This document shows, in pieces, positions 1 through 64,000 of a stretch of DNA of 64,000 nt. Made by a program: the position numbers and the translations under genes. The notes beneath the pieces are model-generated. The model searched no databases, was not told where the DNA came from, and saw only the letters and a program-made list of their open reading frames with translations. Source of the DNA: Bacillota bacterium (GTDB taxonomy: Bacteria > Bacillota > Limnochordia > DTU087 > JAAYGB01); NCBI GenBank assembly GCA_012727955.1, contig JAAYGB010000001.1:1-64000 (forward strand). The letters are read 5' to 3'. The first letter of the stretch is position 1. Each line of letters starts with the position of its first letter.

Positions 1-345
1 GCGTTCCAGATGGCCTTTGGCGTCGGCTATGCGGAAGTATACGAGCCATCCCCGCAGGTACCGGTTCACCAATTCGATGCGCCGGCTCATGGCAATAGAC
101 CAGCGGCGGCTGGTTAGCTCCCTCAGCTTCGACTTAAGTCGCCGTAAGGCTTCTGTGGGCTAATCGCAACCGTACCTGTCCATTCGGTCTGCGGTAAAAG
201 CCAAAGCCGAGATACTCTCGTCTCCAGGCTCTGTCGCACTCTTGTCTCTGCTGACCTTGAGCTTCAGTTCCTCTTCGATGAATCTCTGGAGAGAGGCCAT
301 CACCCGAAGGCCTGCCCTTCGACTTATAGCCACTTACACTGCCGG
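1..345 (-). pseudogene. group II intron reverse transcriptase/maturase, C-terminal remnant
   Basis: Three minus-strand frames in succession give pieces of an LtrA-type intron protein: RAGLRVMASLQRFIEEELKL (about 270-330), WRREYLGFGFYRRPNGQVRL (about 165-225), then LRELTSRRWSIAM and NRYLRGWLVYFRIADAKGHL (about 1-125). The order matches the end of the RT thumb and the maturase domain X. At least two frameshifts separate the pieces and the palm with its YADD motif is missing upstream, so this is a dead relic. The sequence runs off the left edge, so the intron RNA domains that should follow cannot be seen. Confidence 0.8.
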
Positions 346-360
346 GCACACAAGTTCAAA

Positions 361-388
361 GGGGCGGGTCGCAAATGCGATCCGCCCC
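361..388 (-). terminator. terminator after sfsA
   Basis: GGGGCGG (361-367) pairs with CCGCCCC (382-388), with further pairing of the GTCGCA/TGCGAT interior. On the minus strand the stem is followed by a short T run. It sits 12 bases past the sfsA stop and separates that gene from the intron relic. Confidence 0.7.
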
Positions 389-399
389 TTTCATCTCAG

Positions 400-1149
400 T
401 TATATTTCTACCGGTACTTGTCCCGCCAAACGTATCTGAACCTCTTGCTGGCTTCTATCGGTGGTAACCTCATACCGATAGGCCAAGAACTGCACTCCGG
501 CAGCATGGGCCTCCTGCACTGCCCTGGCGAAATCCTCATCGCTGGCAGCATTGGGAGTAAATACCCTGCCGTCTCCCCGTTGAATGACAAACACAACGAC
601 TGCGTGAAGGCCATAGTCGAGAGCGGTGATGAGTTCCCGGATGTGACGCTCTCCCCTCTTGGTGGGGGCATCGGGAAACATGGCCACCCCATCCTCCACC
701 AAGGTCACAGACTTTACCTCAATTAAGTATTGGCGCTGACCGCTATAGCCGGCGAAGTCAAAGCGACTGGAGCCAAAGCCAACCTCCGGCCTCACCTGCT
801 CCATCCTCGGTAGTGGCGCCAATCTACCTTCAGTTAACCACTGTCCCATCAGCTTATTAGGCAAATGGGCATCAATGCTGACTATTGTTTCTCCGTGGCG
901 AACAAAGGCAGCGGTGTAGGCTGTCTTGCGGTTGGACGAAGGTCGATACAACAGACCGATGGGGGCCCCAGGCACCAGCAGCTCCTTCATCCGACCGGTA
1001 CTGGGAACATACACCGTTTCCGGCGTCTCTGACTCAATATAGACCTGGGCAGTAAACCGATTGAGCCGCCGCCGGAAGATTCCCCATTCTACCTCAACAC
1101 TATAGTCGGCATCTAATGCCTTCTCACTTCGCCTGCAATTGCTGGACAT
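400..1149 (-). CDS. sfsA: SfsA family DNA-binding protein / sugar fermentation stimulation protein
   Basis: About 249 residues, against 234 for E. coli SfsA. The family pattern is clear: RRLNRFTAQV near the start, STGRMKELL, RFDFAGYSGQRQYLIEVKSVTL in the middle (the D...E.K arrangement of the nuclease-like fold), FPDAPTKRGERHIREL, and GVQFLAYRYEV near the end. In E. coli the protein was linked to maltose metabolism and DNA binding; its biochemical role is unsettled. I chose the ATG at 1149, which has GGTGA just upstream; a longer frame runs to 1275 but lies wholly inside perR. The gene overlaps the 3' end of perR by 26 bases, so the two are probably co-transcribed. Confidence 0.85.
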   Translation of the reverse strand: MSSNCRRSEKALDADYSVEVEWGIFRRRLNRFTAQVYIESETPETVYVPSTGRMKELLVPGAPIGLLYRPSSNRKTAYTAAFVRHGETIVSIDAHLPNKLMGQWLTEGRLAPLPRMEQVRPEVGFGSSRFDFAGYSGQRQYLIEVKSVTLVEDGVAMFPDAPTKRGERHIRELITALDYGLHAVVVFVIQRGDGRVFTPNAASDEDFARAVQEAHAAGVQFLAYRYEVTTDRSQQEVQIRLAGQVPVEI

Positions 1150-1597
1150 CTTCACCGAGGCTATCTTCTTGCAGGCACATAGTCTTCCCATCCTGTTCTT
1201 CCGCGGTACAGTCATCACAATAGCCGTAGAACTCCATGCGATGTTCTCGGACATCAAATCCGGTGGCGTCGGCAACCAGCTTCTCGAGATCGTGAATAAC
1301 CGTCATGTTGACATCAAAGACCGATCCACAGATATTGCAAATAAAGTGATAATGCGGCTCTGGATTGCCGTCATAACGACTATAACTACTGCCATAGGAC
1401 AACTCCAAGACTTCCCCCATCTCCCGCAGACAGCGGAGATTGCGATATATTGTCCCCAGACTGACGTTGGGAAGCTCTTTGCGAACCTCCTGGTAGATCC
1501 AATCGGCAGTGGGATGACAGGTGGTTCCTCGTAGGACCCGGAGAATAAGTTCTCGCTGCTTGGTCCTCCGTACAAACCCAACTCTCTTCTTACCCAT
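1124..1597 (-). CDS. perR: PerR-type peroxide-sensing Fur family repressor
   Basis: 157 residues with an N-terminal winged helix and a C-terminal dimerisation/metal domain. Every ligand of Bacillus subtilis PerR is present at a constant offset of nine: H28, D76, H82, H84, D95 for the regulatory Fe/Mn site, and C87, C90, C127, C130 for structural zinc. D76 is the residue that separates PerR from Fur, which has Glu. H28 and H82 are the positions oxidised by peroxide in PerR. A tail of about 27 residues after CDDC is extra. Start chosen at ATG 1597 behind GGAGAAGG; a longer frame to 1633 lacks a ribosome site. It likely controls peroxide defence and metal homeostasis. Confidence 0.9.
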   Translation of the reverse strand: MGKKRVGFVRRTKQRELILRVLRGTTCHPTADWIYQEVRKELPNVSLGTIYRNLRCLREMGEVLELSYGSSYSRYDGNPEPHYHFICNICGSVFDVNMTVIHDLEKLVADATGFDVREHRMEFYGYCDDCTAEEQDGKTMCLQEDSLGEDVQQLQAK

Positions 1598-1653
1598 ATC
1601 CTTCTCCCCCGTGTTCCCAATAAGTAATAACAATTCCGATTAACACCGATATT

Positions 1654-1682
1654 AGTATATCACTGGCAAACCCGGTCCGCAA
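1654..1682 (-). promoter_or_regulatory. probable sigma-A promoter of perR-sfsA
   Basis: On the minus strand TTGCGG (1677-1682) and TATACT (1654-1659) are 17 bases apart, about 57 bases upstream of the perR start. AT-rich sequence with partial Per-box likeness lies between, but I do not see a clean operator. Confidence 0.55.
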
Positions 1683-1740
1683 GGGAAGAACCCTTGGAAT
1701 GCTGGGTATTCCTCGCAGGAATCTTTTTTGATTTTACCCC

Positions 1741-1769
1741 TTGTCAATCTAAACATCCTGTGATATTAT
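1741..1769 (+). promoter_or_regulatory. promoter of tRNA-Leu
   Basis: TTGTCA (1741-1746), a 17-base spacer, then TATTAT (1764-1769), ending 48 bases before the tRNA. It has typical sigma-A spacing. Confidence 0.65.
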
Positions 1770-1817
1770 ATAACTCGTCGGCGGAACACATGCTCAACGG
1801 CCGACAGAGACAAATAA

Positions 1818-1904
1818 GCCGAAGTGGTGGAATTGGCAGACACGCGGGACTCAAAATCCCGTCCTGGCAACAGGGTGTGGGTTCGACTCCCACCTTCGGC
1901 ACCA
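1818..1904 (+). tRNA. tRNA-Leu (anticodon CAA)
   Basis: The acceptor arms GCCGAAG and CTTCGGC (1894-1900) pair perfectly. Discriminator A and an encoded CCA follow. The anticodon stem CGGGA/TCCCG encloses loop CTCAAAA, giving anticodon CAA, which reads UUG. The long variable arm of class II tRNAs is present, as expected for leucine. The gene stands alone with its own promoter and terminator. Confidence 0.95.
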
Positions 1905-1917
1905 TAGGGAAAGATAG

Positions 1918-1938
1918 AACCCCATTACTGGGGTTTTT
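1918..1938 (+). terminator. terminator after tRNA-Leu
   Basis: CCCC, a six-base loop, GGGG and then five T, starting 14 bases after the tRNA CCA end. AA before the stem also pairs with the first two T. Confidence 0.85.
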
Positions 1939-2102
1939 CTTGTTTGTAGAGAGAGTTGATCAGCAGTTGTCCGTCACCCATATCTCGTAGACACGAGAAA
2001 GCCACTCCAGGGGGTGGCTGGTATATCATGGGGGTATCTTAGCTGTGTCCTGTAACCAGAAACTGCCTTCACTCTCCTTCTAAAGGCCAGTTCACCTTAC
2101 TT

Positions 2103-2669
2103 TCATGGACAGTCCTCGGACATGGGCCATATTCTTTCGACGCTAGTTCCTTTGTCTTCAATGGTCACCTCAAAGACATCTGGATTACTCAATGCTGCCC
2201 AGTTCTCAAATCCATAGACCTCATCAAATAATCTCAGCAACAAAACCAGTAGATTCCCGTGTGTTACTACCGCGATATTACTATCGGGATAGCCTAGGAT
2301 ATGGTCCAAGGCTGCCTTTCCTCGCATCATCGCCTCACTATTAGACTCACCGCCCGGGAGTCTAACATCAAAATCATCAAAGGACCTTCGAAGCTCACTA
2401 TACCAATCTTCCAGGACTACGCCCGCGAGTTTCCGTTCCGCCAAATCATCGTTCAGTTCAATGTCCAAGGATAATTTGGTGGCCAAGGGTCGAATTGATT
2501 CAACGGCTCTAGCAAATGGGCTTGACACGATCCTAGTTATCCCTTTGTCTAGCAAGAACTTTGCCAGCATATCAGCTTGAACCATCCCCTGCTTAGTGAG
2601 CAAGCTGTCAGGTTCCTGTCCCGTCGCCTGGCAGTGTCTAATTAGGTACAATTTCCTAATGAAACCCAT
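2103..2669 (-). CDS. histidine phosphatase (phosphoglycerate mutase-like) family protein
   Basis: 188 residues. The catalytic signature LIRHCQATG (R11, H12) carries Cys where most members have Gly. SSPFARAVES supplies the second conserved arginine, and VTHGNLLVLLL near the C-terminus the second histidine. These match the branch-1 histidine phosphatases that hydrolyse small phosphorylated molecules; the substrate cannot be read from sequence. Start set at ATG 2669, where the fold begins and GGTGG lies upstream; a longer frame overlaps dedA out of phase. It follows dedA on the same strand with a gap of about 90 bases. Confidence 0.8.
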   Translation of the reverse strand: MGFIRKLYLIRHCQATGQEPDSLLTKQGMVQADMLAKFLLDKGITRIVSSPFARAVESIRPLATKLSLDIELNDDLAERKLAGVVLEDWYSELRRSFDDFDVRLPGGESNSEAMMRGKAALDHILGYPDSNIAVVTHGNLLVLLLRLFDEVYGFENWAALSNPDVFEVTIEDKGTSVERIWPMSEDCP

Positions 2670-2761
2670 TTCTCGCCACCCAATGTGAAGTTCTATTGCA
2701 GCCCACCGCTCATCAGCGTTGAAAAACAGCCAAAGACAATAAGTAGGATGCCGCAGGCGCC

Positions 2762-3379
2762 CTATTTGCTCTGAAGGAAACGCTTCTTGATGAACATTGC
2801 AGCAACCACTAAAGCCAACACTACCAAGAGGGCTAAGGCAATCATCGAGTAGGTATCCACATAGCGAGCGATTGTCTCCCAGGCACTGCCTGCCGCTCTT
2901 CCCAACCAGACTAACACCGAATTCCAGACAAGGGTGCCGATGACCGTCAAGCTCAAGAAGGGGCCCATTGGCATTCTCGCCATTCCCGCGGGCAAGGAAA
3001 TTAAGCTGCGGACAATGGGGACACAGCGACACAGCAATACTGCCTTGTTTCCATGCCTACCAAACCATCGTTCCGCCATCCTGACATCCTCTGGGTCCAA
3101 GCGGAGCAGCTTGCCCAGGCGACTATTCAATAGCTGGGCCAGGCGCTCTGCATTGAGAATCCGCCCGATAAGATAGAGAATTATTGCCCCCGCCACTGAA
3201 CCGATGGTAGCCGCCAGGACCACGCCCCACACGCTCATGGCGGTATATGTAGTCAAGAATCCCCCAAAGGTAAGAATAATCTCCGATGGTATCGGCGGGA
3301 AAACGTTTTCGATGGTGATCAATAGGAAAATCCCAAAATAACCATATTGATTGATGATCTCCAAAATCAGGTCCTGCAT
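2762..3379 (-). CDS. DedA family membrane protein
   Basis: 205 residues with several membrane spans. Hallmarks are ENVFPPIPSEIIL near residue 25, GRILNAERL, an amphipathic stretch with WFGRHGNKAVLLCRCVPIVR, and the SLPAGMARM segment; the last span ends in basic KKRFLQSK. DedA/SNARE-associated proteins are linked to lipid carrier recycling (undecaprenyl phosphate or phospholipid flipping) and membrane potential maintenance. AAAGGAG sits just before the ATG. It is probably transcribed with the phosphatase gene downstream. Confidence 0.92.
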   Translation of the reverse strand: MQDLILEIINQYGYFGIFLLITIENVFPPIPSEIILTFGGFLTTYTAMSVWGVVLAATIGSVAGAIILYLIGRILNAERLAQLLNSRLGKLLRLDPEDVRMAERWFGRHGNKAVLLCRCVPIVRSLISLPAGMARMPMGPFLSLTVIGTLVWNSVLVWLGRAAGSAWETIARYVDTYSMIALALLVVLALVVAAMFIKKRFLQSK

Positions 3380-3435
3380 GATCTACTCCTTTACTCTAGC
3401 GACATGATTACACCCTATTGTTATGCTACCTAGAC

Positions 3436-3471
3436 CGAAAAAACGCCTCTGCAGTAATTGGGCAGGGCGTT
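3436..3471 (-). terminator. terminator after the pseudouridine synthase gene
   Basis: Minus-strand AACGCC...GGCGTT with an inner CTGC/GCAG helix, followed by a run of T. It lies a few bases after the stop at 3476. Confidence 0.8.
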
Positions 3472-3475
3472 TAGT

Positions 3476-4192
3476 TTAATCGAACACAAAGTTATTCCAG
3501 GGAAAGGTGGTCCTGTGGGGATAGCTGGTGAACACCCTTTGATCTCGCAAAGTGGGATGAATCAGACCGATTTGATGGGACCACAGGGCTAGTTGCTGAC
3601 CCACTTTGCTGAGGCTGCCTCCATAGCGCTGGTCTCCAAACAAAGGACACCCGATGGTCGCCAACTGCACCCTAATTTGATGGGGCCTGCCGGTATGTAG
3701 CTGGATTTTAACCAAACTCAATCCTTCCCTCCAGTCCAACACCTCATAGTCCAGAATCGCTTCCTTAGCCCCCTTGGTATCCTTCCCCACAGCTCGGACT
3801 GTATTGGTGCGTCGCTCCTTCACCAGGTAGTGCACCAAGCGGCCTTGGGGTTTAGGCCTGCCATGGACCACAGCTAAATAGGTCTTCATCAACTTCCCGG
3901 TGCGGATCTGTTCAGACAACCGTGCCGCCGCCTTGGAGGTCTTGGCAAAAACCATCACCCCACCCACCGGGCGGTCCAATCGATGCACCAGGCCTAGATA
4001 CACGTTACCTGGCTTTTGATACCGCTCCTTCAAATCCTGCTTCAGCAAGGTCAACAGATCGGGATCACCGGTTCTGTCTCCCTGGGACAAAAGATTAGGT
4101 GGCTTTTCCACCACCAACAAATGGTTATCCTCTGCTATGATTGGAATCTCGATTGTACCTTTCTCCTCTCCAGTTAGGTGATGAACCCCCAT
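3476..4192 (-). CDS. RluD/RluA family pseudouridine synthase
   Basis: 238 residues. The motif GLVHRLDRPVGGVMVFAKT holds the catalytic Asp of the HRLD signature. HTGRPHQIRVQLATIGCPLFGD and YGG follow in the usual order. No N-terminal S4 domain is present; the frame opens almost directly with IPIIAEDNHLLVVEKPP, like the short RluA-type enzymes in Bacillota. It would convert uridine to pseudouridine in rRNA or tRNA; the exact position is unknown. Transcribed alone between a 14-bp hairpin upstream and its terminator. Confidence 0.88.
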   Translation of the reverse strand: MGVHHLTGEEKGTIEIPIIAEDNHLLVVEKPPNLLSQGDRTGDPDLLTLLKQDLKERYQKPGNVYLGLVHRLDRPVGGVMVFAKTSKAAARLSEQIRTGKLMKTYLAVVHGRPKPQGRLVHYLVKERRTNTVRAVGKDTKGAKEAILDYEVLDWREGLSLVKIQLHTGRPHQIRVQLATIGCPLFGDQRYGGSLSKVGQQLALWSHQIGLIHPTLRDQRVFTSYPHRTTFPWNNFVFD

Positions 4193-4204
4193 TTCCCTGC
4201 CAAG

Positions 4205-4238
4205 GGCACTAAGGTTTCTGGTCGGAAACCTTAGTGCC
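4205..4238. other. perfect 14-bp inverted repeat between flavodoxin and pseudouridine synthase genes
   Basis: GGCACTAAGGTTTC (4205-4218) and its exact complement (4225-4238) enclose the loop TGGTCG. It is 55 bases past the flavodoxin gene and 13 before the start of the synthase gene. No T run follows on either strand, so it is an imperfect candidate for a terminator or an mRNA-stabilising stem. Confidence 0.7.
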
Positions 4239-4292
4239 TACAGAACTTGACAGAAGATCACCGGGTAGATGACACAATTTCTAACCCTATCC

Positions 4293-4826
4293 TCAATCCT
4301 TATTCCTCACCCAGTCAAGAATTGGCTGAAGCTGTTCCCTACTGGTCCAGTCGTGGCTGGATCCAATGGCTTCCATCAAGGCGCTTTCCCAGGGTTCATA
4401 GGCGGCAGGATCCTTCTTGGCAACCATTCTTTTCAAGAGGTTACACATTACCCGATCCTTCCAAGACATCGCCTCTTCATTCCATGCACCCCTGCAATAG
4501 AAAATCGGCAGATTGGCCATGGCACCTTTCAGGTTTCTATTCCTCAGCTGGGCCATTGCCTTCTTATCATAGGGGGAAGCGCCAACGGCAAATACTACGA
4601 TCCTCTTGTCTCGTAAGTGAGCATGATGCTTCTTTAGAAAACCAATCCCAGCAATTCCCGACGCGTATATTCCCCCACCAAGGATGATAACATCGTATTC
4701 TCTCACTTGCTCTCGGGTTGCCTGCTTAGTCTCTACTAGGCTGCATCCCAACGCCTCGGCCAGCCACTGGGCATACTTCTGAGTGGCTCCGTACTTCGAT
4801 TGATACAGTACCACTGCCTTACTCAT
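4293..4826 (-). CDS. flavodoxin-domain protein
   Basis: 177 residues beginning MSKAVVLYQSKYGATQKYAQW, the FMN phosphate-binding loop of flavodoxins, then DVIILGGGIYASGIAG and RIVVFAVGASP for the isoalloxazine loops. The length and the C-terminal extension resemble the protoporphyrinogen oxidase-like (HemG-type) or generic flavodoxin_5 proteins of anaerobes. Start placed at ATG 4826 with GGGAAGGA upstream; the longer frame to 5042 overlaps the AKR-like gene. Located 121 bases after that gene on the same strand, so electron exchange with its iron-sulfur tail is possible but inferred. Confidence 0.85.
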   Translation of the reverse strand: MSKAVVLYQSKYGATQKYAQWLAEALGCSLVETKQATREQVREYDVIILGGGIYASGIAGIGFLKKHHAHLRDKRIVVFAVGASPYDKKAMAQLRNRNLKGAMANLPIFYCRGAWNEEAMSWKDRVMCNLLKRMVAKKDPAAYEPWESALMEAIGSSHDWTSREQLQPILDWVRNKD

Positions 4827-4947
4827 CAATAATCCTTCCCTCTCAGCCCATGGTAGTATTTCCTCTGAATCGGCAACCCCGACAGAAGACCGCCCATCAG
4901 CCCGCTGTTGAGCGCTGGGAAACCCCTGTATCGGCAGCGGCTGGCCT

Positions 4948-6087
4948 TTAGCCAAGCAGCGCCGCTGCCTTTTCCATGTTTTCGATGATCGGAACTTCGA
5001 AGGGGCATCGGCTTTCACAGCTGCCGCAGGCTGTGCAAGCATCTGCGCCCTTTGCCAGACTGTGATAGTGCAGCCGGATGGTCTCCGGGACCCTTTGCTG
5101 ATCCAACAGGGCGATATCTAGGTACTTGTTCACCATAGCGATATCGATCTCTTCCGGACAGGGCTGGCAGTGGCTGCAGTATACGCACTTCCCGGTAAAG
5201 TTCCCCTCCAGTTCACTGAGGAAGGGAGTGAAGTCCTTGTCTGCTTCATCGGCCTTCAAATAGGTTAGTGCATCCTTGACCTCGCTGCCGGTCTGACACC
5301 CCAAAAGTACTGAAAACACAGCGGGTCTGCTCAGCGCATAGTGGACACACTGATTGACTGTCATTGGTCGGGAGAAGGGTGTGTGTTCAGGGGAAATCAA
5401 CTTCCCAGCCCCAAGGGTTTTCATCACACTGATTCCTACCCCAGTCTGCTCGCACAAGGCATAGAGTTCCGCTCTTTCGGGATCTAGGCTGCTCAGCTCA
5501 TAGCCTTCCCATCTCTTGTCCATTGCCTCGAAAACATCACTGCCTGTAGGGACCAAGTCAAAGGCCAAGTTGATGCTGAACATCATGACCTCCGCAAGCC
5601 CAGTTTCCACTACCTTCCTGGCGATATCCGGTTTGTGAGAGCTAAAGCCAATGTGATGAATGTCCCCCATTTCCTTTAACTTGAGGGCGTAATCGGCGAT
5701 GCCTCCGTCAAAGACCTTAGCAAAATCCTCCTCGGTATCGATGAAAAAGAGCATGCCAAAGTCGATGTACCCATAGAGGCGAAGGGCCTCTTCAAAGTAT
5801 TTCTTCACCGTTGGCAAATCCCGACTGATGTCATATTGCTGATTGATATCCGTTGATCCAATGGCGGCCTGGATGTATACATCCCTTCGTCGGTCTCCCA
5901 AGGCCTTGGCAATGTCTTCTCGTATTTCCCGGCCCGGCATGAAGATATCTAAATAGTTAACTCCGTGATCTAAGGCGGTGTGGATAGTCTCCCTCACCTG
6001 CTCATAGGGCTTTCTGTCCAGATGCTCGCAGCCAAGACCGATGATTCCCGCCTTCTTGCCGGTTTTTCCTATCGGACGATATTGCAT
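4948..6087 (-). CDS. aldo/keto reductase-like protein with C-terminal two-cluster ferredoxin domain
   Basis: 379 residues. Residues 1-290 follow the AKR barrel (RPIGKTGKKAGIIGLGCEHL; IHHIGFSSHKP; GISVMKTLGAGKL). The tail has two CP-ending cysteine motifs for [4Fe-4S] clusters: C301, C304, C307, C310 and C351, C354, C357, C361. The AKR active-site set is largely missing: after D47 the expected Tyr position is G52, the Lys strand reads VYIQAAIGS, and the His strand reads GMLFFIDTEED. Similar ferredoxin-tailed proteins occur widely in clostridia. It may be an electron-transfer or non-NADPH redox enzyme. AGGAGGGG precedes the ATG. Confidence 0.85.
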   Translation of the reverse strand: MQYRPIGKTGKKAGIIGLGCEHLDRKPYEQVRETIHTALDHGVNYLDIFMPGREIREDIAKALGDRRRDVYIQAAIGSTDINQQYDISRDLPTVKKYFEEALRLYGYIDFGMLFFIDTEEDFAKVFDGGIADYALKLKEMGDIHHIGFSSHKPDIARKVVETGLAEVMMFSINLAFDLVPTGSDVFEAMDKRWEGYELSSLDPERAELYALCEQTGVGISVMKTLGAGKLISPEHTPFSRPMTVNQCVHYALSRPAVFSVLLGCQTGSEVKDALTYLKADEADKDFTPFLSELEGNFTGKCVYCSHCQPCPEEIDIAMVNKYLDIALLDQQRVPETIRLHYHSLAKGADACTACGSCESRCPFEVPIIENMEKAAALLG

Positions 6088-6187
6088 GTTGATACTCCCC
6101 TCCTATGTTCCTCGCCACTGTTGTTCCTAACCAGAAGTGTCTTTCCTTCTATCTCTCTATCTCTTTGCCCTTTTCTAGATTTATCCT

Positions 6188-6283
6188 GGGGACAATGCAG
6201 TCCCCTGTGACCTTCATCATGGGAAGTGCATTTCCCTGTCTAACTATTTGTGAAGCCTTCGTTGCGTTTCCCATGTTAGACAG
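6188..6283 (-). promoter_or_regulatory. hairpin-rich leader upstream of the AKR-like gene
   Basis: This gap of about 345 bases (6088-6433) has no convincing gene. The part nearest the AKR-like gene holds three inverted repeats: CTGTCTAAC/GTTAGACAG (6236-6244 with 6275-6283), GGGAA/TTCCC (6221-6225 with 6232-6236) and GGGGAC/GTCCCC (6188-6193 with 6200-6205). They lie 100-200 bases upstream of the start codon, as in a structured 5' leader. No known riboswitch core was recognised. Confidence 0.45.
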
Positions 6284-6320
6284 CCTCTGGCTTGGTGAGG
6301 ATAGTGCCGACAAATGGAAA

Positions 6321-6382
6321 AAAGACCTCATATCCATGCTGGGTTTGGCAAAGCAACCCAGGGCTCAAGGATTGAGGTCTTT
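6321..6382 (-). terminator. terminator of the suf-thyA-folA operon
   Basis: AAAGACCTCA (6321-6330) pairs with TGAGGTCTTT (6373-6382) around an inner GGGTTTGGC/GCAACCC helix. The minus-strand RNA ends in a T run. It lies about 50 bases after the folA stop. Confidence 0.85.
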
Positions 6383-6433
6383 GATGGCATGGTTTAGCGT
6401 TGGCCGGAAGAATGCCTGTCAAAGGCACAGTTT

Positions 6434-6925
6434 CTATCTTCTTCTGGAAAGATCAATAAAGGTATAGGGTAATGGGTTTTTCCCATCGGCGGGATGGGCC
6501 ACCTTGGATTCCACTTCCCACTCACCATCATCTAGCTTTGGGAAAAAGGTGTCTGCCTCAAACTCTCCCTCCACCACCGTTAGGTAGATTTTGTCGGCGT
6601 AGGGAAGCAGCAGCCGGTAAATCTCCCCTCCCCCGATGACGAAGTTTTCCGACTGAGGATCCAGCTGCTCCCACAGCTCCTCCAGGGAATGCAGGACAGT
6701 AACTCGATCATCGTCTACCGGGTATCCCCTATTTCTCGTCAGGACCAGATGGTGCCGATGGGAAAGAATCCCAGGGAGGGACTCAAAGGTCTTTCTGCCC
6801 ATGATAATCTTGTGTCCGGTGGTAAGCCGGCGAAACCGCTGCAAATCTGCGGGCAGGTGCCACAACAACCGGTTGTCCTTGCCCAAAGCATTGCGCCTAT
6901 CCACGGCGGCAATCAGGGAAAGCAT
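6434..6925 (-). CDS. folA: dihydrofolate reductase
   Basis: 163 residues, the usual length. It opens [28 protein letters not shown], with the acidic active-site residue in the helix after WHLPAD. It continues with KIIMGRKTFESLPG (NADPH loop) and FVIGGGEIYRLLLPYADKIYLT. It regenerates tetrahydrofolate from the dihydrofolate made by ThyA. Its ATG overlaps the thyA stop as TAATG, so the pair is translationally coupled; GGAGG lies about 10 bases upstream. Last gene of the suf run. Confidence 0.96.
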   Translation of the reverse strand: MLSLIAAVDRRNALGKDNRLLWHLPADLQRFRRLTTGHKIIMGRKTFESLPGILSHRHHLVLTRNRGYPVDDDRVTVLHSLEELWEQLDPQSENFVIGGGEIYRLLLPYADKIYLTVVEGEFEADTFFPKLDDGEWEVESKVAHPADGKNPLPYTFIDLSRRR

Positions 6926-7716
6926 TAAATAGATACCTCCATCGGGATTTTACCCAAGTGCTGATAATCAACCAGCTGGATGTCGGAGACGTCAAATTCA
7001 TAGAAATCCGATACCTCCGGGTTGATCCATAGCTTCGGTGCGGGAAGGGCCTGCCCTGCTCGCTCCAGCTGCAGAGTAATACCGGACACCTGGTTTTCAT
7101 AGATATGGGCATTGTTAATTACATGGGTGAAGCGCCCCACCCTTAATCCCACCACCTGGGCAATGAGATGGACCAACACTGCGTACTGGGTGGTGTTGAA
7201 GGGTACTCCAAGGGGCCAGTCACCGCTGCGTTGGACCAGGAGACAATTGAGTCTCCCGTCGGTAACATCCCACAACGTCTCATAGGCACAGGGAGGCAAG
7301 GTCATCTCCGGCAGGTCTTCGATGTTCCAAAGAGTCACAATCATCCGCCGATCCTGGGGGTTGTTGACCAGAGTATCCAAGAGCTTGTCCAATTGCCGAT
7401 ACTTAGAGATTTGATATCCGTAACCCTTGCCAATGGTGTTGTTTTCATCGGTCCAATGATCCCAGATATGGATGTTGCGCTCATGGAGCCAGGTGACATC
7501 GCTAGACTGCTGCTGCCAAATCCACAGCATCTCTTGAACTGCGGTCTTGAAGGGGACATACTTTGTCGTTAGAATCGGAAATTCTTGCTCTAAGTCAAAT
7601 TGCATGATCTGATGGGGCAGCTTGTAGGTGGCTACTCCCGTTCGATTCTGATCATAATAGCCCCTGGTGAGGATATCCTTGGCGATCCTCAGGTATTGCT
7701 CATCGGCTAGACTCAT
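6925..7716 (-). CDS. thyA: thymidylate synthase
   Basis: 263 residues; converts dUMP to dTMP with methylene-tetrahydrofolate. The catalytic cysteine is C143 in [13 protein letters not shown]. The usual His after PC is replaced by Ala-Tyr, as in the ThyA of B. subtilis and phage phi3T, rather than the E. coli PCH form. [13 protein letters not shown] binds dUMP phosphate. [12 protein letters not shown] replaces the common GGDTHLY strand. Its ribosome site (GGAGGAG) lies in the sufU tail five bases away, so it is transcribed with suf. Confidence 0.95.
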
Positions 7717-7720
7717 AGAA

Positions 7721-8161
7721 TTAGCTCTCCTCCATGGATTTCTCCGCGGCTATTTTCAAAGTATGCCAGGCCAGATTGGCACACTTGACCCTGGCCGGTA
7801 GGTTGGCGATATTCTTGAACACTAGAGCATCGGACAAAACTTTCAATTGAGCCTCGTCAGTGTTCCGACCCTGAATCATGGCAATGAAGGCATCGGCCAT
7901 CGCCTTGGCTTCCTGAAGGGACTTTCCGGAAATTAGGTCAATCATCATCGCAGTGGAAGCCTGGGAGATGGCACAGCCCTGGCCGGTAAAGGCTGCCTCG
8001 ACGATACGATCCTTGTCCAGCTTTAGTTCCAGGGTAATATCATCGCCGCAGCTGGGGTTGTGTCCCCGTTCCGAACAATCGGGATGCTCCAGGCGCCTTC
8101 TGTTGTGACTGCTGCGACTATACTCCAGGATTAGATCGGTGTAGATGGAATCAAGGGCCAT
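7721..8161 (-). CDS. sufU: SufU iron-sulfur assembly sulfur-transfer protein
   Basis: 146 residues. The three cysteines lie in [18 protein letters not shown] and [10 protein letters not shown], with an Asp after the first, which form the zinc site of SufU. The [15 protein letters not shown] stretch before the first motif carries one more Cys. In Bacillota SufU accepts persulfide sulfur from SufS and passes it to SufBCD. The start overlaps the sufS stop by 11 bases. Confidence 0.94.
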
Positions 8162-9389
8162 AGCCTAACCACTTCCTTACCTCTTTAATGGCTGCGATGA
8201 GGCTGTCAACCTCATCTAGGGTGTTGTATAGATAAAAACTGGCTCTGGAGGTCGCGGGGACCTGTAGGTAGCTCATCAAGGGTTGGGCGCAGTGATGCCC
8301 TGCCCTGACCGCGACGCCGTAACTATCCAGGATGGTAGCCACATCATGGGGATGGCATCCCTCCAGAACAAAGGAAATCACTGGGCCCTGCTTCTCAACA
8401 TCTCCGGGACCGATGATCCGAAGATGATTGATGCGGCGCAGCTGCTCCAAGGCATAGGCAGTAAGGCGCCTTTCGTGGCTTTGGATATTCTCCCACCCGA
8501 TGGCTTCTAGGTAGTCAATGGCCGCCGCCAAACCCAGGGCTCCCGCGACATTGGGGGTGCCCCCTTCAAACTTCAAAGGTGGCTCTGCAAAGGTAGATTC
8601 CTGCTCCTGGACGTACTCAATCATCTCGCCCCCAAACAAAAAGGGCGGTATTTGCTCCAGCAGCGACAACTTACCATACAGGACTCCAATTCCCATGGGG
8701 CTCAACATCTTGTGCCCGGACCACACCAGGAAATCCGCATCTAGCTGTTGGACGTCGACTTTGCTGTGGGGCACACTTTGCGCTCCATCGATGACCACCA
8801 CAGCTCCCTTGGCGTGGGCGAAGTCGATGATCTCCTCGATGGGGTAGATTGTCCCTAGTGCATTGGACATGTGAGCGATACTGACGACTTTAGTTTTCTC
8901 GGTAATGGTCGCGGCCAGCTGATCCATGTCGAGAGTGTAATCTTTGTTCAGATATAAATACTTGAGGACCGCTTTTCTAGTCTTAGCTACCCGCTGCCAG
9001 GGAACGAGATTGCTGTGGTGCTCCGATATGCAAAGGACAATTTCATCTCCAGGGCCCACAAAGGACATTCCGTAGGAGAAAGCAATGAGATTTAGGGCCT
9101 CCGTGGCATTCTTGGTGAAGACAATTTCCCTTGGGGAAGCGGCATTGATGAACTGGCTCACCCTAGCCCTGGCCCCTTCGTACAAGGTCGTTGAGGTAAC
9201 CCCCAATTCATAGGCACCCCGGTGGGGATTGGCATTACACCTTTGGTAGTAGTCCTTCATCGCCTGGAGGACACCATCGGGTTTGTGGGTGGTGGCGGCA
9301 TTGTCCAGGTAGATCAAGGGCTTGCCCTTGACCTGCTGCGCCAAAGTGGCAAAATCCCTGCGAATGACATTGACATCAAAGTGCTGCAT
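8151..9389 (-). CDS. sufS: SufS cysteine desulfurase (group II)
   Basis: 412 residues, PLP-dependent. DNAATTHKPDGVLQAM near the N-terminus, FTKNATEALNLIA, the PLP lysine in DFLVWSGHKMLSPMGIGVLYG, and the persulfide Cys in VRAGHHCAQPLM. The short loop before that Cys is group II, which needs SufU. Start chosen at ATG 9389 because GGAGGT lies at ideal distance; a longer frame to 9416 would intrude further into sufD. It overlaps sufD by 14 bases. Confidence 0.95.
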   Translation of the reverse strand: MQHFDVNVIRRDFATLAQQVKGKPLIYLDNAATTHKPDGVLQAMKDYYQRCNANPHRGAYELGVTSTTLYEGARARVSQFINAASPREIVFTKNATEALNLIAFSYGMSFVGPGDEIVLCISEHHSNLVPWQRVAKTRKAVLKYLYLNKDYTLDMDQLAATITEKTKVVSIAHMSNALGTIYPIEEIIDFAHAKGAVVVIDGAQSVPHSKVDVQQLDADFLVWSGHKMLSPMGIGVLYGKLSLLEQIPPFLFGGEMIEYVQEQESTFAEPPLKFEGGTPNVAGALGLAAAIDYLEAIGWENIQSHERRLTAYALEQLRRINHLRIIGPGDVEKQGPVISFVLEGCHPHDVATILDSYGVAVRAGHHCAQPLMSYLQVPATSRASFYLYNTLDEVDSLIAAIKEVRKWLGYGP

Positions 9390-10509
9390 TGACCAACCTC
9401 CGATGAATCTCAGCATCGATTGCTTCCCTTAGCCTGGTGTTAGGTATCCGCTCCAGTACCGGTCGGAAGGAGGCCTCCACCAGCAATTTCAGGGCCTCGG
9501 AATAGCTAAATCCCCGGCTCATCAGATAAAAGAGCTGAGTCTCATCCACCTGACCGGCACTGGCGGCGTGATTGCCCTGAACATCGTCCTCCCGGCACAA
9601 GAGCAGGGGCACAGCATCGGACTTAACCCCTTTATCCAGCAGCAACACCGACTCTTCCTCACTGCCCCTGGCTCGCCGTGCCCCGGGGTGGAAATCAATG
9701 GTACCCCGAAACACCTTTTTGGCGGTGTCCTTGAGGGCACCCCGGACTGCAAGATCACTGAGACTCCGGGGTCCAATATGGTTGAGCAGATAACTCAGGT
9801 CAAGGCGGCGCTCCTTATCCCCAAGGTAGAGAACATTCAGCTCAGCTTCTCCTGCCTCCCCGAGGTTATTGGTATAGCTGGTGACGGCATTCTGGCCACC
9901 CAACTCCACCTGGACAAAGCTCACCTTGGCGTCCCGCTCCACATAGGCTACAGTCGAATCAAAATGCTGGGAGACATCATTGAGCCGTTGGACTTTCACC
10001 ACCGTAACCTGAGCCCCTGCCTGAGCGTAGACCCGCATTGTGCCGCTGTGAAAACCCCGAGTTACAGGATCACTGTGGTAATCAATAATCACAGTGACCT
10101 GGCTTCCCCGCTCCGCCACGATCAGATTGTGATCCACTAAGATGTCATTGTCCGAATCTATCCCGTAGGCAATCTCCACCGGCGTCGCCGCCCAGTGTCC
10201 CTGGGGAACATGGACCAGCACTCCGGAGTTGTAATGGGTTTCTCCGATCGGAACTAATTCTCCAGACACCCCATAACCAGCGTCGATGGCAAATCCAGGG
10301 ATAGGTGGCAGGTAGTCCTGGACATTCACCTGCGTCACCGGGGCGATGGTGACCCTTTCATCTCCCATCCTTTGAATGTAAGGTTTGTGGTAGGGCGAAA
10401 TTCGTCGCTTTATCGGCCTATCTAGGTGCAAAGCGTTGAGCTTAAGCCACCGATAGGTACTAACGGGAAGGGTATTGAGCGCCTCTGTGACTTGTACCTC
10501 CACAGCCAT
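9376..10509 (-). CDS. sufD: SufD scaffold protein
   Basis: 377 residues, paralogous to SufB. The C-terminal beta-helix part has RRARGSEEESVLLLDKGVKS and REDDVQGNHAASAGQVDETQ, where the His of HAAS is typical for SufD, and then LFYLMSRGFSYSEALKLLVEASF. It forms the SufBC2D complex. Five bases separate it from sufB. Confidence 0.94.
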   Translation of the reverse strand: MAVEVQVTEALNTLPVSTYRWLKLNALHLDRPIKRRISPYHKPYIQRMGDERVTIAPVTQVNVQDYLPPIPGFAIDAGYGVSGELVPIGETHYNSGVLVHVPQGHWAATPVEIAYGIDSDNDILVDHNLIVAERGSQVTVIIDYHSDPVTRGFHSGTMRVYAQAGAQVTVVKVQRLNDVSQHFDSTVAYVERDAKVSFVQVELGGQNAVTSYTNNLGEAGEAELNVLYLGDKERRLDLSYLLNHIGPRSLSDLAVRGALKDTAKKVFRGTIDFHPGARRARGSEEESVLLLDKGVKSDAVPLLLCREDDVQGNHAASAGQVDETQLFYLMSRGFSYSEALKLLVEASFRPVLERIPNTRLREAIDAEIHRRLVNAAL

Positions 10510-10514
10510 CCTCC

Positions 10515-11936
10515 TTATCCAATGGTTCCTTCCAGTTCCAGCTGAATCAAATTGTTCATCTCCACGGCATACTCCAGAGGCAGCTCCTTGGCGATGGGTT
10601 CGACAAAACCCCTGACGATCATTGCCCTGGCTTCCTCTTCACTAATCCCCCGACTCATCAAATAGTAGATGGCTTCATCGCTGATGCGGCCGATTTTCGC
10701 CTCGTGGCCGATGTCAACTTCATCAGTGGCGATATCCAGTACCGGGATGGTATCGGATTGGGATATATTATCCAGCATCAGTGATTCGCAGGATACCGTG
10801 GACTTAGAATGCTGGGCCCGCTGGCTAACTTTCAAAAGACCTCGGTAAACCGCCACACCGCCTCCCTTGGAGATGGACTTCGAGTTAATGGTCGATGAAG
10901 TGTAGGGTGCGGCGTGAACCACCTTGGCTCCTGTATCCAGATACTGCCCATCGCCTGCGAAGGTCACTCCGGTAAATTCAGCTCTAGCCCCCTGCCCCTT
11001 GAGAATGCTCATGGGGTACAGCATCGACACCTTGGAGCCAAAGGAGCCGGAAACCCATTCTATCCGGCCGTTGGCCTCAACGACACAGCGCTTGGTGTTG
11101 AGGTTGTACATGTTTTTCGACCAGTTCTCAATGGTGCTGTATCTCAACCCGGCCTTTTCCTTGACAAAGAGCTCCACACACCCGGCGTGGAGGTTATTGA
11201 CAGAGTGTTTTGGGGCGGAGCAGCCTTCGATGAAATGAAGCCAGGCCCCCTCCTCAACGATGATCAAGGTATGTTCAAATTGGCCCGCTCCCGGAGCGTT
11301 GGAGCGAAAGTAGGATTGCAGTGGGATATCCACCTGCACTCCCTTGGGGACATAGACAAAGGAGCCTCCGGACCATACGGCGCCATGGAGGGCGGCAAAC
11401 TTGTGGTCCTGGGGCGGTACCAAGGTCATGAAGTATTCCCTAACTAAATCCTCATACTCTCTAACCGCGGTCTCCATATCCGTGTAGATGACACCTCTTT
11501 GGACCATTTGGTCCTGGATGCTGTGATACACCACCTCGGAATCATACTGGGCTCCGACGCCGGCTAGCAGCTTGTGTTCCGCCTGGGGAATCCCTAGAGC
11601 GACAAAGGTATCCTTGATCTCCTGCGGGACATCATCCCAGGTATAGTTCAGCTGGGTGTTGGGCCGCACATAGGTAACGATGTTTTCGATATCTAGGCCC
11701 GTCAAATCTGGACCCCAGGGAGGCACATCCAAACTGTGGTAGATCTCCAAGGACTTGAGCCGAAACTCCGTCATCCACTGGGGCTCATTTTTCTGGCGAG
11801 AAATGTCCAGCACAATCTCGGGAGACAGCCCTTTGTCGGTTTTGTAGCTGTAGGTGAACTGGTTTTTGCGGTCGAAAACCTCTCGGTTGATGTCTGCAAC
11901 ATAAGTTTTTTTCCGATTAGACTCCACTATTGCCAC
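10515..11936 (-). CDS. sufB: SufB scaffold protein
   Basis: 473 residues, the expected length. Landmarks are QLNYTWDDVPQEIKDTF, SGGSFVYVPKGVQVDIPLQ, HFIEGCSAPKHSVNNLHAGC, MYNLNTKRCVVEANGRIEWV and DEVDIGHEAKIGRISDEAIY. The last includes the conserved GHEAK region next to the ligands for the nascent cluster. Assembles Fe-S clusters with SufC and SufD. Starts 14 bases after sufC. Confidence 0.97.
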   Translation of the reverse strand: MAIVESNRKKTYVADINREVFDRKNQFTYSYKTDKGLSPEIVLDISRQKNEPQWMTEFRLKSLEIYHSLDVPPWGPDLTGLDIENIVTYVRPNTQLNYTWDDVPQEIKDTFVALGIPQAEHKLLAGVGAQYDSEVVYHSIQDQMVQRGVIYTDMETAVREYEDLVREYFMTLVPPQDHKFAALHGAVWSGGSFVYVPKGVQVDIPLQSYFRSNAPGAGQFEHTLIIVEEGAWLHFIEGCSAPKHSVNNLHAGCVELFVKEKAGLRYSTIENWSKNMYNLNTKRCVVEANGRIEWVSGSFGSKVSMLYPMSILKGQGARAEFTGVTFAGDGQYLDTGAKVVHAAPYTSSTINSKSISKGGGVAVYRGLLKVSQRAQHSKSTVSCESLMLDNISQSDTIPVLDIATDEVDIGHEAKIGRISDEAIYYLMSRGISEEEARAMIVRGFVEPIAKELPLEYAVEMNNLIQLELEGTIG

Positions 11937-11950
11937 CTCCCCTAGGACGA

Positions 11951-12691
11951 TTAGTGCCGAAAGGCATCAAAGCCGTCTCGCTCCAGAGCCGTTACAAGAT
12001 CGACATCGCCGCTGGTCCTAATGCGCCCATCAATCAGCAGATGAACAAAGTCCGGACGAATATATTCCAGAATCTTGCTGTGATGGGTGATGATAATCAT
12101 GGCGTTGTCGCTGTTTTGGTAGCTCTGCACCCCGGCGGCTACGATACGGACGGCATCGACGTCCAGTCCGGAATCGGTTTCATCCAAAATAGCCAATTTT
12201 GGCTGCAGAACCAACATCTGCAGAATCTCGCTCTTCTTTTTTTCTCCTCCAGAAAAGCCCTCATTGAGATACCTAGTGGCATACTCTGGCTTCATCTCCA
12301 GAAGCTGCATCGTCTCCCGCAGCTGCCGACGAAACTCCAAGGGGCTGATGGGTTCCCCGGTAATCGCGGCCTTGGCAGAGCGCAGGAAGTTCTCTAGGGT
12401 AATTCCCGGCACTTCCTCGGGATACTGGAAGGATAGGAAAATACCCAACCGAGCCCTGGCGTCGGTGCGCAGGTCATTGATCCGCTGACCTTGCCAAGAA
12501 ATGTCACCGGCGGTGATCTCGTACTTGGGATGACCCATCAACACGTTGGCTAAGGTCGATTTTCCCGCTCCATTAGGTCCCATAATCACGTGAACCTCAC
12601 CGGAGTTAACCACCAGATCTAATCCAGAAAGAATCTCCTTTTCCCCCACTTGCACATGCAGGTTATTGATGGCTAAGAAGTTATTTGGCAT
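11951..12691 (-). CDS. sufC: SufC ATPase of the Suf complex
   Basis: 246 residues, ABC-type ATPase. Walker A is MGPNGAGKSTLANVLMG, signature FSGGEKKKSEILQ, Walker B LAILDETDSGLDVDAV, and the H-loop IITHHSKIL. The SufC-typical SGGEKK and DSGLD variants separate it from transporter ATPases. First gene of the operon, with AAGGAG before the ATG. Confidence 0.97.
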   Translation of the reverse strand: MPNNFLAINNLHVQVGEKEILSGLDLVVNSGEVHVIMGPNGAGKSTLANVLMGHPKYEITAGDISWQGQRINDLRTDARARLGIFLSFQYPEEVPGITLENFLRSAKAAITGEPISPLEFRRQLRETMQLLEMKPEYATRYLNEGFSGGEKKKSEILQMLVLQPKLAILDETDSGLDVDAVRIVAAGVQSYQNSDNAMIIITHHSKILEYIRPDFVHLLIDGRIRTSGDVDLVTALERDGFDAFRH

Positions 12692-12741
12692 CTGTAATAG
12701 CTCCTTATGTCTTAAATCCTACTAATTTACTCTGCTTTGTC

Positions 12742-12776
12742 AGCATAACATAGGATAGTTGCGTGCGCAACTATCC
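12742..12776 (-). promoter_or_regulatory. suf operon promoter with overlapping perfect palindrome (putative MarR operator)
   Basis: Minus-strand TTGCGC (12765-12770) and TATGCT (12742-12747) are 17 bases apart, with initiation expected about 45 bases before sufC. GGATAGTTGCG (12753-12763) and CGCAACTATCC (12766-12776) form an 11-bp perfect inverted repeat with a 2-base centre. It covers the -35 box and part of the spacer. Size and symmetry suit a MarR-family dimer, and a MarR gene ends 43 bases away. Confidence 0.6.
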
Positions 12777-12819
12777 GGAGAAAAAAAGAAATTCCAATTT
12801 TATCATCCGGCGGCCTGGT

Positions 12820-13290
12820 TCAGTCATCACAACGGGCCAGATGGCAGCCCAAACACCGATAGTTATCCGCTACGGTGTGGCCCACCTTTTTCAACAACTT
12901 GGTAAAGGTATCCCTTTCCTCTTCCGATAGGTTTGCCAACAGAGCCGTCTCCCAGTCGGTCATCAACTGGTGGATGCGAGCTCGTATTTTCCAGGCCTTG
13001 TCCGTCAGGTATACCCTATAGGCCCGCTTGTCCTGGGGATCAACCTCTCGAGTGACGTAACCCTCCCGCTCCAGCTTGTTCAACGCCCTGGTGGTATTGG
13101 CTCCATCGATACTCAAGCAGGCCGACAGCTCCCCTTGACTCACTCCATCACGATGGTATAGCTCCAACAGGAACATGATCTGGCCGCTGCCTAGGTTGAG
13201 ATCCTGTAGTTCCGTGGAAATATGGCTCAGGGATAGTCGATGGAGTACCGAAAACCAGCGACCGATGTAGTCATCGGGACATCGCTTCAT
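12820..13290 (-). CDS. MarR family regulator with cysteine-rich C-terminus
   Basis: 156 residues. The winged helix spans roughly residues 35-100 (GVSQGELSACLSIDGANTTRALNKLE; wing DPQDKRAYRVYLT). C4 sits at the N-terminus and the protein ends in a C146-x2-C149-x4-C154 cluster; C58 is in the DNA-binding domain. In MarR dimers the N- and C-terminal helices meet at the dimer interface, so C4 and the tail could form a metal, cluster or thiol switch. Start at ATG 13290 behind GGGGGAA. It lies directly upstream of suf on the same strand, so suf control is the simplest guess. Confidence 0.85.
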   Translation of the reverse strand: MKRCPDDYIGRWFSVLHRLSLSHISTELQDLNLGSGQIMFLLELYHRDGVSQGELSACLSIDGANTTRALNKLEREGYVTREVDPQDKRAYRVYLTDKAWKIRARIHQLMTDWETALLANLSEEERDTFTKLLKKVGHTVADNYRCLGCHLARCDD

Positions 13291-13322
13291 AGTAATTCCC
13301 CCAATCATGGAAGTCTAGCAGC

Positions 13323-13349
13323 GGCCCGGCATCTAGCCAACGCCGGGCC
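13323..13349 (-). terminator. GC-rich hairpin between the MerR-type and MarR genes
   Basis: GGCCCGGC (13323-13330) pairs with GCCGGGCC (13342-13349). There is no strong T run after it, so it may only weaken read-through from the frameshifted regulator into the MarR gene. Confidence 0.5.
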
Positions 13350-13365
13350 CTGTGACATCGTATCT

Positions 13366-14129
13366 CTACCGGTCCTCGCCGGTAAGAATCAAAATGGCAT
13401 CCCGCAGAAACTTAGCAGCTCCTGGCTGATGCTGATCATAGTACTGGGTAAATCGCTCGTCGTCCACATACATTCGAGCCAGACCGGCATGGGCCTCCGG
13501 GGAGTAACTGCCCCAGGCCTTTGTGATCCACTCCCGATGGAGCTTGGCGATCCTTTGCCCAACTTCTCCCCCGGGGTCCTCGGTGGGTACCGCTTGGACC
13601 AAAAGGTCGATGATTTGCTGACTCAGTGCCTCGAAGTCTTCGTAGTCTGCCTTACTCATCCCCTTAAAGACGGAATAGGACCGGTCTATGGCCTCATCGC
13701 CCCACCTGCTCCTAATTTCCTCACCATACTTCTTCTCATTCTCCTGAATTAGTCTGCGCTTAAATCCCTCAAACTTCTCTTGGTCCGCCATGTCCATTCC
13801 CCTTTCCTTAACCACAATGGTCTTCTCCACGTTGGCAATGAGAGCATCCAGTTGCTCCCGCCTTTCGAGAAGCTGCCTCCGATGTTCCCGTAGTGCCTCC
13901 AGTTCGTCAAAACCTGGATCAGTGATAATCTCCTTGATCTTGTCCAGCTTGAAGCCCAGCTCCCGATAAAACAGAATCTGCTGCAGATTATCCACTTCCC
14001 TGGGACCGTAGATGCGATATCCCGCGGCGTTGACGGTCCCGGGCTTAGCAGGCCAATCTCATCGTAGTAGCGGAGAGTTCGTCCACTGATGCCAGCTAAA
14101 TCGGCTAACTCTTTGACCGTATATTCCAT
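13366..14129 (-). pseudogene. MerR family regulator with TipAS-like domain, frameshifted
   Basis: Two overlapping frames together give one MerR/TipAL-type protein of about 254 residues. The first opens MEYTVKELADLAGISGRTLRY and YDEIGLLSPG. The second continues TVNAAGYRIYGPREVDNLQQ and then ILFYRELGFKLDKIKEI, a coiled coil, and a TipAS-like helical ligand domain. Between SPG and TVN, near 14037-14041 in a run of C and G, one base appears to be missing. Either the gene is recently inactivated or the read has a homopolymer error; the promoter and ribosome site (GGGAGGTGA) are intact. TipA-type proteins bind thiopeptides or other drugs. Confidence 0.8.
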
Positions 14130-14152
14130 CGGTGTCACCTCCCGACAACTGT

Positions 14153-14183
14153 AGCATACACCTTTACGTAACGTAAAGGTCAA
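14153..14183 (-). promoter_or_regulatory. MerR-type promoter with 19-bp spacer and central dyad
   Basis: On the minus strand TTGACC (14178-14183) and TATGCT (14153-14158) are separated by 19 bases, the stretched spacing of MerR-controlled promoters. ACCTTTACG and CGTAAAGGT (14160-14180, 3-base centre) form a perfect dyad filling the spacer. It lies about 25 bases upstream of the regulator's ATG, so it should be its own promoter. Confidence 0.8.
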
Positions 14184-14248
14184 GGGATCTGCCCAGGGAA
14201 TTTTCAATCACCGACGGCTCCTAGCCGGAATATCCTAGGTGTGAGCAG

Positions 14249-14716
14249 ATGCACGAGACAGACCGAAGGGAGAGTCAGACGGTGGAGTACTATCTGGGGG
14301 GCCACATGCCAATACCCATTCTTGATGAGACGGAGTTCTGGAAGGTTCAAGAGGCAGAACATGTAACGGTTATCCTGGATATTGTCGACGACCTGGAACC
14401 GGAATTTGTTGCGGCATTGCTGGAAATGGAAAAAAGACTTTGGGCGACTCGAGCGGAAACAGTACGCTACATTGAAGCCCTAGCCCGCTTACATGGAAAA
14501 CCTAGCTACGAGCTGCTCGATGAAATCATGTACCTAATTCATGAGGCGAAACTGGAAAGTAAGGAATTCATCGCACTCTTTGACCGCATCATCGATGAGA
14601 GTGCCGCAGTAGCCGCGAACGATGTTGCTCAGACAGTAATCAACCACATTCGGAGGGAGTCGGAGTACTACGTAGGAATTGTGGACGCCTTTCAAGACAT
14701 GCAAGGCAGGTACTAA
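14249..14716 (+). CDS. small helical protein, DUF2935-like
   Basis: 155 residues, predicted almost entirely alpha-helical. After YYLGGHMPIPILDETEFWK come QEAEHVTVI, LLEMEKRLWATRAETVRYIE, LIHEAKLESKEF and HIRRESEYYVGI. The spaced Glu/His pairs on separate helices resemble the DUF2935 proteins of Bacillota, which are thought to be ferritin- or hemerythrin-like bundles. I cannot assign a function. The start at 14249 keeps the conserved-looking N-terminus; ATG 14306 behind GGGGGG is an alternative. It diverges from the MerR-type gene, so it could be its target. Confidence 0.6.
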   Translation: MHETDRRESQTVEYYLGGHMPIPILDETEFWKVQEAEHVTVILDIVDDLEPEFVAALLEMEKRLWATRAETVRYIEALARLHGKPSYELLDEIMYLIHEAKLESKEFIALFDRIIDESAAVAANDVAQTVINHIRRESEYYVGIVDAFQDMQGRY

Positions 14717-14724
14717 AATTGCCT

Positions 14725-14752
14725 CAGGGCACCCTCCTTTTAGGGTGCCCTG
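14725..14752. terminator. bidirectional terminator
   Basis: CAGGGCACCCT (14725-14735) pairs perfectly with AGGGTGCCCTG (14742-14752). It lies between the convergent DUF2935-like and FAD oxidoreductase genes and can serve both. Confidence 0.75.
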
Positions 14753-14775
14753 AACACATAACAAAGCATTCGAGC

Positions 14776-16506
14776 CTAGGAAATGTCCCAGGCAAATACT
14801 CTGAACTGATCCAGACCCCAGGTTTCCTCGGGCACAAACCGCAGAGCCTGGGCTGTACAGTCCACATCGATCTTAACCAACCTTTGGTAGTTGTTCTCTA
14901 CCCTAGTAGCCACTCGCCAATTGCCCTCAGTGTCCTTAATCTCCACACGAAACTTCCTGATCATGGTGTGGGGCACCCCTACTTCTCGCTGGTCCAGGGG
15001 GTAGATACAGGGCATATTTTTCTCCGGTCGATTCAAATCACTGTCGAAAACAAACCGCAATCGGGAGATCTTTTCCGGAGCAGAGAAGCTGTATTCAATC
15101 CAGTCTCCCCGGCCGCCTACCCAACAATTCTCGGCACCAGCCACAGGACGGTCGATACCATTGCGCACTACCTCAGGATCCCCGGTGCTGGCCGTTAGTG
15201 AGGCCTTCCTGGTTAGCCAAGGCTGGGGCCTCACCTTCCAAGGCAGGTAGCAATCGTCATCCATTAGCGTCTCCTGGAGCCGTTGGATCTCGTGTTGGTA
15301 TACACCCCGAGGGGTTAGTCCTTCCTTAACTGCGATGGCCGCTGCCGTTCCCACAGCCTGGCCCACGGTGGCACAGGTGGCCATCACCCGGGTGGAACTT
15401 AAGGCAGCGTGGGTAGTACTGATGTTTCGTCCGGCACAGAAGAGATTCTCGATATTCCTTGAGTAAAGGCAGCGGTAGGGAATCCCAAAGGGGGATGGTG
15501 CCGGATGGAAGATCGTCGGTTCTCCGGGATAGTTCATTCCGCCGGGATGGTGGTCATCCATTGGCCATCCGCCATAGGCTACTAGATCAGGAAAGCGGCC
15601 TTCGGCCCTGACGTCATGTTGAGTGAGAATATGATCTCCCACATAGCGACGACTTTCCCTTTTGCCCGGCAGGAATCCCACCCACTCTAGGATCCAGTTA
15701 TCGGCGCCGTGATCCCCGTAGTTCTTGACGTGGTCCCAAACGCCAAAGGCCACCTTCAACAGCTCATCACGAATCTCCTCAGTGTCGTGGATCGTATCCT
15801 GTTCCCCGCCCAGTTCAATCCACCAGTAATTATTCAAGGGCGCGATGTCGTGGCTCCGATGGGGTAAGTCTTCGTCGGTGGGATACTTATAGGCCCAGCT
15901 CGGGGGAATAAACTCCTGCTTTCGGTCTGTTTCCCGCAGCTGAATTAGACAGCTCATCCCCATCGTTTTCCCATCGGCTGCCTCAGGTGCAATGGACTCG
16001 TTAAACTCGCTGCGAGCCTCCCGTCCCCATCGCACCTCCGCTCCCGTAAGGGGGGCCAAAATGCTGTCACCGGAGCAGTCAGCAAAGAGATCAGCCTCAA
16101 CGACATGCCACGTCTGGGTAGTCAGCTGCCATCCCTTCACAGACTTAATCCGAGAACCTTCCATGGTGACATCGTTACAGGAGCAATTGAGGAGCAATGT
16201 GATGTTCTCTTCAAGCCTCACCTTTTCGTACAAGACACTGTCCCAGATGGAGTAGTTCAGCATTGGATTGCGATACAGATTTTCCAGGGCAATCTCTTCG
16301 ACGATCCCCGTTTCCCGGTTGTTTTCACCGCGGGCACCGCAGATCCACATCCGCACCTCAGAGGAGGCGTTACCTCCCAGCACCGGCCGATCATGCATCA
16401 AGAGTACTTTGGCCCCGTGGCGGGCCGCAGCGATGGCCGCAGACATTCCTGCCAAACCACCACCAATAACACAAAAATCTACTTTGTGACGTATCTCCCG
16501 CAGCAC
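14776..16506 (-). CDS. FAD-dependent oxidoreductase with C-terminal discoidin-like domain
   Basis: 576 residues. The N-terminal dinucleotide fold is VDFCVIGGGLAGMSAAIAA, followed by PVLGGNASSEVRMWICGA, ADLFADCSGDS and a closing FAD motif ENLFCAGRNISTTHAAL. This is the FAD_oxidored (PF12831) layout. Residues from about 430 form a beta-rich segment (WIEYSFSAPEKISRLRFVFD; FRVEIKDTEGNWRV) like a galactose-binding or F5/8 type C domain. Such proteins often sit in glycan loci, but the substrate is unknown. No signal peptide. GTG start behind GGAGG. Pairs with the TIM-barrel gene 48 bases upstream. Confidence 0.85.
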   Translation of the reverse strand: MLREIRHKVDFCVIGGGLAGMSAAIAAARHGAKVLLMHDRPVLGGNASSEVRMWICGARGENNRETGIVEEIALENLYRNPMLNYSIWDSVLYEKVRLEENITLLLNCSCNDVTMEGSRIKSVKGWQLTTQTWHVVEADLFADCSGDSILAPLTGAEVRWGREARSEFNESIAPEAADGKTMGMSCLIQLRETDRKQEFIPPSWAYKYPTDEDLPHRSHDIAPLNNYWWIELGGEQDTIHDTEEIRDELLKVAFGVWDHVKNYGDHGADNWILEWVGFLPGKRESRRYVGDHILTQHDVRAEGRFPDLVAYGGWPMDDHHPGGMNYPGEPTIFHPAPSPFGIPYRCLYSRNIENLFCAGRNISTTHAALSSTRVMATCATVGQAVGTAAAIAVKEGLTPRGVYQHEIQRLQETLMDDDCYLPWKVRPQPWLTRKASLTASTGDPEVVRNGIDRPVAGAENCWVGGRGDWIEYSFSAPEKISRLRFVFDSDLNRPEKNMPCIYPLDQREVGVPHTMIRKFRVEIKDTEGNWRVATRVENNYQRLVKIDVDCTAQALRFVPEETWGLDQFRVFAWDIS

Positions 16507-16554
16507 CTAAGTCCCTCCCTCGGGTGAAAAGGAGGCTGACGTCTCCTTCTGGCT

Positions 16555-17394
16555 CTATTCACAAGCGACGCCATTGCCTCCATACTTCTTGACATACTCG
16601 ACGTTTAGGGCAGGTTGATCTTCATATTCAGGATACATCCCAACGATAACGCCATCATTGGGCTTAATCTGAGCAAAGGTCTCCCGGAAGGCCTTTTCTA
16701 CCGTGGCCTGATCTTCACACAACCGTCCAGCGGCAAGAATCTTGAAGGCTAGGCAGGGTTTTTCCGTCTGGCGCATCACGGCAAACATCCGAGGGGGATC
16801 GCTTTCTAAGTAAACCTCGGGAATGGGAATCGGGACATGCCCCAATAAGGCAAGGAGCTCCTCCCGGGTGCGATGCCTTTCATAGACGCAGCACATGAAG
16901 AAGTCGACATCCCAATCCTCCTCGATGACATGCTTGACCACCTCGGGAATATGAGTGGATACCCCGACAAGCACTCCCGCATCCCTGATTTTCTTGCAGT
17001 AATCCCGCACTTGGTGGATTTCCCCGCCTTTCCAGTACCGGTCAGTGAACTCACCATGATGGGCCACGGCAATGGTACCTGCTGACACTGCCCGTTCCAG
17101 CATCTGAGGATCGGACTCATCCTCCTGGGCCAGACAGACGTAGTGCATCTGCCCTCCCTGCTGCCTATGGGCTCGATACAAATCCAAGTTAGCGGGATTT
17201 GACTGCCAGGTATTGATGCCCAACTCCTGGCAACGGGTAAGCAGCTTTAGAACCCGCTCTGGAGAGAAGTAGCGCTTCATCTGGGCATCCACGAAGCGAG
17301 AGAGATGGGAGCCTCCGTTGATGGGATTGGCACCAAGAATCAGCCGGGATAATGTGTGCTGTCCCAAGGGGATCTGCGGCATGGAACCATTCAT
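16555..17394 (-). CDS. TIM-barrel protein of unknown function (aldo/keto reductase-like)
   Basis: About 279 residues. PLGQHTLSRLILGANPINGG, LLTRCQELGINTWQSNPANL, GVLVGVSTHIPEVVKHVIEE and PCLAFKILAAGRLCED are spaced like the strands of a (beta/alpha)8 barrel distantly related to aldo/keto reductases. The catalytic Tyr/Lys/His set of those enzymes is not evident. Start taken at ATG 17394 with AAAGGTGG upstream; another ATG at 17382 and a longer frame to 17478 are possible. Same strand and close spacing as the FAD oxidoreductase suggest a joint pathway, perhaps on a sugar or cyclitol. Confidence 0.65.
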   Translation of the reverse strand: MNGSMPQIPLGQHTLSRLILGANPINGGSHLSRFVDAQMKRYFSPERVLKLLTRCQELGINTWQSNPANLDLYRAHRQQGGQMHYVCLAQEDESDPQMLERAVSAGTIAVAHHGEFTDRYWKGGEIHQVRDYCKKIRDAGVLVGVSTHIPEVVKHVIEEDWDVDFFMCCVYERHRTREELLALLGHVPIPIPEVYLESDPPRMFAVMRQTEKPCLAFKILAAGRLCEDQATVEKAFRETFAQIKPNDGVIVGMYPEYEDQPALNVEYVKKYGGNGVACE

Positions 17395-17537
17395 ATCCAA
17401 AACCACCTTTGTTCCTCGGTGTAGCGAGGAGTTTGTAATCGGCTCGACACAAGCAAAGGCAAGTGAGGAGTCGCTCAATTTTGCCTTCTGTCAGAATATT
17501 CGCTCTCCTTCTCGTCCCTCCTCCGCCAAGATCAACA

Positions 17538-17573
17538 AGAGGACTCCCGAAACTTTGGTTCCGTGAGTCCTCT
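17538..17573 (-). terminator. hairpin after the LysM gene
   Basis: AGAGGACTC (17538-17546) pairs with GAGTCCTCT (17565-17573), 15 bases past the LysM stop. The downstream minus-strand sequence is only weakly T-rich. Confidence 0.65.
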
Positions 17574-17587
17574 CTCGAGCTTCGAAT

Positions 17588-18715
17588 CTATCTACCTCTG
17601 GGAACACAGATTTGCTGCCCGACTTGCAGGGCGTCGGGGTCAAGACCGGGGTTGGCATCTAGGATATCATCTACGGTAGTGCCCAGCTCCCGGGCAATGG
17701 AATACAAGGTGTCTCCAGCCCGAATGGTACGGGGCACATATCCAGTGGGACACTCAGGGCCAGGAACACAGATCCGTTGGCCCACCCTCAGGGAATTGGG
17801 GTCAACGCCGGGATTGGCGTCTAGTAACGCTCTTACCGTGGTTCCCCGTTCCTGGGCGATGCGATACAGGGTGTCACCGGAGCGGATGGTGTACAGCGTC
17901 CAGCCTGCAGGACACTGGGGCATTGGACCGGGGCCTGCTGCCGGAACACAGATTCTCTGGCCTACTCTCAGGGCATTGGGATCGATACCAGGGTTGACCC
18001 GGAGCAGCTCCGCGACGGTAGTTCCTCTTTCCTGAGCAATGCGATACAAGGTGTCACCGGAGCGAATGGTGTAGAGCGTCCAACCTTGGGGGCATTGAGG
18101 CTCAGGACCAGGACCAGGAGCGGCCGCTGGAACACAAATGCGCTGGCCTACCCTAAGGGCGTTGGGATCGATACCGGGGTTAGCCCGGAGCAGCGCCGCG
18201 ACGGTGGTTCCTCTTTCCTGGGCGATGCGATACAAGGTGTCACCGGAGCGAATGGTGTAGAGCGTCCATCCCTGGGGGCATCGAGGCTCAGGGCCGGGCA
18301 TGGGCCCAGGAACACAGATGCGTTGGCCCACTCTCAGGGCATTGGGATCAACGCCGGGATTGGCATCCAGTAACTCCCGCACGGTAGTCCCTCGATCCAG
18401 AGCAATGCGGTACAAGGTGTCGCCGGAGCGGATGGTGTACAACGTCCAGCCCGCAGGACACTGGGGCATTGGACCGGTGTCTCTTTCCGGAACGCAAATC
18501 TGCTGCCCCACGCGCAAATCATCTGGATCGAGACCAGGGTTTGCCGCCAGCAACTCTTCCAGCCCAACTTGATATCTTTGGGCTAGGCGATAAAAGGTAT
18601 CACCAGCCCTGATGGTATAGGTGGTATATCCGCTGGGGCAAGCCTGTGCCGCGTAGATGTCATCCCAGGGATCTGAAGGATAGTATCGCCGGCGATGGTA
18701 GTATGGATAGCCCAT
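17588..18715 (-). CDS. protein with six LysM repeats
   Basis: 375 residues with a short Tyr/Arg-rich head (MGYPYYHRRRYYPSDPWDD) and six LysM units of about 45 residues, each built around TIRSGDTLYRIAQERGTTV and ANPGxDPNALRVGQRICVP. The linkers are Pro/Gly-rich. Each unit starts with a CP pair and ends ICVP, giving two cysteines per repeat. There is no signal peptide, catalytic domain or membrane anchor. LysM binds peptidoglycan or chitin. A leaderless multi-LysM protein in Bacillota suggests a spore-coat protein like SafA, deposited from the mother cell; this is inference. AAAGGAGG precedes the ATG. Confidence 0.88.
   Translation of the reverse strand: MGYPYYHRRRYYPSDPWDDIYAAQACPSGYTTYTIRAGDTFYRLAQRYQVGLEELLAANPGLDPDDLRVGQQICVPERDTGPMPQCPAGWTLYTIRSGDTLYRIALDRGTTVRELLDANPGVDPNALRVGQRICVPGPMPGPEPRCPQGWTLYTIRSGDTLYRIAQERGTTVAALLRANPGIDPNALRVGQRICVPAAAPGPGPEPQCPQGWTLYTIRSGDTLYRIAQERGTTVAELLRVNPGIDPNALRVGQRICVPAAGPGPMPQCPAGWTLYTIRSGDTLYRIAQERGTTVRALLDANPGVDPNSLRVGQRICVPGPECPTGYVPRTIRAGDTLYSIARELGTTVDDILDANPGLDPDALQVGQQICVPRGR
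17594..18640 (-). repeat. tandem DNA repeat encoding LysM units
   Basis: Six units of roughly 150-190 bases. The middle four are nearly identical at DNA level over the segment encoding CP-GWTLYTIRSGDTLYRIA, while linker lengths vary. This points to recent duplication or gene conversion within the gene. Confidence 0.8.
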
Positions 18716-18840
18716 GATCTGGAATCCTCCTTTGTTAGGATTATTGTTCTAAGACTAATGTATGGGCGGGATCTCGAGCCTGTATAGGACTCGGCTCTCA
18801 ATTGGCGATTTTTGGGATCGAAGACCTAGGGGAAAACAAA

Positions 18841-18884
18841 AAACAGCAGTTCTGATCACAAATCCAGTGACCAGACTGCTGTTT
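18841..18884 (-). terminator. terminator of the ireB-to-AIR-synthase run
   Basis: AAACAGCAGT (18841-18850) pairs with ACTGCTGTTT (18875-18884). The minus-strand RNA continues into a T run. It lies about 20 bases after the stop at 18906. Confidence 0.85.
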
Positions 18885-18905
18885 TCCGTTGCTGACGGCT
18901 ACTGC

Positions 18906-19901
18906 CTAACCCCTTTGGGTGCGAAGCCATCTCCACAGTTCATCTTCATAGAATCCCGAAAGCCCACGGACGCTTCCATCGGCCTGAACCAATTGTAAGG
19001 AGGGTGTTTCCATCACTTCTCCTATCGGCGATACTTCACTGCCGCAGGCCTGAACCGCTGCCACCACGCTGTCGGGATCTGCGGTGGTAACCAGTAACGC
19101 TCCCGAGGAGATCAATCCCAGGGGATCTAGGCCTAACTCTCGACAAATCGCTCGAGTGGCAGGACGGATGGGGACCTGTTCCTGGTAAAGCCGAATTCCC
19201 TTGCCAGAGGCCTGAACCAGCTCCAAACAGGCTCCGTACAACCCACCCTCGGTAACATCGTGCATCGCCGTCACCCCGGCATCACGGGCGGCTAGGGCTT
19301 CCTTCACTATACTGATCTCCCCTAGGTATCCCTTGGCGGCGGCTATCAAGTCATCGGGCACGTTACCCAGTTGATCCCCATGTTCCAGTGCTAAAATCGC
19401 CGATCCCTCAAGCCCCACAGCCTTGACCAGCAGGACGGTATCCCCCACCCTCTGCCCCGTGGAAGTAACATACTTGTCCTTAGGGCAGCGACCCAGAGCG
19501 GTACAGACAATGATCGGATCCTGGATGCTGGAAAGAACTTCCGTATGTCCTCCTAAGATGGCAATCCCCAACTCATCACAGGCCCGATGGGCATCGTCCA
19601 TCACCTTACGCAAGGCTGAGGAGTCGGAACCACTGGGCCACAGCAAAGCCAGCTGAATCCCCACAGGCTCCCCGCCATTGGCAGCCACATCATTACAGGA
19701 AACATGGACAGCTAACCAACCACCATTGGTGACGGAACCGGTAATTGGGTCCGTGGAGACCACACATACCTCATCGCCGAAGTCCACTATTCCACTATCC
19801 TCCCCGATCCCGGGAGCAAGCAACACATCGGGGCGAGGGGTTCCCAATCTACCGGTCAAAAGCTGGGACAATTGATCCGTAGGTAATTTGCCAACCTGCA
19901 C
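18906..19901 (-). CDS. AIR synthase-related protein (HypE/PurM-like fold)
   Basis: About 331 residues. The fold markers are APGIGEDSGIVDFGDEVCVV (ATP-binding acidic loop), VSCNDVAANGGEPVGIQLALL, AILGGHTEVL and MHDVTEGGLYGACLELVQAS. These match the AIRS/AIRS_C family of PurM, HypE, ThiL and SelD. It lacks the C-terminal Cys of HypE and the Cys/Sec loop of SelD, so the product is unknown. GTG 19901 is chosen as start because GGAGGGTGA sits just upstream; ATG 19934 is the alternative. Last gene of the long glycolytic run. Confidence 0.8.
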   Translation of the reverse strand: MQVGKLPTDQLSQLLTGRLGTPRPDVLLAPGIGEDSGIVDFGDEVCVVSTDPITGSVTNGGWLAVHVSCNDVAANGGEPVGIQLALLWPSGSDSSALRKVMDDAHRACDELGIAILGGHTEVLSSIQDPIIVCTALGRCPKDKYVTSTGQRVGDTVLLVKAVGLEGSAILALEHGDQLGNVPDDLIAAAKGYLGEISIVKEALAARDAGVTAMHDVTEGGLYGACLELVQASGKGIRLYQEQVPIRPATRAICRELGLDPLGLISSGALLVTTADPDSVVAAVQACGSEVSPIGEVMETPSLQLVQADGSVRGLSGFYEDELWRWLRTQRG

Positions 19902-20001
19902 TGCTTTCACCCTCCAAAAGAAAAATGGCACCATCTAGCCCAGGGCAATGGCACCACAAACAAACGCGGACTGCGTGGATTGCTATGTACCTTGGATCCG
20001 A

Positions 20002-20382
20002 TTATCTCCATCTACCACTCAACACATAGACCTGTAATCGTTTTTTCATCCAACGGCTAACTGGTCTTCGACTGGCAGGTAGAAGCAGACAAAAACCTAC
20101 CGTATCCGTGATCAAACCTGGGGTAAGTAGCAACACGGCACCGACAAGGATCAAGCACCCATCCAGCAGCTCGTTGCCGGGCACTCGTCCATTGGCTAAT
20201 TCCGACTGAATCCGGAATAGGATCGACAGCCCCTGCCACCTAGTTATGTACGTTCCTACCACCGCGGTGAACAGGATCAACCCGATGGTCAATCCGGTAC
20301 CGATGCTCTTCCCCAGTTCGATCAAAAGGAGTAATTCAAGAAAGGGCAGTATCAGTATTGCCAGTAATAACCACCGAAACAT
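20002..20382 (-). CDS. fxsA: FxsA family membrane protein
   Basis: 126 residues with three or four membrane segments: LLLAILILPFLELLLLIELG, TIGLILFTAVVGTYITRWQG and LLDGCLILVGAVLLLTPGLI. The last, with the PGxITD turn, is the FxsA signature, and a basic tail follows (RRPVSRWMKKRLQ). E. coli FxsA affects exclusion of phage T7 by F; the cellular role is unclear. It lies between pyk and the AIR synthase-like gene. Confidence 0.88.
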   Translation of the reverse strand: MFRWLLLAILILPFLELLLLIELGKSIGTGLTIGLILFTAVVGTYITRWQGLSILFRIQSELANGRVPGNELLDGCLILVGAVLLLTPGLITDTVGFCLLLPASRRPVSRWMKKRLQVYVLSGRWR

Positions 20383-20434
20383 GAACTATACCGCCCCTTT
20401 TCTTTCTCACCTTGCCACAGGATGCCGAATCAAC

Positions 20435-21856
20435 TTACTCTACTCTAATCACCTGTAAGAGATTAGTTGCGCCGGGGGTTCCCGTTCTGACTCCAGCAGC
20501 GATAACCAAGGTGTCTTCTGGGTGAACTAAGCCGCTTTCCAGGGCACCCTTTACTGCCACATCCAGCATCGAGTCGATATTCGATGTCCTGGGAACCAAG
20601 ATGGGGTAAACCCCCCAGACCATGGCCAACCTACGAACCACTCTCTCATAGGGCGTCACGGCAATGATCGCCGAACGAGGCCGATACTTGGACACCATTC
20701 TGGCGGTAACCCCAGACTGAGTCGAGCAAATTATCGCGGCGGCCTTAATGTCCTCTGCTGTCATGCAAGTGGCATAACTAATCGCCTCGGTAATTGACCC
20801 TCGGTAGTTTTTCCGGCCTTCTGCCAGCAAATTGGGATAATCCAGGGAAGTTTCCGTCTTGGCAGCAATGCGATGCATCATCTTCACCGCACAGACGGGA
20901 TACTTACCCACCGCCGTTTCTCCAGACAGCATCACAGCATCGGTACCATCTAAGATGGCATTTGCCACGTCAGTGACCTCAGCCCTTGTGGGTCTGGGAT
21001 TGCGAATCATCGAATCCAGCATCTGTGTTGCTGTAATCACCGGCTTCCCGGCCATGTTACACTTGCGGATAATCATCTTCTGGATGGAGGGCACTTCTTC
21101 TGGAGCCATTTCAACGCCCATATCTCCCCGGGCCACCATGACCCCATCGGCAGAGGCGATAATATCATCGATATTACGCACACCCTCTTGACTCTCAATC
21201 TTAGCGATTACCGGTTGACTACCACCAGCCGCGGCAATCACCTTCTTGACCGCCTCGATGTGCTCTCCTCTCCGGACAAAGGAGGCTGCGATGGCATCCA
21301 CCCCTTGCTCCACGCCAAACTTGATGTCCTCCATATCGGCGTCAGTCAGTGGGGGCAGATCCACATCAACCCCGGGCAAACTTACTCCCTTGCGGGAACT
21401 AAGCTCGCCGCCAACGATAACTTCACAGACTACATCATTGCCTTTGACTTCTACGACCTGCAGTTCCAAAATCCCATCATCGAGATAGATAACATTGCCC
21501 GGCTTGACATCCCGAGGCAACTTGGGATAGTTCACAAAGACTCTTTCTTGTGTTCCTCGGGGATCGATGTTTTCGGTGGTGAGAGTAAACCTATCCCCTT
21601 GTTTCAGTAGAATCTTCTCATTCTGAAATATTCCAATCCGAATTTTGGGCCCTTGAATGTCCTGCAGGATTCCAACAACTTTGCCCTTCTCCTCAGCTAC
21701 CTGACGGATTCTCTGAATGCGTCGGGCGTGCTCTTCATGGGTGCCGTGAGAGAAATTAAGCCTAGCGACATTCATTCCAGCATCCATCAGTTCGGCGAGG
21801 ACCTCTTTGGAATCAGAAACAGGCCCAATGGTACACACTATCTTTGTCTTGCGCAT
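20435..21856 (-). CDS. pyk: pyruvate kinase
   Basis: 473 residues; makes pyruvate and ATP from phosphoenolpyruvate. MRKTKIVCTIGPVSDSKEVL, NVARLNFSHGTHEEH, VIAKIESQEGVRNIDDII, VMVARGDMGVEMAPEEVP and VMLSGETAVGKYPV are all present. The extra C-terminal PEP-utiliser domain found in B. subtilis Pyk is absent, so this is the short form. It follows pfkA by 40 bases. Confidence 0.97.
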   Translation of the reverse strand: MRKTKIVCTIGPVSDSKEVLAELMDAGMNVARLNFSHGTHEEHARRIQRIRQVAEEKGKVVGILQDIQGPKIRIGIFQNEKILLKQGDRFTLTTENIDPRGTQERVFVNYPKLPRDVKPGNVIYLDDGILELQVVEVKGNDVVCEVIVGGELSSRKGVSLPGVDVDLPPLTDADMEDIKFGVEQGVDAIAASFVRRGEHIEAVKKVIAAAGGSQPVIAKIESQEGVRNIDDIIASADGVMVARGDMGVEMAPEEVPSIQKMIIRKCNMAGKPVITATQMLDSMIRNPRPTRAEVTDVANAILDGTDAVMLSGETAVGKYPVCAVKMMHRIAAKTETSLDYPNLLAEGRKNYRGSITEAISYATCMTAEDIKAAAIICSTQSGVTARMVSKYRPRSAIIAVTPYERVVRRLAMVWGVYPILVPRTSNIDSMLDVAVKGALESGLVHPEDTLVIAAGVRTGTPGATNLLQVIRVE

Positions 21857-21896
21857 GTCCGGCGGCTCCCTTCGGCATTTTCTCCTCTAATCTTTG

Positions 21897-22898
21897 TTAT
21901 GATGATGACAGCATATGGGCCAATTCATAGAAGCTAAGATCAATCTGCTTTTCCTGCGCCAAAGCATACTCAAGACCCACAGCATTGATCTCATTGTTGG
22001 TGATACCAACCATATACCCACTTTTGTCTTGCATTAACAGCCGCACTGCCTTTTCACCCATGCGGCTAGCAAGAATTTGATCAAATACCGAGGGACTGCC
22101 TCCCCTTTGGATATGACCCAGGATTGTGACCCGAGTTTCAAAACCTGTCCTTTCTTTTACATAGCTACCAACCCGAAAGGCCGGGCTCTGCTCTGACTGA
22201 ACTTCCGGTCCCAAGTCACCGTTGAATCCCTCGGCGACGACAATTATGCTGTGAGCCTTACCTAGTTCATAGCTGCGCTCGATACGCGCCACAACATCAT
22301 CGAGATCCATGGGCACTTCGGGAATCAGGATTGACTCTGCTCCACCGGCCAACCCCGCATAGAGGGCAATGTACCCGGAATTCCGTCCCATCACTTCAAC
22401 CACATACACCCGCTCGTGGGAGGTTGCGGTATCTCGAATCTTGTTGATAGCTTCCACCACTGTATTGAGAGCGGTATCAAATCCGATGGTAAAATCGGTG
22501 CAAGGTATATCGTTGTCAATAGTGGCAGGAATGCCCACGATCTTGATTCCCTTGCTCTGCAGGGCCAAGCCGCCCTGGAAGGAACCGTCACCGCCGATGA
22601 CTACCAAGCCTTCAATGCCGGCTTCCTGTAAGTTCTTGACGGCCTTTTCCTGCCCAGCCTCGGTGGTAAACTGCTTTGACCGAGCACTTTTTAGGATCGT
22701 TCCACCACGGTGAATCACGTCAGCAACGGATCTCGGCGTCAGCTCGAAGATCTCGTTACGGATCAATCCGTGGTAGCCCCGCATAATCCCCATCACACTG
22801 ATACCGTAGTTTTCAGCGGTCCTGATCACCGCCCGAACGGCGGCGTTCATCCCCGGCGCATCACCGCCGCTGGTTACCACTCCAATTCTCCGTATCAT
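21897..22898 (-). CDS. pfkA: ATP-dependent 6-phosphofructokinase
   Basis: 333 residues. VVTSGGDAPGMNAAVRAVIR binds ATP. IGGDGSFQGG has Gly at the position that selects ATP over pyrophosphate. PATIDNDIPCTDFTIGFDTA holds the catalytic Asp, and VEVMGRNSGYIAL and GHIQRGGSPSVFD bind substrate and effector. About 10 residues longer than B. subtilis PfkA, at the C-terminus. Confidence 0.97.
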   Translation of the reverse strand: MIRRIGVVTSGGDAPGMNAAVRAVIRTAENYGISVMGIMRGYHGLIRNEIFELTPRSVADVIHRGGTILKSARSKQFTTEAGQEKAVKNLQEAGIEGLVVIGGDGSFQGGLALQSKGIKIVGIPATIDNDIPCTDFTIGFDTALNTVVEAINKIRDTATSHERVYVVEVMGRNSGYIALYAGLAGGAESILIPEVPMDLDDVVARIERSYELGKAHSIIVVAEGFNGDLGPEVQSEQSPAFRVGSYVKERTGFETRVTILGHIQRGGSPSVFDQILASRMGEKAVRLLMQDKSGYMVGITNNEINAVGLEYALAQEKQIDLSFYELAHMLSSS

Positions 22899-22944
22899 AT
22901 TTCCACATCCTCTACTCCGAATCTAGATCCCTGCCCAACCTCTA

Positions 22945-23919
22945 CTACTCTTTTGCAAAGGGATCAGCAAAACGGCCCATTTGGCGGAACTTCTCCAGCC
23001 GCTGGGCTACCAACTCCTCCGGCGACAGGCCCTGCAGCTCCAGCAAAGCTGACTTGATTGCAGTCTTCAGCAATCTTGCTGCTTCATCGTGATCCCGATG
23101 GGCCCCGCCTAAAGGCTCTTTAACTATACCATCAACGACGCCGAAATCAAGTAGATCCTCCGGCGTAATCTTGAGCAATTCGGCGGCGTCGGCAGCTCTC
23201 GATGAATCTTTCCAGAGAATGTTGGCACACATCTCCGGAGAAATCACAGAATACCAGGCGTGCTCCATGATCAGGATGCGGTTGCCCACTCCAATGGCCA
23301 ACGCCCCACCGCTACCGCCTTCTCCGGTAATCACCGATACAATTGGCGTCCTCAGTTGGGACATGTCCCGAATACACTCGGCAATTACCAACCCCTGGCC
23401 CCGCTCTTCAGCTTCAATGCCAGGATAGGCTCCCACTACATCAATTAAAGTGATAATCGGGCGCTGGAACTTCTCCGCCTGTCGCATCAACCGCAGGGCC
23501 TTCCGATATCCCTCGGGATGGGGTAGGCCAAAGTTACGACGGATGTTTTCCTTAGTATCCCGTCCCTTTTGCGGCCCTATCACCGTCACCGGTTGACCAT
23601 CGAGTAGCGCCAGTCCTCCGACCATGGCCGGGTCATCGCGAAAAACCCGATCACCATGTAACTCAACAAAATCATCGAAAATCCGCCCGATATAGTCCAG
23701 GGTCGTCGGTCGCTTGGGATGACGGGCTATTCTCACCCGCTGCCAGGTGGTCAAATTACTATAAATCTCCTCACGCAACCGTTCAGCTTTTTTCTCCAAT
23801 ACTGAAATCTCCTCGGACAGATCGATGTTCTTTTCTCTGGTAAACTGCTGCAATTCCTCGATGCGAGCTTCTAATTCGGACAATGGCTTTTCCCAGTCAA
23901 AGTAATCCTTCTGTCGCAA
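22945..23919 (-). CDS. accA: acetyl-CoA carboxylase carboxyltransferase, alpha subunit
   Basis: 324 residues. DYFDWEKPLSELEARIEELQ starts the N-terminal coiled coil. The crotonase-fold core has LDYIGRIFDDFVELHGDRVF, FGLPHPEGYRKALRLM, VDVVGAYPGIEAEERGQ and TGEGGSGGALAIGVGNRILI. It partners AccD in the first step of fatty acid synthesis. TTG start with GGGGTGG upstream, 12 bases after accD. Confidence 0.96.
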   Translation of the reverse strand: MRQKDYFDWEKPLSELEARIEELQQFTREKNIDLSEEISVLEKKAERLREEIYSNLTTWQRVRIARHPKRPTTLDYIGRIFDDFVELHGDRVFRDDPAMVGGLALLDGQPVTVIGPQKGRDTKENIRRNFGLPHPEGYRKALRLMRQAEKFQRPIITLIDVVGAYPGIEAEERGQGLVIAECIRDMSQLRTPIVSVITGEGGSGGALAIGVGNRILIMEHAWYSVISPEMCANILWKDSSRAADAAELLKITPEDLLDFGVVDGIVKEPLGGAHRDHDEAARLLKTAIKSALLELQGLSPEELVAQRLEKFRQMGRFADPFAKE

Positions 23920-23931
23920 GAAACCACCCCA

Positions 23932-24792
23932 TTAACCATGCATCCGCAGGAGCTTGGCAATGGTTGGTCTGAGCTCCTTACGTGCAACAATTCCATCGAG
24001 CATCCCATGCTCCAATGCAAACTCTGAGCTTTGAAATCCCTGGGGCAGTTTTTGCCGAATCGTCTCTTCTACGATTCTGGGCCCGGCAAAGCCGATGAGA
24101 GCTCCCGGTTCACTGAGCAAGATATCAGCCAGAGTCGCAAAACTAGCATAGACTCCACCCATGGTTGGATCCGTTAGCACAGAAATATACAACAGTCCTG
24201 CTTGATCATGCTTGGCCACCGCTTGGCTTGTCTTGGCCATCTGCATCAGAGAGTGAATTCCCTCCTGCATCCGAGCCCCACCACCACCAGCGCTAAAAAT
24301 CACCACCGGCAGGCTCTGCTCAATAGCCAACTCGAACAAACGAGTCAATCGTTCCCCAACGACCGAACCCATGCTTCCCCCAATGAAACCAAAGTCGGCA
24401 AATCCCAGCGCTACCTGCTGGCCCTGAATTCGACCGATTCCCGTCATCACGGCATCGGTCATTCCGGTTTTCACCTGAGCCTGGTGCAGCTTGTCCTTGT
24501 AATGAGGGAACCTCAGGGGATCGACGGACTCTAGTTCATCATTGACCTCGGTAAAGGTCTCTGGGTCCACAATCAGCTTCAGCCGATCCGACGCAGAAAT
24601 GCGAAAGTGGTGACCGCATTTATCACAGACAAAGAGATTTTTTTCCAGCTCTTTATTATATAGCATCGCGGAGCAGCCTTCGCACTTGGTCCATAAGCCA
24701 TCGGGAATCTCCCGCTTGGGCTGTTGGGTTGGAAGGCGAGTGGGCCGCACCGTGACATATTTCGGTTTTGACCGAAACAAATCCTTCAGCAT
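23932..24792 (-). CDS. accD: acetyl-CoA carboxylase carboxyltransferase, beta subunit
   Basis: About 286 residues. The four-Cys zinc ribbon is CEGCSAMLYNKEL...VCDKCGHHF near residues 38-62, followed by the crotonase core (GFIGGSMGSVVGERLTR; SAGGGGARMQEG; GGVYASFATLADI; GFAGPRIVEETI). Start set at ATG 24792 with GAGGTG upstream; a GTG nine bases earlier is also open. Adjacent accA completes the carboxyltransferase. Confidence 0.96.
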   Translation of the reverse strand: MLKDLFRSKPKYVTVRPTRLPTQQPKREIPDGLWTKCEGCSAMLYNKELEKNLFVCDKCGHHFRISASDRLKLIVDPETFTEVNDELESVDPLRFPHYKDKLHQAQVKTGMTDAVMTGIGRIQGQQVALGFADFGFIGGSMGSVVGERLTRLFELAIEQSLPVVIFSAGGGGARMQEGIHSLMQMAKTSQAVAKHDQAGLLYISVLTDPTMGGVYASFATLADILLSEPGALIGFAGPRIVEETIRQKLPQGFQSSEFALEHGMLDGIVARKELRPTIAKLLRMHG

Positions 24793-24818
24793 GTAATACA
24801 CCTCAGTTGTATCCGAAT

Positions 24819-25013
24819 CTACCGCTGCAGGGCATGGAAGAGAATAGCTTGCGCCTCCTCGAGTTCCGACTCCAAAACCAGGATTTCTATGTTAGTCCGG
24901 GCGGACTTTCGCTTGGACTCCTTCAACACAGTCATGATCCCCTCGGCCTCAAAGGCCCTGCGAATCGACTCGGCAATGGACTTAGTTGGTGCCACATAAA
25001 CAACGGTCATCAA
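24819..25013 (-). CDS. small protein, DUF2007-like
   Basis: 64 residues reading VVYVAPTKSIAESIRRAFEA, then EGIMTVLKES and EILVLESELEEAQAILFHAL, with a beta-alpha-beta ferredoxin-like rhythm. It resembles the DUF2007 or putative signal-transducing small proteins often found beside accD in clostridia. Start is TTG 25013 (eight bases from GGAGG) or the ATG next to it. Function unknown. Confidence 0.65.
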   Translation of the reverse strand: MMTVVYVAPTKSIAESIRRAFEAEGIMTVLKESKRKSARTNIEILVLESELEEAQAILFHALQR

Positions 25014-25085
25014 TGACTTCGCCTCCAGTGATTTCCTTTCCCGTTGGAAACCGGCAAATTAGCATCACTAATGGCACCAAAGTCT

Positions 25086-25328
25086 CTATTTGGTATCGGT
25101 TCCTGACACAATCGGTCCATGTTCCGTCAGGATCTCAGCCTTGCCCCTGATTTTGATGGCCGATGTATGTTCGGTAAACTGAGCAATCATTACTTCTCCC
25201 CGATCGAGTTTCTCGGTATGATGAAACTTGGTGTCCTCTCCCCGGGTCAATCCAATGATGGTCACCCCGTCAGCCAGGGCTTTGACCACAACATATTGGC
25301 TTTCGAAGGTTCGTTTTAAGTCGCTCAA
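25086..25328 (-). CDS. mtrB: TRAP, tryptophan-activated RNA-binding attenuation protein
   Basis: 80 residues, close to the 75 of B. subtilis TRAP. The Trp pocket residues lie in [13 protein letters not shown], and the RNA-binding K-K-R set is kept in EKLDRGEV and SAIKIRG. TRAP forms an 11-mer ring that, with tryptophan bound, wraps GAG/UAG-repeat RNA to shut off trp genes. No trp gene is in view and the B. subtilis partner folE is not adjacent. TTG start behind AAAGGAGG; the ribosome site can fold as GGAG-GAAC-CTCC, which might hold down translation. Confidence 0.95.
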
Positions 25329-25377
25329 TGGAGGTTCCTCCTTTATCGACTCAAGAGACTTGGTGCTAAGGATGCCA

Positions 25378-25461
25378 CTAATTATTGTCTCCTACCGAGC
25401 CTTGACTACCACGGTGGTTACTTTCCAAATCCCCGGAGACTGTGACCTTCGCACCAGCCAT
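25378..25461 (-). CDS. possible 27-residue leader peptide upstream of mtrB
   Basis: ATG at 25461 follows GAGAGG at seven bases and opens a frame reading [20 protein letters not shown], then GSVGDNN and a stop at 25378. It has no tryptophan, so it is not a trp-type leader. Evidence is only the ribosome site and the position between murA and mtrB; it may be chance. Confidence 0.25.
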
Positions 25462-25568
25462 AATTTTCCTCTCTCCCGGCCGCCGGCAGGTGCCGGTTAA
25501 CCTGGTCTATAGATCTTCTTTTCTAAGGCAAGACTTTCCTCCAAGGCAACACCTTTGGACCGGGGACT

Positions 25569-25622
25569 GTCGCGCTGGCTTTCCTGGTCAACGCGACGAA
25601 GCCGTCAGTTGCCACCGACGGC
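25569..25622 (-). other. two hairpins downstream of murA
   Basis: GTCGCG/CGCGAC (25569-25574 with 25592-25597) and GCCGTC/GACGGC (25601-25606 with 25617-25622). Neither is followed by a T run on the minus strand, so partial read-through from murA to mtrB is likely. The 313-base gap from 25329 to 25641 otherwise shows only the possible small frame listed above. Confidence 0.5.
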
Positions 25623-25641
25623 CCCCCGCAGTTTCCTCGAA

Positions 25642-26955
25642 TTACCTCGTGGCACTACTTTTGAGCATCAAAGCGTCGAACTGTTCCTCCGCGGTTAGGC
25701 TGCCACCATCATGGGAAATCACATCTGCCCCGAGATTGCGCAACTTCTTGTCAATTTGCTCGTACCCGCGGTAAACATGCTCCATTCCATAGATCTCGGT
25801 GGTTCCCTCCGCCGCCAAGGCCGCCAAGATCAGCGCAGCCCCAGCCCGCAGATCCGTCGCCTCCACGGGGGCTCCACTGAGTTTCTCGACACCTCGGATA
25901 ATTGCCGTATCTCGCTCCACTTTGATGTCCGCGCCCATACGGCGCAGCTCATCGACATAGCGGAACCGATCGAAGATCGTTTCCCTCACCACGCTGGTTC
26001 CCGAGGCGATGGACATCACCGAAACAAAGGGTTGCTGCAAGTCCGTTGGAAAGCCAGGATAGGGAGAGGTTTCGACGTCCACAGCGAGGGGACGTTCTTT
26101 GGCGACCACCCTGATCTCATTGATCCCTTCACCCACCAAGAGACCGGCCTCCTCCAACTTGATGATGGGAGAGCGCAGGTGTTCCGGCACCACGTTTTTC
26201 AGGGTAATATCGCCACCGGCCATGGCCGCAGCCATCATATAGGTTCCTGCTTCGATGCGGTCGGCAATAATGGAATATTCTGTACCATGAAGCTTTTCTA
26301 CGCCATCGATCTTGATCACGTCGGTACCAGCACCCCGGATCCGACCACCCATGGAGTTGATGAAGATAGCTACATCTACCACTTCCGGCTCCTTGGCAGC
26401 GTTTTCCAAGATGGTGGTTCCCTCTGCCAAGCTAGCAGCGATCATCAGGTTGATGGTGGTACCGACACTGGAGCGGTTGATATACAGCTTACTGCCCTGA
26501 AGCTTTGTCGCCTCAGCCTTCATATATCCATGTTCAATGCTGATCTCGGCCCCAAGCTGCTGAAAACCCTTCAGGTGAAAGTCCACTGGGCGAGACCCAA
26601 TGGCACAGCCGCCAGGCAGAGGCACTTCTGCCTTCCTGACCCTGGCTAGGAGTAAGCCGGCCACATAAAAGGACCCTCGCATCCTCCTCACGAGATCGTA
26701 GGGAGCCTGGTAGGTGTTCAACCCAGAACCATCAACGTGCACCCGACCAGAAGTGTCGGACCACACTTTAACCCCTAATTCTCGCAGGATCATGCTGATG
26801 GTAATTACATCCAGATCCTTGGGGACGTTTTCTAACACACTTTCGCCTTCTGCCAGGGCTGCCGCGACTAAAATCGGCAGCGCACTGTTCTTGGCGCCAC
26901 TGATCCTAACCTCACCGTACAAGGGACGTCCGCCATTAATCACCAGTTTTTCCAT
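25642..26955 (-). CDS. murA: UDP-N-acetylglucosamine 1-carboxyvinyltransferase
   Basis: 437 residues; first committed step of peptidoglycan synthesis. The catalytic Cys is C117 in PLPGGCAIGSRPVDFHL, so the enzyme should be fosfomycin-sensitive. ISGAKNSALPILVAA, AGTYMMAAAMAGGDI, PYPGFPTDLQQPF and DLRAGAALILAALAAEG are conserved. GGAGG precedes the ATG; ireB lies 12 bases upstream. Confidence 0.97.
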   Translation of the reverse strand: MEKLVINGGRPLYGEVRISGAKNSALPILVAAALAEGESVLENVPKDLDVITISMILRELGVKVWSDTSGRVHVDGSGLNTYQAPYDLVRRMRGSFYVAGLLLARVRKAEVPLPGGCAIGSRPVDFHLKGFQQLGAEISIEHGYMKAEATKLQGSKLYINRSSVGTTINLMIAASLAEGTTILENAAKEPEVVDVAIFINSMGGRIRGAGTDVIKIDGVEKLHGTEYSIIADRIEAGTYMMAAAMAGGDITLKNVVPEHLRSPIIKLEEAGLLVGEGINEIRVVAKERPLAVDVETSPYPGFPTDLQQPFVSVMSIASGTSVVRETIFDRFRYVDELRRMGADIKVERDTAIIRGVEKLSGAPVEATDLRAGAALILAALAAEGTTEIYGMEHVYRGYEQIDKKLRNLGADVISHDGGSLTAEEQFDALMLKSSATR

Positions 26956-26967
26956 ATGCCTGACCTC

Positions 26968-27240
26968 CTACTGCAAACCTTCCAAGTAATAGCGGACAAT
27001 TTCCTCGAGCAATTCATCGCGTTCAACGTGACGCAGTAGGAGTCTGGCGTCCCTGTGACTGGTGATATAGGCAGGATCACCGGAAACCAAGTATCCCACA
27101 ATTTGATCAACGGGCCGATATCCCTTTTCCTCTAGGGCTTGAAAGACAATTTTCATGATGTCCTTAACATCTTTGACCTTGTCCAAATGCTCCCCGGCCA
27201 CAGGGAACATTCGAGTCTCTTGTCCATTATTGTTAGGCAT
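26968..27240 (-). CDS. ireB: IreB family regulatory phosphoprotein
   Basis: About 90 residues. The family core is [20 protein letters not shown] followed by [20 protein letters not shown] and [17 protein letters not shown], close to B. subtilis YrzL and enterococcal IreB. IreB is a substrate of the PASTA kinase IreK and tunes cephalosporin resistance in Enterococcus, and is also linked to MurA turnover. Placement directly before murA fits that role. ATG 27240 fits AGGGG better than the ATG at 27249. Confidence 0.92.
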
Positions 27241-27432
27241 AGGTTTCATCCCCTAAATCAAGCACTCATCTCCAAGACCGACATTCAGTCATAGAATCTG
27301 CAATCTATTCCAGATCTACTCTTTCAGACCTTCATAGTTTCTGGTGTTGTGGGCAACTTTCCTGCCGGATCTGGGGATTGAAAAACCTCACCAGAAATTT
27401 CCAGATTGGGCAACTTCCCTCAAGAACAGGCA

Positions 27433-27463
27433 AGGTCCGGGAAACCACTTTGTTCCCGGACCT
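27433..27463 (-). terminator. terminator after the CBM protein gene
   Basis: AGGTCCGGGAA (27433-27443) pairs perfectly with TTCCCGGACCT (27453-27463), about 20 bases past the stop. The T run is weak. Confidence 0.7.
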
Positions 27464-27484
27464 GAAGTAATTTACAAGAAGCAA

Positions 27485-27976
27485 TTAGTGCTGTCGTTCA
27501 TCGGAGCCATGAATCAGATAGCTCCAGTTCTTTCCAGAGTTGTTGTCCCAGTTGTAAAGAGAGTCTCGGAAGCAGAAGCTAAACCTACCGGAACCGTCAG
27601 CATAGACTCGAGCCGTCCACTGACCGTCGTCGGTCTTGCGCATCGGCACTTCCCGCACACCACGCCAGTTTCCCGGTCCAAATCCGTAGTGGAGAAAGAC
27701 CGCGTCGGCGCCGGATTGAGCCAGCAAACCATTGTACTTGATCTCCAGCTCTTCACCCTTGGTCACAGGTACCGGGGACACCCTAATCCCACTGTCGGGA
27801 CCATGCTGGTAGTCCCCTTCTGCAAAGGGAAGATCCGTCATCCCGGTATAGGGACCAAACTCCGCCGCTAACTCTGTGTCCGTCCGATTACGGCTAACTC
27901 GGTCTCTGGTCAGCGCCTCGGTTTCCGGTTCCGCTAACCCGAGGGTGCGACGCAAAGCTTCCCAGGTGACCCTCAT
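27485..27976 (-). CDS. carbohydrate-binding module protein (CBM25-like)
   Basis: About 163 residues. Residues from about 70 form one CBM: EELEIKYNGLLAQSGADAVF, LHYGFGPGNWRGVREVPM, DGQWTARVYADGSGRFSFCF and LYNWDNNSGKNWSYLIHG. The W/NW aromatic pattern matches starch-binding CBM25/CBM53. The N-terminal 70 residues are hydrophilic and unassigned. No signal peptide or catalytic domain, so it may act inside the cell on glycogen-like glucan. ATG 27976 with GGAGGGAG upstream. Confidence 0.75.
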   Translation of the reverse strand: MRVTWEALRRTLGLAEPETEALTRDRVSRNRTDTELAAEFGPYTGMTDLPFAEGDYQHGPDSGIRVSPVPVTKGEELEIKYNGLLAQSGADAVFLHYGFGPGNWRGVREVPMRKTDDGQWTARVYADGSGRFSFCFRDSLYNWDNNSGKNWSYLIHGSDERQH

Positions 27977-28070
27977 GCAGCTCCCTCCTAGCATAATGTG
28001 ATTGGTCACAACCTTATTCTCCGTTGAGTCCCGTCACCTTATGCTGGAGACAAGTGCCGCTTGGAAAAGG

Positions 28071-28098
28071 AAAAATGGACCGCCAAAGCGATCCATTT
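28071..28098 (-). terminator. terminator after tRNA-Glu
   Basis: AAATGGA (28073-28079) with TCCATTT (28092-28098) and an inner CGC/GCG helix. A T run follows on the minus strand, seven bases past the tRNA CCA. Confidence 0.8.
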
Positions 28099-28104
28099 CC
28101 TGAT

Positions 28105-28180
28105 TGGTACCCCCAAGGGGATTTGAACCCCTGTCTTCGCCGTGAGAGGGCGATGTCCTAGGCCACTAGACGATGGGGGC
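28105..28180 (-). tRNA. tRNA-Glu (anticodon CTC)
   Basis: The minus strand begins GCCCCCATCGTCTAGTGGCC and ends in an encoded CCA. Anticodon stem TCGCC/GGCGA holds loop CTCTCAC, giving anticodon CTC, which reads GAG. T arm is CAGGG-GTTCAAATC-CCCT. The first acceptor pair is a G-U wobble, which occurs in glutamate tRNAs. It is divergent from gltX, the gene for its synthetase. Confidence 0.95.
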
Positions 28181-28211
28181 CTATCTTTGCCAATTAACAA
28201 CCACAAGTGCG

Positions 28212-28240
28212 AGTATACCATGCTAGCCCGACGCCGTCAA
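28212..28240 (-). promoter_or_regulatory. promoter of tRNA-Glu
   Basis: Minus-strand TTGACG (28235-28240), 17-base spacer, TATACT (28212-28217), ending about 30 bases before the tRNA. Confidence 0.75.
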
Positions 28241-28362
28241 GGGTATTTGCCCAGAAACCAGCAGGAAAAACCTGTGACATCTAGAACAAAAATTGAGGAC
28301 AACATAGCATCAAGAATAGCAGTTTGTCTGATACTATCCAAAGAACAAGGGAGAGAGTTGTA

Positions 28363-29847
28363 ATGTCAGAGGTTCGCGTGCGATTTGCGCCCAGCCCCAC
28401 GGGATTTCTTCACGTTGGCGGGGCACGAACCGCTCTATTCAACTGGTTGTACGCTCGCAACACCGGCGGTAAGTTTATTCTCCGGATCGAAGACACGGAT
28501 CTGGCTCGTTCGACGGAAGAATCCGTGGAAGAAATTCTTGAAGCCATGCGCTGGCTGGGGCTGGACTGGGATGAAGGGCCAGAGACGGCCAATCAGGAAT
28601 ATGGGCCCTACTATTGCACACAACGGGTCAACTTGTACGAACAGTACATCGACCAATTGTTGGCAGAGGACAAGGCCTACTATTGCTACTGCACCCCAGA
28701 AGAATTGGATGCCATGCGTAAGGAACAAATGGCCCGTGGGGAAGATCCCAAGTACAACCGGAAGTGCGCGCATCTGACGGAAAGTGAAAGAGCAGCCCTG
28801 GAAGCCGAAGGACGAACTCCCGTAGTACGCTTTCGCTCCAAAGATGATGGTCAGACGGTGGTGAACGACCTAATCCACGGGGTACTGCGCTTTGACAACA
28901 AACTGTTCGATGACTTTGTGATCCGCAAGTCCGATGGCATGGCGACCTATAACTTCGCAGTGGTCATCGACGATGCCACCATGAAGATCACCCATGTGAT
29001 TCGAGGCGACGATCACATTTCCAATACACCGCGCCAAGTCCAGGTCTATGAGGCCTTGGGTGTTCCTGTGCCCCATTTTGCCCATATTCCAATGATTTTA
29101 GGGCCGGACAAGACCCGTCTCAGTAAGCGCCACGGCGCCACCTCTGTGACCCAGTACCGAGACGATGGCTTCCTGCCTGAAGCCATGGTCAATTACCTGG
29201 CACTGCTGGGCTGGGCCTATGATGATTCCCAAACGATCTTTTCCCGGGAGGAGCTCATCGAGAAGTTCTCGCTGGAGAAATGCTCCAAGAATCCCGCGGT
29301 CTTTGATATGAAAAAACTGGAATGGATGAACGGGGTCTACCTGCGACAACTCACCGCGGCAGAGTTAACAGACCGGGCCATTCCCCTGTTAATCGAGGCA
29401 GGACTAATTACCCAAGAGCAGGCCAAGGACCAACGGGATCACATCGAAGCCGTTGTCGCTTCGCTGCAGACCCGGCTCAAATCCTTGGTTGACGTGGTGG
29501 ATTCCAGTCGTTACTTCTTCCAGTCGGAAATTACCTACGACGAAAAGGCAGTGCGCAAGTTCTTGGGGCGGCCCTATGCCGTTAGACTCTTCAACCTGCT
29601 GGTTGAGACCTTGGAGCCCCTGGAGGATTGGACGGAAAACAGCCTGGAAGAGGTCTTCAAAGAGATTCAAAGGAAGCTCGACGAGAAGCTAGGAAACATC
29701 CTGCAACCACTGCGGGTAGCTACCACCGGCGGCACCGTCAGTCCTGGGATGTACGAAGTACTGGAGCTGTTGGGTAAGGAAACCAGCCTGCGGCGAATTA
29801 AAGATGGGCTGAAGATGGCCCAGGAGCTAGCCCAAGAGGCTGAATAA
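28363..29847 (+). CDS. gltX: glutamyl-tRNA synthetase
   Basis: 494 residues. Class I markers are FAPSPTGFLHVGGARTALFN (HIGH-type HVGG), DDHISNTPRQVQVYEALG, and RLSKRHGATSVTQY (KMSKS-type). The helical anticodon-binding C-terminal domain follows. It charges tRNA-Glu. Start is ATG 28363 with GGGAGAGAG upstream; a longer frame from 28324 lacks family homology. No T-box leader is seen in the short upstream region. Confidence 0.97.
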   Translation: MSEVRVRFAPSPTGFLHVGGARTALFNWLYARNTGGKFILRIEDTDLARSTEESVEEILEAMRWLGLDWDEGPETANQEYGPYYCTQRVNLYEQYIDQLLAEDKAYYCYCTPEELDAMRKEQMARGEDPKYNRKCAHLTESERAALEAEGRTPVVRFRSKDDGQTVVNDLIHGVLRFDNKLFDDFVIRKSDGMATYNFAVVIDDATMKITHVIRGDDHISNTPRQVQVYEALGVPVPHFAHIPMILGPDKTRLSKRHGATSVTQYRDDGFLPEAMVNYLALLGWAYDDSQTIFSREELIEKFSLEKCSKNPAVFDMKKLEWMNGVYLRQLTAAELTDRAIPLLIEAGLITQEQAKDQRDHIEAVVASLQTRLKSLVDVVDSSRYFFQSEITYDEKAVRKFLGRPYAVRLFNLLVETLEPLEDWTENSLEEVFKEIQRKLDEKLGNILQPLRVATTGGTVSPGMYEVLELLGKETSLRRIKDGLKMAQELAQEAE

Positions 29848-29864
29848 CCCCTTTCCATGGAAAA

Positions 29865-29897
29865 CAAAGTGGGCGGTCACTGAGACCGCCCACTTTG
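29865..29897. terminator. bidirectional terminator between gltX and kinase gene
   Basis: CAAAGTGGGCGGTC (29865-29878) pairs perfectly with its complement at 29884-29897 around five loop bases. It serves convergent gltX and the kinase ending at 29914. Confidence 0.9.
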
Positions 29898-29913
29898 CTT
29901 GTGTCTGTTTGTG

Positions 29914-30714
29914 CTAAAGGGTCGCCAATCTTTGGTTAATCTCCGTAAGCAACCACTGCTCCTCCCCAGGCACCCTTTCCCGGAGCCTGGCGGCCATCAC
30001 CGGCAGGAACCAGGCCTCGATCTCTGCCTGGCTAGCTCCCGAGAGTCTCAGATACTCCGTCAGGTAACTGTCGTGGATCAGCCTAATTTGCTGACTAACC
30101 GCCGCCTGTATCTCCTGAGGCACCAGCCCCAGCAGGTGGGGAGATTGCAGAATGAGACAGGTGCGGGCCACATCCCCACAGGGCGATCCGAAGTAGGCAT
30201 TCATCCAGTCGATGGGGACTAACTCTTCTGCCACCAACAGATTATCGGGATGAAAATCACCATGACAGATTGCGACGGGTTGCGAAAGTTCCCTCGCGTA
30301 ATCTAAGATCCTTGCCACCTTATCTCCCAGCCAGTCGGCGGCAGCTGCAATCCCTCGGGAAAACCGTTCCAACTCTTGGGGCAGCTCAGTGCAGGTTGCT
30401 TGGTGAATCCGCCAATGCAGCTCAGCCATTTTCTTGGCGTAATTTTCGCCTTGCTCGGGGTTGGTTACCAAGTGGTAGGATAGGGATTTTCCCTTAACCC
30501 TATCGTAAAGGATACCGTACCGATGATCCATCTGCACAGTTCCATGTACAGCCGGTGCCACCGGCAAGGCCTCGGATACCAACCTTCCCACCCCGGCCTC
30601 ATAGTCCACCACAGCCTTTGGGGTGTCTTCATAAAAGAGCTTCAGTACCTGATCTTTGCCCCACTCATAGACCTCCGCGGTCCTGCCCTTGCCCATCAAT
30701 CCACTTTTTTCCAT
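29914..30714 (-). CDS. APH/choline kinase-fold phosphotransferase
   Basis: 266 residues. GKGRTAEVYEWGKDQVLKLF carries the P-loop-like region and lysine, ICHGDFHPDNLL the catalytic Asp, and LVPIDWMNAYFGSPCGDVAR the metal-binding Asp. The fold covers aminoglycoside, choline, methylthioribose and sugar kinases. Its place at the end of a methylthioadenosine salvage operon argues for a metabolic substrate rather than a drug. TTGGAGG lies seven bases before ATG. Confidence 0.85.
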   Translation of the reverse strand: MEKSGLMGKGRTAEVYEWGKDQVLKLFYEDTPKAVVDYEAGVGRLVSEALPVAPAVHGTVQMDHRYGILYDRVKGKSLSYHLVTNPEQGENYAKKMAELHWRIHQATCTELPQELERFSRGIAAAADWLGDKVARILDYARELSQPVAICHGDFHPDNLLVAEELVPIDWMNAYFGSPCGDVARTCLILQSPHLLGLVPQEIQAAVSQQIRLIHDSYLTEYLRLSGASQAEIEAWFLPVMAARLRERVPGEEQWLLTEINQRLATL

Positions 30715-30738
30715 CGCATTGCCTCCAACGGTCTCTCC

Positions 30739-31695
30739 CTAGAACCCAACCTGTTGTTCCCTGGCCCATTCCTCTGCCACTTGCAGCATCTGCCGCCCCT
30801 GCTGCCCTGCTCCCAAATGCAGGAGAAACAAACCCGTCGATACCGACTGAATGAAACCCCATTGCCAAATTCCGCCGGGATCTACGCCAGTCAACTGAGC
30901 CAGGTAATGGCATCGTGCCTTTCCTGAAGATAGGGGATCGGCAAGCAGCTCGGCAATCCACTCCCGCATCAACACCCCAAGGTCATAGGCCCGTTCTGCC
31001 GCAATCCCATCGGGGTCAATTAGCTTGAATTCTGGCGGTTCGGTGCCCAGGACCTGCAGCGTATTTTGATTGTGGGCATCACCATGAACCAAGACCGATG
31101 CTGAAAGGGCAAACTCCTCTTCCCGCTCCCGAGCATAGGCCAGGGCGCGATCCAAGACTAGCTTCGAACAGGGTTGATTAAGCTCTCGCCACAGCCCCCG
31201 GATAAACTCCGCCAATTCCCGGGCAAGATCGGCTCCGGTCTTCAGGAGTGCCCTTGGGGGCACGGTAACCCACGAGCGACGAAGGACCTGGCAGATAATC
31301 TCCATCTGCTCGTAAGGAGAGTACTCCAGGGACTCTAGGGTAGGGCCCAACCGCTCCAAAAGCAGCGCCCGACGGGATAAATCATATCTGTACAACCTGG
31401 CGTACCCTTGTCCATTGGCGATTTTCAGGGCCCAGATCTCCTCGGCGATGACAGCATTTCCCTCCATGGGCGGCATCGCCACCTTCAGGACCACATCCAT
31501 TCCATCCAGGGTCTTGGCCTCGGTCACGTAACCTTCGGAGCCACCGGTGAAAGGGTCCCCTACCACCAACTGCCAATCCCTGGCCAGCTCCGTCACCAAT
31601 TGCGGCAGCTTGGCTAACCACTCCAGTCCCTCTGCTCCCAGGGACTGGGCCTTTCGCGCCAAGGCTTGAGACACCTTAATCTCTGGGCTGTTCAC
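30739..31695 (-). CDS. APH(6)/streptomycin 6-kinase-like phosphotransferase
   Basis: 318 residues. The family layout is GDPFTGGSEGYVTEAKTLDG, DVVLKVAMPP, ALLLERLGPTLESL, SVLVHGDAHNQNTLQVLG (catalytic loop) and FKLIDPDGIAAERAYDLGVL. These features group it with the APH_6_hur family (streptomycin/hydroxyurea phosphotransferase-like), but many members are housekeeping kinases. GTG start behind GAGG, eight bases after mtaD, so certainly in the operon. Confidence 0.85.
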   Translation of the reverse strand: MNSPEIKVSQALARKAQSLGAEGLEWLAKLPQLVTELARDWQLVVGDPFTGGSEGYVTEAKTLDGMDVVLKVAMPPMEGNAVIAEEIWALKIANGQGYARLYRYDLSRRALLLERLGPTLESLEYSPYEQMEIICQVLRRSWVTVPPRALLKTGADLARELAEFIRGLWRELNQPCSKLVLDRALAYAREREEEFALSASVLVHGDAHNQNTLQVLGTEPPEFKLIDPDGIAAERAYDLGVLMREWIAELLADPLSSGKARCHYLAQLTGVDPGGIWQWGFIQSVSTGLFLLHLGAGQQGRQMLQVAEEWAREQQVGF

Positions 31696-31702
31696 CTCGG
31701 CC

Positions 31703-32998
31703 TCACCCCTTGGTGAGTCCTAGCTCTTCCGCCCGCCTTTGCAGCCGAGACATGGCCTCTGTTTCGTCAAAGAGAAGCACCTCTCCGTCCTCCAGGACCA
31801 CCTGGCCGTTCACCATCACCAAAGAGACATCCGCGGCCTTACCGGAGTAGACCAAATTCCCCGTTAAGTCCAATTGGGGAGTCCAATGGGGCTGTTGGAT
31901 ATCCACCAGAATAACGTCGGCCTTGCAGCCAACCTTCAGTTCACCGATATCAGTCAGGCCCAGGGCCCTTGCCGAGTCTACGGTAGCCATTTGCCAAGCG
32001 GTTTCCGCGGGCACCAGCAGTGGATCAAGATTTACTCCCTTGTGAATGAGAGCCGCCAGGCGCATTTCCTCCCACATATCCAGGTCGTTGTTACTGGCTG
32101 GGCCATCGGTACCGAGCCCGACGGTGATTCCCGCGGCCTGAAGTTGCGGCACCGGGGCGATACCACTGCCAAGTTTCAGGTTGCTGGTGGGGCAATGCAC
32201 CACCGTAACCTCATATTCCTGCATCAAAGCTATATCCGACGGTGACAGGTGGACACTGTGAATTGCCATCAAGCCACGATCCAGCACTCCCCACTTGTCC
32301 AGATACTCCAGGGGAGTGAGCTGGTAATCTCTGGCGATTTCCTCCACCTCTGTTTGGGTTTCCGCGAGATGGGTTTGGATGGGAACTTCCAGGCGCTCAC
32401 TTAACTTGACCACTTCCCGGAGAAACTCCGGCGGACATGTCACCGGTGAATGGGGTCCCAGCATTACGGTGATTCTGTCGTGACCACCATACTCCGTGAC
32501 CAGGGCCTCGGCCTCCCGCAGCCCGGCCGTCCCCGTTCCCGATAAACCCTGCAGGCCCCGGCTTAACACCGCGCGAATTCCCGATTCTTCGACGGCCTTG
32601 GCCACCCCCTGCATGTGAAAGTACATGTCGGCGAAGGTGGTGGTTCCGCCCCGCAGCATTTCAGCGATGGCCACTAGCGATGCTATGTACACGTCTTCCT
32701 CGGTGAGTCTGTCTTCCACCGGCCACATCTTTTCCCGCAGCCACTGCCACAGGGGCAGATCATCGCTGTAGCTGCGCAAAATAGTCATTCCGATGTGGTT
32801 GTGGGCATTGACCAACCCAGGAAGGGCCAACCGACCATTGCCGGCGATCACGGTTTCCACCGTCGGTTCCTGGCCAGTAGGATCTTCGCCGGTCGCGGTA
32901 ATGCCGGTGATCACTCCCCCTTCGACAAGAATATCGACGTGGGAGTCAGCGGCGGCTCCCAACAGCCTCACATCTTTAATCAGGATGGAATTACTCAT
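31703..32998 (-). CDS. mtaD: 5-methylthioadenosine/S-adenosylhomocysteine deaminase
   Basis: 431 residues, amidohydrolase superfamily. Metal ligands are in [52 protein letters not shown] and [20 protein letters not shown]. The [10 protein letters not shown] stretch is typical for MtaD. It deaminates methylthioadenosine or SAH to the inosine form. Start ATG 32998 overlaps mtnA by eight bases (ATGAGTAA), with AAGGAG upstream. Confidence 0.93.
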
Positions 32999-34067
32999 TA
33001 GCTTTCTCCTTCGCTTTGGCAAACAGTGCGGCAATGGATTCACGATAGGGAGCTTTGACTACCCCAAGCTCGGTAATGATCCCGGTGATATACTCCGCGG
33101 GAGTCACATCAAAGGCAGGGTTGGCTACCTGGATCCCCTCGGGGGCGATCCGCCGATCGTAAAAATGGGTAATCTCCCGGGGGTCCCTCTCCTCGATGGG
33201 AATCTCCTGTCCAGAGTCAATATCCAGATCAATGGTGGACAGCGGCGCCGCGACGTAAAAGGGAATTCCGTGTTCCTTACACAGCACCGCTACGGTATAG
33301 GTCCCAATCTTGTTGGCGGTATCACCGTTGGCCGCAATCCGGTCGGCCCCCACCACCGCTGCCTGAATCCGGCCCTGCTGCATCATCCAGCCTGCCATGC
33401 TGTCGGTAATCAAAGTGGCAGGAATCTGTTCCTGTACCATCTCCCAGGCCGTCAACCTTGCCCCCTGAAGATAGGGCCGAGTTTCATCGACATAGACATG
33501 GATCTTCTTACCCTGCCGATGGGCACTACGGATCACTCCCAGGGCAGTACCGTAATCCACTGTGGCCAGGGCACCAGCGTTACAGTGAGTCAACACTCCA
33601 TCGCCGTCCTTGATCAGGCTGGCGCCGTTATCGCCAATCCGCCGGCAGGTCTCTTCATCCTCCCGGGCGATGGCATCGGCTTCTGCCGTCAGCCTTTGGA
33701 CCAGCTCTTCCACCTCGGCTTCGGGGTGGGAGTCAATCACCTGCAGCATTCGCCTCAGGGCCCAAAAGAGATTCACAGCAGTGGGCCTGGTTTCCGCCAG
33801 GGTATCGGCTACCTGCTTCATCCCGGTAACAAACTCGTCCCTGGGTCGATCCCTAAATTCAAAGGCTCCCAGGACCATACCATAGGCAGCACTGGCTCCG
33901 ATGGCCGGCGCTCCCCTGACGATCATCGTCCGAATGGCCTCAGCCACCGACTGATAGTCCCGATACTCATGTTCCAGAATCTCTGTGGGCAGCTTAGTCT
34001 GATCTAGGAGCCTGAGACGTTCTCCCGTCCAAGTAATCGGTCTCACCCGATTAGCTGGGTCTCCCAT
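32991..34067 (-). CDS. mtnA: methylthioribose-1-phosphate isomerase
   Basis: 358 residues, eIF2B-like fold. [40 protein letters not shown] with the catalytic Cys, [20 protein letters not shown], and [20 protein letters not shown] with the catalytic Asp are present. It isomerises methylthioribose-1-phosphate to the ribulose form. The start overlaps the mtnP stop as TAATG. Confidence 0.95.
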
Positions 34068-34816
34068 TACTTTTCACCCCCCAGCAGGCGGTCCATAGCC
34101 CCCATGAGCAGCGTCTTGAGCTTCTCACTGCTGGCGGCCATCACATCCAGCACCTCGTGGTGATCCAAGGTGCCCCTACCGATTCCCGCTCCGTAGTTAG
34201 TTACAATGGCCACCAACGCGTAATTTAGACCAGCCTCCCGGGCTAGGACAACCTCAGGGACGTTGGTCATGCCCACCACGTCTCCGCCGAGCATCCCATA
34301 GGCCCGCACCTCCGCGGGGGTTTCAAACCGGGGTCCCTCGGTACAGACATAGGTGCCCGTGGGATGAACCCGAATCCCCTTGTCCTTGGCGGTCTCCAAC
34401 AATACTTCCCGCAATTTGGGGGAATAGGGCTCAGTGAAATCGGTGTGCACAACCTCTCCATCCTCGCCGTCAAAAAAGGTGAGGGGGCGCTGTCTAGTAA
34501 AGTCAATGAACTGATCGATCACCACCAGATCTCCCGGATGCATCGCCTTGTTAAGGGAGCCCACCGCTGCCGTCGCCAACACGTACTCAACGCCGAGATT
34601 TTTCAAAGCCATGATATTGGCCCGATAGTTAATCCTATGGGGAGGTACAGTGTGTCCCTGGCCGTGGCGCTGCATAAAGACCACAGGCCGTCCCAAGTAC
34701 TGTCCCGAAATAACCGCTGTAGAACCGTACTTGGTGTCCACTACCTGATCCTTTAGATCCGTCAACAGGTTGGGATCGTAAACACCGGTACCACCGATAA
34801 TTGCTAACTCCGCCAT
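34067..34816 (-). CDS. mtnP: S-methyl-5'-thioadenosine phosphorylase
   Basis: About 249 residues. [79 protein letters not shown] and [20 protein letters not shown] match MtnP rather than purine nucleoside phosphorylase. It splits methylthioadenosine to adenine and methylthioribose-1-phosphate, feeding MtnA. ATG 34816 behind GGAGG is preferred to a GTG nine bases earlier. Confidence 0.94.
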
Positions 34817-34858
34817 TGTCTGCACCTCCTGGTATTACCTTTACTGCTCAATATGTCA

Positions 34859-35545
34859 TTACAAAGTCAGCTTTTCTCCTGGGGCCAGAATTTGACAGGC
34901 CAAATTCTCTGCCGCCAGCTTGTCCTTGAATTCCTGGGGATCCTGGGTAATTAAGGGGAAGGTGTTGTAATGCATCGGCACCGTCAACTTGGCCTGCAAC
35001 AGCTTCGCCGCGTAGACCGCGTCATCGATTCCCATCACGTAGTTATCGCCAATGGGTAGGAAGGCAACATCGATGGGATTGAGTTTTCCGATCAATTCCA
35101 TGTCCCCAAACAATCCGGTGTCGCCGGCAAAGTAGACCGTCTTACCCTCGGCCCTGTAGAGGAATCCGCAAGGGTTTCCCGTGTAAATCCCTTGACCATC
35201 AAGGGTTACCGAAGATCCATGCCAAGCGGGAGTCACCTTCACCCACCCAAAGTCAAATTGATGGGCTCCCCCGATGTGCATTGCGTGAGTCTTGGCGTCT
35301 TGCCGAGCAATGTATCCCGCCATCTCTGCCACACCCACCACTAGAGCATCGTTGGCCTTAGCTAAAGCCACCGCATCACCGAGATGATCATGATGTCCAT
35401 GGGATACCAAAATACCGTCCACTTTGAACTGTGATAAATCCTTCACCGGGCACAGGGCATTGTCGGTGATATAAGGATCACAAATCACCGAATACCCTGC
35501 AGCTTCAATCTGTACACAAGCATGACCCCAAAAGGTAATTTCCAC
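34859..35545 (-). CDS. UPF0173 metallo-beta-lactamase-fold hydrolase
   Basis: About 228 residues. The zinc motif is LVSHGHHDHLGDAVALA; the rest reads WHGSSVTLDGQ, VYFAGDTGLFGDMELIGKL and VPMHYNTFPLITQDPQEF, as in B. subtilis YtkL. Substrate unknown. GTG 35545 is chosen because AAAGGAG lies six bases before it. Same strand as trmL and mtnP with short gaps. Confidence 0.9.
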   Translation of the reverse strand: MEITFWGHACVQIEAAGYSVICDPYITDNALCPVKDLSQFKVDGILVSHGHHDHLGDAVALAKANDALVVGVAEMAGYIARQDAKTHAMHIGGAHQFDFGWVKVTPAWHGSSVTLDGQGIYTGNPCGFLYRAEGKTVYFAGDTGLFGDMELIGKLNPIDVAFLPIGDNYVMGIDDAVYAAKLLQAKLTVPMHYNTFPLITQDPQEFKDKLAAENLACQILAPGEKLTL

Positions 35546-35603
35546 ACTGGCCACTCCTTTCCACCTATCATTGTTCTACCAGCAACAAACCCAAGAGTTC
35601 GGG

Positions 35604-36110
35604 TTAAGTCAAACCGGGATATTCCAATTGGCGCAGGGCCTCATAGACAACGATGGAAACGGAATTACTCAGGTTCAAGGAACGAGCTTCGGGAAGGTCC
35701 CGCATGGGAATGCGGATAGTACTCTCCCAATTGCCCTCAAGGACCTCTTCGGAAAGGCCCCGGGTTTCTGGACCAAAAACCACCACATCGCCATGGCGGT
35801 ACTTAACTTCCGAATGAGCCCTCTTGCCCTTGGTGGTGGCATAGTAGAAATTGTGTCCCACCAGCTGCTGCCGCACTTCCTCTATACTGTCATGGATCCT
35901 CAGATCCAGCAGGTGCCAGTAATCTAGCCCAGCCCGTTTCATCCGTTTGTCATCGAGGAAAAAACCTAAAGGCCTAACTAGATGTAAGCTGCAACCGGTC
36001 AAGGCGCAGAGACGTGCCACATTTCCGGTGTTAGGGGGAATTTCAGGATTGACCATTACTACATGCAGAATCGGATCGACTACCTTGGAGTCGGAACTAG
36101 GACTTGTCAT
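35604..36110 (-). CDS. trmL: tRNA (cytidine(34)-2'-O)-methyltransferase
   Basis: 168 residues, a SPOUT knot enzyme. HVVMVNPEIPPNTGNVARLC, LHLVRPLGFFLDDKRMKRAG and LDYW open it. VVVFGPETRGL and IPMRDLPEARSLNLSNSVSI form the AdoMet knot. It methylates the wobble base of tRNA-Leu isoacceptors, including the CAA type found at 1818. First gene of the run to the kinases. Confidence 0.95.
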   Translation of the reverse strand: MTSPSSDSKVVDPILHVVMVNPEIPPNTGNVARLCALTGCSLHLVRPLGFFLDDKRMKRAGLDYWHLLDLRIHDSIEEVRQQLVGHNFYYATTKGKRAHSEVKYRHGDVVVFGPETRGLSEEVLEGNWESTIRIPMRDLPEARSLNLSNSVSIVVYEALRQLEYPGLT

Positions 36111-36188
36111 TTACTAGAATCCACCTTCCACGACAGCATTGCCGAGACATCCTGGGACTTCAGTTCGGTTCCACTGGCTACCAGAGGC

Positions 36189-36331
36189 CTAGGCGTAGAT
36201 TAGTTTCCCCGATTCTCCAGGGAAATCCTCTTGTTTGTCCCATACTTTGCCATTTGCCACCACCCTAAAACCAGGAATCACCCCCTTGGTCCAGAAAAGC
36301 TGATCCACTACCTGAAAGGGTGTGAATTGAA
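36189..36331 (-). other. open reading stretch on minus strand upstream of the namZ-like gene, possible remnant
   Basis: One minus frame reads FTPFQVVDQLFWTKGVIPGF, then RVVANGKVWDKQEDFPGESG and KLIYA to a stop at 36189. The sequence looks protein-like, but I find no start with a ribosome site and no family match; it may be a decayed gene end or chance. The gap from 36111 to 36331 holds nothing else obvious. Confidence 0.2.
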
Positions 36332-37498
36332 GTGGCAATTCCCGTTGTAATTGGGATCGATAAACTGGCGGCTGACTATGCCAGCATATTGGAAAACCGC
36401 CGGGTGGGACTGATTACTAACCAGGCTGCAGTTAACGCTAAACTGATCAGTACCGTGGATATCCTGTATAATGCCATCGGGACCCAAATGACCACCCTTT
36501 TCGCCCCGGAGCATGGAGTTCGGGGGGTACTGCCCGCGGGCGCAGAAGTTGCCGATGAGGTGGACCCCCAGACTATACTACCGGTGTATAGTCTTTACGG
36601 CGAAAACAGAGAACCAACGGCCGCGATGCTGCAGAAGGTCGAAGTGCTCATCATCGACCTGCCGGACATTGGCTGCCGGTATTGGACCTATTTGTCCACA
36701 CTGTTTTACGCCCTGCGGGCCGCTGGGCGCCATCAAATCCCCAGCATCGTTCTGGATCGACCCAATCCCATCACCGGCAGCCACGTTGCCGGGAATATCC
36801 TGGAAAAGGAATTTACCTCCTTCGTGGGTATTGCCCAAATACCCATTCGTTTTGGTATGACCATCGGTGAAATGGCCCGGCTGTTCAACGAGGTCTATGA
36901 CTTGAAGGCCGATCTCACGGTGATTACCATGGACAACTGGCAGCGAACCCTGTGGTACGATGAAACGGGACTTTCCTGGGTGGCTCCCTCTCCCAATATG
37001 CCCAGCCTCACCACCCCACTGGTCTACCCTGGAACCTGCCTCATCGAAGGCACCAACCTGTCCGAGGGGCGAGGAACGACCCAACCCTTTGAGTTGGTGG
37101 GAGCACCCTGGCTCGATGGTTGGCAGCTGGCCCAACACCTAAATACACAGGAACTGCCGGGGGTGAGATTCCGACCGGCTTCCTTTATCCCCACCTACAG
37201 CAAACACAGCAACCAACTATGTCACGGGATTCAGGTTCATGTTATCCATCGGGAAGAGTTTCAACCGGTTCGGACGGGATTGCATATCTTAGCGGCAATA
37301 AAGGAAAGGAGTAAGGGACAATTTGCATGGCTTGAGCCCACCTCCGGCACTGACCGCCCCTTCATCGATCTCTTAGCGGGAACCGACACGTTGCGCCGTG
37401 ACATCGATCGGGAACGACACCCCGACGAGATCTGGGAACAGTGGCAGGAGGAGCTGACCCCCTGGCTGGAGCTGCGACGGAAGTATTTGATCTATTGA
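36332..37498 (+). CDS. namZ: exo-beta-N-acetylmuramidase NamZ-like (DUF1343, GH171)
   Basis: 388 residues. VGLITNQAAVNAKLISTVDI, LFAPEHGVRGVLPAGAEV, VYSLYGENREPTAAML, LIIDLPDIGCRYWTYLSTL, RPNPITGSHVAGNI and GTNLSEGRGTTQPFELVGAP are all DUF1343 landmarks. NamZ removes MurNAc from the non-reducing end of peptidoglycan fragments. Unlike secreted homologues this protein starts straight into the domain with no signal peptide, so it would act on imported muropeptides. GTG start with AAAGGG upstream. The ABC importer begins 690 bases downstream on the same strand. Confidence 0.88.
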   Translation: MAIPVVIGIDKLAADYASILENRRVGLITNQAAVNAKLISTVDILYNAIGTQMTTLFAPEHGVRGVLPAGAEVADEVDPQTILPVYSLYGENREPTAAMLQKVEVLIIDLPDIGCRYWTYLSTLFYALRAAGRHQIPSIVLDRPNPITGSHVAGNILEKEFTSFVGIAQIPIRFGMTIGEMARLFNEVYDLKADLTVITMDNWQRTLWYDETGLSWVAPSPNMPSLTTPLVYPGTCLIEGTNLSEGRGTTQPFELVGAPWLDGWQLAQHLNTQELPGVRFRPASFIPTYSKHSNQLCHGIQVHVIHREEFQPVRTGLHILAAIKERSKGQFAWLEPTSGTDRPFIDLLAGTDTLRRDIDRERHPDEIWEQWQEELTPWLELRRKYLIY

Positions 37499-37716
37499 CG
37501 GATATCGGGAAATTTGGGAGAAATCCCCAGGCCCATGGCCGCTGGTCTAGAGCAGCTTTCCTAGCAAACACCCCTTCTGTTGCTATGTTGTGAAAACCCC
37601 GTAAATCCTTGGTTAAACCTTCTAGAAACCCGTTTCCTTTCCGGGCAAGGGGGAATAAAATCAATGTAGCCAGTTGATAAAAGCTAATTCCCTGGTAAAA
37701 CTAGGAGGTATATAAA

Positions 37717-37863
37717 TTGGGTGTATGGACTATTTTGAATCGACACGCGACCACTGACCTGTATTCGAAGAATATTCGGCGGCCTAACAAAGACGATTCC
37801 ATCGAACAAAGAGTCGAACGGGTCAAGGACTCCATTGCGGAGCGCATGATTGGATACTTCTAA
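37717..37863 (+). CDS. unrecognised small protein (48 residues)
   Basis: A TTG start lies eight bases after a perfect AGGAGG. The frame reads LGVWTILNRHATTDLYSKNI, then RRPNKDDSIEQRVERVKDSI and AERMIGYF, followed by TAA and a strong terminator 25 bases on. The C-terminal half is a charged amphipathic helix; no membrane segment or signal is seen. I recognise no family. Independent promoter, ribosome site and terminator signals argue that it is real. The flanking gap, 37499-38185, is otherwise without genes. Confidence 0.65.
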   Translation: MGVWTILNRHATTDLYSKNIRRPNKDDSIEQRVERVKDSIAERMIGYF

Positions 37864-37887
37864 TGCTGCAGTCTCAAAATAGTGAAT

Positions 37888-37927
37888 AGGACCGTTCCCC
37901 TCTAACCCTGGGGAATGGTCCTTTTTC
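37888..37927 (+). terminator. terminator after the 48-residue gene
   Basis: AGGACC-G-TTCCCC pairs with GGGGAA-T-GGTCCT (37888-37900 with 37910-37922), then five T. One mismatch interrupts a 12-bp stem. Confidence 0.88.
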
Positions 37928-38185
37928 CTTTCCCGCCTTTGACATCTCCTTGGCCATCCTGCCGACACTTTTTCCCAGCGTTGTCTAAAAACTGCTATGG
38001 AAGCCTTGTTACAATCCCATTACACTTAGATCTAGATTAGTTGTTGGTTGATTCTGAAGTGAGCGGAACTATCGGAATTCTTTCTTTCTTAATGGTAACA
38101 GATTCAAAGTCAGCATGCAAAACACCGAACCCGCAAAAGATAGTGGTACCAGCTACTCACTATTTGTTGCGAGGAGGCATTTTGC

Positions 38186-39973
38186 ATGAAACGCTCTTGG
38201 TTAATTCTCATCGCTGTGCTCATCGTGGCTTTGGGACTGGCCTACTTCACCGGAATGTTCGGTGGCCGGGAAGAGCCCGATGTCACTCCCGATGGTACCC
38301 ACGAGACCCGTGATCAGGGCCGTGATCGCGGTACAGGACGTCTAGTTCGAGAAGAAACTCTGTACAAGGCCGGTCATCAATGGGGACCGCCTACGAGCTT
38401 TAACCCTTTTAGTACCGCCGCTGCTTGGCCAACGGGAAATGAGGAAATCCTCTATGAGACCCTCTTTGGCTACAACTTGGTTTCCGGTAAGATGGAGCCC
38501 ATTCTCGGCAAGAGCATGGAATGGACCGATGATTCAACATTGACCGTTACCCTCCAACCAAACACCAAATGGCAAGACGGCAAGCCCTTGACGGCCGAGG
38601 ACGTGGTCTACACCTTCGAACTTGGCAAGAAGTACTCCGTCACCTTCAGTCCTGTTTGGAACTACATGACTGAAGCCAAAGTGGTGGACGATCGGACCAT
38701 CGAGCTGACCCTCAATCCCGACAATCCCCACAAGGCAATGCTGGAGGAGTATATGGGCACCATTCGGATCGTTCCAAAGCACATCTGGACAGAGGTTGAG
38801 GAAAAGGAAGGCGGAATTGTCCGGTTCGCTAACACCGAACCCGTTGGTTCCGGACCCTACAAACTCTCCTCCTACTCACAGCAACAGATTGTGATGGTAC
38901 GGGACGATGATTACTGGGGCATTCCCATCTACGGAAAGCCGGCTCCCAAGTACGTCGTCCACCCTGTCTTCAAGAGTAACGACGCCGGAAACCTGGCCCT
39001 GGAGCGAGGCGAGGTAGACTGGTCGCAAAACTTCATCCCAGAGGTTTGGAAGATGTGGGAAGACAAGAAGCTTCCCATCGGGACTTGGTTTGACGAGGAA
39101 CCATACCATCTGCCGGGTTCGATTCCAACCCTGTGGATCAATGTGAACAAGTACCCCTTAAGTCTTCCCGAGGTACGTCGGGCCCTGGCCTACTCCATTG
39201 ACTATGCCCGCATCGCGGAGACCGCGGTCTCCCGTTACTCGACGCCGGCAAAGTCCAGTATCATCATTCCCGAAGGCGTTCCCGAATCCAAGTATTATAG
39301 CGAAGAGGACGTCGAGAAATACGGATGGGAGTACAATCCCGACAAAGCTAGGGAGATCTTAGAGCAGGAGCTGGGAGCAACCAAGGGCAGTGACGGGATC
39401 TACGTACTTCCCGATGGCACCCGCCTGGGACCCTTTAAGGCTGAATGTCCCTACGGGTGGACGGACTGGATGACCAGTCTCCAAGTTGTCGCCAGCAGTG
39501 CCCGGGCCGTTGGTATCGATGTAGTTACTGAGTTTCCGGAGCAACCGGTATGGGTTGACCACCGGGATTCTGGCAACTTCGACTTGCTGATGGACACGCC
39601 CGCAGGTGCTCAGTCCCCGGCCCAACCGTGGCTGCGGATTCGGGATAGTCTAGACAACCGAGGGGTTCCTGATGCCGGCAAGGGAACGGCCTACCGCAAC
39701 TTCGGACGGTACAGCAACCCGAGAATCCATGAATTGCTGGACCAAGTTGTCGTCACCACCGATGAGAATGAGCTGAAGGAAATCTATCGTGAAATCAACC
39801 GGATCTATATGCAGGACGTCCCAACGATCCCGCTGCAGTATCGTCCCGTTGAGTTTCACGTCTTTAACGAGAAGTACTGGACTGGATTTCCCACTGCGGA
39901 CAATCCCGTCGCTCCACCGCTTCACAACTTCGCCGGGGTGAGAGTGTACTTTAACGTGAAGCCGGCGAAGTAG
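38186..39973 (+). CDS. ABC transporter substrate-binding protein, SBP family 5
   Basis: 595 residues. A hydrophobic N-terminus (RSWLILIAVLIVALGLAYF) is followed by a charged linker, then the SBP_bac_5 body: EILYETLFGYNLVSGKMEPI, WQDGKPLTAEDVVYTFELGK, VGSGPYKLSSYS, VRRALAYSIDYARIA and YREINRIYMQDVPTIPLQYR. No Cys follows the signal, so it is not a lipoprotein; it is either released or held by an uncleaved anchor. Family 5 binds peptides, nickel or oligosaccharides. Given the sugar genes nearby, a beta-oligosaccharide or muropeptide is plausible. AGGAGG precedes ATG. Confidence 0.92.
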   Translation: MKRSWLILIAVLIVALGLAYFTGMFGGREEPDVTPDGTHETRDQGRDRGTGRLVREETLYKAGHQWGPPTSFNPFSTAAAWPTGNEEILYETLFGYNLVSGKMEPILGKSMEWTDDSTLTVTLQPNTKWQDGKPLTAEDVVYTFELGKKYSVTFSPVWNYMTEAKVVDDRTIELTLNPDNPHKAMLEEYMGTIRIVPKHIWTEVEEKEGGIVRFANTEPVGSGPYKLSSYSQQQIVMVRDDDYWGIPIYGKPAPKYVVHPVFKSNDAGNLALERGEVDWSQNFIPEVWKMWEDKKLPIGTWFDEEPYHLPGSIPTLWINVNKYPLSLPEVRRALAYSIDYARIAETAVSRYSTPAKSSIIIPEGVPESKYYSEEDVEKYGWEYNPDKAREILEQELGATKGSDGIYVLPDGTRLGPFKAECPYGWTDWMTSLQVVASSARAVGIDVVTEFPEQPVWVDHRDSGNFDLLMDTPAGAQSPAQPWLRIRDSLDNRGVPDAGKGTAYRNFGRYSNPRIHELLDQVVVTTDENELKEIYREINRIYMQDVPTIPLQYRPVEFHVFNEKYWTGFPTADNPVAPPLHNFAGVRVYFNVKPAK

Positions 39974-40049
39974 AACTAATGCACATGGAAGCAGCTGGGG
40001 AAGCCTGTCTTCCCCAGCAAGCCAAATCCTTTAATATGGGTGTGAGAAT

Positions 40050-41069
40050 ATGCTAACAAGTGGATTCAGCAGATATCTTAGCAGGAAGATAGCCTGGTAC
40101 GGGCTGGCTCTGATCATCGCCATCGCACTCAACTTCTTTCTCACCCGCCTGATTCCCGGCAACCCGGTGCAGTCTATGCTCAGCCAATTGACTCAAGGCG
40201 GCGGAGTATCTAGTGAGTCCTTGGAACGATTGTATCAGACTTATATGCGGGAGTTTGGATTGGACAAACCCTTGCATGTACAGTTCTTTGAATACCTTGG
40301 CAAGGTGTTTAGGGGAGACTTGGGCACATCTTTCATGCTTTATCCCGGTAAGGTGATGAACCTCATCGGCGAAGCTCTGCCCTGGACATTGGGAATCCAG
40401 ATTCCCGCTATTTTGGTGGGATGGTTGGTGGGAAATATCCTTGGAGCCCTGGCTTCCTACAAGGGTGGAAAGTTTGACGGAACTATCTTTACAACGGCAC
40501 TGGTCTTTTCCAACATTCCTTACTACGGTTTTGCTATCTTACTGGTCTATGTCTTTGCCGCCAATCTCGGCTGGTTCCCTTTGTCCGGCGGGTACAGTAT
40601 GGGAATGTTCCCCGGATGGAATCTCGAGTTCTTTGTCGATGTCCTCCGGCACTGGACGCTACCCTTCCTCTCTATGATTCTGGTAGCCATCGGCGGACAA
40701 GCCATTGGAATGCGAGAAATGGCGGTTTACGAACTGACCTCTGATTATGTCAACTATTCTAAAGCACTTGGACTCAGGGACAAGAAGATTGTGAAGTACG
40801 TATTCCGCAATGCCATGCTGCCCCAGATTACTGGTCTGGCCTTATCCTTTGGTACTATGGTGGGTGGAGCTTTGGTTACGGAATCGGTCTTCTCCTATCC
40901 CGGCATGGGAAGTCTTCTGTTCTCGGCCATTAGGCAAAACGATTATCCGGTAATTCAAGGTGTAACCCTGATCATCACCTTGACGGTGCTGCTGGCTAAC
41001 TTCCTAGTAGACATCGCTTACGGATTCATCGACCCCCGAGTCCGAGCATCGCAGTTAGGAGAGCGATAA
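40050..41069 (+). CDS. ABC transporter permease, DppB/OppB type
   Basis: 339 residues with six or more membrane spans. The N-terminus RKIAWYGLALIIAIALNFFL and TRLIPGNPVQSML is the OppB hallmark. The ATPase-docking loop reads YVNYSKALGLRDKKIVKYVF and RNAMLPQITGLAL. It forms the channel with the next gene, two bases away. Confidence 0.94.
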   Translation: MLTSGFSRYLSRKIAWYGLALIIAIALNFFLTRLIPGNPVQSMLSQLTQGGGVSSESLERLYQTYMREFGLDKPLHVQFFEYLGKVFRGDLGTSFMLYPGKVMNLIGEALPWTLGIQIPAILVGWLVGNILGALASYKGGKFDGTIFTTALVFSNIPYYGFAILLVYVFAANLGWFPLSGGYSMGMFPGWNLEFFVDVLRHWTLPFLSMILVAIGGQAIGMREMAVYELTSDYVNYSKALGLRDKKIVKYVFRNAMLPQITGLALSFGTMVGGALVTESVFSYPGMGSLLFSAIRQNDYPVIQGVTLIITLTVLLANFLVDIAYGFIDPRVRASQLGER

Positions 41070-41070
41070 C

Positions 41071-41907
41071 ATGGCGGAAATCCTTACCCTATCCTTTAAG
41101 TCGAGACGATTCGTTGTCGGTTTCGTGCTCTTTATCCTGGTGCTTGGATTCGCCTTTGTTGGTCCAATGATTCATGATCAGGACCCTACCCAGGCCGTTG
41201 GTGGACTTTATAACGCTCCATCGGTCAAGGCCCCCCTGGGAACTGACAACCTGGGACACGACGTTCTCAGTCAGTTGATGCACGGAACCAAAACATCACT
41301 TCTGGTCGGACTCATTGCCGGAATCGTCGCCATTGTCATCGGCGTGGCCGTCGGCTCCTTGGCAGGCTATCTTGGGGGAATTGCCGACGAAATCTTGATG
41401 GGTCTGACTAACGTCTTTATTACTATTCCCCCAATCGTATTTTTGATTCTGTTGTCGGTCTCGGTGACCAACCGTTCGGCCATTGGAATGGGAGTAATCA
41501 TCGGGATGACCGGTTGGCCGTGGACAGCACGGGCTGTGCGGGCGCAAGCCTCCAGTCTGCGAACCAGAGGACACGTTGACCTGGCTAGAATCACCGGCAT
41601 TAGCACGGTGGAGATGGTCATCAAGGAAATTCTCCCCTATATGTTCTCTTATATTTTCATGGCCTTCATTCTGCAGCTGACAGGCGCAATTGCCAACGAA
41701 GCTACCTTGAGTATGTTGGGTCTTGGTCCCAGCAACGTGGTCTCCCTAGGTATGATGCTCCACTGGGCATTGCTTTGGGAAGCCGTTCGAGTCGGAGCCT
41801 GGTGGGCCTTTGTTCCACCGGTAATCTTCTTGACAGTTATTTCCTTCTCACTAATGCTGATGAACTCCGGCATGGACGAGATCTTCAATCCTAGACTAAG
41901 GAAGTAG
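41071..41907 (+). CDS. ABC transporter permease, DppC/OppC type
   Basis: 278 residues. FVGPMIHDQDPTQAVGGLYN, PLGTDNLGHDVLSQLMHGTK and SLLVGLIAGIVAIVIGVAVG are typical OppC features, as is the coupling loop LRTRGHVDLARITGISTVEM. ATG lies two bases after the previous stop, so the two are coupled. Confidence 0.94.
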   Translation: MAEILTLSFKSRRFVVGFVLFILVLGFAFVGPMIHDQDPTQAVGGLYNAPSVKAPLGTDNLGHDVLSQLMHGTKTSLLVGLIAGIVAIVIGVAVGSLAGYLGGIADEILMGLTNVFITIPPIVFLILLSVSVTNRSAIGMGVIIGMTGWPWTARAVRAQASSLRTRGHVDLARITGISTVEMVIKEILPYMFSYIFMAFILQLTGAIANEATLSMLGLGPSNVVSLGMMLHWALLWEAVRVGAWWAFVPPVIFLTVISFSLMLMNSGMDEIFNPRLRK

Positions 41908-41912
41908 ATAGC

Positions 41913-42932
41913 ATGAAGAATAAATTGCTAACTGCTAGGGATATCAAGGCATACTACCGCCTCGTGGACGGTCAGGAGGTCAAGGCCGTTGACGGAGTAT
42001 CCCTGGATTTATATGAGGACGAAGTTGTCGGTATCGCCGGAGAGTCTGGATGCGGCAAGAGCAGTTTCGCATCGGTGCTGGGTTTGACCTATAACCCACC
42101 CCTGTACGTTAACTCCGGTGAAATGTTGGTCCAAGGTAAAGATATCTTCAAAATGAACAAGGAAGAGCTCCGACGGGACATTCGCGGCCAGTATATCTCC
42201 GTGGTGCCCCAAGGAGCGATGAACGCCCTGAATCCAACACAGAAAATCGGCTCCTTCGTGATTGACGTTATTCGGGAACACTATCCCGAAAGGACGCCGG
42301 AAGAAGCTTTAAATCTGGCTCGGGAGCGGATGGAGGCCTTGGGGCTTCCCGCCCGGGTGCTGGACAGCTACCCCCACCAACTAAGTGGTGGAATGAAGCA
42401 GCGGACTATTATCGTCATCTCTACTTTGCTGAACCCGAAGGTACTCATCGCCGACGAACCAACCTCGGCTTTGGACGTCTCTTCTCAGAAGGTAGTTATT
42501 CGACTGATGCTGGAGCTGCTTCGGAAGAAGATCATTCGCAATATCGTATTCATTACCCACGAGCTGCCATTGCTGCGGCACTTCGCCGACAGGGTTGCCA
42601 TCATGTATGCTGGACAAATGGCTGAGCTGGGGCCAATGGAAGATGTGATCTTCGATCCAATGCACCCCTACACCCAAGCCCTGATGGGCTCGATGCTCAC
42701 TGCCGAGCCCGGCACTAAGAGCCGAGAAATTACGGGAATTCCCGGTGTTCCACCGGACCTGAAGAATCCGCCTAAGGGCTGTCGATTTGCCGATCGCTGC
42801 CCCTATGCAACGGAAAAATGCAGAACTGAACAACCACAACCTAGAAGGGTAGGTGATCGGACAGTATGGTGTCATTGCACGGAGCACATCAACTTGCCAC
42901 AGACAGCAACAGAAAACAGGAAGTCATCCTAG
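41913..42932 (+). CDS. oligopeptide/oligosaccharide ABC ATPase, DppD type
   Basis: 339 residues. Walker A is GIAGESGCGKSSFASVLGL, signature HQLSGGMKQRTIIV, Walker B KVLIADEPTSALDVSSQ. The C-terminal extension GIPGVPPDLKNPPKGCRFAD and RCPYATEKC holds the cysteines that bind a [4Fe-4S] cluster in DppD-type ATPases. It overlaps the next gene. Confidence 0.95.
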   Translation: MKNKLLTARDIKAYYRLVDGQEVKAVDGVSLDLYEDEVVGIAGESGCGKSSFASVLGLTYNPPLYVNSGEMLVQGKDIFKMNKEELRRDIRGQYISVVPQGAMNALNPTQKIGSFVIDVIREHYPERTPEEALNLARERMEALGLPARVLDSYPHQLSGGMKQRTIIVISTLLNPKVLIADEPTSALDVSSQKVVIRLMLELLRKKIIRNIVFITHELPLLRHFADRVAIMYAGQMAELGPMEDVIFDPMHPYTQALMGSMLTAEPGTKSREITGIPGVPPDLKNPPKGCRFADRCPYATEKCRTEQPQPRRVGDRTVWCHCTEHINLPQTATENRKSS

Positions 42933-43708
42933 AGGTCAAGAATTTGACCAAGGTCTTTGGCCTAGGCAAAAACGCTACCAAAGCCGTGAACGATGTCTCC
43001 TTCAGCGTTGGCAAAGGGGAAATTGTCTCCCTGTTAGGTGAAAGCGGCAGCGGCAAGACTACCATTGCCCGCATGCTCCTGAAGCTATCTCAACCCACTT
43101 CCGGGAGCATCGTCTTCAAGGGCCAAGATATTACCGGGATGAAGAAGTCCCGTCAGACCCGGGAGTACTGGACCCATGTCCAGGCGGTCTTTCAGGATCC
43201 CTTTTCATCCTTCAACAGTTTCTATTCTGTGCGCCGGTTCTTGACCAACTCCTTTCGCCTACTGCCCAACAGGCCAAGCCCAGAAGAACAGGAACAGCGG
43301 ATTCAAGGGGCGATGCGAAACGTTGGCCTGAACGCCAATGAGCTGCTGAGCAAGCGTCCCCATGAACTCAGCGGGGGCCAGAGGCAGAGAATCATGATCG
43401 CCCGAATCTTTCTCATTAATCCCGAGGTCCTCATCGCCGATGAGCCCACCTCGATGATTGATGCCTCCAGTCGAGCGGGAATCCTGAAAATTCTCCTGGA
43501 GATGCGAGAGAAGTTGGGCATGACCATCATCTTTATTACCCACGACATCGGCCTGGCATACTACACCAGTGATCGACTCCTGGTAATGAGTCAGGGCAAG
43601 ATCGTGGAGCAAGGCCCGGCAGACCGGATTATTGCTCATCCGCAGCATGATTACACCCAGAGACTCCTCCGGGATGTTCCGGTCCTAGAGAGAAAGTGGG
43701 ATATTTAA
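42866..43708 (+). CDS. oligopeptide/oligosaccharide ABC ATPase, DppF type
   Basis: 280 residues. Walker A is LLGESGSGKTTIARMLLKL, signature HELSGGQRQRIMIARIF, Walker B VLIADEPTSMIDASSRAGI, switch His FITHDIGLAYYTSD. The usual C-terminal oligo_HPY tail is short and ends soon after HDYTQRLLRDVPVLERKW. ATG 42866 lies nine bases after AGGTGA and overlaps the previous gene by 67 bases; no later in-frame start is convincing. Confidence 0.93.
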   Translation: MVSLHGAHQLATDSNRKQEVILEVKNLTKVFGLGKNATKAVNDVSFSVGKGEIVSLLGESGSGKTTIARMLLKLSQPTSGSIVFKGQDITGMKKSRQTREYWTHVQAVFQDPFSSFNSFYSVRRFLTNSFRLLPNRPSPEEQEQRIQGAMRNVGLNANELLSKRPHELSGGQRQRIMIARIFLINPEVLIADEPTSMIDASSRAGILKILLEMREKLGMTIIFITHDIGLAYYTSDRLLVMSQGKIVEQGPADRIIAHPQHDYTQRLLRDVPVLERKWDI

Positions 43709-43712
43709 GACT

Positions 43713-43755
43713 AAAGCCAGCCCCTCCATCCCAGTGGGATAGAGACGCTGGCTTT
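43713..43755. terminator. bidirectional terminator between importer and sulfatase genes
   Basis: AAAGCCAGC (43713-43721) pairs with GCTGGCTTT (43747-43755) with an inner ATCCC/GGGAT stem. T runs follow on the plus strand, and the convergent sulfatase stop is four bases away. Confidence 0.88.
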
Positions 43756-43758
43756 TTG

Positions 43759-45105
43759 TTATTGTCTGGCCTCATCAGGGGTGACCCGGCGCTGCCCGCT
43801 GGTGCGCAAAGGAGCGGTGAGAATCTCCGCGACTTCTTCCCCTGCTGCAGTCATTCGGCACAGCAGGCGCTGCCTCATAACCTCGGCCACCTCTTGGTGA
43901 GACTCCAAGCCGATGAGATTGGTTAATTCATAGGGGTCGGCCTGCAAATCATAGAGATAGGCTTCCTCATAGACCAGGGAAGCAGGGTCATCCCACCCGT
44001 TCTTGTCTGGAGCCACTACGCCGTACTTCCACCGGTGGGTTCTCACAGCCCTGCCCACCTGGGATTCGCTAATCTGGACATAGATCTCCTCTGGCCACGG
44101 GTCAGCTTCCTTCTTCGCCAAGGGAAGCAGGGAACGGCCATGCATGTGCTCCGGTATCGGGATTCCCGCTGCATCCAGCAGGGTCGCCGGGACATCCACT
44201 AGACTCACCAACTCCTGCACCTGTCCACCGCCGTTGAATCCCGGACCCTGGATGGCCAGCGGTATCCGAATGGACGCATCGTGCAGAGAACGCTTGTACT
44301 CCCCATTGCGGGTCTTGAAATGGTTGCCGTGGTCAGTGGTGTACACCACAACGGTATTCTCCAATAATCCCAGGCTCTTGAGGGCATCGAGGATACGACC
44401 TAGGGCCTCGTCAAGGCGTTTGACCATCCCGTAGTATCCACCAAGGTGTTGCGGGGCACTTCCCCCCAGGGCCTGCAAGTCCGGCGGAGTCCAGCGGCCC
44501 TGGTAGCGCTGGGCATAACCCTCGGGAGCCGGGTAATCGTCGCGATGGTTTTGGTGATGGGGCTCTAGGAAGGACAAGAAAAGGAAAAAGGGATCGCCGG
44601 TCTTGTGGGCATCGATGTAGCGAATTGCGGCATCGGCGAGGGCATCTACGCGGTATCCGGGAAGCTTGACCAACCGGTTGTCGTTGTCATAGAGGTTGGT
44701 GTCGTAGGCATCGGAGGTAAACTCCAGGGTATTGGCTGCCAGCCAGTAATCGTACCCTCCCCGCTCCTCCTTGGGGACGGGATCCCGGGAGGCCAAATGC
44801 CATTTTCCAATGTACCCGGTGTGATAACCCGCGGCCTTGAAGTAATGGGCCAAGGTGTTATGGTGAGCGGCTAAGGGAATTGCGTTGCGAAAACAGCCCG
44901 TGGCCGTGGCGTACAATCCCGTTTGGAGTGAGGCTCTGGCAGGACCACAGACCGGTTGGCAGGTAAAGGCATGGCAAAAGTGGGTTCCCCGGCGAGCCAT
45001 GGCATCGAAATTCGGCGTCAAGTCCAAGGGATTGCCGTGAACACCGGTGGTGTCCCAGCGCTGCTGATCGGTGAAAAACACTAGGACATTAGGTCTATCA
45101 CTCAT
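43759..45105 (-). CDS. sulfatase (arylsulfatase/glycan sulfatase family)
   Basis: 448 residues. The formylglycine motif is C53-G-P-A-R57 in PVCGPARASLQTGLYAT. NVLVFFTDQQRWDTTGVHGN supplies N-terminal metal Asp residues, GYIGKWHLA the conserved GK, and VVYTTDHGNHFKTRNGEYKR the second metal site. It would remove sulfate from a glycan or aryl substrate after activation by a formylglycine-generating enzyme, which is not in view. No signal peptide. AGGAGG before ATG. Confidence 0.92.
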   Translation of the reverse strand: MSDRPNVLVFFTDQQRWDTTGVHGNPLDLTPNFDAMARRGTHFCHAFTCQPVCGPARASLQTGLYATATGCFRNAIPLAAHHNTLAHYFKAAGYHTGYIGKWHLASRDPVPKEERGGYDYWLAANTLEFTSDAYDTNLYDNDNRLVKLPGYRVDALADAAIRYIDAHKTGDPFFLFLSFLEPHHQNHRDDYPAPEGYAQRYQGRWTPPDLQALGGSAPQHLGGYYGMVKRLDEALGRILDALKSLGLLENTVVVYTTDHGNHFKTRNGEYKRSLHDASIRIPLAIQGPGFNGGGQVQELVSLVDVPATLLDAAGIPIPEHMHGRSLLPLAKKEADPWPEEIYVQISESQVGRAVRTHRWKYGVVAPDKNGWDDPASLVYEEAYLYDLQADPYELTNLIGLESHQEVAEVMRQRLLCRMTAAGEEVAEILTAPLRTSGQRRVTPDEARQ

Positions 45106-45274
45106 GTTGTCGCCTCCTAATTACTTTGACTCTTCTAAGTTTTTCCATCAATGGAAATTAAGTCCTGCCTTCGGTTTAGCCCTATGGAGGAATTGGGTAT
45201 CAAAACTTAGCTTCTTACTCTGCCACCCTGAGCCTGGGGTTGTCCGGAAATTCCCTTGAAAGGAAAGGTGCACG

Positions 45275-46759
45275 ATGTACGATGTTGCCATCATTGGAGC
45301 CGGAGTCATGGGCTGTGCCATCGCCCGGGAACTGTCCCGCTACCAACTGCAAGTTCTCCTTCTGGAAAAAGACATCGACGTTGGGGTCGGAGCGACCAAG
45401 GCCAACAGCGGGATCGTCCACGGCGGATATACAGCGGCCCACGGTACCCTGAAAGGGGAGTTAGTCGTCAAGGGGAATCGCATGTACCGACAGCTGGAGG
45501 AGGAGCTCAACTTTGGCTTCCGGCAGACGGGGTCTCTGGTAGTCGCCTTTACCGATGAAGAAAGGGAGATTCTGGCCCAATTGCAGGCCAATGGCGAAAA
45601 AAACGGCGTCCAGGATCTGCGGATTTTACAGCGGGAGGAGGCGCTGGCCCGGGAACCGGCACTGAACCCTGCCATTGTCGCTGCCCTCTATTGTGGGGAA
45701 ACGGGAATCACTTCCCCCTATGAGTTCTGTATCGCCCTTGCCGAAAACGCCGTAGCCAATGGCGTCACCCTAGCTTTGAATAACGAAGTGAAGCACATAG
45801 AGTCCAAGGCCCAGGGCTTTCAGCTCGTCACCGGTGCCGATACCTATCAGGCCCGGTATGTGATCAATGCAGCGGGCGTCTATGCCGACACCATCGCCGC
45901 TATGGTAGGAGCCCAAAACTTCACCATCCTGCCCCGCAAGGGCCAGTACTTACTCCTGTCCCGAGGCACCGGGTCCTTAGTCAACCACGTAGTCTTCCAA
46001 ACCCCGGGACCACAGGGCAAAGGCGTCCTGGTGACCTCCACCTATTGGGGAAATCTGATGCTGGGGCCCAATGCCGAGGATGTCACCGATCGGGAGGATT
46101 TGGCAACGGAAACCACCGCCCTGCAGGATATCATTGCCACCGCCTGGCGCAGTGTTCCCCAGATAGATATTACCAAGGCCATTCGCTCCTTCTCAGGGAT
46201 CCGTCCCAGCAGCGACCGAAGGGATTTCATCATCGAAGAGTCGCGGGTACCAAGGTTCATCAATGTGGCGGGCATCGATTCACCGGGGTTAACCTCAGCT
46301 CCTGCCATTGCTCAGCGGGTCTTACAGTTGCTTGAGGAATTAGGAGTAGTCCTGGAGCCTAAGGCTGACTTTAATCCTCGACGACGGCCCATCACCACCT
46401 TCAGCCCACTGCAGCCGATGTCAGAGATTGTTGCCGATGTCAATCGCCCACCGGGAGATCCCCTGCGGATCGTGTGCCGCTGTGAGCAAGTCAGGGAGCA
46501 AACCATCGTCGATGCCATCCACCGGGGGATACCCATTAACAGCACCGATGCCATCAAACGCCGCACCCGGGCGGGAATGGGCGCCTGCCAAGGGTCCTTT
46601 TGCACGTCACGGGTCAAGGAGATTATTGCCAGGGAAAGGGGACTGGCTCCCGAGGAGATTTTTCTGCGGGGACGACAGTCGGGAGACTTTCCCGCCAGGA
46701 TTTCCAGCCGTGAGCTGCGCCAAATCGCGCAAGGTCTGCAAGCTCCCAGACAGGACTAG
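45275..46759 (+). CDS. FAD-dependent oxidoreductase with BFD-like [2Fe-2S] domain (GlpA/LhgO-like)
   Basis: 494 residues. The Rossmann motif VAIIGAGVMGCAIARELSRY leads a DAO-type domain (KANSGIVHGGYTA; INAAGVYADTIAAMVGA; IRSFSGIRPSS). From about residue 400, CRCEQV and GMGACQGSFC form the four-Cys BFD-like cluster site. Similar proteins oxidise glycerol-3-phosphate or 2-hydroxyglutarate. The GlpB and GlpC partners are absent here, so the substrate is open. AAAGG lies before ATG; divergent from the sulfatase. Confidence 0.9.
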   Translation: MYDVAIIGAGVMGCAIARELSRYQLQVLLLEKDIDVGVGATKANSGIVHGGYTAAHGTLKGELVVKGNRMYRQLEEELNFGFRQTGSLVVAFTDEEREILAQLQANGEKNGVQDLRILQREEALAREPALNPAIVAALYCGETGITSPYEFCIALAENAVANGVTLALNNEVKHIESKAQGFQLVTGADTYQARYVINAAGVYADTIAAMVGAQNFTILPRKGQYLLLSRGTGSLVNHVVFQTPGPQGKGVLVTSTYWGNLMLGPNAEDVTDREDLATETTALQDIIATAWRSVPQIDITKAIRSFSGIRPSSDRRDFIIEESRVPRFINVAGIDSPGLTSAPAIAQRVLQLLEELGVVLEPKADFNPRRRPITTFSPLQPMSEIVADVNRPPGDPLRIVCRCEQVREQTIVDAIHRGIPINSTDAIKRRTRAGMGACQGSFCTSRVKEIIARERGLAPEEIFLRGRQSGDFPARISSRELRQIAQGLQAPRQD

Positions 46760-46775
46760 AAAGGGATATAAAGGA

Positions 46776-46804
46776 GGGGTTCTGGCCGCCAGAACCCCTT
46801 TTTT
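46776..46804. terminator. terminator between FAD oxidoreductase and rhamnosidase genes
   Basis: GGGGTTCTGGC (46776-46786) and GCCAGAACCCC (46788-46798), then six T on the plus strand. A flanking A run makes it usable from both sides. Confidence 0.9.
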
Positions 46805-46809
46805 GCCTC

Positions 46810-49536
46810 TCATCTTACCTTTTTGCTGCATGGGATGCCGCTGGGCACCTGCCGCTGATATCCAGCAACGGTGAAGCGATACTCTCCCGAACCCGCTTCC
46901 ACGACGAAGTAGGTATCGTTGCCCTCTTCAACCACCGGTAGGTTAACAGCACGAACCTCACGTCCATTGACCTGCATCTCAAGGGCTGTCCCCTCGCCAC
47001 GGGGGACATAGATCTTCGCCTCGGTATTGACGGGAATGGACACCTGCAGCGACAAGGTACCCTTGCTCTTTGTCCAGTAGGAGGCAATGGTCCCCCGCAG
47101 GGTGTGCAGCGCAGCCCCGGCATAGTCGAGAGCCTGGGGAATACAGGGTTTGATCACAATGCCGTCCCACCCCGGCTGTCCCAAGGCGATTCCTGCCAAA
47201 GAGCGGTAGAACCAGACATCAACGGTACCGAACATGATGTGGTTGTGGGAATTCATCCCGGTACCGGTGAGTTTTTCCCACCGTTCCCAGACGGTGGTTG
47301 CCCCGGACTTGATCATGTACCCTAGGCTGGGATAGCTTTCCTGGGTCATCATCCGGTAAGCCACCTCTTTGAGGCCATAGCGGGTTAGAGTATCGAGGAT
47401 AAACTTCGTCCCCACAATTCCAGTATCAAAGTGATAGTCATGATGCACCGTAATTTGCTCCACCAGATTATCCACCACGGCCTCTTCGGCGCCCTCGGGC
47501 ACCAGCCCCAGTTGTAGACCAAGAACATTGGAGGTCTGATCGTTATTGCCATAGTACCCACCCTCGGCGTTGAAGTACTTCTTGTTAAAGGCCTGGCGAA
47601 TCTCCTGGGCCTTTTCGGCGTACTTGGCTGCATCCTCTCCGTTACCTAGCACTTGGGCTATCTTGGACAGAGTGAGAACGTCGTGGTAGTAATAGAAGGC
47701 AGAAGTAATCTCTCTGGGAGTTTTCTTGGGGATGACACTGCCTGGTGGACACCAGTCGCCGTACTTATTGAAATCAACTAGACCATCGGTCCCTTCCCTG
47801 GCGATGAGCTGGTCTACGTACCGCCGCAGACCATCATAGTGGTACGCCAGGAGATCCACATCCTGGTAGTAGCGATACATCTCCCAAGCCAGAACCACAT
47901 AGGCAGTACCCCAGGCGGGATCCGCGGGGTACAGGGGCCAATAGGGAGGAACTACATCGGAGACACTGCCGTCTTCCCGCTGAGCATCCTTGATGTCCTG
48001 GAGGTACTTGGTGAAGAAGGCGGCCATGTCGAAGTTGTAGATGGATTCCTCTGCCACCAGCTGGGCATCACCCATCCAACCCATGCGCTCATCCCGTTGA
48101 GGACAGTCGGTGGGTACGCTCATCAAGTTGGACAACTGCCCGTAGATCACATTGCGGTGAATATTGTTCAGGAGGGCGTTGGAGCAAATGAAGGTGCCGG
48201 TCTCCTCCACGGCAGTATGCAAGAAACACCCCTCCAGGGAATGCAGGTGGGGTACCGTGGCCAGCCCGGTCACTTCCACGTACCTAAACCCGTGGTAGGT
48301 AAAGCGGGGTTCCCACTCCTCCTGAGCTGCCCCCTTGAGAATATAAACGTCGGTGGCCGCCGCCTGTCGATTGATCCTCGGATCTAGTCTACCCTCGTCA
48401 TCGAGCACCTCGGCATACCGCAGGGTTATCCTGGTACCCCGAGGTCCTTGCACCCGCAGTCGAACCCATCCGGTAAAGTTCTGGCCAAAATCGTAGATGT
48501 ACACCCCTGGATCGGGGCTGCTGATGGATACTGGTTGAAATCTGCGGGTAATCTTAATCGGCGGCATCAACTGGGCCCGTAGTCTTCCCTTGGGGCCCTC
48601 CACCACCTGGGCCCAATCCCAATCCCCGGTGTCCAATCCCGGCTGATCCCAGCCCTCGATCTCCCGTCGAGCATCATAGACTTCACCTTCAAAGATACCG
48701 TTGACACCTAAGGGACCCCGCCGGGTCTGCCACCCCGCATCGGTGACAATCCTCTCTACCGAACCATCGTCATAGGTGAGGTGGAGCTCAGCCTTCACCC
48801 GGGGAGTAGCTTCATAGCCCCGAGGCGCATCCAGCCAATGAAAGCGAACATAGCGACCATTGCCCAACATCACCCCTACGGCGTTGGTTCCCGCCTGCAG
48901 GTAAGGAGTAATGTCATAGACCGAGTACAAAACCCGATGATCATAATCCGTTTGCCCCGGCTCCAGGACCCTGTCCCCCACCTTGGCGCCATTGAGCCTC
49001 AGTTCATAATAGCCTAGGCCGCTGATGTAGGCCCGAGCGGATTTCAACCCTTTGGTGACGGCAAACTCGGTGCGGAACAAACTTCCGGGATAAAGCTCAT
49101 ATCCCGCCTCACTAACCTCTGGCCGAGCCTCGAGATCTTCCCTGTGGGCAATCCACTGTCCCTGCCATTCATCCTCCGTCAGGAATGCCGTCTCGAAGGT
49201 GGCGATATCACTAAAGTCGCTGACTTGACCATCACTGTCCCACCATCGCACCCGCCAGAAGTACTCCTTGCAGGACTGCAGACTTTGACCAGCGTAGCGC
49301 ACATTAATTGACTGTGAAGACTTGACTTGCCCGCTGTCCCAGACATTGCCCTGGGCCGCGACAGCTAGATCCCAATCATCGGCAACTATGATCTGGTAAC
49401 TACTTTGAAACTGGTTTGGCTCTCCATGCTGGAGGGCCCAGGAAAATCTAGGGGACGTAACGTCAATCCCAAGGGGATTCTTCCCGTATTCACAGCGCAA
49501 GTTCACCGGGGGCATAGGGTTGTTACCCTGATACAT
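46810..49536 (-). CDS. alpha-L-rhamnosidase, GH78
   Basis: 908 residues. The N-terminal beta domains read PVNLRCEYGKNPLGIDVTSP, RFSWAL and WRVRWWDSDGQVSDFSD. The (alpha/alpha)6 core has MSVPTDCPQRDERMGWMGDA and QLVAEES, with the catalytic acids in DERMGWMGDA, then TSAFYYYHDVLTLSKIAQVL and MIKSGATTVWERWEKLTGTG. It removes terminal alpha-L-rhamnose. There is no signal peptide, so it is intracellular. AAGGGAG precedes the ATG. The sialidase-fold gene lies 13 bases upstream on the same strand. Confidence 0.95.
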   Translation of the reverse strand: MYQGNNPMPPVNLRCEYGKNPLGIDVTSPRFSWALQHGEPNQFQSSYQIIVADDWDLAVAAQGNVWDSGQVKSSQSINVRYAGQSLQSCKEYFWRVRWWDSDGQVSDFSDIATFETAFLTEDEWQGQWIAHREDLEARPEVSEAGYELYPGSLFRTEFAVTKGLKSARAYISGLGYYELRLNGAKVGDRVLEPGQTDYDHRVLYSVYDITPYLQAGTNAVGVMLGNGRYVRFHWLDAPRGYEATPRVKAELHLTYDDGSVERIVTDAGWQTRRGPLGVNGIFEGEVYDARREIEGWDQPGLDTGDWDWAQVVEGPKGRLRAQLMPPIKITRRFQPVSISSPDPGVYIYDFGQNFTGWVRLRVQGPRGTRITLRYAEVLDDEGRLDPRINRQAAATDVYILKGAAQEEWEPRFTYHGFRYVEVTGLATVPHLHSLEGCFLHTAVEETGTFICSNALLNNIHRNVIYGQLSNLMSVPTDCPQRDERMGWMGDAQLVAEESIYNFDMAAFFTKYLQDIKDAQREDGSVSDVVPPYWPLYPADPAWGTAYVVLAWEMYRYYQDVDLLAYHYDGLRRYVDQLIAREGTDGLVDFNKYGDWCPPGSVIPKKTPREITSAFYYYHDVLTLSKIAQVLGNGEDAAKYAEKAQEIRQAFNKKYFNAEGGYYGNNDQTSNVLGLQLGLVPEGAEEAVVDNLVEQITVHHDYHFDTGIVGTKFILDTLTRYGLKEVAYRMMTQESYPSLGYMIKSGATTVWERWEKLTGTGMNSHNHIMFGTVDVWFYRSLAGIALGQPGWDGIVIKPCIPQALDYAGAALHTLRGTIASYWTKSKGTLSLQVSIPVNTEAKIYVPRGEGTALEMQVNGREVRAVNLPVVEEGNDTYFVVEAGSGEYRFTVAGYQRQVPSGIPCSKKVR

Positions 49537-49549
49537 TGGTCACACTCCC

Positions 49550-50545
49550 TTAGTCAAGAGATAGCTCGCAAAAGGCAATCCGAGTTCGATTCCACGTGTA
49601 GGTCAGATAGATCCCATCCTGCGTGGCCACAATCGCCGGATAGGAAAACTCACCTTCGTCCTCTTCCAGGGTGATCATCGCCGGCCAAGTAATTCCATTG
49701 TCACTGGAACCTGCCACCACCAAAGGGGTCCTCGCTCCCCAATTTTCCCCCACGGGATTGTAAGCTAGGGCCAAGTAACCCTGAGGGGTCTGCGCCAAGT
49801 CGATGCCGCTGTTGTTGTTAGGCATATCTATGGGATAGGCCCGAGACCAGGACTGACCATTGTCGTTAGAGTCCGACCGGAAAATCCTTCCCTCTGTAGA
49901 CCGCAAAAGCATATGTACCCGTCCCGGCTGGGACTGCCACAGAGTCGGCTGAATCACGCCTTTGCCGGTGACTAATGGTTGATCCTCCGCGGTTTCACCG
50001 GTTCCCGGCCTTGCCAAGGGAACCAAGGAACTTTGCTGCCAAGTGGCTCCCTGATCCCTTGAGCGATCGACAAAGGCATCCCATCGGTCCCCTTCGATGG
50101 AAGCGGGAGCTAACCACGTTCCATCAAAGGCAACAATCGGCTTGTTCTTCACCGGACCCCTCCCTCCCCGATCGCCGGGCACCAACTCCCGGGGAGCCGA
50201 CCAGGTTTCCCCCTGATCTTCGGAGATCATCACTCGGGTCTGCCAGGAGGGTATTTGCTTCCCGACTTTGTAAAAGAGAAAGATCCGCCCATCGGGTGCG
50301 CTAAAGAGTACCGGATTCCAGTGGGGAAGCCCTTCCTCATCGGCAATACAAATGGGAGGACTCCACTTGCCCTGGCTTCGGCGAGAACACCAGATGGCTA
50401 CATCATCGGCGCCTTCCTCGCTGCCGCCAAACCAAGCAGCCAAGATCTCCTGATTCGGCAATACCACCAGCGTGGAGGCATGACAACTGGCAAATGGCCG
50501 CTCATCGGTAAAGATGAACTCCCGCTGTCTAATGGTAAACTGCAA
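49550..50545 (-). CDS. sialidase-fold (BNR repeat) exo-glycosidase-like protein
   Basis: 331 residues, six-bladed propeller. Four Asp-box-like motifs are visible: SEDQGETW, SRDQGATW, SNDNGQSW and SSDNGITW. The start has CHASTLVVLPNQEILAAWFG followed by GSEEGADDVAIWCSRR, and KNKPIVAFDGTWLAPASIEG follows. It matches the sialidase_2 (PF13088) group, whose members often act on sugars other than sialic acid. Coupling with a GH78 enzyme hints at rhamnose-containing glycans. TTG start behind GGGAG. No signal peptide. Confidence 0.82.
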   Translation of the reverse strand: MQFTIRQREFIFTDERPFASCHASTLVVLPNQEILAAWFGGSEEGADDVAIWCSRRSQGKWSPPICIADEEGLPHWNPVLFSAPDGRIFLFYKVGKQIPSWQTRVMISEDQGETWSAPRELVPGDRGGRGPVKNKPIVAFDGTWLAPASIEGDRWDAFVDRSRDQGATWQQSSLVPLARPGTGETAEDQPLVTGKGVIQPTLWQSQPGRVHMLLRSTEGRIFRSDSNDNGQSWSRAYPIDMPNNNSGIDLAQTPQGYLALAYNPVGENWGARTPLVVAGSSDNGITWPAMITLEEDEGEFSYPAIVATQDGIYLTYTWNRTRIAFCELSLD

Positions 50546-50665
50546 CTTCTCTCAACTCCCTCTCCCAACTGACTCTACTCTTCGGGAAATACCAGAATTA
50601 TCCTTGCCGCTGCCGGTCAAGGGATAGGGTTTATTGACGCTCTCCAGATAGCGGACTAACTAATA

Positions 50666-50697
50666 CACCCGTAGCTTGTTAAGACAATCTACGGGTG
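50666..50697 (-). terminator. hairpin after the acetamidase gene
   Basis: CACCCGTAG (50666-50674) pairs with CTACGGGTG (50689-50697), about 65 bases past the acetamidase stop. The minus-strand T run is weak. Confidence 0.5.
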
Positions 50698-50759
50698 CTT
50701 TGATTTCTATGGGCTGTAAGACAGTAGAGGCCAGAAACCTACCGGCTAAAGGATACTGG

Positions 50760-51644
50760 CTAGAACATACTGGGCAGAATGCTCTTGGGCATGGCAAACC
50801 TTACCGTGCGCTTGGGATCCACCACTTGGCAGATCTGCAGATCGCCGGCCGCGCTGAGGAGCATTCCCGCCTCGTTAAAGGACAGGCCCAGCTGTGCCAT
50901 CACAATCTGAGTCATCTCTTCAGTAGCAATGCCGATGGCCGTCTCCAGATCCTCATGGGATGCGATGGTGTAACAGTAGTTGGCATCCTCTAACCGAGGA
51001 TTGGTGATGGTCACCTGCTCCATCACCTCAACTTTGACGGTGATCTCCCCGGAGATCTCTATTCCTGTGACCATGATCTCTCCATCACCCATGGCAGCGT
51101 GAACATCGCCCATGGCCAGCAAGGCCCCTTCGTGAAAAACAGGAAGATACAGGGTCGCCCCCTGTTTGATTCTGTTGTTATCCATGTTCCCGCCATGGAC
51201 ATCGGGTACCCCACAGGGGACCCCTTCCCCCTTGGGTGCTACCCCAATCACGCCGATCATGGGCGAACAGGAAACCTTGATATCCGGGGAAAAGATCGCC
51301 ATCCCATCGACGATGGGAATTCGCTTCACCTGGCTGGTAGTCACTTTACCGCCTAAAACCCCGGCACCGGGAATCGCGGCCATGATCCCCCAGGGAGCAA
51401 TTTCGATGTCCAAGATCCGGATTTTCAAGGTGTCGTTGACCTGGGCTCCCTCAATGAACACGGGACCGGTGGCGGGATTCACCTGCTCCCAATCCATCCC
51501 TTCAATGGGTTCAGTTCCATCGGTGATTTGATTATTGAAGCAATTCCTAGTCTCAAAGACGATAATGTCTCCCGACCTCACAGTCATCGCCGGAGGGTTA
51601 TCCTTTGACATCACATAGATGGTGGTCTCGCTGACTCGATACAT
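50760..51644 (-). CDS. acetamidase/formamidase family protein
   Basis: 294 residues. VRSGDIIVFETRNCFNNQIT, NPATGPVFIEGAQVNDTLKI, GVIGVAPKGEGVPCGVPDVH, GGNMDNNRIKQGATLYLPVF and GDVHAAMGDGEIMVTGIEIS are FmdA_AmdA landmarks, with metal-binding Asp/His residues in the last two. It hydrolyses short amides to ammonia and acid; the natural substrate is unknown. ATG with GAAGGA upstream. Confidence 0.92.
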   Translation of the reverse strand: MYRVSETTIYVMSKDNPPAMTVRSGDIIVFETRNCFNNQITDGTEPIEGMDWEQVNPATGPVFIEGAQVNDTLKIRILDIEIAPWGIMAAIPGAGVLGGKVTTSQVKRIPIVDGMAIFSPDIKVSCSPMIGVIGVAPKGEGVPCGVPDVHGGNMDNNRIKQGATLYLPVFHEGALLAMGDVHAAMGDGEIMVTGIEISGEITVKVEVMEQVTITNPRLEDANYCYTIASHEDLETAIGIATEEMTQIVMAQLGLSFNEAGMLLSAAGDLQICQVVDPKRTVRFAMPKSILPSMF

Positions 51645-51679
51645 GGTTCCTTCAGCTTCCTTCTCTTTGGGATTGGTAT

Positions 51680-52522
51680 CTAGAAGGCGATCACGATGCC
51701 ACCATGATCGGCATAGATACTGGTAACACCAGCGGTTTCAACGATAATGATGTCCTTGAAGTTAAACCTCTCTAACACCTCGGCCTTCAGAGCCTCTGCC
51801 TTCTCTCGGGCGTTGCAGTGGGCAACTCCGAGGATCTTTTCCTCCAAACGCTCTCCGTGTTCCTCAATCTGATCAATCAGGCGGCGAAAGGCCCGCTTAG
51901 TTCCCCGAGCCTTGTCAAAGAGCTTGATGGTTCCCTCTTCCGAGGCTCCTAACACCAATTTCAGGGACAAAACGGAACCGATTTTACCCATCACCTTGCC
52001 CATCCGCCCGGACTTCACCAGATTGTCTAGGGAGTCCAGGAGGAAAAAGGTCTTCATTTCAGCGATATACGCGTTAACCCTCTCCACGATCTCAGAGATT
52101 TTGAGACTTTGCCGCGCCAGTTCTTGAATCTTCATGCAAACCAAGGCTTCCCCTACCGATGCACTGCGACTGTTAAAGACATGGATAAATCGACCGGCAT
52201 CCTCGCTCTGGATGATCTGTTGAGCGATGGTTGCACTTTCATAGGTACTGCTGATTCCCTGGGAAACGGTCACGACGAACGTCGAATCCCCCCCAGCCCC
52301 TTTGATCGCTTCAACAAATTGTCCCGGCGATGGACTAGCGGTCCGGGGTGCCACGCTAGAGGACCGCATCAACTCGATGATTTCCTGCTGGGTGAGAGTG
52401 CCGTCGTCCTTAAATTCCCTGTCTCCAAAATAAAGGGTAAGTGGCACTTTGGTGATGTTCAATTCTGCATCCAGCTTAGCATCCGTGTCACAAACACTAT
52501 CGGCAACGATCCTGATTCCCAC
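51680..52522 (-). CDS. DegV family fatty acid-binding protein (FakB-like)
   Basis: About 280 residues. IRIVADSVCDTDAKLDAELN, VPLTLYFGDREF, SVAPRTASPSPGQFVEAIKG, TVSQGISSTYESATIAQQII and FLLDSLDNLVKSGRMGKVMG match DegV proteins, which hold a fatty acid for FakA kinase. The S/T-Ser pair in TASPSPG and the arginine late in the chain (usual lipid head-group contacts) look kept. GTG 52522 is chosen, with AAGGGG upstream; an ATG at 52558 is possible. Confidence 0.9.
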   Translation of the reverse strand: MGIRIVADSVCDTDAKLDAELNITKVPLTLYFGDREFKDDGTLTQQEIIELMRSSSVAPRTASPSPGQFVEAIKGAGGDSTFVVTVSQGISSTYESATIAQQIIQSEDAGRFIHVFNSRSASVGEALVCMKIQELARQSLKISEIVERVNAYIAEMKTFFLLDSLDNLVKSGRMGKVMGKIGSVLSLKLVLGASEEGTIKLFDKARGTKRAFRRLIDQIEEHGERLEEKILGVAHCNAREKAEALKAEVLERFNFKDIIIVETAGVTSIYADHGGIVIAF

Positions 52523-52715
52523 TGAGTATCCATCCCCTTCTCCAAGAACCCATGGCAACCCGAAACTGATCCGCCTGAAACAACTGATTCGGCAGTTAGA
52601 CTACAGCTAGGTTTACCCATAATTTCCCGGTCTTAGTCATCTTGAGTCCAAAACTTATTCGCAGAAGCTAACGCTATCTCCTTGCGGTAAGGGCAAAATT
52701 TCCATTATGACGTCC

Positions 52716-52757
52716 AAAAACCAGCAGGACAGCCCCGCGACGACAGTGGCTGTCCTG
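52716..52757 (-). terminator. terminator after the fucosidase gene
   Basis: CAGGACAGCC (52725-52734) pairs with GGCTGTCCTG (52748-52757), and the minus-strand RNA runs into CTGG and a T run. The rest of the 271-base gap, from 52523, shows no gene. Confidence 0.85.
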
Positions 52758-52793
52758 ATTCGACAAAACAATGTTCCTTCTGCTGGTTAGCTA

Positions 52794-54035
52794 TTAAGCA
52801 AAGGATACTTCCGCGACTCGCACCACTAGATTGGTGCCGTAGGGATAGCCCGTTGCGTCCACCGCCAACAAGCCCGAAGACCTATCCTGAGCAAAGGCGA
52901 GCTCTTCGTCATTATCCATCCAACGAATCGACGCCACGGGCTCAGTGACACCGCTAAAGGCCTTGGGCCCGGCACCGGATTCGCCAATGGCCACATTGAC
53001 ATCACCGGTATTACCTAGATCGTGAATGAACAGATACACTTTGCCATTGGCCTCTAGGGCAAAGTTCCTGCCAGTACCCTTGACCGAGGTGGGTTTGCCC
53101 TCATAGATCACATCGCGGTGCATCTGAACCCAAGCACCCACCCGCAATAGGGCTGCCTTCTCATAGTCCGGTATCCGGCCGCTGGCCGTTGGGCCGACAT
53201 TAAGCAGATAGTTGGCCCCTACCTTGCGGCAAGCGCAGAGGTTGGCGATAATCTCCTTGGGAGACAGGTAACAGAAATCCAGATCGCCAATACCCCAGTG
53301 TTGGTTCATCGTCTGGCACATCTCCGCAGCCACGTACTTGGGCATGCCCTCTCGATCCATGGGCGTGGGGTGGCCCTGTTCAAAGGTCACGCTGTCGATC
53401 TCCCGATGACCGATATGACCCCGAGCGCTAAGTCCCGTGTTATTGATAATCATCGCGTTGGGCTGATGGCGGCGAATTAACCCATACAACTTGTCTTCCT
53501 GCCAATCGGCACCGGGTTTGCTCCAGTTCCCATCAAACCACAAACCACCGATCTCACCATACTGAGTGCAGAGAATTTCCACGGATTGACGCAGGTACTC
53601 TAAGTATGCCTCGAAATCCTTCTCAAAATCCTGGTGATACCAGTCTAGGGTCGTATGATAGAAAAAGGGAAGGATCCCCTCGGCGCGACATCCCTCGACA
53701 AATTCTGCAATCAAATCCCGTTTGGCACCGCTGTTGGGAGCATCGTACTGGGACAACCCCCGGGTATCATACAGGGAAAATCCATCGTGGTGCCTAGCGG
53801 TAATGGTAATATACTTCATCCCGGCCTGACGGGCGATGCGAGCAATGGCTCGCGCGTCAAACTCCTCCGCGGTAAAGGTCTTGGCCAGGGGAGCATACTC
53901 TTCCTTGGGAATCTGGGCTCTGTTCATAATCCACTCCCCTCGACCCAGCTGGGAGTACAATCCCCAATGAATGAACATGCCGTAGGCCAGTTTCTCAAAT
54001 CGGGCCACTCGAGGCTCCGGTTGGGGTATCGCCAT
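52794..54035 (-). CDS. alpha-L-fucosidase, GH29
   Basis: 413 residues. FEKLAYGMFIHWGLYSQLGR, YITITARHHDGFSLYDT and FFYHTTLDWYHQDF are conserved. EIGGLWFDGNW carries the nucleophile D168. ANYLLNVGPTASGRIPDYEK closes the catalytic barrel, and a small beta domain ends the protein. It lacks a signal peptide. AGGAGGAG precedes ATG. It follows araA by 30 bases, so the two are probably co-transcribed. Confidence 0.94.
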   Translation of the reverse strand: MAIPQPEPRVARFEKLAYGMFIHWGLYSQLGRGEWIMNRAQIPKEEYAPLAKTFTAEEFDARAIARIARQAGMKYITITARHHDGFSLYDTRGLSQYDAPNSGAKRDLIAEFVEGCRAEGILPFFYHTTLDWYHQDFEKDFEAYLEYLRQSVEILCTQYGEIGGLWFDGNWSKPGADWQEDKLYGLIRRHQPNAMIINNTGLSARGHIGHREIDSVTFEQGHPTPMDREGMPKYVAAEMCQTMNQHWGIGDLDFCYLSPKEIIANLCACRKVGANYLLNVGPTASGRIPDYEKAALLRVGAWVQMHRDVIYEGKPTSVKGTGRNFALEANGKVYLFIHDLGNTGDVNVAIGESGAGPKAFSGVTEPVASIRWMDNDEELAFAQDRSSGLLAVDATGYPYGTNLVVRVAEVSFA

Positions 54036-54065
54036 CTCGCTCTCTCCTCCTAAAGTTAAATTTCC

Positions 54066-55574
54066 TTAGAAACCCCGGCGCATCTGATAATACACTTCAT
54101 TGAGTTTGAGCTGCTGCTTAAAATCCCAGACATTGGTGTTCCCATCGATGATCAACAGCTCCAAACCCGCTATTTCCGCAAAATCCTTGATATGTTCCGT
54201 GGTCACTGCCTGACTGAAACCACTGTGGTGGGATCCGCCTGCCAGAATCCAACTGGTGGCTGCCACTGGCAGATTAGGCCTAGGTTCCCACAGAGCCCTG
54301 GCCACCGGGAGTTTAGGCAGAGGTTGCTCTGGCTCCACTACATCCACTTCGTTCAAGACTAAACGGAAGCGATTACCCAGATCCATGATGGCAACACAGA
54401 TGGCAGGACCACTGGCAACATCAAAGACCAACCTCGGGGGATCGGCCTTACCTCCAATGTCCAAGGGGTGAATCTCCAGCCGGGGACGATCCTTGGCAAT
54501 GGATTCACATACCTCCAGCATGTGGGCCCCTAACACCTGCATCCCTGAAGGCGCCAGATGGTAAGTGTAATCCTCCATGAAGGAGGTTCCCCCTTCAAGT
54601 CCGCTGCCCATCACCTTCATGGCCCGTACCAGGGCTGCCGTTTTCCAGTCGCCTTCGGCCCCAAACCCGATGCCATCGGCCATCAAGCGCTGGGCTGCCA
54701 AACCCGGCAGCTGGGACAGTCCATGTAGGTCCTCAAAGGTGGTGGTAAATCCTTTGAAGCCGCCCTCCTGGAGAAAGGCCCTGAGTCCCAATTCAATCCG
54801 TGCCGCCTCCCTTAAAGCCTCCCGTTGACTGCCGCCGGGCCGCAGGGATTCAGCCAGTTGGTACCGCTCCCCATAGATGGCTAGAAGCTGATCCACTTCA
54901 GAATCCGCTATCTCGTTGATATAGGCCACCAAATCACCGATACCGTAACCGTTGACGGAATATCCCAATTGAATCTCTGCCTCAACCTTGTCCCCCTCGG
55001 TGACCGCTACCTGCCGCATGTTGTCCCCAAAACGGGCAATCTTTGCTCCCTGGGCATCGTGCCAGGCCGCTGCCGCTCGAGTCCAGGTACCCAATTCTGC
55101 CAGCACCCGAGGATCTTGCCAGTGCCCAACGATTACCTTCCGTTCCAATCGAAGGCGAGAAGCAATATACCCAAACTCCCGGCATCCATGGGCCGACTGA
55201 TTCAGATTCATAAAATCCATATCGATTTCATCCCAGGGGATCTCCCGATTATATTGCGTATGGAGATGAACAAAGGGTTTGTGCAGACTTCGCAATCCCG
55301 GGATCCACATGCGAGCCGGTGAGAAAGTATGCATCCAGGTAACCAACCCGATACAGTTTGCTGCGGCATTGGCCTCCAAGCACAGTGCATGAATTTCCTC
55401 GGAGCTGGTCAGCACCGGCTTGTACACAACCCGAACCGGGATCGCCTCGGCTCCGTCGAGACCCTGTGCCATCTCCTTGGAGTGGGCTTCCACTTGCCTA
55501 AGGGCTTCCTCACCATACAGGTGTTGACTGCCAGTCACAAACCAGACTTCTAACTCCCCAAGAGCCACCTTCAT
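54066..55574 (-). CDS. araA: L-arabinose isomerase
   Basis: 502 residues. The catalytic set is visible: [20 protein letters not shown] and FMEDYTYHL (two Glu), [18 protein letters not shown] and [13 protein letters not shown] (two His). [20 protein letters not shown] and [15 protein letters not shown] are family features. It converts L-arabinose to L-ribulose; araB and araD are not in the window. GGAGGG precedes ATG. Confidence 0.97.
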
Positions 55575-55592
55575 CCCACACCCTCCCGTCGA

Positions 55593-55610
55593 ATCAAAGT
55601 TATCTTTGAT
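55593..55610. promoter_or_regulatory. inverted repeat upstream of araA, possible operator
   Basis: ATCAAAG (55593-55599) and CTTTGAT (55604-55610) around TTAT, 18 bases before the araA start and within its likely leader. The protein that might bind is not known. Confidence 0.4.
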
Positions 55611-55760
55611 GTTCCGGGTTAGTGACCATTTTCCTTGTTGGACTGGCTCCCCTTTGTGAGTCCCGTCATATAGTACTAGGAATCAAAGCCTAACACTTGT
55701 AGTGCTGGGCAAAGAGTGAGCTGTGCCGGTAATAAGACTATGTAAAGGGAGTGTATAGGA

Positions 55761-56723
55761 GTGAAAAAAGCACTGGTGCTGGTACTTGTGGTGTTGGCAG
55801 GTCTATTAATGGTCTCGGGTTTGATGGTGGCCCAAGCTGCGGACTTTCCCAACAAACCCATCACCTACATCATCCCCTTCGATCCCGGAGGACAGACGGA
55901 CATCGAGGCCAGGCGCCAACAGCCAATCCTTGAGGAATTGTTGGGAGTGCCTGTCATCATTACCTACCGACCCGGTGGCGGCGGTTCCGTCGGCTGGTCT
56001 GAGTTAGCCAATTCACCGCCCACGGGCTATGTCATCGCCGGCAACAACATCCCCCACATCATTCTCCAACCGCTGCAAAGGGGCAATGCCGGCTATAACA
56101 CCGAAGATCTGGAACCGGTTTCCCTGTTTCAAACTACCCCCATCGGACTCGCGGTTCTCAAATCCAGTCCCATTGAAAGTTTCGAGGATTTTGTCCAGTA
56201 TGCTAAGGAACACCCCGGGGCAATTACCATCGCAGGATCGGGAACCTACTCAGGGCATCACATCGCCTATTTGCAGTTGGAGAAACTGGCTGGAATCAAG
56301 ACCACCTACATCCCCTTCACCGGGGCTGCACCCCAGATCACGGCCTTCCTGGGCGGTCACACCACAGCCATTTTGGCCAACTCCAATGACTTGGTGCAGC
56401 ATCAGGATCGGATTCGGGTCCTAGCTATCGGTGACGACCAGCGCTTTCCCAGCCTTCCCGATGTACCGACCTTCGTAGAACTGGGCTATGACATGATTCC
56501 CCGGATCGACCGCGGGATCTGTGTTCCCAAGGGCACCCCACCAGAGGTGATCGCCATCCTGGAAGCAGCCTTTCTAAGCATCGCCAGGGACCCTGAGATT
56601 CAGTCTCAGATGATTGAGCAGGGGTTTGTTCCCATGGCCCTGGGGGCACAGGAGTACAAGGAATATATTGCGCTGAAAACCGTGGAATACAGCGAGTTAA
56701 TGCAGGCACTGGAGGACCGGTAG
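55761..56723 (+). CDS. tctC: tripartite tricarboxylate transporter, binding protein TctC
   Basis: 320 residues with a clear signal peptide: basic KK, then LVLVLVVLAGLLMVSGLMVA and a likely cut after AQA. The mature part reads FPNKPITYIIPFDPGGQTDI, RPGGGGSVGWSELANSPPTG, TIAGSGTYSGHHIAYLQLEK and FTGAAPQITAFLGGHTTAIL, as in TctC/Bug proteins that bind carboxylates such as citrate. The ligand is unknown. GTG start after AAAGGGAG. Confidence 0.93.
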   Translation: MKKALVLVLVVLAGLLMVSGLMVAQAADFPNKPITYIIPFDPGGQTDIEARRQQPILEELLGVPVIITYRPGGGGSVGWSELANSPPTGYVIAGNNIPHIILQPLQRGNAGYNTEDLEPVSLFQTTPIGLAVLKSSPIESFEDFVQYAKEHPGAITIAGSGTYSGHHIAYLQLEKLAGIKTTYIPFTGAAPQITAFLGGHTTAILANSNDLVQHQDRIRVLAIGDDQRFPSLPDVPTFVELGYDMIPRIDRGICVPKGTPPEVIAILEAAFLSIARDPEIQSQMIEQGFVPMALGAQEYKEYIALKTVEYSELMQALEDR

Positions 56724-56792
56724 GAGGGGAAGGGAAACTACCCCTCCCACCGGCAAGGTCTGTGGTAGCCTGCAAGTTGGGAGGTCAAAGTC

Positions 56793-58376
56793 TTGCTGGA
56801 ACACTTGTTATTTGCCTTCGGTGAAATCTTCGCGCCCAGTAATTTCCTACTGCTGGTCCTAAGCGGCATTGCGGGAATCATCGTGGGCTGTCTGCCTGGG
56901 TTGACGGCAACGATGGCTTTAGCCCTCTTGGTTCCCTTTACCTTCACGATGCCAGCCATCACCGGATTAATCATGCTCGGGGGATTGTATGTCGGAGCGA
57001 TGTTCGGCGATGCCATTCCTGCCACACTGATCAATACCCCAGGCACCCCATCGGCCATTGCCACCACCTTTGATGGCTATCCCCTGGCAAAAAAGGGGCT
57101 AGCTCAACATGCTTTGACCGCCAATGCCTTTAGTTCCCTGGTGGGTGGACTGATCGGCACCATTCTCCTGCTCACGCTGTCCCCTCCCTTGGCGGAACTG
57201 GGGCTGAAGTTTGGACCTCCAGAGTACTTCTGGATGGCCATCTTTGGTTTGACCATCATCGGCACCCTGGCCTCCCAGTCAATTCTCAAGGGGTTGACGG
57301 GAGGAGCCCTGGGCTTGCTCCTCAGCACCATCGGGATTTCTCCCATTGCCGGTGATGTTCGGTTCACCTTCGGAGTAACGAACCTGCAGGCGGGAGTAGA
57401 CCTAATGGTTGCCTTGATTGGCTTTTTCTGCATCCCCCAGGTGCTGGAGATGGTGGAATTCGGGGTCAAGCACCATCGACCGGTGAAATACAAACCCCAG
57501 AAGGGCGTCGCTCTTCAGACTATCGCCTTTCTCCTCCGCAAACCGATACTTTTGATCCGCTCATCATTAATTGGGGTCCTGATTGGGATCATCCCTGGAG
57601 CCGGCGGAAACATTGCTGCCCTAGTGTCCTATAACGAAGCTGTCCGATGGTCGAAAACCCCCGAGGAGTTTGGCAAAGGCAACATTGAGGGAATTGCGGC
57701 GACAGAAACCGCAAACTGCTCCGTGGTCCAGGGTTCCCTCATCCCGATGCTGACCCTAGGGATTCCCGGTTCGCCCGCGGCAGCGGTGATCCTAGGCGCA
57801 CTGATGCTCCATGGCATGCGTCCCGGTGCGGAGATGTATACCACCTTTGGTCATATCACCTATACCTTCATTTTTTCTTTCTTTGTCGGCGTGATCGTGA
57901 TGTTCATCTTTACCGCTTGGGGCTCTCGGATCTTCGCCAGAATGGTTAACGTACCCCTCCAGCATTTGGCACCAATGATTGCCTTCCTGGCCATAGTTGG
58001 CTCCTTTGCCATTCGCAACAGTCTGCTGGATGTGGGGCTCATGTTGCTCTTCGGCCTTTGCGCCTATGTTCTCCACAAGCTGGGCTTTGAGTCAGGACCG
58101 GTAGTTCTAGGACTAATCATGGGTCCCTTCGCCGAGCAGGGTCTGGTGCAATCGATCCTCATGGGGCGGGCCTCGGGCTCCGTTCTGCGCCTGATGTTTA
58201 GTCGGCCCATTAGCTTGGTTCTCATCGGTCTTTGTCTAGCCTCGGTAATTTGGCCGATGGTATCCCACTGGCAAGGAAAGCTGAGGACAGGGCAACGGGA
58301 GCAGGGACCCGCAGCTGCCGAGCAGCCTAGTGCAGCAATCACTGAGGAAGGGGTGGTGATGGGCCGTGATCAATAG
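56793..58376 (+). CDS. tctA: tripartite tricarboxylate transporter, large membrane subunit TctA
   Basis: 527 residues, about 12 spans. GIIVGCLPGLTATMALALLV, GDAIPATLINTPGTPSAIAT and TFDGYPLAKKGLAQHALTAN give the first TctA repeat signature. GIIPGAGGNIAALVSYNEAV and TLGIPGSPAAAVILGALMLH give the second. A hydrophilic tail follows. TTG start eight bases after GGGAGG. It overlaps tctB by 11 bases. Confidence 0.95.
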   Translation: MLEHLLFAFGEIFAPSNFLLLVLSGIAGIIVGCLPGLTATMALALLVPFTFTMPAITGLIMLGGLYVGAMFGDAIPATLINTPGTPSAIATTFDGYPLAKKGLAQHALTANAFSSLVGGLIGTILLLTLSPPLAELGLKFGPPEYFWMAIFGLTIIGTLASQSILKGLTGGALGLLLSTIGISPIAGDVRFTFGVTNLQAGVDLMVALIGFFCIPQVLEMVEFGVKHHRPVKYKPQKGVALQTIAFLLRKPILLIRSSLIGVLIGIIPGAGGNIAALVSYNEAVRWSKTPEEFGKGNIEGIAATETANCSVVQGSLIPMLTLGIPGSPAAAVILGALMLHGMRPGAEMYTTFGHITYTFIFSFFVGVIVMFIFTAWGSRIFARMVNVPLQHLAPMIAFLAIVGSFAIRNSLLDVGLMLLFGLCAYVLHKLGFESGPVVLGLIMGPFAEQGLVQSILMGRASGSVLRLMFSRPISLVLIGLCLASVIWPMVSHWQGKLRTGQREQGPAAAEQPSAAITEEGVVMGRDQ

Positions 58377-58821
58377 TGACACCCTCTCTGGGCTTTTGAC
58401 CTTAGCCCTAACCTTAGTGGCATGGTATCACTCCCGGGATTTCACCTATTACGGCGGACTCTTCGTTAATTGGGTGCTGGCCGTCTTGTTGGCGTTAGGC
58501 CTAACTTCAGCGGTGAAGGGACTGCTGCCGGCAAGGCGCAACCAGCCCAAAGAGAAGCCGGATCCAGCAGCCTATCGCAAGGTCCTGGCAACCCTGCTGG
58601 TTCTGGCTCTGGGAATTGCAGCCATGCCCTGGATCGGGTTTGTCCTGGGCAGTATCGCCATCTATACCCTAATTTCAATGCTGATTGCTCCCACCCGCCC
58701 AAGGTCTCCAAAGGGATGGGCCCAAACCCTAGTAATAGCTGCCATCACCTCTGGGGTCTTTTACGCGGTCTTTCGGTATGTCTTGATGGTGCCACTGCCC
58801 ACGGGCACCTGGTTTGGCTAG
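58366..58821 (+). CDS. tctB: tripartite tricarboxylate transporter, small membrane subunit TctB
   Basis: 151 residues with four spans: GLLTLALTLVAWYH, FVNWVLAVLLALGL, VLATLLVLALGIAAMPWIGF and TLVIAAITSGVFYAVFRYVL. The last ends with the VPLPTG element typical of TctB. GTG start within the tctA end, so coupled. The gene order C-A-B here differs from the more common C-B-A. Confidence 0.88.
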   Translation: MINSDTLSGLLTLALTLVAWYHSRDFTYYGGLFVNWVLAVLLALGLTSAVKGLLPARRNQPKEKPDPAAYRKVLATLLVLALGIAAMPWIGFVLGSIAIYTLISMLIAPTRPRSPKGWAQTLVIAAITSGVFYAVFRYVLMVPLPTGTWFG

Positions 58822-58879
58822 CGCCTCCCACCCCTACAGCGTGGCTAGGAGGCAAATCTCCCCTTTGATCCAGAAAACG

Positions 58880-58924
58880 AGGCAGCCAGGATTCTACCCT
58901 CAGGCGGTAGATTCCTGGCTGCCT
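58880..58924. terminator. bidirectional terminator between tctB and ddh
   Basis: AGGCAGCCAGGA (58880-58891) pairs perfectly with TCCTGGCTGCCT (58913-58924) with an inner TCTACC/GGTAGA helix. It lies between convergent genes. Confidence 0.9.
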
Positions 58925-58930
58925 TGAATT

Positions 58931-59923
58931 CTATAACAGCCGCTGGCGCAGGTTTTCCGGGGAATCCATCGATAGGTATCCCACTGGGATATCAAAGATG
59001 GTAACCGCGCCGGTCTTGCCCTCCCGATGGAGACGGTACACCGCTCGAGCATAGGCTACCAAGACACTGGCGGTAAATTCCGGATTACTGTCTAACCGCA
59101 GGGAGAACTCCACCACTTGGTGGTGTTCGTCCCGTCGGCCGGTGGTGGCACTGCGAATCACCAATCCACCGTGGGGCATCTGGGAATGCTCCCGCAGCAG
59201 CTCCTCCTCGGTGATGAAGGTCACCTTCGTTTCATAATCGGCAAAGTAGTTGGGCATCGCCTTGATCTCTGCCGCGATCCTATCCTGATCCGCGCCCTCC
59301 TCTGCCACCACGTAACAATCCCGCAGGTGTTGCTCTCCCACCGCCAGCTCCGGTTGCTCCCCGGCTCGGACTCGATCCAAGGCCGCTGAAATCGGAATGG
59401 TGTACTGGACGGCATTTTTTACTCCGGGAATGCGCCGAATGGCATCGGAATGACCTTGGCTTACCCCTCGACCCCAGAAGGTATAGGTCTTACCTCCGGG
59501 CAACAGGGCCTCGGTCATCAGACGCTGGAGGGAAAACAGCCCCGGATCCCACCCGATGGAGATTGCCGCCAGCTTGCCCTTGGCTTTGGCGGTTTTGTCC
59601 ATCAGGGCAAAATACTCTGGAATCCGGCTGTGGGTATCAAAGCTATCTACGGTGTTAAACATAGCGGCAAACTCCGGCCCTTGCTGAGGCAGATCCGTTG
59701 CCGACCCACCGCACAAAATCATCACATCGATCTGATCGGTGTACTCATGGGCCTTTGACACATTGAGCACCAAAGTCCCCTGTTCTCCTGTATTAACCTG
59801 TTCCACGGGCCGCCGGGTGAACACAGCCACCAGTTCCATGTCGGGGTTCTTGGCAACGGCCAGCTCAACACCCCGACCTAAATTCCCATAACCGACAATG
59901 CCTATTCGAATCTTTTCTGTCAC
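58931..59923 (-). CDS. ddh: meso-diaminopimelate dehydrogenase
   Basis: About 330 residues. IRIGIVGYGNLGRGVELAVA is the NADPH fold; then VMILCGGSATDLPQQGPEFA, NTVDSFDTHSRIPEYFALMD, AAISIGWDPGLFSLQRLM and FWGRGVSQGHSDAIRRIPGV, all Ddh signatures. It makes meso-DAP in one step from tetrahydrodipicolinate, for lysine and cell wall. GTG 59923 is preferred because GGAGG lies seven bases before; an ATG at 59938 is open. It follows the GH3 gene by 82 bases. Confidence 0.94.
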   Translation of the reverse strand: MTEKIRIGIVGYGNLGRGVELAVAKNPDMELVAVFTRRPVEQVNTGEQGTLVLNVSKAHEYTDQIDVMILCGGSATDLPQQGPEFAAMFNTVDSFDTHSRIPEYFALMDKTAKAKGKLAAISIGWDPGLFSLQRLMTEALLPGGKTYTFWGRGVSQGHSDAIRRIPGVKNAVQYTIPISAALDRVRAGEQPELAVGEQHLRDCYVVAEEGADQDRIAAEIKAMPNYFADYETKVTFITEEELLREHSQMPHGGLVIRSATTGRRDEHHQVVEFSLRLDSNPEFTASVLVAYARAVYRLHREGKTGAVTIFDIPVGYLSMDSPENLRQRLL

Positions 59924-60005
59924 TTCGCTTCCTCCCATAGTCGCCTTGCAACATCTTCTGCTCTGTTCATTCCATGACCTATGACGGCAATGTCAGCGGC
60001 AGCAG

Positions 60006-62210
60006 CTAGTAAGGCAGCTGTACCGGGGCATCGGCCACTACTTCAAATTGGCCCAGCAAGACACTGCGGCCCGTCAATTCAGCACTGCGGGCATCGGGCT
60101 GTTGTCCCCCGACACTGACCTGGAAGGTTCCCGGCTCCAGCACCGCGGCTCCCGCCTCATCAATCAGCGCCAACTGTCGCGGGGTCAGGGTAAATTCCAC
60201 TACCTGCTCTTCCCCAGGGCGAAGGTGAATCCGCCGGAATCCCTCTAGACGCCAGCGGGGAACGGGAACCGAGGCCTCCAGGTCAGTCAGATAAAGCTGT
60301 ACCACCTCATCCCCGGCCAACTCTCCCACGTTCTTGACGGTGACCTGGACCTTGACCGAATCCTCGGGCCCAACCTGGGACCCTTCGATCTTTAGCCCGG
60401 AGTATTCGAAATCGGTGTAAGACAGTCCATACCCAAAGGGATACAGAGGAGTATCGGTCATATAGCGGTAGGTTCGTCCCGCCATGCTGTAATCGGTAAA
60501 CTCCGGAAGCTGATCCAGGGACTTAACATAGGTCACCGGCAGCCGTCCCGCGGGGTTGTAGCGACCAAAGAGAACATCGGCAATCGCGGTTCCGCCCTCT
60601 TCACCGGGATACCAGGCCTGTAAGATGGCCGGGACATTCTCCTGGGCCCAGTTGATGGTCAAGGGGCTGCCGCTAAAGAGGACCAGCACCACGGGCTTTC
60701 CTAACTGACACACCGCCTGGAGCAACTGCTCCTGCAGCACCGGCAGAGATAGACTGATGCGGTCTCCACCGCCATCGGAGTTAGCTACGTCACCTTCTTC
60801 CCCCTCAAGTTCCGGAGAAATACCCAGGCACATCACCACAACATCGGCCCGTTGGGCCACGGCTAGAGCCTCAGCAAAGCCATGGGTGGGCTTGACGCCC
60901 CAAGGAGCATCGGGAGAACCCTCGTACAAAGAGCATCCCTCGGCGTAGTACACCTTTGTCTCCGGCTTCACCGCTTGGCGAATGCCTTCCAGAGCAGTCA
61001 CGTACCGGGAGGGAGTACCGAAGTAGTTGCCCAACAGGACACTCTTGCGATCGGCATTGGGTCCGATGACGGCAATGGATTGGATCTTGTCCCGATCCAA
61101 GGGAAGCAGTCCATCCTGGTTTTTCAACAACACCATACTCTCCCGCGCAGTTTCGAGAGCCAGCTCCCGATGGGCTTCACAGGCATTTACCTCGAAGGGG
61201 ATTTGGGCATAGGGAACCCGCTCCGGTGGATCGAACATTCCCAACTTGAAGCGAGTGCGCAGCAGCCGACGCAAGGCTACATTTATTTCTTCTTCAGAGA
61301 TTAGGCCCTGTTCCGCGGCAGCCACCAAGCTGGGGAAGGTGTGACCACAATTGAGGTCGCAGCCATTCTTAACCGCCAAGGCTGCCGATTCCTCCGGTGA
61401 CTGGGTAACCTTGTGCCGTGCATGGATATCGTCAATGGCACCACAGTCGGATACCACATGGCCGGCAAATCCCCACTCCTGGCGCAGGATCTCCTCTAGC
61501 AGGGTGGGACTGGCACAGCAGGGCTCGCCATTGGTTCGATTGTACGCACCCATCACCGCCTCAACTTGGCCCTCCTGCACACAGGCTTTGAAGGCCGGCA
61601 AATAGGTCTCCCGCAGGTCCTTGGCACTGACCTGGGCATCGAACTCATGGCGCAGGGACTCTGGCCCGCTGTGGACGGCGTAGTGTTTGGCGCAGGCGGC
61701 AACCTTGAGATATTTCGGGTCATGGCCCTGCAGCCCCTTAATAAAGGCTACCCCCAACCGGCTCGTTAAGTAGGGATCCTCACCATAGGTTTCCTGTCCC
61801 CGGCCCCAGCGGGGATCCCGGAAGATGTTGACATTGGGAGACCAGAAGGTCAATCCCTTGTAAATCCCGCGGTCGCCATGGCGGGCGGCTTCATGATGCT
61901 TGGCTCGAGCCTCATCGGAGATTACCGAACCCACCTCTTCCAGGCGCTCGGGGCTAAAGGTAGCCGCCATCCCGATGGACTGAGGGAAAACTGTGGCCAC
62001 TCCCGCCCGCCCAACGCCGTGGAGACATTCGTTCCACCAGTTGTACTCTGGAATTCCCACTGAAGAGAGTGCTGAGGAGTTATAGATCATCTGGGATACC
62101 TTCTCCTCCAGCGTCAACCGGGACAACAGATCTTCAATCCTGGCCTCTAGGGGTTGATCCGGATCCCGAAACAGTGGTAACTCTTGGGCTTTTGTGTTTT
62201 TGGCTTCCAT
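60006..62210 (-). CDS. GH3 beta-glycosidase, probably beta-xylosidase
   Basis: 734 residues. The N-terminal barrel has YNWWNECLHGVGRAGVATVF, FWSPNVNIFRDPRWGRGQET and VAACAKHYAVHSGPE. The nucleophile is D255 in GHVVSDCGAIDDIHARHKVT. The second domain reads VVVMCLGISPELEGEEGDVA, and a C-terminal fibronectin III-like domain completes it. The WWNECLHGV and SDCGAI forms are typical of bacterial and plant beta-xylosidase/arabinofuranosidase members. There is no signal peptide. AAAGGAGG precedes ATG. Confidence 0.93.
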   Translation of the reverse strand: MEAKNTKAQELPLFRDPDQPLEARIEDLLSRLTLEEKVSQMIYNSSALSSVGIPEYNWWNECLHGVGRAGVATVFPQSIGMAATFSPERLEEVGSVISDEARAKHHEAARHGDRGIYKGLTFWSPNVNIFRDPRWGRGQETYGEDPYLTSRLGVAFIKGLQGHDPKYLKVAACAKHYAVHSGPESLRHEFDAQVSAKDLRETYLPAFKACVQEGQVEAVMGAYNRTNGEPCCASPTLLEEILRQEWGFAGHVVSDCGAIDDIHARHKVTQSPEESAALAVKNGCDLNCGHTFPSLVAAAEQGLISEEEINVALRRLLRTRFKLGMFDPPERVPYAQIPFEVNACEAHRELALETARESMVLLKNQDGLLPLDRDKIQSIAVIGPNADRKSVLLGNYFGTPSRYVTALEGIRQAVKPETKVYYAEGCSLYEGSPDAPWGVKPTHGFAEALAVAQRADVVVMCLGISPELEGEEGDVANSDGGGDRISLSLPVLQEQLLQAVCQLGKPVVLVLFSGSPLTINWAQENVPAILQAWYPGEEGGTAIADVLFGRYNPAGRLPVTYVKSLDQLPEFTDYSMAGRTYRYMTDTPLYPFGYGLSYTDFEYSGLKIEGSQVGPEDSVKVQVTVKNVGELAGDEVVQLYLTDLEASVPVPRWRLEGFRRIHLRPGEEQVVEFTLTPRQLALIDEAGAAVLEPGTFQVSVGGQQPDARSAELTGRSVLLGQFEVVADAPVQLPY

Positions 62211-62390
62211 GCCTGTACCTCCTTTAACCTTAGGTCCTACCCTTCGGCGATTAATTGGCTACTAAATCGATTCAGTTTTTCCGTCGCAAACACCTGCGAT
62301 ACCCAGGGGATTACAGGAGTTTATTTCAGGTTAACCGAAGTCTTTCATAAGTACAGAATTAAGGCCCTTGTCCGTGGAAGGAGTGATCCG

Positions 62391-63110
62391 GTGAATCGAG
62401 AAAACTCCACCAGATTTCTCGATGCCTTCGCCCACATAGAGCAGGCCCTAGAGGATATCTTAGGCACTACTAGACACAAACCTTTTTATCAGTTGGTGGA
62501 CGAAGCGGCCCGTAAAGACCCCTTTGTTCAGGATATTGCCGTGGAACTAAAGGAATACGGCGATCTGCGCAACGCCATCGTGCACGAACGAATCGACGAT
62601 GAACCCATCGCGGAACCCCATGCAGAAACCGTAGCCCGCATCGAGCGAATTCGTGACTTGCTGCTGGAGCCGCCCAAGGTTGATCAGGAATTTCTCGGGC
62701 CGGTGATTACCTGCCAAACCACAGATTTAGTCAGCACCGCCGCGGAACTGATGTACCAACACTCCTTTTCTAAGATTCCCGTATACGATGAGGAGAACAG
62801 ATTCGTTGGACTGCTAACTGCTGAGGCCATCACCCATTGGCTCGGTGCCCAGCTGCAAAAAAGGAGCAACGATCTCTATCGGGAAAGGGTGGAATCGGTA
62901 CTGAAGTATGTGGACGAAAGAACCACCAGTTTCCGGTTTATCAGTCGCCACACCCCCGTGTTTGAAGTGATGCGGCTCTTTGATGAAACTACCCATCGGG
63001 GGCAGCGGTTGCAGGCGGTGATTATCACCCACGACGGACGGGAGGACGCACAGCCCCTGGGAATCATCACCGTCTTTGATCTTCCGAAGATTTTCAACTT
63101 GATCAACTAG
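62391..63110 (+). CDS. HEPN-like domain fused to a CBS pair
   Basis: 239 residues. Residues 1-95 are helical (RFLDAFAHIEQALEDILGTT; FYQLVDEAARKDPFVQDIAV) and include GDLRNAIVHER, where R60-N-A-I-V-H65 fits the RNxxxH motif of HEPN ribonucleases. Residues from about 105 form two CBS motifs: VSTAAELMYQHSFSKIPVYD with FVGLLTAEAITHWLG, and TPVFEVMRLFDE with LGIITVFDLPKIFNL. CBS pairs sense adenosine nucleotides. The GTG start follows AAGGAG by seven bases; a longer frame from 62184 overlaps the divergent GH3 gene. Confidence 0.75.
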   Translation: MNRENSTRFLDAFAHIEQALEDILGTTRHKPFYQLVDEAARKDPFVQDIAVELKEYGDLRNAIVHERIDDEPIAEPHAETVARIERIRDLLLEPPKVDQEFLGPVITCQTTDLVSTAAELMYQHSFSKIPVYDEENRFVGLLTAEAITHWLGAQLQKRSNDLYRERVESVLKYVDERTTSFRFISRHTPVFEVMRLFDETTHRGQRLQAVIITHDGREDAQPLGIITVFDLPKIFNLIN

Positions 63111-63129
63111 GGGAGAGGGCCAGCGAGGC

Positions 63130-63158
63130 TAGACACTCCCTAGACCCTGTAGTATAGT
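63130..63158 (+). promoter_or_regulatory. promoter of the ECF S component-coaX operon
   Basis: TAGACA (63130-63135), a 17-base spacer, TATAGT (63153-63158). Both boxes are one base from consensus. The leader to the start codon is then about 150 bases. Confidence 0.7.
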
Positions 63159-63198
63159 ATAAATGAGACAGCTTCCTTGCTGCGGCCGCTGATGGTGG

Positions 63199-63238
63199 TG
63201 GGAAGAAATAGGCTCAAGATAGACCGGGATTTCTCCCA
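63199..63238 (+). promoter_or_regulatory. leader hairpin with bulged A upstream of the ECF S component
   Basis: TGGGA-A-GAAAT (63199-63209) pairs with ATTTCTCCCA (63229-63238), leaving one bulged adenosine in a 10-bp stem. The pan RNA motif of Bacillota, linked to pantothenate genes, is also a stem with bulged adenosines, but I cannot confirm identity by eye. Confidence 0.35.
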
Positions 63239-63318
63239 ACCGATACCAGGAATTACCGTGGCAAGTACTGTCAAAATACGTCCGGTACCCCTTTGGGACT
63301 GGAACGGAGGGGAAAAAA

Positions 63319-63840
63319 TTGAATCTAACTACCCGTCAAATTGTTGTGATCGGCATGCTGGGAGCTATTTCCATTGTGCTGGCGGTCTCGCCCTTGGGCT
63401 TTATTCCGATGCCCACGGGAGTTCACGTCACCATCATGCACATCCCGGCGATCATTGGGGGAATTTGGCAAGGGCCGGTATCGGGAGCCTTGGTGGGTCT
63501 AATTTTCGGCATCTATGCGCTGCTGAATCCCATTCCCGCCTTCTTTTCCGATCCTCTTGTCTCGGTTCTTCCCCGATTGCTGATCGGAGTTACCGCCTAT
63601 TACGTCTACCGCGGCTGGTTCCACCGACGGACCAAGGTGATTGCTGCTGCCCTGGTGGGTTCTGCCACCAACACCATCGGTGTCTTGGGGATGATCGCCC
63701 TAAGGGGCTACCTACCCTTTGAGGCAGTGGCGGCCGTTGCCTTGAGCAACGGGATATTGGAGATGATTGTCTCCGCCATTGTGACCGCTCTCATCATCCG
63801 AGCGCTGTCCAAGGTGAGGGGTTTTTCGCTGCTTAGCTGA
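63319..63840 (+). CDS. ECF transporter S component, probably for pantothenate
   Basis: 173 residues with about six spans. TTRQIVVIGMLGAISIVLAV, FIPMPTGVHVTIMHIPAIIG, GPVSGALVGLIFGIYALL and SNGILEMIVSAIVTALIIRA follow the ECF_trnsprt (PF12822) pattern. It would dock to a shared EcfAA'T module elsewhere in the genome. The next gene encodes pantothenate kinase, so pantothenate is the likely cargo; related vitamins cannot be ruled out. TTG start behind GGAGGGG. Confidence 0.85.
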   Translation: MNLTTRQIVVIGMLGAISIVLAVSPLGFIPMPTGVHVTIMHIPAIIGGIWQGPVSGALVGLIFGIYALLNPIPAFFSDPLVSVLPRLLIGVTAYYVYRGWFHRRTKVIAAALVGSATNTIGVLGMIALRGYLPFEAVAAVALSNGILEMIVSAIVTALIIRALSKVRGFSLLS

Positions 63841-63872
63841 ACAGACGGAATCAACTAACGGAGGGAATCCCG

Positions 63873-64000
63873 ATGCTGTTGGCTGTCGACGTTGGTAACA
63901 CATCCACGGAATACGGAGTCTTTGAGAAGGATCGTTTGGTTGCCAATTGGCGACTGAATACCCACCGTTTCCAAACCGCCGATGAGCTGGGTTTGATCAC
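63873..64000 (+). CDS. coaX: type III pantothenate kinase, N-terminal part
   Basis: The first 42 residues are visible before the window ends: MLLAVDVGNTSTEYGVFEKD and RLVANWRLNTHRFQTADELG. The DVGNTST phosphate-binding motif followed by WRL...R..T.DE is diagnostic of CoaX. It phosphorylates pantothenate in the first step of CoA synthesis. GGAGGG precedes ATG, 32 bases after the S component. Confidence 0.93.
   Translation, partial: MLLAVDVGNTSTEYGVFEKDRLVANWRLNTHRFQTADELGLI

Follow-up and report, generated by a model that had tools for sequence, protein, structure and literature searches.

A MarR-type regulator with clade-specific cysteines as the very probable repressor of the suf operon in uncultivated anaerobic bacteria

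We found that a small MarR-family protein, encoded just ahead of the iron-sulfur assembly operon sufCBDSU, is very probably a repressor of suf in some uncultivated anaerobic bacteria. The analysis began from one window, meaning the whole 64,000-nucleotide stretch of DNA examined, and was extended to related genomes. Comparison of these sequences provided a predicted regulator, a candidate operator, an overlap of that operator with the suf promoter, the co-occurrence and co-loss of regulator and site, and a set of cysteines specific to the clade. In the explanation that we favor, with a probability of roughly 0.78, a dimer of the protein on the palindrome would repress suf and the signal would be received via these cysteines.

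Results

The suf promoter and its candidate operator

On the minus strand of the window, marR (13290-12820) is followed by a palindrome (12776-12753) and then by sufCBDSU (12691-7721), with the five suf genes assigned by NCBIfam models (Table 1). The palindrome, GGATAGTTGCG-TG-CGCAACTATCC, is a perfect inverted repeat of 24 bp (11+2+11), as the initial annotation had described it. A repeat with an arm of at least 11 and a loop of at most 8 has a chance of approximately 2.5e-4 within the 128-bp intergenic gap between marR and sufC, and approximately 0.15 repeats with an arm of at least 11 and a loop of at most 2 are expected per 64 kb of first-order Markov sequence. With up to three mismatches allowed, the palindrome was the single match in the 2.27-Mb genome.

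The -35 box TTGCGC (12770-12765) lies inside the palindrome and is followed by a 17 bp spacer and the -10 box TATGCT (12747-12742), with TG just upstream. The extended -10 reads TGTTATGCT, and there are 50 bp from the -10 box to the sufC ATG at 12691, such that both the overlap with the -35 box and the well-spaced promoter 50 bases before sufC stood as first annotated. In agreement with the MarR family, a palindromic candidate operator is therefore seen over a nearby promoter. A generic promoter scan listed another, weaker site, CTGACA/TAGGAT (12743-12716), which was rejected; the palindrome-linked promoter was chosen because its spacing is fixed across 14 suf promoters.

Table 1. Features of the marR-suf region, in positions of the window
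Feature	Position	Strand	Basis
MarR-family regulator, 156 aa, proposed suf repressor	12820..13290	-	Pfam MarR_2 and MarR; orthologues; fold model
Codon of Cys4, with invariant Pro5 next	13279..13281	-	invariant in 16/16 orthologues
Codons of tail C146-x2-C149-x4-C154	12829..12855	-	C146 and C149 invariant; tail disordered in AlphaFold2 model
Candidate palindromic operator GGATAGTTGCGTGCGCAACTATCC	12753..12776	.	unique in genome; TAGTTGCGNNCGCAA identical in 14/14 suf promoters
-35 box TTGCGC, within palindrome	12765..12770	-	spacing to -10 invariant in 14 suf promoters
Extended -10, TGT-TATGCT	12742..12750	-	TGnTATnnT kept in 14/14 suf promoters
Possible IscR-type half-box AGTAAATTAGTAGGATTTAA in suf leader (tentative)	12712..12731	-	15/17 positions of AAATTACTAGGAATTAA
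sufC	11951..12691	-	TIGR01978, 344.9 bits
sufB	10515..11936	-	TIGR01980, 711.4 bits
sufD	9376..10509	-	TIGR01981, 241.4 bits
sufS	8151..9416	-	TIGR01979, 596.3 bits
sufU	7721..8161	-	TIGR01994, 174.5 bits

It was also noted that the window holds a TipA-type regulator gene (13366-14132, minus strand; MerR DNA-binding and TipAS domains) that is split near 14040 by an apparent frameshift into overlapping ORFs in different frames, reflecting either a pseudogene or an assembly error. Just ahead of this gene, at 14160-14180, lies a perfect 10-bp palindrome, ACCTTTACGTAACGTAAAGGT, which is probably its own MerR-type operator.

Regulator and site travel together

Among 101 related genomes searched, 12 gave a match at E 9e-37 or better, with the next at 7e-28. 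Five further orthologues were found in Tissierellales, where the orthologues scored 271-279 bits across 150 genomes vs 148 bits for the next match. There were 17 orthologue-bearing genomes and 16 complete proteins, the window's included, the gene of G047 being broken by unread bases and excluded from the alignment. A search of 397 more genomes from the phylum found no new member beyond apparent re-draws of G016, G020, and G030, judged as such by near-identical contig coordinates under other handles. The other complete orthologues were 47-65% identical to the window's MarR protein.

The element TAGTTGCGNNCGCAA was present at a fixed spacing before sufC in all 13 suf-bearing genomes with marR, and across 14 suf promoters it was identical and its distance to the -10 box constant. 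The window's order of marR, palindrome, and sufC was conserved in G016, G020, G030, and five Tissierellales, and in G049, G052, G057, and G072 marR was located apart from suf with the site still before sufC. The palindrome that the initial annotation had placed before sufC in the window was thus recovered there in its relatives, and its proposal of a dedicated suf repressor is strongly supported, with site and regulator co-occurring in 13/13 genomes in both trans and cis. Downstream of marR in f13 relatives (L007, L008, L011), we observed either a T-box leader preceding an apparent asparaginyl/aspartyl-tRNA synthetase gene or a SAM riboswitch preceding an apparent sulfhydrylase gene.

Of 17 suf-bearing genomes in which the sufC promoter could be read and no orthologue was detected, one carried the site and 16 lacked it (Fisher exact test across both groups; p = 1.2e-7, shared ancestry ignored). 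The exception, G058, has the site and no marR was found in its 440-contig assembly; it belongs to the genus of G049. Two genomes of the same family as marR-bearing genera, G039 and G066, have no marR, keep TTGC and TATGRTATYCT, and have lost the CGCAA half. As read from these promoters, the part required by the promoter is retained and the part of use to a repressor only is gone. The other suf-bearing families of the class had no sufC within the stretch read around sufB and were left out of the promoter comparison.

A whole-genome scan at up to three mismatches placed the best site at sufC in all of the suf-bearing genomes. A version of the site, mostly weaker, was also found before marR in seven genomes (G016, G030, and the five Tissierellales), which suggests putative MarR autoregulation there; none was seen before marR in the window. 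The element TAGTTGCGNNCGCAA also adjoins other MarR genes whose proteins do not have these cysteines, so that the cysteines are not needed for such sites, and the motif was rejected as unique evidence. In the Paenibacillus-like genomes L073 and L074, the gap that separates a cysteine-less MarR gene from a DHA2-type efflux gene holds two copies of the motif, at a distance of approximately 45 bp.

A different target was encountered in genus g24, where four genomes with the regulator had no sufB and no sufC over cut-off. The site was instead found before a wrbA-like gene, with its usual spacing to the extended -10, and a superoxide-reductase-like gene on the other strand adjoins the wrbA-like gene (L110:1524-2174, L109, L111). 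The two products appear, on reading their sequences, to be a flavodoxin-like quinone reductase and a superoxide-reductase-like protein. A signal of oxidative or redox stress would agree with wrbA as the target. The co-loss test was mixed in this genus, since G059, in which the regulator was not detected, has a degraded site with 6 mismatches vs a retained site before wrbA in the marR-less G068, partly palindromic but altered.

The MarR protein and its cysteines

The protein contains a winged-helix MarR domain (PF12802, 57.6 bits with a cut-off of 27; PF01047, 51.9 bits with a cut-off of 24.6). Its AlphaFold2 model has a good MarR core (mean pLDDT 82) and a disordered tail, and so contact between C4 and the tail and the ligand geometry are not readable from the model. 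The Foldseek matches of the model were MarR structures, with 3s2w as the top PDB match and nearest solved structure; of the cysteine positions, the N-terminal one alone is aligned with 3s2w, the window protein's tail lying beyond the aligned part. The nearest named NCBIfam model was BilQ (NF045593), for which the protein scored 90.6 bits against a curated cut-off of 125. No Rrf2 match was found in Pfam or NCBIfam, placing the protein outside the IscR/Rrf2 family, and no SufR model was among its 15 NCBIfam matches at E <= 1e-3. The protein had no further match in its own genome at E <= 1e-3, which makes a close paralogue unlikely as the operator binder.

The initial annotation had described C4 and a C146-x2-C149-x4-C154 tail, and these were confirmed in the 156-aa protein read from 13290. 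Their expected co-conservation was upheld for three of the four, as C4, C146, and C149, together with P5, are invariant in 16/16 complete orthologues; the last cysteine is present in only 14/16, at a spacing of x3 to x5, and is missing in G052 and G057, leaving three cysteines common to all. A fifth cysteine, C58, varies among the orthologues. In a tree with 18 other MarR proteins, the 16 complete proteins formed one clade with support of 99/99, and close non-members with a readable tail had no CxxC in it. The cysteine signature, as seen in the alignment, marks this MarR clade.

Proposed mechanism and competing explanations

MarR dimers typically block promoters, and their interface is built by the first and last helices. 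We infer that the MarR protein binds the palindrome and that it represses suf instead of activating it, as well as the signal to which it responds. A MarR dimer on the 24-bp palindrome would occlude the -35 box of the suf promoter together with its spacer, denying RNA polymerase access to sufCBDSU. The signal would be read by two elements, Cys4-Pro5 where helix 1 begins and the CxxC(x3-5)C tail that follows the final helix, whose cysteines would hold most likely an Fe-S cluster or, failing that, a metal or a reduced thiol state. Once the species held by the cysteines is lost or damaged, the dimer would be altered and come off the operator, so that cluster damage or a shortage of iron would switch suf on.

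As the initial annotation suggested, the protein may be a sensor of Fe-S clusters or redox state, and Cys4 with the CxxC tail are plausible Fe-S ligands. The arrangement of Cys-Pro and CxxC(x3-5)C would suit a cluster of the [4Fe-4S] or [2Fe-2S] type; the sequence would be nearly as compatible with a thiol switch or with zinc. At slightly less than even odds, the protein would be an Fe-S protein with its cluster bound through the N-terminal Cys-Pro and the C-terminal CxxC at the dimer interface, the cluster being the feedback signal for suf and wrbA the target where suf is absent.

A serious contender, though itself below an even chance, is that the cysteines form a thiol-disulfide switch, as in OhrR/SarZ, or a structural zinc site, with suf still repressed and oxidants or electrophiles sensed. 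Three invariant cysteines and a flexible fourth would also suit a disulfide or zinc site, and the good sites before wrbA, beside a superoxide-reductase-like gene, in the suf-less g24 fit oxidant sensing. However, the usual target is Fe-S assembly, Cys-Pro with CxxC resembles Fe-S ligand sets, and a CxxC with a distant N-terminal cysteine differs from the single-cysteine arrangement of OhrR/SarZ.

An ordinary ligand- or drug-responsive MarR protein, with suf in its regulon by happenstance and structural cysteines, appears unlikely. It was noted that marR comes after a MATE efflux gene in several f13 genomes and that cysteine-less MarR homologues with the same DNA motif occur beside efflux genes. 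However, the MATE genes have no site at up to three mismatches, whereas in all suf-bearing genomes the best one is at sufC, and the cysteines persist over 47-65% identity.

Somewhat less likely again is that suf is mainly controlled by IscR through a half-box in the leader, with MarR playing a minor role. An Rrf2-superfamily gene over cut-off was found in 20/20 genomes examined, the window's included, and thus in every marR-bearing genome examined. In most of the 20 genomes, and in nearly all of the marR-bearing ones, the protein was IscR-like, with three clustered cysteines and a gene that heads an iscS-like gene; in the window's genome an ordinary IscR-like protein is encoded ahead of iscS-iscU, and in G039 the sole Rrf2 protein is of another type. 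Most suf promoters examined from marR-less Tissierellales (L168-L196) also carry a full IscR-type palindrome, ATTCCTAGT-N4-TACTAGGAAT. In marR-bearing genomes, however, the box is one-sided with 4-6/19 mismatches (the window, G020, and the marR-bearing Tissierellales) or absent (G016, G030, g12, and f13), and the MarR site is retained in all of their suf promoters. Given the IscR-like half-box in the leader, suf may not be under MarR alone; control through the MarR site seems to be the constant one, and the IscR input an older or secondary one.

Two of the marR-less Tissierellales suf promoters carried a Fur-like box with 2/19 mismatches, and the IscR-type palindromes and Fur-like boxes of these genomes amount to a regulator swap within one order.

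That the palindrome is an RNA hairpin (a marR terminator or suf leader element) is highly improbable, for although it appears in a scan as a minus-strand stem resembling a terminator, an intrinsic terminator was rejected on the lack of a T-run 3' of it (no U-run in the RNA), on the -35 box within it, which puts it upstream of the transcription start, and on separate T-run hairpins upstream of it in relatives, and its distance to the -10 box is constant.

Discussion

Operons of the suf type are known to be controlled by IscR, SufR, Fur-family, or RisR-type regulators. In cyanobacteria and actinobacteria, suf is repressed by the [4Fe-4S] protein SufR. It resembles the proposed regulator in being a winged-helix repressor, in the location of its gene ahead of suf, in having cysteines as ligands, and in autoregulation, and differs in protein family. 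IscR, of the Rrf2 family, likewise controls Fe-S assembly genes and has three conserved cysteines, but belongs to another family and recognizes another DNA site.

The precedent for an Fe-S cluster in a MarR protein is ChlR, a cyanobacterial MarR-type regulator reported with an O2-sensitive [4Fe-4S] cluster (PMC4500134). The two proteins share the MarR fold, a Cys-Pro close to the N-terminus among their conserved cysteines, and a proposed role in Fe-S or redox sensing. In contrast, ChlR activates tetrapyrrole genes and no link to suf is described for it (PMC4500134). The ligands proposed for ChlR are a pair of N-terminal cysteines in each subunit (C-x4-6-C-P), whereas the window protein has no such pair, with a single N-terminal Cys-Pro and the CxxC tail.

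A paper on suf in Streptococcus mutans names PerR, CysR, SpxA2, and SloR and nowhere mentions MarR. No earlier report of a MarR-type suf regulator was found in the literature searched, in which subscription journals and preprints were thinly covered. The separate elements, namely regulators of the MarR type, MarR proteins with Fe-S clusters, and repressors of suf, are known, and their combination is new to this searched literature.

With a MarR repressor that has an operator and a set of cysteines to itself, one more family would join those known to control suf, and the co-loss of regulator and half-site and the target switch to wrbA offer natural experiments. Should the protein hold an Fe-S cluster, a MarR dimer would have been made into a cluster sensor by one added N-terminal cysteine and a short tail, and the role of SufR and IscR would have been invented independently in another protein family. 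A role given to unrelated regulators in better-known bacteria very probably falls here to a small, cysteine-bearing MarR protein.
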